From the NCBI GenBank assembly GCA_021736985.1, contig JAIPEW010000029.1:1-33340 (forward strand): DNA of 33,340 bases, given 5' to 3'. The DNA comes from Clostridiales bacterium (GTDB lineage: Bacteria > Bacillota > Desulfotomaculia > Desulfotomaculales > VENG01). Shown one piece after another: positions 1-33,340 of the stretch. Within the stretch, counting starts at the first letter, position 1; each line of letters starts with the position of its first letter. Position numbers and translations under genes: made by a program. The notes beneath the pieces are model-generated. The model saw only the letters and a program-made list of their open reading frames with translations. It was not told the origin of the DNA and did not search any database.

Positions 1-135
1 GGTTTCCACGGGGACGGTTTCCACGGGGACGGTTTCCACGGGGACGGTTTCCACGGGGACGGTTTCCACGGGGACGGTTTCCACGGGGACGGTTTCCACG
101 GGGACGGTTTCCACGGGGACGGTTTCCACGGGGAC
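1..135. repeat. 15-bp tandem repeat, nine copies
   Basis: The unit GGTTTCCACGGGGAC is repeated nine times head to tail without a mismatch and runs off the left edge, so the array may be longer. The unit equals the outer part of the palindrome arm that follows at 121-153, so the array probably grew by slippage from that palindrome. The unit length is a multiple of three and several frames stay open, but no start or ribosome binding site is visible, so I do not call it coding. There is no unique spacer between units, which excludes CRISPR. Confidence 0.95.
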
Positions 136-185
136 GGTTCTTCTGGCAGGGAAATTCCCTGCCAGAAGAACCGTCCCCGTGGAAA
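123..185. repeat. 63-bp perfect palindrome
   Basis: Arms of 31 bp (123-153 and 155-185) are perfect reverse complements around a single A at 154. The inner part of the arm reads GGTTCTTCTGGCAGGGAA. The outer part of the left arm is the last unit of the tandem array. It resembles REP/BIME-type elements in design and is a second palindrome family, distinct from the GTGCCAGGCAC family near the transposase at 14428-15255. Confidence 0.9.
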
Positions 186-223
186 ACCTAAAACATCAAC
201 TTTAAATATATGCTGAAAAATAG

Positions 224-249
224 AAAAAGCTGCTAACCAGCAGCTTTTT
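224..249 (-). terminator. Terminator of the Wzz-like remnant
   Basis: Perfect 11-bp stem (224-234 with 239-249) and a four-base loop AACC, with A/T runs at both ends. It lies directly after the stop codon of the minus-strand gene ending at 252. Confidence 0.75.
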
Positions 250-251
250 CT

Positions 252-638
252 TTATGAAGATTCTTCGTTATCCAATGCTGAGTTTCGCCAGAATTCACGG
301 AAAAATACTATAAACACGCTTATCATAAGACCTAAAACTCCTGCAACAGCTACATTCAGTTTCTTTTTAGGAGCAACCGGCGCTTCAGGTTGTACTGCTT
401 CACTCAATACCATTATATTAGCTTCTCCTATTTTAGCTGAGGAACTCATTTTTGTTTCCTGGTACTTGCGGGTAAGCACCTCGTAATTGTTTCGCAGCAT
501 ATTTACTCTGTTGCTCAAGCGTTCTTCAACCACACTTTTCTCGGCTAACCTGGACTGGAGATTATCTACCTGAGAGCTTATAGTATTAATTTTATTCTCT
601 AAAAGCTTTTGTGAACAATTTAACTCGGCTTCTTCCAA
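252..638 (-). CDS. Wzz/GNVR-type C-terminal fragment, probable remnant
   Basis: This 128-residue protein has a predicted coiled coil (about residues 10-65), a proline-rich linker (PEAPVAPKKK) and one C-terminal membrane segment (about 94-113). That is the order found at the C-terminus of Wzz-type chain-length determinants and GNVR-domain polysaccharide export proteins. Full-length members are several times longer and begin with another membrane segment, which is missing here. The start is TTG with AAAGGGG about 10 bases upstream; an in-frame TGA lies two codons before it. No polysaccharide genes are nearby. I infer a 5'-truncated remnant, though translation as a small membrane coiled-coil protein cannot be excluded. 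A terminator follows at 224-249. Confidence 0.6.
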   Translation of the reverse strand: MEEAELNCSQKLLENKINTISSQVDNLQSRLAEKSVVEERLSNRVNMLRNNYEVLTRKYQETKMSSSAKIGEANIMVLSEAVQPEAPVAPKKKLNVAVAGVLGLMISVFIVFFREFWRNSALDNEESS

Positions 639-781
639 ACAAGTTCAGCCCCTTTATGTATTAAACTGTCAAACCTCATATCAAAACAAAAAATTTCTTG
701 TATGCATTACCAGTGTGAGTTTCTATAAGGAAATAAATATTCCTTTGTAGGATTCTGTCGAAAAAATTTTATTTTAGTGCA

Positions 782-808
782 CAAAAAAACCCCGCTGTTT
801 GCGGGGTT
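782..808 (-). terminator. Terminator of the efflux operon
   Basis: An 8-bp stem (788-795 with 801-808, AACCCCGC/GCGGGGTT), followed on the minus strand by seven T residues. It overlaps the TAA stop codon of the MFS gene (807-809) and closes the five-gene operon that begins at 7777. Confidence 0.9.
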
Positions 809-2378
809 AAGAAGTGCTTTTTTCGGCCGTGTATTTTTCCATTTCGTACTGCCTCTGCCGGTCTACTCTACCTTTGCTGAGGAAGAACATTAACGGCATG
901 GATACTATGATAATAATTGTAGCAATTATAAAGTCATCGCTTATGGCTTTACTCATGGCTTGCTGCTGTACATTCATGTTAACCAGGGCAGCAGCAAGTT
1001 TTGGGCCCCCCACGACATAACTTATCTTATCCATTACCTGTGGTGCTGCCAGGGAAAGTGTGCTCACTCCTTCCCGCATCCATGCTGCATGCAGGGCCTG
1101 GCGTGAAACCATGAAATAGGTAAGAAAGGCAATCCCAAACGAGGCCGATACTTGTCGAACCAGGTTATTTAAGGCCGAGGCCCTTCCGGACAGGGCAGGG
1201 GGAACTGTATTTAACCCGGCAGTAGTCAGGGGCATCATGGTCATGCCCAGCCCTACTGCACGCACTGTCAGGACTACCTGCACCCACCTGAAACTGCTCT
1301 CCAGCGATATATTGTGAAGCTGGTAGGTTGTAATGGCAACTATGGTTAGACCTACTAACCCCAGCGGCATGGCACCAATTTTATCAAACAGGCGCCCGCT
1401 TATAGGCATCATGATTCCGCTCATGATAGCCATGGGCATCATCATTAATCCCGTTTCCATGGGAGAGAGCCCCATCAGGTTTTGAGCATATATAGGGATA
1501 AGAAATATACCTGCAAAAAGACCTATTGTTACTACGCTGGTAGCTACCAGGCTAGCGGTCAAGACAAGGTTTTTCAGCAACCGTATGTCCAGCATGGGCT
1601 GGGGAAAATAAAGTTCCCAGGTAACAAATAATATGCTCAGGAAAGCAGAAGCAATTAAAAGCTCTACGATTACCAGTGAATCCCATCCCCAGTTCTGGCC
1701 CTTACTTAACGCGAGGAGAAGACAAAAACAGGCTGTTGATCCCAGTATAAAGCCCATGATGTCAAATCTTAAATCAGACCTGGCATCTGTTTCTTCTAAA
1801 ATAAGCATAGAAAGAAATACAGCAATTAACCCTACTGGAAGGTTAATGGTAAAAACCATGCGCCAGCTGAAGGCATCTACCAGGTATCCTCCCAGGGTAG
1901 GACCGATAGCAGGTGCAGCTGTAGCAGCAATCCCCCACATGCCCATTGCCATCCCCATGCGGTTGCGGGGCACAATGCGAAAAAGCATGGCCATGCTGAT
2001 AGGCACCATCATTCCCCCGCCAAGTGCCTGCAGTATCCTGGCTATTATCAGGGAACTATTGCTCCAGGCCATTGCACAGAGCAGCGAGCCTAAAGTAAAG
2101 GCCACAAGGGTTATTAAATACACTCTTTTATATCCAAAGCGGTCTCCCAGGTAGCCGGTAACCGGGACTACCACTCCGGAAACCAGGAGATATGCAGTAA
2201 GCACCCACTGTATATCTTCTGTACCCACGTTAAAGATGGACATCATGCGCGGCAGTGCCACGTTTACAATACTGCTGTCTAATATGGCCATAAACGGGCC
2301 CAGTACAAGAATAAACAGGGAGGCCCAGGGAAAATGGGCCTCCGTATGAACATCTTTAGTTTTGTTATCTTCGCTCAA
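807..2378 (-). CDS. MFS multidrug exporter, DHA2 (EmrB/QacA) family
   Basis: A 523-residue drug:proton antiporter with about 14 predicted membrane helices, the usual size for DHA2 members. Family motifs are visible: D1 motif LDSSIVNVALP at residues 33-43, motif A GYLGDRFGYKR at 75-85 and antiporter motif C APAIGPTLGGYL at about 155-166. It should export hydrophobic or cationic compounds using the proton gradient. The start is TTG, with AGGTG seven bases upstream overlapping the end of the EmrA-like gene (11-bp gap), so the two are translationally close and probably work together as an EmrAB-like pair. It is the last gene of the marR operon. Substrate cannot be read from sequence. Confidence 0.93.
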   Translation of the reverse strand: MSEDNKTKDVHTEAHFPWASLFILVLGPFMAILDSSIVNVALPRMMSIFNVGTEDIQWVLTAYLLVSGVVVPVTGYLGDRFGYKRVYLITLVAFTLGSLLCAMAWSNSSLIIARILQALGGGMMVPISMAMLFRIVPRNRMGMAMGMWGIAATAAPAIGPTLGGYLVDAFSWRMVFTINLPVGLIAVFLSMLILEETDARSDLRFDIMGFILGSTACFCLLLALSKGQNWGWDSLVIVELLIASAFLSILFVTWELYFPQPMLDIRLLKNLVLTASLVATSVVTIGLFAGIFLIPIYAQNLMGLSPMETGLMMMPMAIMSGIMMPISGRLFDKIGAMPLGLVGLTIVAITTYQLHNISLESSFRWVQVVLTVRAVGLGMTMMPLTTAGLNTVPPALSGRASALNNLVRQVSASFGIAFLTYFMVSRQALHAAWMREGVSTLSLAAPQVMDKISYVVGGPKLAAALVNMNVQQQAMSKAISDDFIIATIIIIVSMPLMFFLSKGRVDRQRQYEMEKYTAEKSTS

Positions 2379-2388
2379 AGCAAAACAC

Positions 2389-3045
2389 CTACTTTATATG
2401 AATGCGCACTACGGAATTGGTACCTATCCACAGGCGGTGCCCTTCGTAATTATCCAGGGTGATAGTAACAGGTACCCGCTGCACCACCTTGGTAAAGTTT
2501 CCGCTGGCATTATTAGAGGGAAGCAGGGAAAACTCGGATAGTGCCGCGCCGCCAAAAGAATCAACCCTGCCGTCAAAAGTTTTACCGGGAATACTGTCAA
2601 TAGTTACCTCGACATACTGCCCCCGCTCAACCTTTTTTAGATCTGTCTCTTCCAGGTTAGCCGTTATATATAAATCTTTGGGATTAATAAGCATGACTGC
2701 CGGTTTTCCCTGTAATGCCATTTCACCTTCGTTTACCTGGGAATGCACCACCATTCCGTCAATGGGAGCACGCAGCAAAGTACGGTCCATATTGCTGCCG
2801 GGAGGTAAATTAGTATCGTCCAGCCGGGCCAGTACCTGGCCCTTTTCAACTTTATCCCCGGTTCCCACTTTTAACTCTAACACTTCCCCTGATATTTCAG
2901 GACTCACGTTTATAACATCAGCATCGACTTTTGCATTTTTAGTGGTTACAAAGTAGGTATTATTATACCAGTAATACAAGCTCACCCCGGCCAGCACCAG
3001 TATCATTAAAATAAATATTACTATAAAGGCTTTTTTGTTTTTCAT
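2389..3045 (-). CDS. Short EmrA/HlyD-type membrane-fusion protein
   Basis: This 218-residue protein has one N-terminal membrane anchor (about residues 7-26), then a biotinyl-lipoyl-like half with the segment GEVLELKVGTGDKVEKGQVLARLDD, a second lipoyl half (RAPIDGMVVHSQVNEGEMA) and a beta-barrel region. The two lipoyl halves are joined by only about 10 residues. The long coiled-coil hairpin that EmrA uses to reach TolC is absent, which accounts for the short length (E. coli EmrA is close to 390 residues). It precedes the MFS gene and likely assists that pump. The ATG start has GGAGAGG upstream. The missing hairpin suggests that this pair does not contact an outer-membrane channel. Confidence 0.88.
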   Translation of the reverse strand: MKNKKAFIVIFILMILVLAGVSLYYWYNNTYFVTTKNAKVDADVINVSPEISGEVLELKVGTGDKVEKGQVLARLDDTNLPPGSNMDRTLLRAPIDGMVVHSQVNEGEMALQGKPAVMLINPKDLYITANLEETDLKKVERGQYVEVTIDSIPGKTFDGRVDSFGGAALSEFSLLPSNNASGNFTKVVQRVPVTITLDNYEGHRLWIGTNSVVRIHIK

Positions 3046-3074
3046 ATTTAGCCTCTCCCATACTATCCATTTAC

Positions 3075-6000
3075 TTATTCTACAAACGAATTTCTGTTTC
3101 TTTTAAGTATCCTGTTATTAAACCAGCCAGTTAAATCATCCATGATAACATAGACAACGGGTACCAGTACCAGCGTAATTATGGTAGAAAAAGCAAGGCC
3201 GCCAACTACCACAGTACCCAGGGGCGCCTGCCCTTCTGAGCCTTCTCCAATGCCCAGGGCCATGGGAAACATGGCCAGTATAGCAGTCAGCGCGGTCATT
3301 AGAATCGGGCGCATCCTGACGGGCCCGGCCTTTAATATCGCTTCATCTCTTTCCATGCCTCTATGCCGCAGCACATTTATATAATCAACCAGCACAATAG
3401 CGTTTTTAACTACAATACCGGCCAGCAAAATTACCCCTATAAAGGCTGGCACACTAAAGGGCCTTCCGGAAATCATGAGGCTCAATATGACCCCGGTGAC
3501 AGTAACTGGCACGGAGAACATTATTATAAAGGGATACAAAAGCGACTCAAACTGGGCTACCATCACCAGGTATACAAGTGCTACGGCAAGGAGCAACGCC
3601 AGTCCCAGGCTGCCAAAGGATTCCATCATCTGTTCATTTTGCCCGCCGTAATCAACAATATAGCCCTGCGGCAATTCTATATCTTTCATATTAGCCTTTA
3701 TATCCTGCATAACGCTTCCCAGATCTCTGCCGACTAAATTGCCGGTTATAGTAACTACCCGGGTCTGATCCTGCCTGTTTATGGTAGTGGGGCCCTTCAC
3801 TTTTTCCAGGCCGGCTATTTCTCGCAGTGATACAGATCCGGCAACAGGACTGTGCAGGGTAAGGCTTTCTAAGTCTTTCATTTTAGCATCAATACCACTT
3901 GCTAAACGCACGCGCACATCTATCTCATCACCGCCCGTACGGTATCGCGTAGCTACCTGTCCTTTCATAGCAGTACGTACTGCTGATGCAATCTGGGCCC
4001 CGCTTATACCGTATTCTGCCGCTCGGTCGCGCATGGCGACAACCTGCATTTCCGGGCGGCCTTCTCCCAGGCTGCTGGAAACCTCGGCAGTGCCGGGAAC
4101 ATCACTTACTATATCTGCTGCGCGACTTCCCAGGTCTTCCAGTTTATCAAGCTCATCGCCCTCTATAGTAACCGATATAGGCGAGCCCATGTTTTGACCT
4201 TCATTTGCCGGCCCGGTAGCTGAAACATCAATATCCGCCCCGGGAATACCGGCAGATTTATCACGAATTATTTCGGCAATCTCCTCGGAAGACCTGCTGC
4301 GACTATCCTTTTCATTAAGCTGGAAATATACCTGGCCCTTATCGCTGCTAGTTTCTCCCCCCATGCTCTCGCTGCCTACAAAACCTACATTAGTAATTAT
4401 ATTTTTGACTTCGGGGATTTCTTCACTTAACTGCTCGACTTTTGATGTTACCCGGTTTGTTTCTCCCAATGTAGTACCGTTAGGCATATCAAGCTCAGCT
4501 TTCACATATCCCTCATCCATGGTAGGCATGAATTCCGCACCTATCAGGGGAACCAGTGCCAGGCTGCCTACAAACAGTGCTGCTATACATACAACAACAA
4601 TTATGCGGTGGCCAAGGCTCCACTTCAATACCCTGTAATACCAGTTAAACAGGGCGTTAAATCTTTTTTCCGAAGCATAATATATCTTACCGACAAGTGA
4701 ACTCTCCACCGGGTTTTCCAGTTTTAAATAACGGGAAGCCAGCAGCGGTACCACGGTAAGAGCAATAAAAAGAGATGCCGCCACAGCAAATGTAACAGTA
4801 AGTGCCATGGGCCTGAAAAGCTGCGCGGCCAGTCCTTCTACAAATACTATGGGCATAAAAACAGCTATAGTTGTAAGCGTCGCTGCAATTACTGGATTAC
4901 CGACTTCATCCGTAGCCTTGCGAGAGGCATCCATCAGCCCGTATCCTTCCTGGCGGTGCCTGTATATGTTTTCTAAAACAACAATAGCATCATCAACAAT
5001 CAGCCCTATTCCCAGGGCCAGGCCTCCCATACTCACCAGGTTTAAAGTCATATCGTTAAAGTAGAGAAGAGCAAATGTTGCTATTATAGAAACAGGTATA
5101 GAAGTAGAAATAATTAACGTGCTTCGTATATTGCGCAGGAAAACTAACATGATCAGGACAGCAAGCAGGCCGCCCAGAAAGATTTTTTTAATTACCGAGT
5201 TTATAGATTGTTCTATAAACTTGGACTGGTCCATTACTACCTGGAAATTAAAATCAGAAGGAATTTCTGATTCTAAAGCATTTAATTCACTTTTGAGTTT
5301 TTGCGCTACCTGTACAGTATTAGAATCACTCTGTTTATTTACCAGCACGGCTAATCCGGGCTGCCCGTTTATCCTGCTCATCTTTACCATTTCTGCCGTA
5401 CCGTCTTCAACTTTTGCAATATCTTTTAAATAAACTGTATTTCCGTCTTGAGAAGTTAATACTACGTTTCTTATTTCATCCAGGCTGTCAAACTTACCGG
5501 TAACCCGAACCATCATATCTTTACGTCCGCTCTGCACATCCCCGGCCGATGTATTCCTGTTTTCAGCACCCAGGGTTTGCACTACCTGGGTCAGGCCCAG
5601 ACCGTATCCCTGCAGCTTTGCCTTATCTATTAAAACCTTAATTTCTCTTTCCATGCCGCCCTGTATTCTTACCGAGGCCACCCCGGATACTCTTTCCATG
5701 CGGGGCTTAATTACATCCTCTGTAACTTGCTTTACCTCGTAAGGATGGTCCCCTGCAATAGAAATCTGCATAATAGGCAGCATGTTGGGGTCCATTTTAA
5801 AAACCAGCGGCTCTCCGGCTTCGCCGGGAAGCGCGTCTTTAACCATATCTACTTTTTCACGCATATCCAGGGCTGCAAATTCCATGTCTGTTCCCCAGTT
5901 GAACTCGGCAATCACGACAGACTGCCCCCTGTTGCTCATAGACTGGATTGAATCCAGGTCATTTACCGTCCCCAGAACCGACTCCAGGGGCCGGGTAACC

Positions 6001-6185
6001 TGTTCTTCCACTTCCTGGGGGCTGGCTCCGGAATATTCTGTCATAACTGCTCCCACGGGAAGATTCATTTCGGGATACAAGTCTATATTAAGCCTGCTCA
6101 GTGAAACAGCTCCTAAAAGCAGTATAACTGTGACCACTACCAAAATGGTCATGGGACGTCTAATAGAAAAGTCAGTTATTTTCAT
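3075..6185 (-). CDS. RND efflux pump inner-membrane subunit (HAE/AcrB-like)
   Basis: A full-length 1036-residue RND transporter with two repeats of one N-terminal helix, a large extracytoplasmic loop and a bundle of five or six helices. The proton-relay residues are present: Asp398-Asp399 in GLIVDDAIVVLENIYRH (helix 4) and Lys927 in GIVVKNAIVLVDYIN (helix 10). The N-terminal ITDFSIRRPM is typical. It should export drugs, bile-salt-like or lipophilic molecules with the proton gradient. It overlaps the preceding MFP gene by 14 bp, which implies coupled translation. Monoderm relatives such as SwrC exist, so an RND pump alone does not prove an outer membrane. Confidence 0.96.
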   Translation of the reverse strand: MKITDFSIRRPMTILVVVTVILLLGAVSLSRLNIDLYPEMNLPVGAVMTEYSGASPQEVEEQVTRPLESVLGTVNDLDSIQSMSNRGQSVVIAEFNWGTDMEFAALDMREKVDMVKDALPGEAGEPLVFKMDPNMLPIMQISIAGDHPYEVKQVTEDVIKPRMERVSGVASVRIQGGMEREIKVLIDKAKLQGYGLGLTQVVQTLGAENRNTSAGDVQSGRKDMMVRVTGKFDSLDEIRNVVLTSQDGNTVYLKDIAKVEDGTAEMVKMSRINGQPGLAVLVNKQSDSNTVQVAQKLKSELNALESEIPSDFNFQVVMDQSKFIEQSINSVIKKIFLGGLLAVLIMLVFLRNIRSTLIISTSIPVSIIATFALLYFNDMTLNLVSMGGLALGIGLIVDDAIVVLENIYRHRQEGYGLMDASRKATDEVGNPVIAATLTTIAVFMPIVFVEGLAAQLFRPMALTVTFAVAASLFIALTVVPLLASRYLKLENPVESSLVGKIYYASEKRFNALFNWYYRVLKWSLGHRIIVVVCIAALFVGSLALVPLIGAEFMPTMDEGYVKAELDMPNGTTLGETNRVTSKVEQLSEEIPEVKNIITNVGFVGSESMGGETSSDKGQVYFQLNEKDSRSRSSEEIAEIIRDKSAGIPGADIDVSATGPANEGQNMGSPISVTIEGDELDKLEDLGSRAADIVSDVPGTAEVSSSLGEGRPEMQVVAMRDRAAEYGISGAQIASAVRTAMKGQVATRYRTGGDEIDVRVRLASGIDAKMKDLESLTLHSPVAGSVSLREIAGLEKVKGPTTINRQDQTRVVTITGNLVGRDLGSVMQDIKANMKDIELPQGYIVDYGGQNEQMMESFGSLGLALLLAVALVYLVMVAQFESLLYPFIIMFSVPVTVTGVILSLMISGRPFSVPAFIGVILLAGIVVKNAIVLVDYINVLRHRGMERDEAILKAGPVRMRPILMTALTAILAMFPMALGIGEGSEGQAPLGTVVVGGLAFSTIITLVLVPVVYVIMDDLTGWFNNRILKRNRNSFVE

Positions 6186-7323
6186 TAGCAGCCACCTGGC
6201 CCTTTATTTTTACTTTGTTGCCGTCTTTTAATGAACCTGAGCCGACAACTACTACCCTGTCACCTTCATGTATACCGGAAAGAACAATAATGGAATCACT
6301 GTTGCCCGGGCCCAGCTCAACCTGCCGTTTATGGGCAGTACCGTTTTTAATCACCCAGGCAGCATTTTCGCCCCCGGAACCTGAGACAGCTTCCCTGGGC
6401 ACTACTATATGTTCATCATGTTCACGTACAAAGTTAATTTCGGCAAACATCCCGGGCTTTAATTTATGTTCAGGATTATCAAGTTCCACTTCTACCGGGA
6501 AAGACTTGCTTTGCTGGTCTGCTGCGGGACTGATGCTGGTCACTTTACCGGCAAAAGGGCCCCCGGGTACTGCAGAAACATCTACCTGTACTTCATCACC
6601 TGTACTCAAGTTGTTTACTAAATCCCCGGCTACACCGGCCTCTACTTCTACTTTATCCAGCATGGCTATAGATACAACCGGAAGCGGAGACTGTGGACTG
6701 GCCAGTTCCCCGGGATTTACATTTACTGCTGTAACCGTCCCGGAAATTGGCGCCGCAACAATCGAGTTCTGATAGCTTTCCTTTGCCTGCTCTAAGCCAG
6801 CCCTGGCTTTTTCCAACGCAGCAGGCTGGGTTTTCTCAAAATTAATTTTTGCTTTCTTATATGGATTTTCATATTTACTTTCAAAAACTGATTTAGATAT
6901 AGCCCCCTGTTTAAACAACTTCTGACCGCGCTCATAATTTTTTTTAGCCTGTTTAAAATCAATCTCTGCAGATTCCAGGGCAGACTTCACCTGGGCCACC
7001 CCGTACTCAGCTTGCTTCACTGCAGCAGCAAGAGTGTTATTTTCCAGCACTACAAGGGTCTGTCCTTTCCATACTTTATCCCCGGTTTCCACTTTAATTG
7101 ATTCTACTTTTCCTCCTGCCCCGCCGGGAACCACGTCAGAAGACGAAACAGCTTCCAGTTTACCACTTACTACATTGATTTCTTGCAGCTTATCTTTTTG
7201 AGCCTTGACTACTTCTACTGGTACCGTCTTCTCTGCGCTGTTATTTTCTTCCGGCTGTTTACCACAGCCTGCAGCTAATAAACTAACTGACAATATAATC
7301 AATAATAAAGTCCTGAAACGCAT
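6172..7323 (-). CDS. RND-associated membrane-fusion lipoprotein
   Basis: A 383-residue periplasmic-adaptor family protein. The N-terminus has a lipoprotein signal with lipobox LLAAGC, so the mature protein should be lipid-anchored at Cys20. Next come a lipoyl half (VESIKVETGDKVWKGQTLVVLE), a coiled-coil hairpin (about residues 105-185), the second lipoyl half (VAAPISGTVTAVNVNPGE), and beta-barrel and membrane-proximal domains. It links the RND subunit to its partner outside the membrane. Unlike the EmrA-like protein of the same operon it retains its hairpin. It starts four bases after the marR stop codon and overlaps the RND gene by 14 bp. Confidence 0.94.
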   Translation of the reverse strand: MRFRTLLLIILSVSLLAAGCGKQPEENNSAEKTVPVEVVKAQKDKLQEINVVSGKLEAVSSSDVVPGGAGGKVESIKVETGDKVWKGQTLVVLENNTLAAAVKQAEYGVAQVKSALESAEIDFKQAKKNYERGQKLFKQGAISKSVFESKYENPYKKAKINFEKTQPAALEKARAGLEQAKESYQNSIVAAPISGTVTAVNVNPGELASPQSPLPVVSIAMLDKVEVEAGVAGDLVNNLSTGDEVQVDVSAVPGGPFAGKVTSISPAADQQSKSFPVEVELDNPEHKLKPGMFAEINFVREHDEHIVVPREAVSGSGGENAAWVIKNGTAHKRQVELGPGNSDSIIVLSGIHEGDRVVVVGSGSLKDGNKVKIKGQVAANENN

Positions 7324-7327
7324 TTTT

Positions 7328-7777
7328 TCACCTGCCCTGTTCCTCGTCTTTAAATAATTTTAGAATTTTTTCGTTTATGTCTATTAACTTGTCTAGATCT
7401 TCTTCCTCCAGTTTGCTGAGGTACTTTCCCAGTACCTCATTCCTGCATGCAACACAAATATCCACAACTTCCTGGCCTGCAGCAGTAAGCTCCAACCATA
7501 CTAACCGCCGGTCATTTACATCACGCCGTCGAGTTAAAAAATCAGATTTGCACAGCCGGTCCACCAGGGCAGTTATTGCACTTAAAGATATACCCAGATC
7601 TTCTGCCACTTCCGATACTGTCATCTGTTGACGATCAGATATTTTTTTCATCACTACTACCTGGTTTACAGTTACCCCCAGGTGTTTCTGGCCAATTTCC
7701 TGGTGTATATGGCGTACAAAACCCTGATTTATCCCTTCCATGCTCTCAAAAAACCTGGCAAGTTTATCCTCACACAC
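7328..7777 (-). CDS. MarR-family repressor of the efflux operon
   Basis: A winged-helix MarR regulator of about 149 residues. The HTH lies in MTVSEVAEDLGISLSAITAL, followed by the wing with RRRDVNDRRLVWLELT. MarR proteins are dimers that usually release DNA on binding a small phenolic or lipophilic ligand. I place the start at GTG 7777 rather than the upstream ATG at 7792, because the only ribosome binding site (GGAGGT) lies between the two, eight bases before the GTG. It is the first gene of the operon behind a strong promoter (7828-7856), so it most likely controls itself and the four pump genes. Confidence 0.92.
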   Translation of the reverse strand: MCEDKLARFFESMEGINQGFVRHIHQEIGQKHLGVTVNQVVVMKKISDRQQMTVSEVAEDLGISLSAITALVDRLCKSDFLTRRRDVNDRRLVWLELTAAGQEVVDICVACRNEVLGKYLSKLEEEDLDKLIDINEKILKLFKDEEQGR

Positions 7778-7809
7778 TCTTTTTACCTCCATAAAATAGT
7801 TATGCTCTA

Positions 7810-7837
7810 AAATACTTCACGATGTTAAGTTTATTTT
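7810..7837. promoter_or_regulatory. Possible MarR operator (imperfect inverted repeat)
   Basis: AAAATACTT is followed nine bases later by AAGTTTATTTT, an imperfect inverted repeat around 7810-7837. It overlaps the -10 box and the expected transcription start of marR. Position suits a repressor site, but the symmetry is modest. Confidence 0.35.
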
Positions 7838-7856
7838 GTTTAAGGCCGGTTGTCAA
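7828..7856 (-). promoter_or_regulatory. SigA-type promoter of marR efflux operon
   Basis: On the minus strand, TTGACA (7856-7851), 17 bases, then TAAACT (7833-7828). The same -35, spacing and -10 are seen before the antitoxin gene (14171-14199). The leader to the proposed GTG start is about 45 bases. Confidence 0.8.
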
Positions 7857-7913
7857 TAAAATTTCTTCATTAATTTATAATGCAGCTGCATGAATCTATG
7901 TTTTTTGTTTAAT

Positions 7914-7980
7914 TGGGCCCCCCACGGGCATTTTACCGTATGAAAACTCTTCTGACAGCTAGATGAAGGGCCGGGACAAA
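7914..7980 (-). repeat. Partial, degenerate copy of the dispersed modular repeat
   Basis: The stretch GTATGAAAACTCTTCTGACA at 7939-7958 and the following bases to GGGCCGG match about 32 of 37 positions of the reverse complement of the right-end module of the copy at 32750-33122. The next segment (GACAAAGAGCAGAGGTAAAAAGTG) resembles the reverse complement of about 32669-32695, just outside that copy. I infer an old, decayed fragment between the divergent marR and tetR genes. Confidence 0.55.
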
Positions 7981-8047
7981 GAGCAGAGGTAAAAAGTGTT
8001 ACTTTCTGCGTTTTTAATAGTCTTTAAGTAGTCTTCTAATTTAACGT

Positions 8048-8076
8048 TTGACAGTATATAAACAGTTGTATAAAAT
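8048..8076 (+). promoter_or_regulatory. SigA-type promoter of tetR
   Basis: TTGACA (8048-8053), 17 bases, TAAAAT (8071-8076). The operator palindrome begins on the next base. Confidence 0.85.
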
Positions 8077-8108
8077 TAGTAAGTAAATAACCAGTTAGTT
8101 ACTTACTA
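8077..8108. promoter_or_regulatory. Probable TetR operator palindrome
   Basis: Perfect 10-bp arms TAGTAAGTAA (8077-8086) and TTACTTACTA (8099-8108) separated by 12 bases. It lies directly after the -10 box and covers the transcription start and the leader of tetR. Such palindromes at this place are typical of autoregulated TetR repressors. No second copy was seen before the exporter genes. Confidence 0.75.
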
Positions 8109-8116
8109 GTAAAAGG

Positions 8117-8758
8117 ATGATTTGCTTGACCCAGAAACCGGCACGAATTGAGCGCAACGCAGAAGAATCCAAAAAACGTATACTCAAAGCTGCCGAAAGC
8201 ATCTTTGCTGCCCGGGGGTTTGACGGGGCCCGGGTAGACGAAATTGCCTCTACAGCCCAAATTAACAAGCGCATGATATATCACTATTTTAAAGGCAAGC
8301 AAAATTTATACAGGGTAGTGCTAAGGCAAAATTACCAGAAAATTATGGATGTAGGCATGGAAGCAGCATCCATGGAAAGCAGCGCAGTTGAAAAAGTAGC
8401 CAGTTTTATACGGCACTACTTTTATTTTCTTGCTGAAAACGAAGAATTTGTACGCTTGATAAAATGGGAATCCCTGCAGGAAAGGCAGTATTCCCTGCAA
8501 ATACTGTTAGATTTTTCCAAAACCACCTTACCCGTACTAGCAGAAGTTTTAGAAGAAGGAATGGAACAGGGGATATTCCGCCGGAACCTGGACGTACGCC
8601 ACCTTATAATCAGCATTAATGCCTTATGCATGATGTATTTTACCAGGCAGGAAGTCTATTCTATCTTGTGGCAGCAGGACATGACGAGCGAAAAAACTCT
8701 GCAGGAACACCTGGAACATATCCTTGATTTAACATTTAACGGTATTTTAAAAAGTTAG
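8117..8758 (+). CDS. TetR/AcrR-family regulator of the ABC exporter
   Basis: A TetR repressor of about 213 residues. The N-terminal HTH spans about residues 20-62 and includes the recognition part INKRMIYHYFKGKQNLYRVV; the rest is the helical ligand-binding and dimer domain. The ATG at 8117 has almost no room for a ribosome binding site; the TTG at 8126, with AAAGGA about 8 bases upstream, may be the true start (210 residues). It is followed, after about 600 bases of repeat DNA, by a four-gene exporter; the same order (TetR, MFP, ATPase, two permeases) is found at E. coli cecR/ybhGFSR. It is probably autoregulated through the palindrome at 8077-8108. Confidence 0.92.
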   Translation: MICLTQKPARIERNAEESKKRILKAAESIFAARGFDGARVDEIASTAQINKRMIYHYFKGKQNLYRVVLRQNYQKIMDVGMEAASMESSAVEKVASFIRHYFYFLAENEEFVRLIKWESLQERQYSLQILLDFSKTTLPVLAEVLEEGMEQGIFRRNLDVRHLIISINALCMMYFTRQEVYSILWQQDMTSEKTLQEHLEHILDLTFNGILKS

Positions 8759-8782
8759 TTGATTAAATATCCACGACTGAAG

Positions 8783-8949
8783 GGCCGGTGGTACTCGGAG
8801 CGGACGTACGGAGGCGCATTCAAAGAGCGATTGAGGCCGAGGAAACGCGCCGGTGCATGTCTGAGCGAAGCGAGTTCTCCGGCGCCCGAGGCCGATTGAG
8901 CTCGGACAATTTTATGTGCCGGAGTAGGGAGCGGAGAGTACCACCGGCC
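8783..8949. repeat. Inverted-repeat-bounded GC-rich element
   Basis: Perfect 14-bp terminal inverted repeats (8783-8796 and 8936-8949, GGCCGGTGGTACTC and its complement) bound 167 bp of GC-rich DNA. The interior has partial internal symmetry, for example GAGGCCGATTGAG and GATTGAGGCCGAG in swapped order. A 68-codon reading frame crosses it on the minus strand but lacks a ribosome binding site and spans the inverted repeats. It may be a MITE-like element or a structured RNA. It abuts the modular repeat copy that begins near 8961. Confidence 0.7.
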
Positions 8950-8960
8950 TAGCACAAACA

Positions 8961-9320
8961 TAGTTTCTATTTTCGTGTTAAACGCCCACGAGCCTCTGGC
9001 TCACAACGGAAAATGAAAACTTTTCTGGCGGCTGGGTAGAGGGCCGGTCCAGCACTCAGTGCGCTTTTTAAAAAATTGTGTTATAAGTAGTATATTTTTA
9101 CTTCTGTCTTTCCTGCATTAGAAATGGGCTGAGTGCTGGACGTATTTTTACTGGGAGCATTAAGTATGTTTTAGGTACCCGCTCTATGATACTACACAGC
9201 AAGTTTTTCACGCCCTTAGCAGCCGAGGTTTCGGGATTTGACGGGCTATGCAGCGCACCCAGACTCCGCTACCTTCCGGAAATCCACCGGCCCTGGCCAT
9301 AGTCTTTAGGGAGTTTTCGC
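8961..9320 (-). repeat. Dispersed modular repeat, copy A
   Basis: This is the reverse-complement orientation of the copies at 21216-21480 and 32750-33122. The 58-base module at 9243-9300 differs from copy C at only one or two positions, and the other end (AAACGCCCACGAGC near 8980) is also shared. Inside is a stem of 13 bp (9047-9059 with 9129-9141). No credible reading frame exists. It fills the gap between tetR and the exporter genes; I see no clear promoter for the exporter in it. Confidence 0.9.
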
Positions 9321-9357
9321 ATTAACGTACAAGAAAGAAAAACAGGAGGAATTGAGC

Positions 9358-10431
9358 ATGTCCAATAATGCATTAGCCAGAGTGCAGCAGCAAAAAAGAT
9401 TAATATTTATTTTTTTTGCCGTGCTTGCAGCCTTAACTGTATTTATTTTTACCTGCTACTTTTACAACAACGAAAAAACCATTGCCGGGGAGCGCAGCAG
9501 CTTAACCGCCACGGGTACAATTGAAGCAAGGGATGCCATGGCCTCTTTTAAAATACCCGGTAAACTAGAAAGCTTACCAGTTGAAGAAGGCAGCAAAATC
9601 AAAAAGGGGCAGGAATTGGCTTCCCTGGAAAACAAACAGCTTACGGCCAAACTAAGCCAGGCAAAAGGAGCATATAAAGCTGCCCAATCGCAGGCAGAGC
9701 AGGCCGCCCAATCCATGCAGCTTACCAGTGAAACTATTGAAGCAGCTGTAGGGCAGGCAAAGGCTAAAGTTGCCCAGGCAAAAATAGGCGTTAAAAATGC
9801 AAAGCAGCAGTATGAACGTATAAAAACACTGCACGACCAGGGTGCCATTTCCAGCGATAAATACGACAAGGCAAAAAATAATTATGATAAGGCACAGGGG
9901 CAGCTGGAACAAGCTGAAAGTGCCCTGGATGAAGCCCTGGCTTCCAGGACCAAAGTACAGATAGCACGGGCCCAGTACGAAGCAGCCCGGGGACAGAGCA
10001 TAAAGGCCAGAGGAGCATTAGAAGAGGCCCAATCACTCGTTGAAGATTGTCACTTAAAAGCACCTATACAAGGTTACATAACACAGAAGTACCTGGAAGA
10101 AGGCGAAATGGTTAACGCAGGTACCCCGGTCTATGAAGTTACCGACCTGGCCCACCCCTACGTAAAAGTCTTTATAAGTGAAGAAAAAATAGGGTGCGTA
10201 CACCTGCAGCAAGAAACAAAAGTAAAAGTAGATGCATACCCGGACAAGATATTTAAAGGTAAAGTCGTTTGGATAAACGATGCCGGACAATTCGCAGTAG
10301 AAAAAGCCATAAATGAAATTCACCAGCACAACATCCGCAGCTTTGAAGTAAAAATAAATGTACCTAACCCGGACCTGCAGCTTAAAACAGGCATGACTGC
10401 AGAAATAAGATTTTTGGAAGGGGATAAATAG
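9358..10431 (+). CDS. YbhG/HlyD-type membrane-fusion protein of ABC exporter
   Basis: A 357-residue adaptor with one N-terminal membrane anchor (about residues 14-34), a lipoyl half (LESLPVEEGSKIKKGQELASLE), a long alanine/glutamine-rich coiled-coil hairpin (about 85-210), the second lipoyl half (LKAPIQGYITQKYLEEGEMV) and beta-barrel domains. The ATG at 9358 is chosen because GGAGG ends eight bases before it; a TTG six bases upstream is too close to that site. The ATPase gene begins two bases after its stop. The long hairpin is the type that docks on TolC-like channels, in contrast to the short EmrA-like protein at 2389-3045. Confidence 0.93.
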   Translation: MSNNALARVQQQKRLIFIFFAVLAALTVFIFTCYFYNNEKTIAGERSSLTATGTIEARDAMASFKIPGKLESLPVEEGSKIKKGQELASLENKQLTAKLSQAKGAYKAAQSQAEQAAQSMQLTSETIEAAVGQAKAKVAQAKIGVKNAKQQYERIKTLHDQGAISSDKYDKAKNNYDKAQGQLEQAESALDEALASRTKVQIARAQYEAARGQSIKARGALEEAQSLVEDCHLKAPIQGYITQKYLEEGEMVNAGTPVYEVTDLAHPYVKVFISEEKIGCVHLQQETKVKVDAYPDKIFKGKVVWINDAGQFAVEKAINEIHQHNIRSFEVKINVPNPDLQLKTGMTAEIRFLEGDK

Positions 10432-10433
10432 TT

Positions 10434-11144
10434 ATGGAGCCTGTTATAACTGTAGAAAACCTGGTCCAGTCAGCAGGGAAAAAGACCATTTTAAACAGGG
10501 TATCATTTGAAGTATACAGGGGAGAATCCCTGGGGATATTCGGCACCGGGGATACCGGCAAAACTTCACTCATGCACATTTTAGCCGGTGTAGACAAATT
10601 TAAATCAGGCAGCGTAGAAGTCCTGGGATTTAACATAAAAAAAACAGAGAAATTTAAAAGGAAACTCGGATTGGTAACCCAGGCACCCAGTTTATTTAAT
10701 GATCTAAAAGTAAGTGAAAATCTAGACTTTATTGCCGTTCTTAAGGGTGTTAAAAAAGACAGAATACCGGGGATAATAAATCAATTTGAGCTGGAAAATT
10801 ACCTGGACAGACCGGTTAAAAAACTGGATTCAGGAGTATACCAGCGCCTGTCCACGGCCTGTGCTTTACTCAATGAACCTGAAATTTTAATTGCTGATGA
10901 ACCTCTCCGCAGCACAGATATTTATTCCACCCGCATCATTATAACTGAACTAAAAAAGTTTATCGCAGAAGGCGGTACCTGCTTATGGAGTTTTAAAAGC
11001 CCAGAATTTTTTGATCTGGCAGACAGGATCGCATGGCTGGACGAGGGGCAGGTCAACATGCTCACTCCATGGCGGGCCCGGGAAAAATGGACCTCACAGG
11101 TACAGGACATTTACAACTCGAGTGGTGAAAATAATGCTCAATAG
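10434..11144 (+). CDS. ABC exporter ATPase, single domain with degenerate motifs
   Basis: A 236-residue ABC ATPase for the two permeases that follow. Walker A is intact (GTGDTGKT, residues 37-44), as are the Q-loop (Gln83) and Walker B with the catalytic Glu (ILIADE, 151-156). Other motifs are altered: the signature reads LDSGVYQ (131-137) instead of LSGGQ, the D-loop reads RSTD, and no His is found at the H-loop (WSFKSPEF, about 185-192). E. coli YbhF of the matching operon carries two ABC domains in one chain; only one is present here. It should form a homodimer, possibly with weak turnover. Its 3' end overlaps the next gene by 11 bp. Confidence 0.9.
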   Translation: MEPVITVENLVQSAGKKTILNRVSFEVYRGESLGIFGTGDTGKTSLMHILAGVDKFKSGSVEVLGFNIKKTEKFKRKLGLVTQAPSLFNDLKVSENLDFIAVLKGVKKDRIPGIINQFELENYLDRPVKKLDSGVYQRLSTACALLNEPEILIADEPLRSTDIYSTRIIITELKKFIAEGGTCLWSFKSPEFFDLADRIAWLDEGQVNMLTPWRAREKWTSQVQDIYNSSGENNAQ

Positions 11145-12276
11145 TTATTTAACCATTATGCGGCGTGAAATCACCTACATGTGGCGTGATAAAGGGCTCA
11201 GGTATATTTTACTGCTGGTAACCCTGTTGAGCCTCTTTTTATTCTGGGGAACTTACAGCGCACAGCTGTTAAAAGATATTCCCACTGCCGTAGTTGACCT
11301 GGACCGCTCAAATGCCAGCAGGGAGATTACTGACAAGTTAAAAACAGCAGAGAACTTAAAGATAACTGCCCGCCCCGGCAGTTTTGCAGAACTTAAGGAA
11401 TTAATTAAACAGGGAGAAGTAGTAACAGGTGTAGTAATTCCGGAAGATTATGCAAAAGATACAGCCCTGGGCCGGCATACCAGGATATATACCGTAATTG
11501 ACGGCAGCAACTTTATTTACGCTACAAATGCAAGTACTGCCGTGCTGTCCGTAACACGCACCGTAAGTGCCGAAGTCGGCATTCAACAGTTAACCGGCAG
11601 CGGCATGCAGTACCAGCAGGCACAGGAAGCATACCGGGGAATTCAAATACAGCAAGAACCGTGGTTCAACCCTACCCTCAATTATGCCTTTTTCCTGGTC
11701 CTTGGCTGGGTACTAAATGTCTGGCAGCAGTGCTGCACGCTGGCATCATGCATGATTATTGCAGGAGAAACAGGCATGTGCAGCTGGCTGCAAATAAAAG
11801 CAGCAGGTTTTTCCAGGCTCAAATTATTTACCAGCAAGTCAGTTGTACATGTAATAACCTTTATGCTTCTTATTTTGCCGGTTTATATTATAGCCAATTG
11901 GGTATTTAAAATTCCCTTTAACGACCATTTCTGGCTTTTAACGCTGTTCACACTGGTTTTTACCATATCCTTGCACAGTATAGGGGCCCTGGCATCCAGC
12001 GTAGCCAGAAATTCGCTTGATGCCACCAGGTACGGCATGATTATAGCCCTGCCGTCTTTTGTACTTTCCGGTTACACGTGGCCGCTGGAAGCAATGCCGC
12101 AGGCCTTACAGGTATTTGCAAAGGTTATCCCCCAGACATGGTTTTTCCAGGGAGTTAACTATATCACCTTTAAAAACCCGGGCTGGGAATTTATATCTCA
12201 CTATTTTATTGTACTTGCGGCACTGGCGGCAGTATTTTACACGCTTGCAGCTGCAATTACCGCATACAGGTATTAA
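11134..12276 (+). CDS. ABC-2 type exporter permease, first subunit (YbhS/YbhR-like)
   Basis: A 380-residue permease: one N-terminal helix (about residues 21-42), a large extracytoplasmic domain with IPTAVVDLDRSNASREI and VVIPEDYAKD, then five C-terminal helices, the layout of YbhS/YbhR/YhhJ proteins. The segment PSFVLSGYTWPLEAMP before the last helix is shared with its neighbour. The frame is open further upstream, but that part is a shadow of the ATPase gene; the ATG at 11134, overlapping the ATPase stop by 11 bp, is the credible start. It should pair with the following permease to form the membrane channel. Confidence 0.92.
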   Translation: MLNSYLTIMRREITYMWRDKGLRYILLLVTLLSLFLFWGTYSAQLLKDIPTAVVDLDRSNASREITDKLKTAENLKITARPGSFAELKELIKQGEVVTGVVIPEDYAKDTALGRHTRIYTVIDGSNFIYATNASTAVLSVTRTVSAEVGIQQLTGSGMQYQQAQEAYRGIQIQQEPWFNPTLNYAFFLVLGWVLNVWQQCCTLASCMIIAGETGMCSWLQIKAAGFSRLKLFTSKSVVHVITFMLLILPVYIIANWVFKIPFNDHFWLLTLFTLVFTISLHSIGALASSVARNSLDATRYGMIIALPSFVLSGYTWPLEAMPQALQVFAKVIPQTWFFQGVNYITFKNPGWEFISHYFIVLAALAAVFYTLAAAITAYRY

Positions 12277-12288
12277 GGGGGAATTACC

Positions 12289-13482
12289 ATGAGACAGGTA
12301 TTAAACATAGCTAATTATGAAACCCGCCATGTATTTAAAGACATAGTACTATTCGGAATGGTCTTTTTAATCCCCCTGGCTTACATAGCATTTTTTAGCT
12401 GCGTTTACATAGCAGGGATTTTAACTGACATTCCACTGGGAATCGTAGACCTGGATAATTCAAAAGTAAGCCGTGAAATTACTACTACATTTAAAAACTG
12501 CCCCAAGTTTAAAACAATAGATAGTATTAATACTTACGACCAGCTGGAAAAAGCCATGAACAACGGCACGGTACGGGCAGGTATTGTAGTGCCGGAAGAT
12601 TATGCACAAAAAACATCCCACCGGCAAGATACTAAAATAATGGCAGTATACGATGCATCCAACCTGATCTGGGGATACAATATAAAAAGATATACCTCGC
12701 AGGTAATAGGAGAAATCAGGGCCAACCACACGGCCAGTTACCTGGCGGGCCAGGGGTACACGGAAAAAGAGGTAAAAAACATCATGAGCTCCATTTCAGG
12801 AAATATAGAAGTCTGGTATAACCCTACATATAATTACACAGCTTTCATACTGCCGGCACTGATAATGATGGTTCTCCACCAGATAGGACTCTTAAGCGTC
12901 TGTCTTACAGTAACGCGGGAAAAAGAAAATAACTGCTGGCTGCAGTATCTTTGTTCACCCATAGCCAGGTGGAAGATCTTTCTGGGTAAAGCACTGCCTT
13001 ATTTTATAGCTATATTTTTCAACTACGCGCTTCTTACCTGGAGTACATCTTACTTTATAGATTTAAAAATAATAGGGTCTACGGCCTTGATCGTCCTGCT
13101 GGGATTCCTGTATTCTACCTTTATTACCTCAGCCGGGTTCTTTATATCCACAAAAGTTCCCAATTCACTGCAGGCAACCAGGTACATAATGCTGCTGTCC
13201 ATACCCATGTTTATAATCTCCGGGTATACCTGGCCGGCAACCCACATACCTGGTTTTATAAACTTCCTGGCCCGCCTTTTACCCTTTACCTGGATGGCAG
13301 AAGGCTTCAGGCTGGTAACCCTTAAAGAACTCGGATTTCAATATGTAAACCATATAATACTAATACTTGCAGCCGCAGCAGCCTTATCAACAATCCTGGC
13401 CCTGCAGTTCAAAAAACGCCAGAAACCCAGAGAAAAAGGGCTCACAGTAAACTGCGGCCCCACCTACCCCGGCAATAAGTAA
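12289..13482 (+). CDS. ABC-2 type exporter permease, second subunit (YbhR/YbhS-like)
   Basis: A 397-residue paralogue of the preceding permease, with the same order of one N-terminal helix, an extracytoplasmic domain (IPLGIVDLDNSKVSREI, VVPEDYAQK) and five C-terminal helices, including the matching segment IPMFIISGYTWPATHIP. The ATG has AAGGGGG upstream. The C-terminal tail after the last helix is basic and unusual; its last residues Asn-Lys and the stop codon are contributed by the 45-bp palindrome at 13472-13516, as also happens for the transposase gene. The original C-terminus may therefore have been replaced when the palindrome arrived. Confidence 0.92.
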   Translation: MRQVLNIANYETRHVFKDIVLFGMVFLIPLAYIAFFSCVYIAGILTDIPLGIVDLDNSKVSREITTTFKNCPKFKTIDSINTYDQLEKAMNNGTVRAGIVVPEDYAQKTSHRQDTKIMAVYDASNLIWGYNIKRYTSQVIGEIRANHTASYLAGQGYTEKEVKNIMSSISGNIEVWYNPTYNYTAFILPALIMMVLHQIGLLSVCLTVTREKENNCWLQYLCSPIARWKIFLGKALPYFIAIFFNYALLTWSTSYFIDLKIIGSTALIVLLGFLYSTFITSAGFFISTKVPNSLQATRYIMLLSIPMFIISGYTWPATHIPGFINFLARLLPFTWMAEGFRLVTLKELGFQYVNHIILILAAAAALSTILALQFKKRQKPREKGLTVNCGPTYPGNK

Positions 13483-13516
13483 AAAAACGTGCCAGGCACG
13501 TTTTTTTACTTATTGC
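13472..13516. repeat. GTGCCAGGCAC-family palindrome, copy 1
   Basis: Perfect 22-bp arms (13472-13493 and 13495-13516) around a single A. The core is CGTGCCAGGCACG, flanked by A7/T7 runs and by CAATAAGTA and its complement. It contains the stop codon of the exporter permease, and its T-rich right arm could act as a terminator in both directions, between convergent genes. It matches the two palindromes flanking the transposase gene. Confidence 0.95.
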
Positions 13517-13517
13517 T

Positions 13518-13793
13518 TTAAGGTTTTTTTAGTGCTTCATCGTGGATGTCGATATTGCGAAGAAGAATAACATTCTTTTCAATAAACTCAAAAGTAATAC
13601 GTATATCCATATTAACGCTGCATTCATATATTCCGCGTGTACCCTTGACAAATTTCATCCTGAGGGAAAGAGCGGGAGGAGGATAGTTTCCCAAATGATG
13701 AAGTGTTTTTTCTACCTGGGGGATTAAATTCTTGTCTTTTTTAACTAGTTTTTTAAACTGCTTCTTAAACCTGTCAGAGCGTTCCAGCATCAT
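13518..13793 (-). CDS. RelE/YafQ-like type II toxin
   Basis: A 91-residue basic protein of the RelE/ParE superfamily, in the YafQ-like branch: F-K-K-Q-F-K-K-L near the start, a conserved middle (LSLRMKFVKGTRGIYECSV) and a C-terminal strand pair with DIRITFEFIEKNVILLRNIDIHDEA. Members cleave mRNA on the ribosome, though ParE relatives poison gyrase. His83 in the C-terminal IDIHDEA fits the mRNA-interferase branch. The start ATG overlaps the antitoxin stop in an ATGA, so the pair is co-translated. Toxicity cannot be shown from sequence. Confidence 0.85.
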   Translation of the reverse strand: MMLERSDRFKKQFKKLVKKDKNLIPQVEKTLHHLGNYPPPALSLRMKFVKGTRGIYECSVNMDIRITFEFIEKNVILLRNIDIHDEALKKP

Positions 13794-14113
13794 CTGGTTG
13801 TTTTATTCCCCTCTGTATCCAATCCTTCAAGTAAATCCTCCATAAGCTCTTCTGCGCCAGCAAAACGCTTTGTACGCCCGTGTAGTTTATCCCTCTCAGC
13901 TTCTATTTCTCCCTTTTGCCAGCGCTTCGACCAAAACCACGCCTGGTCACTATCAACAGCAACTTGCGGGGTTAAAATAATTTTGCCGTCTTTTATTTCA
14001 TATCTAATGATTTCTGCGTCACTTGCCCCTAATTCCTTAAGCAGTGATTTCACAGCTATTAACCCGCGATCCCTTATAGTTAATATACCTGTTGACGGTT
14101 TTTCTTTTTGCAT
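13790..14113 (-). CDS. AbrB/MazE-like antitoxin
   Basis: A 107-residue protein with an N-terminal swapped-hairpin region (ILTIRDRGLIAVKSLLKELG and YEIKDGKIILTP, about residues 10-53) and an acidic, helical C-terminal half beginning DSDQAWFWSKRWQ. The first part should bind DNA as a dimer and the second should wrap the toxin. It precedes the toxin with a 4-bp overlap, the normal order, and is probably autoregulated from the promoter at 14171-14199. The 45-codon gene at 14243 is divergent from it. Confidence 0.82.
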   Translation of the reverse strand: MQKEKPSTGILTIRDRGLIAVKSLLKELGASDAEIIRYEIKDGKIILTPQVAVDSDQAWFWSKRWQKGEIEAERDKLHGRTKRFAGAEELMEDLLEGLDTEGNKTTR

Positions 14114-14170
14114 ATCAAAGCCCTTCTTTCTGCATTTCTGAATTTCACATTATCCTCTTTTATTACTAAC

Positions 14171-14199
14171 AGTTTATATAACTTTCAAAGATATGTCAA
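14171..14199 (-). promoter_or_regulatory. Promoter of the toxin-antitoxin operon
   Basis: On the minus strand TTGACA (14199-14194), 17 bases, TAAACT (14176-14171). An overlapping TATAAA with 15-base spacing is a less likely -10. The leader is about 50 bases. Confidence 0.75.
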
Positions 14200-14216
14200 A
14201 ATACTAATAATACAAA

Positions 14217-14225
14217 TGTTATAAT
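14217..14225 (+). promoter_or_regulatory. Extended -10 promoter for the 45-codon gene
   Basis: TGTTATAAT is an extended -10 element (TGn before TATAAT at 14220-14225). There is no good -35. The expected transcription start is near 14232, so the ribosome binding site GAGGTG would sit at the very 5' end of the RNA, which is unusual and lowers confidence. Confidence 0.45.
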
Positions 14226-14242
14226 ATTGATGAGGTGATTAT

Positions 14243-14380
14243 ATGAAAACAGTCAGATTGAGAAAAATAGGCAGCAGGTTCACTCTGACTCCTTACACCC
14301 CTGAATTTGAAAAGTGGGTATCCAGCTTTGAAAACACCAATAATAAATTTAAAAACACATTGAAAAACCTGGCAAAATAA
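14243..14380 (+). CDS. Small basic protein of 45 residues, function unknown
   Basis: ATG with GAGGTG five bases upstream opens 45 codons ending in TAA. The product begins MKTVRLRKIGSRFTLTPYTP and has about ten Lys/Arg; it ends FKNTLKNLAK. I do not recognise the family. The strong ribosome binding site, the extended -10 promoter and the palindrome 13 bases after the stop (possible terminator) support a real gene. It is divergent from the antitoxin gene and may be a third component of that locus or cargo of the transposase neighbourhood; both are guesses. Confidence 0.5.
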   Translation: MKTVRLRKIGSRFTLTPYTPEFEKWVSSFENTNNKFKNTLKNLAK

Positions 14381-14393
14381 AAGCCACATGTGC

Positions 14394-14438
14394 CCAATAA
14401 GTAAAAAAACGTGCCAGGCACATTTTTTTACTTATTGG
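14394..14438. repeat. GTGCCAGGCAC-family palindrome, copy 2
   Basis: Arms of 22 bp (14394-14415, 14417-14438) with one mismatch, centred on A14416. The right arm supplies the last codons (Ala-Asn-Lys region) and the TAA stop of the minus-strand transposase gene. It also lies downstream of the plus-strand 45-codon gene and may serve as terminator for both. Confidence 0.93.
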
Positions 14439-15255
14439 CTAGTTTGTAGACTGCGCTTTGAGATAGTCCTATGTGTTGTGCTATTTGTTTTAAAGTGTAG
14501 TTTTGTTTAAGTGCTTCCCGGACGTATAGTGCTTTATATTCTGCCAGGTATCGCTTCCTGGAACCGCTTTTTATTAATTCAATGTCGTCTATGCTTATTC
14601 CCGTTTCCAGCAGTATTTTGTCTAATCTTTTGCGGGGCCCGGTATACTCCGCGGCACTTACTGAAGATGCAAAATCTCTGCCGCCAATTACACTGGCAGA
14701 ACTATAATCGTTTGTTTCCTCCACTTGTACAAAATCTTTATATTCTTTGACTGCTTCATCGCGGTTGTTTGATAAAATGTCCAGGATAAAACTGCTGTCA
14801 ATAAAACTGTCTCGCTTTTGCCTGTAAAATACATCACTGCTCCAGGGGTATTCCCACACGTGTTCACATATCCCGGCCCTGATGGGATTCTGGTGTACAT
14901 ACCGGAGCAGCGTTAAAATATACCTGTCGTCCTGTACAGGTATAGCTTTATAACGCCCGCCAAAAACGTGCCCGGTGCGTTCTTTTACAACATTGTAAAA
15001 CTTACTATAAGAGTTATTTATGCAGTGCATAATTTTTTGCAAAGGAATCCCCGTGGTCTGCAATACTAGATGATAATGATTTCCCATGATAACAAAACCA
15101 AATAACCTGAAATTCATATCTATTTTGTAGTCAATTAACTTTTTAAGAAAATAACGCTTTTCACCGTCGTATTTAAAGATATATTCCCTGTTATTCCCGC
15201 GCTGTATTACATGATATATGGCCCCTTCATACTCAACCCGCAAACCTCTTCCCAC
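14428..15255 (-). CDS. RAYT/IS200-like Y1 transposase (REP-associated type)
   Basis: A HUH single-strand transposase of about 275 residues. The metal-binding pair is His60-x-His62 in MGNHYHLVLQ, and the candidate catalytic tyrosine is Tyr112 in VQDDRYILTLLRYVHQNP. The N-terminus GLRVEYEGAIYHVIQRGNN is typical of the group. Unlike minimal IS200 proteins it has a C-terminal extension ending in an HTH (YTLKQIAQHIGLSQSAVYKL). I choose the GTG at 15255 (MGRGLR..., AAGGG upstream) over a GTG nine codons earlier. It is bounded by palindromes at 14394-14438 and 15298-15342, the expected substrate type for RAYTs. Confidence 0.9.
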   Translation of the reverse strand: MGRGLRVEYEGAIYHVIQRGNNREYIFKYDGEKRYFLKKLIDYKIDMNFRLFGFVIMGNHYHLVLQTTGIPLQKIMHCINNSYSKFYNVVKERTGHVFGGRYKAIPVQDDRYILTLLRYVHQNPIRAGICEHVWEYPWSSDVFYRQKRDSFIDSSFILDILSNNRDEAVKEYKDFVQVEETNDYSSASVIGGRDFASSVSAAEYTGPRKRLDKILLETGISIDDIELIKSGSRKRYLAEYKALYVREALKQNYTLKQIAQHIGLSQSAVYKLANK

Positions 15256-15297
15256 ACAGGCACCCTTGTTAAATATTACCACAGGCCATGTACAAGT

Positions 15298-15342
15298 TCA
15301 ATAAGTAAAAATTTGTGCCTGGCACATTTTTTTACTTATTGA
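15298..15342. repeat. GTGCCAGGCAC-family palindrome, copy 3
   Basis: Arms 15298-15319 and 15321-15342 match at 20 of 22 positions around T15320. It lies upstream of the transposase start and is the most diverged of the three copies. Confidence 0.92.
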
Positions 15343-15345
15343 TAG

Positions 15346-15378
15346 AGAAGGGGCCCGGTGTTGTACCGGGCCCCTTCT
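15346..15378 (-). terminator. Terminator of the TolC-like gene
   Basis: Perfect 14-bp GC-rich stem (15346-15359 with 15365-15378) and loop GTTGT, just after the stop of the minus-strand efflux gene at 15386. It lacks a long T run of its own, but the T-rich arm of the palindrome at 15321-15334 follows on that strand. Confidence 0.75.
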
Positions 15379-15385
15379 TAGTTTC

Positions 15386-16501
15386 TTATTGCATGGCCAG
15401 CCAGGGTTTTTCGAATGTTTCTTTTGCAAGGGCGTAGTTTATCTTGATATTTGATAGTGCATCCCTGGCCTGCTCTAATTTTACCTTGCTGTCCAGAACA
15501 TCGTTCTGGGTTACCATTCCTACTTCATACATCTGCTCGGTGACGCGCAGGCCTTCCCGGGCAGATTTTACGGCTTCTTGGGTTGAATAATAAGATGATT
15601 CTAGAGTATTCAAGTTATCGTAGAGTTCGTGCATCTTGTTGCGCATTTCTTTACGTGCATCCTGGTACTGCATACCTTTTTTCTCTTTGCTTATATGCCC
15701 CGCTTCACTTGATACTGCCATAGTCCAGGTATATTTGCTTATATCATATTGTTCTTTTTTCATAAACAGGTATGGGTTGTTGTCCGGGGATAATGCCCAT
15801 ACAATCTTGTTATCTAAAGAAGAGATTTTAGCCTGTTCGTATTCTACAGGTGAAACTAAATTTATTTCTTCATCCCGGTCTATGCCGAGCAGTTTTTTAA
15901 ACTGGCGGTAATTTTTCTGTAAAGCGGCTTGCTTTTGCTTTAATTCGCTTTTTATTCTTTCAACACTGCTTTTCTGGCCCTGTACTTGAACACTTGTTGC
16001 CATTCCTACTTCCTGCTTGGCCCTTATTACCTCTAAATCACTTTCAGCCTTTTCCAATTCTGCCTGTTTTGTCTCTATTTCTTTTTTATGCTGGAGAATA
16101 TTATAATAATACTGCTTTGCCTGTAAAACCAGGGCATCTTCAGTCATTTCCAGGGATTCTTTGCTTATACGCCATTTTCCATGAGCTGCCAGGTAGCTAA
16201 AAAAGGGTTCATTAGCAGCAGCTGAGGCAGCGTACATAGCCGGTATATCAGTGTTGGGATATTTTTTCACTTTACCTACATAACCATCCCTGGCGCTTTC
16301 ACGTTCCTCCCAGGCCTTATCAACACTTTTTTCAGCCAGCTCAACGTCAATGCAGTTATGTAATGCCTGGTCAACTGCTTCATTTAAAGTTAACCCGTTT
16401 GTTTCTTGATTTGCATCTTTTTCTTCAGCAGCAAAACCAGAAACAGCCCATCCTATAGATAGAATCGTTATTAATATGCTTATAAAAATTGCCCGGCGCA
16501 C
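15386..16501 (-). CDS. TolC-family outer-membrane-type efflux protein
   Basis: A 371-residue protein with a signal peptide (cleavage near GFA-AEE, residue 25) and OEP-type sequence: LTLNEAVDQALHNCIDVELA at the start of the first repeat, long coiled coils (about 120-200), and the second-repeat signature LRVTEQMYEVGMVTQNDVLDSKVKLEQARDAL. E. coli TolC is about 470 residues; the regions where the barrel strands should lie are short here, so barrel formation is doubtful. It is a plausible partner of the RND and YbhG-like systems upstream, though it has its own promoter and terminator. Some spore-forming Clostridia carry such proteins without a proven outer membrane. Confidence 0.87.
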   Translation of the reverse strand: MRRAIFISILITILSIGWAVSGFAAEEKDANQETNGLTLNEAVDQALHNCIDVELAEKSVDKAWEERESARDGYVGKVKKYPNTDIPAMYAASAAANEPFFSYLAAHGKWRISKESLEMTEDALVLQAKQYYYNILQHKKEIETKQAELEKAESDLEVIRAKQEVGMATSVQVQGQKSSVERIKSELKQKQAALQKNYRQFKKLLGIDRDEEINLVSPVEYEQAKISSLDNKIVWALSPDNNPYLFMKKEQYDISKYTWTMAVSSEAGHISKEKKGMQYQDARKEMRNKMHELYDNLNTLESSYYSTQEAVKSAREGLRVTEQMYEVGMVTQNDVLDSKVKLEQARDALSNIKINYALAKETFEKPWLAMQ

Positions 16502-16550
16502 GTTGATTCACCCCTTATTTAATTCAACTGTTTAACTATTTATAATTATA

Positions 16551-16579
16551 AGTATACCCCTGGATAATTGAGGAGTCAA
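16551..16579 (-). promoter_or_regulatory. SigA-type promoter of the TolC-like gene
   Basis: On the minus strand TTGACT (16579-16574), 17 bases, TATACT (16556-16551). It is about 50 bases upstream of the GTG start. Confidence 0.8.
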
Positions 16580-16617
16580 CACCTGGGTACTTAAAAATTA
16601 TATTAATATATGTAATA

Positions 16618-16646
16618 AAAAAGAACCCGAGTTCAAAGAACCCGGG
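16618..16646 (-). terminator. Terminator of the surface-protein gene
   Basis: Stem 16626-16634 with 16638-16646 (CCCGAGTTC/GAACCCGGG, one mismatch, loop AAA), followed on the minus strand by TTC and a T run. It ends the 710-residue protein gene. Confidence 0.8.
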
Positions 16647-16665
16647 CCCTTATATATCCAACTAA

Positions 16666-18798
16666 TTACTTGCTGAAAGTAAATGTAGCTGTCTTATTTG
16701 CGCCGTTCCAGTCAAGCTTTCCACCGAATGCCATCTGGATGCCGCGCAGGGTTGCATAGGTGCTGCCATCAATGATGGTGCCGCCCTGGTCAACTGCTAT
16801 TTCGTTTCCGTTGATTACGAGCTTGTCGTTGTCAATCGGGAACGCTACTACAGTACCAGATTTTACAAAGTATGCAGTTTTGTTAGCAGCATCCCAGCTC
16901 TTTTGTAAACCAAGTACTTCACAGAGCTCGTTAACTTGTACTAACATGCGCCCATTCTGGATAGCTACGCCGTCTTCACCCATGGTGAAGGAAGCTTCTA
17001 CGTTTTCTTCGTCAGCTACGGTAGCATTTACTACTGTAGTGAATACTGCATCGTCTGTGTAATTATCTTGTTTATCAGAATCAATTATATCATCATCTTC
17101 ACAGCCGCGTACTTCTAATTCAACATCACCAGCAAGTGCCAGTTTGCCAGCATCATACTCGACGTCATATACTCGGAATTCAGTAGGTTCAGTGGTACTT
17201 TCTTCGTCAATCTTGACTGTGAAATAATCCTCGTCCCAGTTATCTATAGAAGCATCTCCGCTACCTTCTACAACTTCAATACTGGGCTCGCTACTCAACT
17301 CAACGCCGGAAGGGATTTCAAAGTAGAATTCATCTTTTTCTCCAAATGCACCGTCTTCAGTTTCTGTAATAATGATATCGCCGGCTTCCTGGCTAAGTGC
17401 TTCTGAGATAATTTCAGCTTTGTCAGCAGATACGGTGAACGGCAGAGCTGCCTGACCAATAGTCACTTCGCCCATGTCACCATAGTCGCCGCCAACAGTC
17501 AATGTGATATCGCCAGGCTCTACGTCGTTGTCTAACTTAATATCAATATTATCAACATCAACTTCATCTGTATCAGTATTTTTAAATGTATAATAGAATG
17601 ATTCATCATCATTATACAGGTTTGCAGCATTATCCCTTACATCAGGCTCATCATCGGTAACAAATTCACCTTTGTTTAATTCAAAAGTAATCATGTCATC
17701 TTCTGAGAAATTGCTGCCGTCAGTAGTTGCTACAGTAAATTCTACATCAAGTTCATCGGACTGTCCGGCATATACTGTGGTATCATTGTCATCAATTTCA
17801 GTAACTTCGGCTGTAGTATCGCCAACGGTAGCAACTGTAAAGGTACCATCATCAACGTTAGTACCATCAAGGTTGCTTTCCACGGTAATTTCAATATCAC
17901 CTGTTACATCAGGATCAATATTTAGATATGTGGTAATTTCGATTTTACCAGGGAAAGTGTTTGAGTCTCCAGTTACATCAGTCCAGATCTTGGTATCGTC
18001 AGTATTATTTTCCCAATCTTTGTAATTTGATTGATCAAGTTCAATTCCTTCAGTTGTATTTGCATCCGTAGCAGCTTCAGAATCCATGTCAAAACTTACA
18101 CCTGAAGTTTCAATTTCCATATAAACTGTATCTTCAGTAGTTAAAGCACCAGCTTGTTCTTCTTCTAAGGTGATTTCAGCAGCCTCGGCTCCGCCGCCTA
18201 CACTTACTTTCTTAACGTCGTCTTCATCTACGATAACATTTACGTCGTCACCGGAAACTTTAGCTATGGTCAGTTCATCTTCTTCTGCCCATACAATATC
18301 TTCATTTTCTACACCAGTTGCTTCAATAGTAACATCTAAATTACCAGCAAAGTCATCGTCGATGTCGAGCCAACCACCATCAACTTCACTAGACGGGCTT
18401 GTGGTAAAGTCAAATTTCACGCTGTCACCATCACTAGCCCAAGATGTCGCTACTACTTTTAAACTGTCGCTGCTAGATGAAACAAAAGTATCACAATTTT
18501 CACTTATCAGCGTATCATATGCATAATCACCTGTGCTTGCAGGGTTACTTGCAAATTCTACACCGTCCGGGAGTGTTAGTTCAAAATATACATCATCTGC
18601 TGTTGCTGTACCTTCATCTTTGTAAGTTGCTGTAGCTGTTCCTGCATATACATCGTCACCAGTAGAAACATACTTATAGGACTTGCCAAAATCTACATAG
18701 TCTGTGCCAGCAAATGCTGCGCTCATTGGCAGTACTAGGGTCATTACGAAGACCAGAGCTGTCAATAGAGCAATCTTCTTATTGCGTACGTTAATCAA
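16666..18798 (-). CDS. Acidic surface-layer-type protein with copper-amine-oxidase-N-like domain
   Basis: A 710-residue secreted protein. A signal peptide (KKIALLTALVFVMTLVLP..., cleavage after AFA, about residue 30) is followed by some 570 residues rich in Asp, Glu, Thr and Val with repeated beta-strand patterns, then a C-terminal domain of about 100 residues (GRMLVQVNELCEVLGLQKSW to the end) of the copper amine oxidase N-terminal-like type, here probably used for wall attachment. The composition and the strong TTG start with GGAGGG seven bases upstream suit an abundant surface protein. It is read away from the ECF sigma operon and has two ECF-type promoter matches and a leader of about 265 bases or more. 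The S-layer role is inferred. Confidence 0.8.
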   Translation of the reverse strand: MINVRNKKIALLTALVFVMTLVLPMSAAFAGTDYVDFGKSYKYVSTGDDVYAGTATATYKDEGTATADDVYFELTLPDGVEFASNPASTGDYAYDTLISENCDTFVSSSSDSLKVVATSWASDGDSVKFDFTTSPSSEVDGGWLDIDDDFAGNLDVTIEATGVENEDIVWAEEDELTIAKVSGDDVNVIVDEDDVKKVSVGGGAEAAEITLEEEQAGALTTEDTVYMEIETSGVSFDMDSEAATDANTTEGIELDQSNYKDWENNTDDTKIWTDVTGDSNTFPGKIEITTYLNIDPDVTGDIEITVESNLDGTNVDDGTFTVATVGDTTAEVTEIDDNDTTVYAGQSDELDVEFTVATTDGSNFSEDDMITFELNKGEFVTDDEPDVRDNAANLYNDDESFYYTFKNTDTDEVDVDNIDIKLDNDVEPGDITLTVGGDYGDMGEVTIGQAALPFTVSADKAEIISEALSQEAGDIIITETEDGAFGEKDEFYFEIPSGVELSSEPSIEVVEGSGDASIDNWDEDYFTVKIDEESTTEPTEFRVYDVEYDAGKLALAGDVELEVRGCEDDDIIDSDKQDNYTDDAVFTTVVNATVADEENVEASFTMGEDGVAIQNGRMLVQVNELCEVLGLQKSWDAANKTAYFVKSGTVVAFPIDNDKLVINGNEIAVDQGGTIIDGSTYATLRGIQMAFGGKLDWNGANKTATFTFSK

Positions 18799-19069
18799 TA
18801 ATTTTCCCTCCTAATATTTGTTTTTCAAAGAACCATGTTCTTCAAAACCTGATTAATTTACTAACTACTACATACTACTTGCTTACATGAAACCGTTACT
18901 CCGGTTCCACATCCCCCCTTAAGTATGTAATTAGTTAATTACCCTCGGTGCCTTATTATATCTTCATTGCTAAAATCCTGCAACAGAGATATAATTTGCT
19001 TCTTCTTACACAGCTTGTTTAAAGGGGTTACAACTTGCTAACTTGCCATCTTTTGTTTCACACATTTAC
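18799..19069 (-). promoter_or_regulatory. Long 5' leader of the surface-protein mRNA
   Basis: From the expected start of the proximal ECF promoter (about 19062) to the TTG start is some 264 bases. It contains small hairpins, for example AAGAAC-CAT-GTTCTT at 18828-18842, about 20 bases above the ribosome binding site. Long structured leaders that stabilise mRNA are known for abundant S-layer genes. No riboswitch family was recognised. Confidence 0.5.
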
Positions 19070-19098
19070 TTAGACACAAGGTTGCCTTTAAAAGTTCC
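19070..19098 (-). promoter_or_regulatory. ECF-type promoter, proximal, for the surface protein
   Basis: On the minus strand GGAACT (19098-19093), 17 bases, GTCTAA (19075-19070). The longer blocks GGAACTTTT and TTGTGTCTAAGT, with a 10-base gap, are identical to those before the sigma gene on the other strand, which makes chance resemblance unlikely. Confidence 0.8.
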
Positions 19099-19105
19099 AT
19101 GTAAA

Positions 19106-19130
19106 AATAATTTTTTTATAAAAAATTATT
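19106..19130. repeat. AT-rich hairpin between the two surface-protein promoters
   Basis: Perfect 11-bp arms (19106-19116 and 19120-19130) with loop TAT. It lies just upstream of the proximal -35 and within RNA made from the distal promoter. It could be a protein site, an UP-like element or part of the leader. Confidence 0.55.
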
Positions 19131-19190
19131 TGCTTGCTGCAAGGCACCTTGTAACCTGTAAATACGGTTCGAGTTTTTTAACTCATATAG

Positions 19191-19219
19191 TTTGACACAT
19201 TAACCAGCATTAAAGTTCC
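19191..19219 (-). promoter_or_regulatory. ECF-type promoter, distal, for the surface protein
   Basis: On the minus strand GGAACT (19219-19214), 17 bases, GTCAAA (19196-19191). The -35 and spacing match the other two sites; the -10 differs in one base from GTCTAA. Confidence 0.65.
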
Positions 19220-19369
19220 GGGAGAGGAAAAATTTTTTCAATCAATCATAATAAAAATTTAGGGTGAAATTACAAAACTACCATTTGAAATATGATATTA
19301 TATAAAGTAAATTATTCATTAGGTTAACTACTTAATGAACATAAAATTTATAAATTTAGTCCCGGAAAT

Positions 19370-19398
19370 GGAACTTTTACTTACATAATTGTGTCTAA
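19370..19398 (+). promoter_or_regulatory. ECF-type autoregulatory promoter of the sigma operon
   Basis: GGAACT (19370-19375), 17 bases, GTCTAA (19393-19398). Transcription should begin near 19404-19408. This lies after the in-frame GTG at 19402 and therefore supports the TTG at 19438 as the start codon of the sigma gene. Confidence 0.82.
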
Positions 19399-19437
19399 GT
19401 TGTGTCCGGGCTTAATACCGAGGAGGAAAATCCCGCC

Positions 19438-20055
19438 TTGGACAGTGTAAAACTTCTAGTTAAAAAATCACAAAAAGGCGATACTAAGGCGTTTGAGCAG
19501 CTGGTTACCATGTACCAGGATAAGATTTACGCACTGGGTTACCAGTTGACCGGCAATCACGCCGACGCCCAGGACCTGGCTCAAAATGCTTTTATAAAGG
19601 CTTACCGGTCTTTATCCGGGTTCCGCAATGAGGCTGATTTTGGAACCTGGCTGCACAGGATTACTGTAAACCTTTCATTAAATGAAAAGCGCAAGAAAAA
19701 AGCAGAGCTTTCATTAGATAATCCTGTACAGACAGAAGACGGGGAAATGCAGCGGCTGGTAGTTTCAGACGGCGACACCCCGGAAGAGGCCTTTGAGAAA
19801 AAGGAATTCCGCGGGCTGGTGCACACGGCTTTAAAGAATCTTTCCAGCGAGCACAGGACTATTTTGGTACTGCGGGAAATGCAGGATTATTCTTACGAAG
19901 AAATCGCCGATGTAGTTGGCTGTAACCTGGGAACTGTTAAGTCCAGGATGAGCCGGGCACGCAAGGCATTAAAAAAAGAAATAACAAAGCTTGCTGCCGA
20001 AAGCGGCAGAAGGCTTCCTTACCAAGACAAGCATAAAGCAGGTGGGAAACAATGA
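19438..20055 (+). CDS. ECF (sigma-E-like) RNA polymerase sigma factor
   Basis: A group IV sigma factor of about 205 residues. Region 2 (about residues 18-85) includes DAQDLAQNAFIKAYRSLSGF and FGTWLHRITVNLSLN; region 4 (about 130-190) includes LSSEHRTILVLREMQDYSYEEIADVVGCNLGTVKSRMSRARKAL, whose HTH reads the -35. The frame is open to GTG 19402, but AGGAGG at 19421-19426 and the promoter at 19370-19398 point to TTG 19438. It overlaps the anti-sigma gene by 4 bp (ATGA), as is normal for sigma/anti-sigma pairs. The promoter pattern suggests that it transcribes itself and the divergent surface-protein gene. Confidence 0.93.
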   Translation: MDSVKLLVKKSQKGDTKAFEQLVTMYQDKIYALGYQLTGNHADAQDLAQNAFIKAYRSLSGFRNEADFGTWLHRITVNLSLNEKRKKKAELSLDNPVQTEDGEMQRLVVSDGDTPEEAFEKKEFRGLVHTALKNLSSEHRTILVLREMQDYSYEEIADVVGCNLGTVKSRMSRARKALKKEITKLAAESGRRLPYQDKHKAGGKQ

Positions 20056-21167
20056 GATGCGAACATGTAAGACATTTAATACCGGAGTGGCTTGACGGCG
20101 AGCTTGATGCCGGAGAGTCCCGGGAAATAAAAAATCATATAGACAAGTGTACTTCCTGCCGCAAAGAAGCAGATTTCTGGGAAAGTGTGGGCACTTCGCT
20201 GCGAGAAGAAGCAGTGGGTATAAAAGCACCTGCCGGGTTTGCACAGGATGTTGCAGCGCAGCTGGCAGAAGGGCCCGGCAGAAAATCCGCAGGGTTCTTA
20301 TCCGGCTGGAAACGCAGCATAGCTGCAGCAGCTGCATTTATGCTGGTAGCAGCAGGGTCGCTCGGCGCGTTTTTAAACTGGGAAGACAATACCGGCTCGA
20401 ACGTAGCACAGAACAATGATAAGCCAGCTATCCATTCTCCGGATAAAAACAACGGCCAGGGACTTAATATCCCGCAAATGAACTCGCAAGATAAAGACGA
20501 TGAAGACATTGTCATAAATAATAATGAATCCCAGGATCAAGATCCCGGCGAGGCAGAAAACCAGCAAAACACGCAGCCGGAAGAAAACACCGGCAGCAAT
20601 AAAGACAGCACCGGCACAGAAGGCAGCAATCCGGGCGATACAAGTGATCCTGATAAACCAGGCGATGGAGAAGATGCAAAGGACAGCAGCAGCAGCGATA
20701 ATGATAATGATGATGTAGAAGAAACCAATCAAGCTGAACGCGTGCTGCTGAGCACTGATAAAGATAGGATCAGTGAGCGTACCCTTGTCAGGGTAAAAGT
20801 AGAAGATATAGCTGCAGCACATGAAAAAGCCGTGGATTACATTAAAAACAGCGGGGCCCGGTTCGAAATGATCACCAAAGAAAACAGCCAGGAAACTATA
20901 AAAATAACTGCAGGAACTGAAGAACTGCTGGGTAACCTAAAAGAGCTGGGACAGGTAACAAGCACCGATCGCCAGGAAGACGATATTACCGGCGAGTACA
21001 ACAACAAGGTAGAACAATACCGCACCCTGGATGCAGAAATAGAAAGTATAGATGACCCGGATGAAAAAGAAGCAATACAAGTTAAAATGAACACTATAAT
21101 GGACCAGCTGGAAAAATGGAAACAGCAAACAACAACTAGAATAATAGTACTCTGGATGCAGGATTAA
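20052..21167 (+). CDS. Membrane-bound zinc-finger (ZAS) anti-sigma factor
   Basis: A 371-residue partner of the ECF factor. The N-terminal cytoplasmic anti-sigma domain begins MRCEHVRHLIPEWLDGELDA and has the zinc motif His29-x3-Cys33-x2-Cys36. One membrane helix lies at about 89-108. Outside, an acidic, Asn/Asp/Ser/Gly-rich low-complexity linker (about 115-225) leads to a C-terminal domain of about 135 residues with an alpha/beta part and a coiled coil (NKVEQYRTLDAEIESIDDP). That domain resembles DUF4349-type sensor regions and may detect envelope stress or surface-layer state. Overlap with sigma (4 bp) and the terminator at 21172-21207 define a two-gene operon. Confidence 0.88.
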   Translation: MRCEHVRHLIPEWLDGELDAGESREIKNHIDKCTSCRKEADFWESVGTSLREEAVGIKAPAGFAQDVAAQLAEGPGRKSAGFLSGWKRSIAAAAAFMLVAAGSLGAFLNWEDNTGSNVAQNNDKPAIHSPDKNNGQGLNIPQMNSQDKDDEDIVINNNESQDQDPGEAENQQNTQPEENTGSNKDSTGTEGSNPGDTSDPDKPGDGEDAKDSSSSDNDNDDVEETNQAERVLLSTDKDRISERTLVRVKVEDIAAAHEKAVDYIKNSGARFEMITKENSQETIKITAGTEELLGNLKELGQVTSTDRQEDDITGEYNNKVEQYRTLDAEIESIDDPDEKEAIQVKMNTIMDQLEKWKQQTTTRIIVLWMQD

Positions 21168-21171
21168 GATA

Positions 21172-21207
21172 AAAAAAGCGGAGAGTTAAACTCTCCGCTT
21201 TTTTTTA
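21172..21207 (+). terminator. Terminator of the sigma/anti-sigma operon
   Basis: Stem AGCGGAGAGT/ACTCTCCGCT extended by A/T pairs (21172-21186 with 21190-21204), loop TAA, followed by T residues. It begins five bases after the stop codon. Confidence 0.92.
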
Positions 21208-21215
21208 TCTTAAAT

Positions 21216-21480
21216 CAGAAAACTACTTAAAAACTACGGCCAGGGCCGGTGGATTTCCGGAAGGTAGCGGAGTCTGGGTGCGCTGCATAGCCCGTCATTT
21301 GCGAAGTGTGATGTGGGAGGTGGGAAATGTGACAATTTGAGAAGTCTGCTTCGTAGACTTTTTCTTTTTCCCACCTCTAATTTCCCATTTCTCACCGCTA
21401 CCATTGTACCGGCCCTCCACCCAACTGTTAGAAGAGTTTTCATCCTCTGTTGTGAGCCCCGGGCTCGTGGGCGTTTAAGC
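21216..21480 (+). repeat. Dispersed modular repeat, copy B (different interior)
   Basis: The left module (21237-21297, beginning GGCCAGGGCCGGTGG) and the right module (about 21410-21476, ending GGGCTCGTGGGCGTTTAA) match copies A and C. The interior (about 21298-21408) is unrelated to theirs and has its own hairpins: AAGTCT/AGACTT around a CTTCG-like loop, and GAGGTGGGAAA/TTTCCCACCTC-type arms. Weak reading frames across it lack ribosome binding sites. It separates the sigma operon and the protease gene, which converge. Confidence 0.88.
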
Positions 21481-21503
21481 TCTTATAAATGGAGTAAACC
21501 TGC

Positions 21504-24500
21504 TTAAGATTCAGGCTCCCCTTTTTCCGTTAAGGTACTGAGCAGGCGGTTTATAACTGCGGCAGTTTCAGCACGGGTAATGTTTTCTTCAGGGTCAAAG
21601 CTGCCGTCACCCCTGCCGCCGAGCAGCCCCAGGGCCCGGGCCCGGTTCACATTCACCTTCGCCCAGTCTGAAACTTCATCCATATCTTTAAACTTCTCTG
21701 CCTGCGGTTCCAGCACAGGCTTGCCATTCAACATATCATACGCCCGCACCAGAAAAGCTGCTGCTTCTTCCCTGGATATAGGCTGGCGCGGCCGAAAAGT
21801 GTTGTCGCTGTATCCTGCCGCAAGATCCCTGCTGTAAGCCAGGGCCACGGAACCCCGGGCCCAGCGGGGGATTTCCTCTTTATCTTTGTAAGGAAGCTCC
21901 CCGCCGGAGCCGGATTCACCCATCAACCTGGTGAGCATAACGGTAAATTCAACACGGGTAACAGCATTATCCGGGCGGAAAGTCCTGTCCGGGTAACCGT
22001 TCACCATACCGCGCTCTGCCAGATGTTGAATATCGATTTCAGCCCAGTGCTCGTCTATATCAGTGAATCTTTCTACCCGGCGCGGGAAATTCAAGTAAAG
22101 CCCGGCCACCCCGCCGGTTTCACTATCCACTGCCACCAGCTGTACTTCTAATTTTTCCACTGGAACCGGGTGATAGAACTCGCCGAGTTCATTACAATTA
22201 ACTTTTTTTAATTCACTGCCCGGGTATTTTGCATAAAGATGGTCGCCCCCGGTATTTCCTTTTACCATGGAAAACTCTTCAAAAGGTATTGTAGAAACAG
22301 CCTTGAGCGTTGGAGGCTGTACCCCGTCGCGGGCCCCTGCATCCAGAGATGCAGCTATTTTCTGCCCGTTATTACCGTACAGTGCAGTTACTGTTGCCGT
22401 TTCACCCGGCATTAAGTCACGTAATTTTACGGGGAAACCTTCTTTAGTTATTTTAGTAACCCTGCTCAAGTGGTACGTATTTCCAGCAGCTGTTTTTACT
22501 ATCTCTCTACTGGGAATAATAGACTCCAGCGTTTCCACCGTTTTGCCTGCTTCTTCTGCAATATCTACTCGCAGAACTTCCCGGGACTCCGGGCCTGCAG
22601 CTGCACGCACCCACTGCCCGGAACTTATCATGGACTGGCCGGCAGGCATTCCCCACCTGAAAACACTGGCTGCCTCATTTAATTCAAATGTATAAAACTT
22701 TCCTTTATCACCGAGCATATACAACTTGTTATTTCCTGCAAAAATCACCTTGCCATAAATAACATCCGTGTACAGGTTTATACTGAGTACCTCTTTAGAG
22801 CCCGGAACAAGGTTAAGCAGGGCAAGATTTCCTTCTCCTATATCTTTCTGTACGGCAGCGCTCCCGTTTTTAACTACACTTGCCCCCTGCATTACATGGT
22901 AGCTGCTGCCGGTAGAAAGATTAATTTCATCCTTCTGCGGGCTAAGTCCCACAACCCGGCCCAGTGCAATATGCCGTTTTACAGAGATATGATAAACTTT
23001 TCCGCTGTCACCAACTATTAAGTTAACAGGCATGCCGGACAGCAGATTATCCATGCTGGCAGCGGTAGAATCACCAAAAGGCAGGTTTGCTGCATCACTT
23101 TCCTCTATTTTATTGGAAAAAGAAATAGAAGTCTCTTCTGATAAAGAATACGTTTTTTCTTTATCAAGAAGTTTAATTTCTTTCTTCTCGCGGTCAATAC
23201 CGGTGAGCACTCCACTAATTTCAGCACCGGTTACGTTTACCTTCCACAGCGCCTGCTCAAAGGGGTTTATATAACCTGTAACCGCTGCTCCCGGGGGAAT
23301 AGGCTGGTCCTCTTTTACCGGGCATCCATTTATGCTCAACACATCCTGTGCCCGCTTATCTACCATATAGCCACCCTGCCGGTATTCCCTGTTTATACGT
23401 ACGAATACTGTTTTATCCCCTGCTGAAAGAGTTTTTACCCCGGTTTCGTGACCGGTACGTACTGCTGCATAAACCGACCGCGGGTTTTCCACGGGCCCGG
23501 CCAGGTAAACCCCGGTACCGGCAGGCAGGGCCTTATCAACCTGCTGTAAGCGGTTATTTACAGCCAGCCGGGTATCTTCCGGAAGTTCAATCTTCTCGCC
23601 GCTGGAAAGAGTCACTTCACCATCAGCGGAACTGCTCACTGTACCCCTTGCAGGAGCCTGCCCGTATACCAGGGCAAAATCCTGCGACGTACCTTTATTC
23701 AAATAATCACAGTGTACAGCTATCTTATATGTCCCCGGCGCAGAATTTTTTATGTAAACCTGCTCCACGTTATTGCGGTCGTCTTTATCATCGTTATGCC
23801 CCAAATCATTCCCATAGTATTTTTCCCCGCCGGGTGCAGTTACTTCCAGGTCCAGGTTATTTACCAGGGCACTTCTGTCCCCCGGCGCTGCTGCAGGATC
23901 TGTCCAGGCCAGGGTAGCCTTTAAAGGAGCATCTCCGTGCTCCACTTTTTTCTCACAGGTAAATTCTTCACCTGTCGATAAACTTTTATTAGCCAGCTGG
24001 AAAAGATCGTTTTCCAGCGCTATCACGGTACTGCTTATATCTAGCACACCAAAACCAGCAGACTCAGTACTGCTGCTTGTACGCCTGGCACCATTTATAA
24101 GCATTGACTTTAAAAGCGCAGCAGAAGGTTCATTTACTCCTTTTTCTTCCTCCAGGTACTGGCGCAGCACTGCTGCTGCTCCCCCGGCAGCTGCCGAAGC
24201 CATGCTTGTACCGCTCATTAATGCATATTGCGGCCTGCCGGGGAGGTGTTCATCTACCAGGGAAGAAGAAGCAGAGATGATATTTTTGCCTGGAGCTACC
24301 AGCTCGGGCTTGATGCGCCCGTCTTCTGCCGGGCCATGGCTGGAAAAAGCAGCTGTATGGCTGCTGCTGCCGGGATTATTTTCAAAAGCCGGCCTGGGAT
24401 TTACTGAAGCTCCTATAACCAGCGCATTTTTACTGTTAGCCTCTGAGGTAAGACTGCCGGAATCCGGCCCTGAATTACCAGCGCCAAAAACAGGTAAAAA

Positions 24501-25493
24501 ATCGGGATGTTCTTGAACAAACTCATCTATTTGCGCTGCCGTGCTGTTATATGTATTTTGTTTTCTTCCCCAGCCGTCAACATGTACACGCACGCCTCCT
24601 TCGTAAGCAGGCTGAAAAAGCTCGTGCAAATCTAGCGGCGGGGACAGGTTTCCCTTTTCATCAACTATGCCTTGAAAATACAGGCTGGCACCGGGAGCTA
24701 TACCGGCGTATGCCCCGCCTGAAGCCCGGCCGCTTCCTACCATGGCTGCAGCCATATGGGTGCCGTGGCCTATTTTATCTGCAGGCTTTTCCACCCCGGC
24801 CCAGGACTTGAGCATAATAACCCTGGGCTTGCGCCCCTGGCTGCTTTCTAAGTCCGGGTGTAAGCTGCCCAGAGAACCCGTGCTGAGCCCGCTGTCAGCA
24901 ACTCCCAGGGTTTGTCCTTTACCTGTAAACCCGGTTTCATTTATAAAGCCGGGTACAGCCAGCGGCCTCGCGCCGGTAATATCCTTTGACCGGTCATTTA
25001 AGAATTCCGGCTGCTTGTATTCTTCCACGTACAGGACCAGGGGCGATCCGGCCAGTTTTTCTAAATTAGCCCGGGGAAGTCTTATTTTAAGGTAACTGCT
25101 TTTTTTGTTATCTCCCTCTTGTACCTCTCCACCGAGATCCCGGACCAGTTTGCTTACTTTTTTCATTTCATTATTAGAAACAGCACTTACTACCAGGCAT
25201 ACCTGTTCCGTATTCCCTGCCGGGATTTCTTCTTTTATTTCCCCGTATAATTCCGTGGAATTTTTTTGCCCGGTGTTATCTTCTGTTGAATTATTTATAT
25301 TTTTTTCCATGCTTATTTCCGGGGGATCTTGCTCCTTATCCCGGTGTTCAAGTTCTTCAACAGCGCCGGTCTCTTTAGAAGAGTTGATTTCAGCTGTATT
25401 TTTAACATTCTCCTGCTGCATTTTTACGGCACCAGCAAGACCAGACCCTACAAAAACCAGCAATATAAGCAGTATAAATGATGCCCTTCTCAA
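21504..25493 (-). CDS. SLH-anchored subtilisin-like (S8) serine protease
   Basis: A 1329-residue secreted protein. A signal peptide or anchor (residues 3-22) is followed by an acidic linker and a propeptide-like domain (about 95-160). The S8 domain (about 185-500) has Asp200 (GVADSGL), His243 (GHGTHMA), oxyanion Asn340 (FGAGNSG) and Ser430 (SGTSMASA). A jelly-roll P-type region (about 505-620) and some 500 residues of beta-rich repeats follow. Three C-terminal SLH domains (about 1140-1325; HWAEIDIQHLAERGMVNGYPD, WARGSVALAYSRDLAAGYSD, WAKVNVNRARALGLLGGRGD) should bind pyruvylated wall polymer. The start is TTG with AGAGG upstream. It may process surface proteins such as its neighbour; this is inference. 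Confidence 0.93.
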   Translation of the reverse strand: MRRASFILLILLVFVGSGLAGAVKMQQENVKNTAEINSSKETGAVEELEHRDKEQDPPEISMEKNINNSTEDNTGQKNSTELYGEIKEEIPAGNTEQVCLVVSAVSNNEMKKVSKLVRDLGGEVQEGDNKKSSYLKIRLPRANLEKLAGSPLVLYVEEYKQPEFLNDRSKDITGARPLAVPGFINETGFTGKGQTLGVADSGLSTGSLGSLHPDLESSQGRKPRVIMLKSWAGVEKPADKIGHGTHMAAAMVGSGRASGGAYAGIAPGASLYFQGIVDEKGNLSPPLDLHELFQPAYEGGVRVHVDGWGRKQNTYNSTAAQIDEFVQEHPDFLPVFGAGNSGPDSGSLTSEANSKNALVIGASVNPRPAFENNPGSSSHTAAFSSHGPAEDGRIKPELVAPGKNIISASSSLVDEHLPGRPQYALMSGTSMASAAAGGAAAVLRQYLEEEKGVNEPSAALLKSMLINGARRTSSSTESAGFGVLDISSTVIALENDLFQLANKSLSTGEEFTCEKKVEHGDAPLKATLAWTDPAAAPGDRSALVNNLDLEVTAPGGEKYYGNDLGHNDDKDDRNNVEQVYIKNSAPGTYKIAVHCDYLNKGTSQDFALVYGQAPARGTVSSSADGEVTLSSGEKIELPEDTRLAVNNRLQQVDKALPAGTGVYLAGPVENPRSVYAAVRTGHETGVKTLSAGDKTVFVRINREYRQGGYMVDKRAQDVLSINGCPVKEDQPIPPGAAVTGYINPFEQALWKVNVTGAEISGVLTGIDREKKEIKLLDKEKTYSLSEETSISFSNKIEESDAANLPFGDSTAASMDNLLSGMPVNLIVGDSGKVYHISVKRHIALGRVVGLSPQKDEINLSTGSSYHVMQGASVVKNGSAAVQKDIGEGNLALLNLVPGSKEVLSINLYTDVIYGKVIFAGNNKLYMLGDKGKFYTFELNEAASVFRWGMPAGQSMISSGQWVRAAAGPESREVLRVDIAEEAGKTVETLESIIPSREIVKTAAGNTYHLSRVTKITKEGFPVKLRDLMPGETATVTALYGNNGQKIAASLDAGARDGVQPPTLKAVSTIPFEEFSMVKGNTGGDHLYAKYPGSELKKVNCNELGEFYHPVPVEKLEVQLVAVDSETGGVAGLYLNFPRRVERFTDIDEHWAEIDIQHLAERGMVNGYPDRTFRPDNAVTRVEFTVMLTRLMGESGSGGELPYKDKEEIPRWARGSVALAYSRDLAAGYSDNTFRPRQPISREEAAAFLVRAYDMLNGKPVLEPQAEKFKDMDEVSDWAKVNVNRARALGLLGGRGDGSFDPEENITRAETAAVINRLLSTLTEKGEPES

Positions 25494-25521
25494 CTTATCG
25501 ACCTCTCTTCCCCCGCAATTA

Positions 25522-25555
25522 AAAAATAGTTCCCTTTTTAAAAGGAACTATTTTT
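25522..25555 (-). terminator. Terminator of the mbl/mreB gene
   Basis: Stem 25522-25533 with 25544-25555 (AAAAATAGTTCC/GGAACTATTTTT) with A/T runs on both sides, between the mreB stop and the protease start. Confidence 0.8.
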
Positions 25556-25603
25556 ATATATTCAACAATAAATTGTTTACTCCTTTAAAGTTAAATTTGC
25601 TAA

Positions 25604-26659
25604 TTAATAGTTGACAATTTGCGTGTTTTTAAACCTGTGATCATCGCGTTTTTTTTGCTTGTATCCTTCCAATATATGCAGCATTCCCAGGGCCCGGCCC
25701 GTGCCGTAAGCCACGCAGGACAGGGGTTCATCGGCAACATGGACTGCCAGACCAGTTTCATGCCTGAGCAGCAAGTCCAATCCCTGCATCAAAGCACCGC
25801 CCCCGGTTAAAACTATTCCTTTTTCTACAATATCTGCAGCAAGCTCCGGAGGAGTAGATTCTAATACTTCTTTTACTGCCCCGACTACTGCATTCAAGTT
25901 TTCTTTGACAGCATCGTATACCTGGGTACTGGTTAATTCTTCGGCAACAGGCAGCCCTTCGACCAGGTCCCTGCCCCGCACCTGCATGGTTTTCTCTTCA
26001 ATGGCAGAGGGAAAGGCACTGCCAATTTCCATTTTTATTTCTTCCCCGGTGCGCTCACCTATCGCCAGGTTCATCACCCGGCGTACATATTTCACAATAG
26101 CATCGTCAAACTTATCTCCTCCTACACGGAGGGCACGGCTTTTTACAATACCGCCAAGGGAAAGTACAGCTACGTCAGAAGTACCGCCGCCAATATCAAC
26201 CAGCATGCTGCCGTCGGGCCTGGATATATCCAGTCCTGCTCCCAGTGCAGCAGCCAGCGGCTCCTCTATAACAAATGCCTTCCTGGCCCCGGCTTGTACA
26301 GTAGCCTGGTACACTGCTCTTTCCTCCACACTGGTAACACCGGAAGGAATGCAAACCATTACCCTGGGTTTCCACAGGTTCTTCCTGCCGTTAGACTTTT
26401 TGATAAAATATTTGAGCATTTTTTCCGTGATATCATAATCTGCAATAACACCGTCCTTCATGGGACGTATAGCCACAATATTGCCCGGGGTACGTCCTAA
26501 CATGCTCCTGGCCTCTGAACCTACTGCAATTACTTTTTGAGTTTCCTTGTCCATGGCTACTACTGACGGTTCTTGCAGTACTACACCTTTGCCTTTAACA
26601 TATACCAACACATTAGCCGTACCTAGATCTATTCCTATATCTGCACTCATACCAAACAT
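25604..26659 (-). CDS. mbl: Rod-shape protein MreB/Mbl
   Basis: A 351-residue bacterial actin. Nucleotide-binding motifs are intact: phosphate 1 GIDLGTANVLVYV, connect-1 region VIEEPLAAALGAG, phosphate 2 DIGGGTSDVAVLS and adenosine GIVLTGGGALMQGL. It polymerises at the membrane and guides lateral wall synthesis. Its place after spoIIID is the same as that of mbl in Bacillus subtilis, which favours Mbl over MreB itself. Residues after about 340 form a short charged tail. It ends with a terminator at 25522-25555. Confidence 0.94.
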   Translation of the reverse strand: MFGMSADIGIDLGTANVLVYVKGKGVVLQEPSVVAMDKETQKVIAVGSEARSMLGRTPGNIVAIRPMKDGVIADYDITEKMLKYFIKKSNGRKNLWKPRVMVCIPSGVTSVEERAVYQATVQAGARKAFVIEEPLAAALGAGLDISRPDGSMLVDIGGGTSDVAVLSLGGIVKSRALRVGGDKFDDAIVKYVRRVMNLAIGERTGEEIKMEIGSAFPSAIEEKTMQVRGRDLVEGLPVAEELTSTQVYDAVKENLNAVVGAVKEVLESTPPELAADIVEKGIVLTGGGALMQGLDLLLRHETGLAVHVADEPLSCVAYGTGRALGMLHILEGYKQKKRDDHRFKNTQIVNY

Positions 26660-26793
26660 GATTTTTTGTCCCCCTTAGCGCTTGTTCCAATTTAATAGTT
26701 GTAAAAAAATGCCATCAAGGCATGTTCAAATACAACCCGGCTATCATATAATTCTACTCAAGAGGACAAATTCCTTTAAGTAATACTATTTTT

Positions 26794-27045
26794 TCACACG
26801 TTTTCCTTGTACTTACGGCGAGTTGCTTCCCCCCCGCGTATATGCCGCTCTGATTTATTCAAATTTAAGACAATCTTTATTTGTTTAGACAATTCTTTAT
26901 CTAAAGAAGGAAGCCTTTCAGTCATGTCCTTGTGTACTGTACTCTTACTTACTTGAAAAACTTCTGCGCACTTCCTCACTGTAGCTTTAGTCTCCAATAT
27001 ATAGTGACATATTTCCAGCACACGTTTTTGAATATATTCCTGCAT
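26794..27045 (-). CDS. spoIIID: Sporulation transcription regulator SpoIIID
   Basis: An 83-residue DNA-binding protein matching SpoIIID in length and sequence: an HTH at about residues 22-45 (TVRKCAEVFQVSKSTVHKDM) and a basic C-terminal tail (SERHIRGGEATRRKYKE). It acts in the mother cell, repressing or activating sigma-E-dependent genes and helping the switch to sigma-K. It lies between the SpoIIQ-like gene and mbl, the arrangement conserved across spore-forming Firmicutes, and is a strong marker of endospore formation. Confidence 0.96.
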   Translation of the reverse strand: MQEYIQKRVLEICHYILETKATVRKCAEVFQVSKSTVHKDMTERLPSLDKELSKQIKIVLNLNKSERHIRGGEATRRKYKENV

Positions 27046-27120
27046 TTCATTCCCTCCCCGCGGGCTATAGCAGTTAATTTAAATATATTCATATGTGCGC
27101 CAGAAATGCTTTAAAAAGTC

Positions 27121-27148
27121 AAAAAAAATACGGCCAAAAAATGCCGCA
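27121..27148 (-). terminator. Terminator of the SpoIIQ-like gene
   Basis: Stem 27127-27133 with 27142-27148 (one G-T pair), followed on the minus strand by a run of seven T residues, 14 bases after the stop at 27163. Confidence 0.75.
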
Positions 27149-27162
27149 TTATTTCTATTAAT

Positions 27163-27906
27163 TTACAGTTTGGGGAAAAATTCAGCTGGATTTATGGTTT
27201 CGCCGTTTTTGATTAATAAAAAGTTAATTTTTCCTTTTTTACCAGTGCCTTTTTTATTAACTGTACCCAGTAAATCCCCGGGAGTAACTTTATCTCCTTC
27301 ACAGGCTGCAACATTGTACAACCCCTTGTATATACTGGTTAGCCCGTTTTGATGTTCTACAACTACTTTATACTTTTCGCCGTACAAGCGGGTTACCCCG
27401 GTAACTTCGCCAGGCAAACACGGTGAAACTTCTTCTCCTGCACCGGCACTAAAAGTTATTCCCCCGTGAAAACGGTAATCTTCATAAACCGGGGAATAGT
27501 GGAAACCATAAGATGATACTTCAACGCCCTGTACAGGGATAGCAGGATTTGCAGTCAACACGTCTTTTTCCACGCTCTCCTCTGCTTTTTCTGCTACTTC
27601 ACTGTCATTACTGCTGTTCTTAACATCCCCCTGTTTTTCTCCCGGCAGTTTATCTACCGGTTTACTTCCTAATTCATAAGTTAACTGGCTTTTAGCATCA
27701 TCTGGCCTGCTTTTTAGCCCGGGTTCTTTATTAAAATTTCCTATATAACCCGCGTTCACCACAGTATAAACTATGCCTGCCGCGAGTACAGCAGCAAGGG
27801 CGGCAGCCGAATAACGGCCTCGCCCTCCTAAAAGCCAGCGGCGCAGCCAGCGGCGGTATTTCTTTACACCATTCTGATCTTTCACCTTTTTACCAAAAGG
27901 CCACAC
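27163..27906 (-). CDS. spoIIQ: SpoIIQ-like degenerate LytM/M23 protein
   Basis: A 247-residue protein with a basic cytoplasmic N-terminus, one membrane helix (about residues 32-54), an acidic linker and a LytM domain (about 135-245). Zinc ligands are mostly lost: the first motif reads H147-G-G-I-T instead of HxGxD, and the HxH site reads K226-I-N228. It should therefore be a non-catalytic scaffold, as B. subtilis SpoIIQ is, that docks with mother-cell SpoIIIAH during engulfment. Its place between spoIID and spoIIID supports the name. The GTG start lies in a predicted RNA stem (27904-27944). Confidence 0.88.
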   Translation of the reverse strand: MWPFGKKVKDQNGVKKYRRWLRRWLLGGRGRYSAAALAAVLAAGIVYTVVNAGYIGNFNKEPGLKSRPDDAKSQLTYELGSKPVDKLPGEKQGDVKNSSNDSEVAEKAEESVEKDVLTANPAIPVQGVEVSSYGFHYSPVYEDYRFHGGITFSAGAGEEVSPCLPGEVTGVTRLYGEKYKVVVEHQNGLTSIYKGLYNVAACEGDKVTPGDLLGTVNKKGTGKKGKINFLLIKNGETINPAEFFPKL

Positions 27907-27944
27907 TGTATATCACTCCTCCAAATAGAGTTTTATATACAGTG
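27904..27944 (-). promoter_or_regulatory. RNA hairpin covering the spoIIQ start codon
   Basis: Perfect 10-bp arms, CACTGTATAT and its complement (27904-27913, 27935-27944). In the minus-strand RNA the 3' arm ends with the GTG start codon, and the ribosome binding site GGAGG lies in the loop next to a small inner ACTC/GAGT pairing. This could hold back translation, or it could be a palindromic DNA site for a regulator. Confidence 0.6.
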
Positions 27945-27972
27945 TTCCCGTTTTTTACATTCTTTATTACTT

Positions 27973-28914
27973 TTAATACTTTTGCACATTTACTCCCGTG
28001 TAATAATGTTTTAATATTTCCCGGTAGCTGCAGCCGTGATCAGCCATTCCCTTTGCGCCGTACTGGCACATGCCAACCCCGTGCCCGTATCCCCTGGTAG
28101 TAAATATTACTTTATCGCCCTTGATATTGCTGGCAAAATTTGTAGAACGCAAGTTCAGGCGCTGCCTGAATACCGTGGCCGGAATTTCTACCCCTGCCAC
28201 CCTGACCTTACTTGCCCTGCCCGTATCGGTACGTTCAGTAATTTTAACCGGGGATTCTCCTGAAGATACCGGTACTGCCGACATATCCACACCCAGGGAT
28301 TTCTCCATTTCAGGCAGTGTAAAACTGGCAGTGTGAATTGGCCGGGGATCGGCTTCGTAAGGGCAGTTTACACTTTTTAAATAGGGAATAGAATATTTCC
28401 AGACTTCTCCGGAATCTTCGGTTCTTCCGCCGCAGGCCGAGTGATAAACAGGATCTATGAGTTTCCCATCATATGTTATGATCATTTTTTTTGTAGCATC
28501 TGCTGCCTGGCGAATTTTAAAATAATAGCGGTAATAATTTACCACTCCCCACCTTTCTTTCATCTTTTCTCTGGATATCCAGGCCTGGGCCCGGTCCGGG
28601 TCATCAGAAACATCTGCACCAGGGTGAAGCTTGTTTACCACTCCCCCGGCATGTATTCTCTTTAAGACATAAGTGCGGGCAGCAACTGCCTGGGCCTTTA
28701 ATGCCTCGATGGGAAATTTAGCCGGCATTTCTGCTGCTACTACGCCAGCAACGTACTCGTTTAAACTTAGTTTTTCAATCTTATCAATATCATTGCGGTA
28801 CAAGCGCACTTTTAAACTGCCCTCATCTTCCGGCCCGGTATACCAGTTCAAAAACAGGGGGATGCCTGAGATAAGTATTATTGCAACCAGGGTAGCAATT
28901 AGTAGTTTTTTCAT
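27973..28914 (-). CDS. spoIID: Stage II sporulation protein D (lytic transglycosylase)
   Basis: A 313-residue protein with an N-terminal membrane anchor (about residues 4-24) and a SpoIID domain. Visible motifs are LSLNEYVAGVVAAEMPAKFP (with the catalytic Glu in AAEMP), ALKAQAVAARTYVL, VYHSACGGRTEDSGEVW and GYGHGVGMCQYGAKGMA. It cuts glycan strands during engulfment, together with SpoIIP and SpoIIM. Length and order agree with other Clostridia. ATG has GGTGG upstream. It is the first gene of the sporulation block. Confidence 0.96.
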   Translation of the reverse strand: MKKLLIATLVAIILISGIPLFLNWYTGPEDEGSLKVRLYRNDIDKIEKLSLNEYVAGVVAAEMPAKFPIEALKAQAVAARTYVLKRIHAGGVVNKLHPGADVSDDPDRAQAWISREKMKERWGVVNYYRYYFKIRQAADATKKMIITYDGKLIDPVYHSACGGRTEDSGEVWKYSIPYLKSVNCPYEADPRPIHTASFTLPEMEKSLGVDMSAVPVSSGESPVKITERTDTGRASKVRVAGVEIPATVFRQRLNLRSTNFASNIKGDKVIFTTRGYGHGVGMCQYGAKGMADHGCSYREILKHYYTGVNVQKY

Positions 28915-29051
28915 TTTTTACCACCTACAGAAAATTATTATCTATTATACATATTATTCCACTGATATCTTTTATAATAACTTTTTTATTAAAAGTTGGA
29001 AAATATTTAATTTTTATAAAGGGACCAACTTTTTTAGCAAGGTGAATCCGG

Positions 29052-29557
29052 GTGAAAGAAATATATATTGACAGGCATAAATGCCTGCACTGCTTTTCCT
29101 GTATACTCAACTGTATCCTGGCCCGTTCAGGCAAATGCAGTTTGCAGGAAGCTGCTGCTGATCCCCCGGCACCCAGGCCCCGCATATTGAAAGTTCAAGA
29201 TGATAATAATTCTTTTTTACTCATGTGCAGGCACTGTGAAAATCCCCCGTGCATAGAAGCCTGCATGTCAGGCGCAATAACCAGGGAACCTTCTACAGGA
29301 ATAATTAGCATAGATACCGATAAATGCATGGGATGCTGGATGTGCATAATGGTTTGCCCGTTTGGAGTAATCGGCAGGGATAAAGAAAGTAAAACAGCTG
29401 TAAAATGCGACCACTGCAGGGACAGGGAATACCCGGCAGCGTTGAGGCTTATCCTACCGGCGCGCTTTCTTTTAAAGAATCTGCAGAACATGCCGGTGGA
29501 AAAAGAAAAGACTATGCCCTACAGATGACAGGCGTTGAAAGAAGGGATACAAAATGA
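29052..29557 (+). pseudogene. CooF-like polyferredoxin, frameshifted near 29439
   Basis: The frame starting at GTG 29052 (AAGGTGA upstream) encodes a 4Fe-4S electron carrier with Cys groups CLHCFSCILNC, CRHCENPPCIEAC and CMGCWMCIMVCP, then KCDHCRDREYPA. After that point (about 29438) the frame gives nonsense ending at 29528. Shifting by one base from 29441 restores VEAYPTGALSFKESAEHAG... and ends with a TGA that overlaps the next gene's ATG in ATGA (29554-29557). One base is missing where a Cys codon is expected, and the next expected Cys (VEACP) reads Tyr (TAT), so the fourth cluster is damaged twice. The family carries electrons between an enzyme and a partner oxidoreductase. Confidence 0.85.
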
Positions 29558-30620
29558 AATATGCAGTCATAGGAAGCAGCGCAGCTGGTATTTTTGGAGT
29601 TGAAGCACTTCGTCAAGCAGACCGGGAAGGGGATATCATAATAATTTCCGGGGAAAAGGAACCTGCATATTCCCGCTGTTTAACTACTTACTATATTGCA
29701 GGCAGTACTACCGAGAAAAACATGTATATCCGCCCGGGTGATTTTTTTGAAAAAAATAATGTTGATGTACACCCCGGCACTACTGTCGAAAGCATAGACC
29801 CTGTTCAGAAAAAAATATATTGCAGCGGCCCCCGAGGCTATTAATAGCCTCGGGGGCCGCTGCCTACATGCCGGATATACCCGGGGGTAGTGCCGGGGGA
29901 GTATATACACTGCGCACCATGCAAGATGCCAGGGCTATAAAGGAAAAAGCTGAAAGAGGGAAGCAAGCTGTTGTGCTGGGTGCAGGACCCGTAAGCGTGA
30001 AAACTGCCTACGCTCTTCTAAAAAATGACATGGAAGTATCAGCGGTAGTTGGTTCGCCCTGTATATTATCCAGGGTTATGGATAAATACGGCGCTGAATT
30101 AATACAAAACCATTTAGAAAAACACGGCATGAAGTTTTACCTGGAAAAACAAGTACAGGAAATAACCCAAGACAGCCAGGGCAATGTCAGCGGGATAAAA
30201 CTGGATGACAATACTGTACTGCCCTGTTCCATGATAATTATAGGCAAAGGTGTGCAGCCCAACGCTGCAGCCCAGGGGAAGATGGCCGGGCACAACATGG
30301 CAGGATACCAGGAACCATACCCTGGCTCAATAAGCCTTAATGCGCTGGAGTTTTTCGGCCTGGATGCTGTAACAGCAGGCGTTTCCAATCCTCAATCAAG
30401 TGAATATGAAATACTGGAAAACAAAGATAAATACAGCGGCAAATACCGGCGCCTGGTGTTTAGCGGTGATACACTTGCTGGTTATGCTGCTGTAAATGAC
30501 ATAGACGGCATAGGAGCATTAACAGCGCGCATCCTGAACAACACACCTGTAAAGGATAAATATGCCCTGCTGCACGGGCGCCCACCTATTTTGGGCAGCA
30601 CAGCTTACCATGTAGGATAA
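29554..30620 (+). pseudogene. FAD/NAD(P)-dependent oxidoreductase (FNOR/NADH oxidase-like), split by a palindrome
   Basis: The first part (29554-29844) has the FAD-binding start YAVIGSSAAGIFGVEALRQA and SRCLTTYYIAGS, and stops at TAA inside the palindrome 29822-29863. The second part continues in another frame from about 29838 with LLIASGAAAYMPDIPGG, the NAD-binding VVLGAGPVSVKTAYALL, GKGVQPNAAA and an intact C-terminus to 30620. Together they make one pyridine nucleotide-disulfide oxidoreductase fold of about 355 residues. Pairing with a CooF-like ferredoxin recalls the CooF-FNOR pairs near CO dehydrogenase, but no cooS is present in the window. A TTG at 29820 could start the second part, but there is no ribosome binding site. 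Confidence 0.85.
29822..29863. repeat. Perfect 42-bp palindrome inside the oxidoreductase gene
   Basis: Arms of 21 bp (29822-29842, 29843-29863) with no spacer. The right arm encodes the expected conserved residues LLIASGAAA; the left arm is its inverted copy and stands where some 8-10 family residues should be. It changes frame and brings a TAA at its centre. Confidence 0.95.
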
Positions 30621-30656
30621 TGCTTCCACCGGCACATAATACCACTCATGTACAAT

Positions 30657-30689
30657 AAACACTACCTTATTTTTACTAAGGTAGTGTTT
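30657..30689 (+). terminator. Terminator after the oxidoreductase gene
   Basis: Perfect 13-bp stem (30657-30669 with 30677-30689), loop TTTTTAC, 3' T run. It is 37 bases after the stop at 30620. Confidence 0.88.
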
Positions 30690-30754
30690 TCGTATTATAT
30701 ATGTTATTTTTTTTATTATTTTTTTCATTATTTTTTTCTAAGGATAATTTGGTT

Positions 30755-30871
30755 ATGCAAAGAAAACTAAGAGCAAATGTAAACAAAAGAACTGTAGAAT
30801 ATTATACAAACCCAGGGTTATTTATTCCTTTATATTACGCTATAATTAGAAGAATTATTGGTTCAGCTTAA
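30755..30871 (+). CDS. Possible 38-residue peptide
   Basis: ATG with AAGGAT about ten bases upstream opens 38 codons: MQRKLRANVNKRTVEYYTNP then a hydrophobic stretch and IIRRIIGSA. The family is not recognised. It lies in the 435-base gap before the CorC-type gene and its end overlaps the -35 box of that gene's promoter. It could be a small amphipathic membrane peptide or a chance frame. Confidence 0.25.
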   Translation: MQRKLRANVNKRTVEYYTNPGLFIPLYYAIIRRIIGSA

Positions 30872-30886
30872 ATTAATTGATATAAT
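30858..30886 (+). promoter_or_regulatory. SigA-type promoter of the CorC-type gene
   Basis: TTGGTT (30858-30863), 17 bases, TATAAT (30881-30886). Expected start near 30892. Confidence 0.7.
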
Positions 30887-30891
30887 GAAAA

Positions 30892-31055
30892 AGAACAGGC
30901 TTACTTTAGAGGAAATAAAAAAATGTTAGTATAGGGTTCTCTAGAACCTCAATGGCTAAGCTGTTAAGTACTCCCATTTCATTGAAGACAAATGGAAAAA
31001 TTGCGAAGTACAAAAATGTAAAGTTACATCTTTTTTTTAGGAGTGAAACTATAAT
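30892..31055 (+). promoter_or_regulatory. Leader with possible attenuator before the CorC-type gene
   Basis: About 165 bases separate the promoter from the ATG. Hairpins include GGGTTC-TCTA-GAACC (30936-30949) and, just before the ribosome binding site, ATGTA-AAGT-TACAT followed by CTTTTTTTT (about 31017-31038), which looks like an intrinsic terminator placed to control the gene. Divalent-cation genes are often riboswitch-controlled, but I could not match this to the Mg M-box, Mn or NiCo consensus. Confidence 0.45.
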
Positions 31056-32372
31056 ATGGAGGATGAGGTGTCATTTAGCAATATTTTAATTATACTTAAA
31101 ATACTGCTAGCTCTTTTCCTAGTTTTTTTAAACGCTGTTTTTGTAGCAGCAGAGTTCTCTTTTATAAAAGTAAGACCTACTCGTCTTGAACAATTAGTAG
31201 CCGAGGGAAATCGTAAGGCTAAAATAGCCCAGGAATGTGTAAATAATATTGATGCTTATCTTTCAGTGTCTCAGCTAGGTATAACAATTGCCAGTCTTGG
31301 ATTAGGGTGGCTGGGAGAACCTGTAGTAGCAAGACTTCTGGAACCATTAATGATATTATTGGGTATAACTTCTTCCGCTGCGGTACATTCCTTTTCCTTT
31401 GTTATTGCTTTTATCCTGGTAACTTTTATGCATGTAGTATTTGGTGAATTAGTGCCCAAGTCACTGGCAATTCAAAAAGCAGAAAAAGTCACTCTATGGC
31501 TGGCAATGCCCATGCGGCTCTTTTATTTCCTTTTTTATCCCGGTATAATAGTCCTCAATGGTACGGCAAACAGTATGCTCCGGGTTATTAGTATACAACC
31601 GGCCAATGAACACGAAGAGAGTCACAGTGAAGAAGAACTGCAACTGTTGGTGTCAGAAAGTTATGAAGGAGGACACCTGGATAAAGAAGAATGGTATTTA
31701 TTACAAAATGTATTTAATTTTGAGAAAAAAAGTGTCCGGGATGTCATGGTTCCCCGGCCTGAAGTTGTATTTTTAGATCACAGAAAAACCAGGGATGAAA
31801 ATATAGAAATTGCCCGTAATGCCGGGCATACCCGGTTCCCCCTTTGTGATGGCGGGCCAGATAATGTTATAGGTCTTATACATATAAAAGACCTTTTTCT
31901 GATAGATTCTAAATCCAGTGCTGGTGATATTAAAAGAAACATTACTATTGTACCTGAAGTTATGCCTATAGATGACCAACTCAAGAAGTTTCAGCAAAAT
32001 CACCAGCACATGGCCCTGGTAATAGACGAATACGGCGGCACAGCTGGAATTGTAACTATGGAAAATATTTTAGAGGAACTGGTCGGTGAAATCCAGGATG
32101 AATTCGATGAAGAAATGCCGCAAATATCGCAAGAAAAAGAAAATACCTACCTCATAGACGGTAGAATTTTGCTCAAGAAAGTTATTAAAATGTTTGATTT
32201 GTTAATCGAAGACGAATACAGGTATAAAACTTTGGGCGGCTATGTTTTCGGTAAGCTGGGTAAACATCCTAAAGTTGGCGATAATATAAAACTGCCGGGC
32301 TACCTGTTGGAAGTGGCTGAAATAAATGGTTTGCGTATCTGCTATGTGCGTTTGTATATACTTAATAAATAA
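31056..32372 (+). CDS. CorC/HlyC-type membrane protein (CNNM-CBS-CorC_HlyC)
   Basis: A 438-residue protein with an N-terminal DUF21/CNNM membrane domain (about residues 8-190, including [17 protein letters not shown] and [14 protein letters not shown]), a CBS pair (about 210-335; [15 protein letters not shown] and the linker after [12 protein letters not shown]) and a C-terminal CorC_HlyC domain (about 350-435; [30 protein letters not shown]). Bacterial members are linked to magnesium or cobalt efflux and were once called hemolysins. The ATG has AGGAG 14 bases upstream. It stands alone behind its own promoter and leader, in keeping with ion-responsive control. Confidence 0.93.
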
Positions 32373-32427
32373 CTACAGCAGTATATTGGATTTTAAACAA
32401 GCCACCTGTTCCCCTTATATGCACAAA

Positions 32428-32466
32428 AAAGACCTACCCCTCTTAACTATGTTAGGATAGATCTTT
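32428..32466 (+). terminator. Possible terminator after the CorC-type gene
   Basis: An imperfect hairpin (AAAGACCTACC with GGATAGATCTTT, inner TAAC/GTTA pairing). It has mismatches and no clean T run, so this is tentative. Confidence 0.35.
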
Positions 32467-32532
32467 CATTTTATACATGACTAATTTATAAGTTTGTTAT
32501 TTTACTATTAACAAGATCAGTAGATTATTTAG

Positions 32533-32673
32533 TTATAGACTAAGTGCCTTGCACTTTTTCTCTATATGCTGCATTGCCAGTTCAGCAGCTTTATTTAGAT
32601 CTTCTTCAACTGCAAAGGATGCACCTATTATATCTTCAGCATCCTCGGTTAACAACCCGGCCCCACTTCTCAC
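32533..32673 (-). pseudogene. C-terminal gene remnant, 46 codons
   Basis: On the minus strand a frame ends ...GLLTEDAEDIIGASFAVE then EDLNKAAELAMQHIEKKC and KALSL with TAA at 32533. The sequence has coding character (charged amphipathic helices) but cannot be assigned to a family. At its upstream side (about 32660-32700) it runs into DNA resembling the repeat-linked segment near 7968-7995, so the 5' part of the gene appears to be lost. A GTG at 32673 could start a short product. Confidence 0.35.
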
Positions 32674-32749
32674 CTCTGCCCTTTGCCCCGACCCTTCATC
32701 CTGCTGTCAGAAAAATTTTATACCCCGTTGTAAGGAAATGCTTGTAGGA

Positions 32750-33122
32750 GTTTAAATAGAAAACTACCTGAAAACTATGGCCAGGGCTGGTGGATTTCCG
32801 GAAGGTAGCGGAGTCTGGGTGCGCTGCATAGCCCGTCAAATCCCGAAATCCCGGCTGCTAAGGGCGTAAAAAACTTGCTGTGCAATATCATTGAGCGGGT
32901 TTCTAAAACATACTTTATGCTCCCAGTAAAAATACGTCCGGCACTCAGCCCATCTCTAATGCAGAAAAGCCAGAAGTAAAAATATACTACTTATAGAATA
33001 ATTTTTTAAGAAGCGCACTGAGTGCCGGACTGGAGGAAACCACCGGCCCTCCACCCAACTGTCAGAAGAGTTTTCATACTCTGTTGTGAGCTTCAAGCTC
33101 GTGGGCGTTTAAATAGAAAACT
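32750..33122 (+). repeat. Dispersed modular repeat, copy C (longest)
   Basis: About 370 bp. The left module begins near GGCCAGGGCTGGTGG (32779) and the right module ends GCTCGTGGGCGTTTAA (about 33113). Outer arms AGGGCTGGTGG and CCACCGGCCCT (near 32783 and 33041) can pair, and an inner 13-bp stem is formed by 32936-32948 and 33018-33030. The element is framed by a 16-bp direct repeat GTTTAAATAGAAAACT (32750-32765 and 33107-33122). No coding frame is credible. Confidence 0.92.
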
Positions 33123-33193
33123 CTAAAAAAAACCATAAAGATGCACGGGCCACCTTTAAGACCTTAATTTTAAAATCACATTAGAATAAAAAT

Positions 33194-33340
33194 TTACACT
33201 TTTGCTGTTTCACCTTCAGGACGCTCAATGACGTAGCCTTTCTTTTGTAAAAGTTTGAGTGCTGATTCTTCGGGACTTTTAGGTTGCTTTCTTTTATAGT
33301 AATCGTCTCCAAGTTCATGATAAGGAGTTTTGCGGCTTAG
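33194..33340 (-). CDS. Partial gene entering from the right edge, possible transposase C-terminus
   Basis: Forty-eight codons, open from the window edge to TAA at 33194. The product reads LSRKTPYHELGDDYYKRKQP, then KSPEESALKLLQKKGYVIE and RPEGETAKV. A tail of the form PYHxLGxDYY...LxxKGY followed by a short end is one I associate with the C-termini of some transposases, but I cannot name the family. The N-terminal part lies outside the window. Confidence 0.55.
   Translation of the reverse strand, partial: LSRKTPYHELGDDYYKRKQPKSPEESALKLLQKKGYVIERPEGETAKV

Follow-up and report, generated by a model that had tools for sequence, protein, structure and literature searches.

How does a perfect palindrome of 42 bp come to lie within the coding sequence of a conserved oxidoreductase? 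The window studied here, a stretch of 33,340 nt, is all of contig C39 of a draft genome (2.84 Mb in 65 contigs), and the locus lies toward its right end in a gene for an FAD-dependent NAD(P) oxidoreductase (FNOR). Two open reading frames, 29554-29844 and 29820-30620, together represent one Pyr_redox_2 protein, the first its N-terminal and the second its C-terminal part. The features at the palindrome are as follows.

29554 to 29844, forward strand: FNOR pseudogene, N-terminal piece, ending at a stop codon at 29842-29844
29835 to 30620, forward strand: FNOR pseudogene, C-terminal piece, in a different frame, with 53 codons missing at 30263/30264
29822 to 29863, no strand assigned: perfect, spacer-free 42-bp palindrome, with arms at 29822-29842 and 29843-29863
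29835 to 29850, forward strand: 16-bp palindromic core, AGGCTATTAATAGCCT, made of in-frame R-L-L-I-A codons plus one base and putatively native
29822 to 29834, forward strand: 13-nt left-arm extension, an inverted copy of 29851-29863 that appears to replace about 27 native nucleotides

The palindrome is a real feature and statistically unambiguous. Its left arm (GCAGCGGCCCCCGAGGCTATT) and right arm (AATAGCCTCGGGGGCCGCTGC) are exact reverse complements of 21 nt each with no spacer between them, just as the preliminary description had reported for this coding sequence. Base composition predicts about 1e-8 palindromes with arms of at least 21 nt per window, and no second perfect palindrome with a spacer of 0 and arms of at least 9 nt occurs in the 33,340 nt. 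As single-stranded DNA the segment folds at -28.6 kcal/mol, compared with -10.1 for shuffled sequences (z -9.55). It is present once in the genome, also when up to three mismatches per arm are allowed, and is therefore not an inserted repeat. Neither an exact match in the genome collection nor a copy in the relatives that were searched was found.

The two arms differ in what they encode. Translated in the downstream frame, the right arm (A-ATA-GCC-TCG-GGG-GCC-GCT-GC) gives (L)IASGAA(A), which agrees with the protein family; the earlier claim that this arm encodes a conserved stretch of the oxidoreductase is thereby confirmed, LLIASGAA sharing the reading frame of the C-terminal piece. Of the left arm, only AGG-CTA-TT at 29835-29842 agrees with the family; it codes for the conserved R-L-L. 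Between the Cys codon at 29821-29823 and the Arg codon at 29835-29837 there are 11 nt in the window, while the distance from the Cys position to RLLIA is 27 nt (9 residues) in the nearest relative, G002 (a genome of the same order with about 63% protein identity), and in most homologues, and 24 nt (8 residues) in two. The frame is disrupted by the left arm, and a TAA at 29842-29844 closes the upstream open reading frame. The preliminary description had called the left arm an exact inverted copy in place of native codons, and this holds for the replaced codons, the frameshift and the stop (11 versus 27 nt), but not for 29835-29842, which judging from the family alignment is probably native. The length of the lost native stretch, 27 nt, is projected from the homologues; its sequence is not, the nearest relative being only about 63% identical in protein.

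RLLIA is conserved in the homologues, but G002 uses different codons for these five residues. The 16-bp core would have been native to this lineage through a coincidence of codon choice, and the center of the palindrome falls inside these conserved codons, which are themselves palindromic. We consider the core the probable pre-existing seed of a template switch. One arm that is native and another that is templated from it and replaces native sequence is the arrangement expected of a quasipalindrome template switch, and, together with the 11 nt found where homologues have 27, it supports the earlier proposal that template switching was the cause.

Our main reading, to which we give a probability of about 0.8, is that a single short template switch of the quasipalindrome type, following the Ripley/Lovett model, occurred in a decaying electron-transfer gene of CO dehydrogenase. 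The model is said to have been put forward by Ripley in 1982. In the most likely polarity, the strand under synthesis was the minus strand, growing from right to left; it would have folded back at the 16-bp R-L-L-I-A core and used its own right arm as template for 13 nt. It would then have rejoined the parental strand, at the Cys codon or close to it, where there is a GC match of at least 2 nt, and skipped the native stretch. The product would be the perfect 42-bp palindrome with a net loss of about 16 nt, and it is this loss that would account for the change of frame and the stop at 29842-29844. Alternatively, the plus strand could have made a first jump primed by GC and returned at the core. 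Because such a plus-strand switch yields the same product, the copied strand can only be inferred, as can the single event and its order relative to the other lesions of the gene.

An identical end product would come from another repair route, for instance one in which a double-strand break capped by a hairpin is processed, or from a series of at least two changes, and the event cannot be dated. Successive changes would have to supply 13 further exact pairs, for which the probability given an 8-nt core is about 1.8e-8, and hairpin-capped breaks usually yield longer inverted copies, which counts against the repair route. We regard this group of explanations as very improbable.

The mutation class itself is well known, and no new mechanism is implied. 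Quasipalindrome template switching is established in Escherichia coli through work of the Lovett laboratory, with the thyA hotspot and the lacZ QP reporters as systems (PMC7202029). As in those systems, an imperfect inverted repeat would here have been made perfect by a switch of the nascent strand, with a frameshift as the outcome. In contrast to them, the present case is found in nature, within a pseudogene; its new arm, at 21 nt, is long, and the net loss of about 16 nt of native sequence apparently belongs to the same event. Template switching has also been reported to make new hairpins in one step (PMC8794818), and a long perfect stem made in one step is what we propose for this locus. 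Those cases concern rRNA genes in which the structure is selected, whereas the host here is a pseudogene of a protein, and nothing points to selection on the hairpin.

The preliminary description had added that a perfect palindrome of this kind is normally unstable. At 42 bp this is not supported, as the same window has others in intergenic DNA, 63, 45 and 35 bp in length, whose perfect arms enclose a single spacer nucleotide. We sampled the window and seven other stretches of the genome (two of them overlapping), about 166 kb of distinct sequence. The sampled stretches contain further palindromes, among them two without a spacer, of 28 and 32 bp, and no other perfect palindrome with arms of at least 11 nt and a spacer of 0-3 nt was found within open reading frames of at least 120 codons in the 166 kb. 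Palindromes this long are not exceptional outside genes in this genome, and only the location in a coding sequence, that of a pseudogene, is unusual. It is conceivable, though quite unlikely, that this organism allows snap-back switching, or perfect palindromes, to an unusual degree, for example through weak hairpin-nuclease activity. If so, palindromes would accumulate wherever selection is relaxed, and the near-perfect palindromes with 0-1 nt spacers in the window would be among them.

Several of the other palindromes have a context of their own. Positions 1-185 hold nine arrayed copies of a 15-bp unit (GGTTTCCACGGGGAC), after which comes a near-perfect palindrome of 63 bp with the unit inside its arms. 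Three near-identical palindromes of the form CAATAAGTAAAAAAACGTGCC N GGCACGTTTTTTTACTTATTG lie at 13472-13516, 14394-14438 and 15298-15342, with about 25 sites in the genome, and two of the three flank an IS200-like Y1 transposase gene (14428-15282, reverse strand); they resemble REP-like elements accompanied by their transposase. The palindrome at 21171-21205, which directly follows a gene that ends at 21167, consists of two perfect arms of 17 nt around a single nucleotide, has A/T tracts and is probably a bidirectional terminator.

A strong hairpin such as that at 29822-29863 might also be a selected element, that is, a transcription terminator, a protein-binding site or an inserted palindromic mobile unit, and a family of dispersed palindromes does exist in the genome, next to a Y1 transposase gene. 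The palindrome in FNOR is unique in the genome, however; it is unrelated in sequence to the Y1-associated family, it is not followed by a T run, and its right arm is plain conserved coding sequence. An Rfam search of the window gave no match. We find this the least credible of the explanations, and a mobile, repeated or REP-like palindrome at 29822-29863, which should occur in several copies, is rejected since there is one copy in the genome.

The template switch has to be read against the state of the surrounding genes, for which three more features are needed.

29052 to 29528, forward strand: pseudogene of a CooF-like 4Fe-4S ferredoxin, upstream of FNOR, whose frame is lost near 29443 and in which Tyr replaces a Cys that is a cluster ligand
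32536 to 32655, reverse strand: cooS (Ni-CO dehydrogenase) remnant, nothing but the final 40 codons, with 63% identity to the CooS of G002
32688 (or, in the wider delimitation, 32662) to 33123, also 8970 to 9318 and 21210 to 21478, no strand assigned: dispersed repeat that the genome matches about 65 times, in whole or in part

The cooS remnant matches the CO_DH_cata model and the G002 protein, and the gene is convergent to cooF and FNOR. In G002 the cooF-FNOR pair is intact, and in its vicinity are a convergent cooS and also a cooC; these two were named by eye from the translation, and cooS is supported by the match of the remnant in the window. No relative closer than G002 was found in the genome samples of the class and the phylum, and the search for related loci returned none. 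Gene clusters that combine CO dehydrogenase (CODH) with CooF and an FNOR have been described (PMC6344411). The locus resembles them in that a CooF-like ferredoxin adjoins FNOR, with cooS present in the nearest relative and as a remnant here, so that the arrangement of a relic cluster is found in the form of broken genes. It differs from them in that cooF, FNOR and cooS are all broken, and intact frames and motifs, as would mark a functional cluster, were not found. A second, full-length CODH gene is retained on another contig of the genome (C46).

Compared with G002, FNOR also carries an in-frame loss of 53 codons at 30263/30264, and the missing segment includes FAAGD, one of the motifs of FAD-binding oxidoreductases. 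Because the ends of this segment in G002 are a 9-nt direct repeat (GGCCCAATG), the loss is as expected of a slippage deletion, which would have occurred about 400 bp from the site of the template switch. Several independent lesions have turned the whole cooF-FNOR-cooS cluster into pseudogenes. The preliminary description had implied an oddity in an otherwise functional conserved gene, which does not stand in view of the frameshift and the lost Cys in cooF, the deletion in FNOR and a cooS of 40 codons. Differences from G002 in the FNOR pieces fall at third codon positions in 59/101, 88/161 and 70/128 cases, and those in cooF are likewise concentrated there. This excess indicates that selection kept both genes over much of the period after the two lineages diverged, up to a fairly recent time in the case of FNOR, and that decay came later.

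The dispersed repeat starts just past the broken end of the cooS remnant. Several of its copies sit at contig ends, for which reason it is probably the cause of assembly breaks.

The palindrome could instead be an artefact of amplification, library preparation or assembly, an in vitro snap-back that entered the consensus and is absent from the organism; the hairpin mechanism operates in vitro too, and the genome is a draft of 65 contigs. Against this, both flanks are colinear with G002 in the correct order and orientation, while a typical fold-back chimera or palindromic misjoin would continue into an inverted copy of the flank. The lack of a second palindrome within an open reading frame in the sampled sequence also speaks against it, and a rare error is not expected to pick a gene already broken by unrelated lesions. 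On the same contig the genes for an RND transporter (ACR_tran 4-1015 of 1036), Mbl, CNNM, SpoIID, SpoIIID and an MFS protein are complete, and the sequence quality is therefore not generally poor. SpoIID, SpoIIID and Mbl also suggest a spore-forming member of the Bacillota. As the lesions are confined to the CODH cluster and its neighbours are intact, we favour a real mutation tolerated under relaxed selection, and consider an artefact unlikely.

The mutation would have persisted because the cluster of cooF, FNOR and cooS had lost or was losing its function, and prior or concurrent loss of gene function would explain how so odd a change could come to stand in a conserved domain. On this reading of the sequence, the locus would preserve, from nature, a one-step switch by which a bacterial gene acquired a perfect palindrome of 42 bp, and the seed, the copied segment and the likely point of return can still be read in it.
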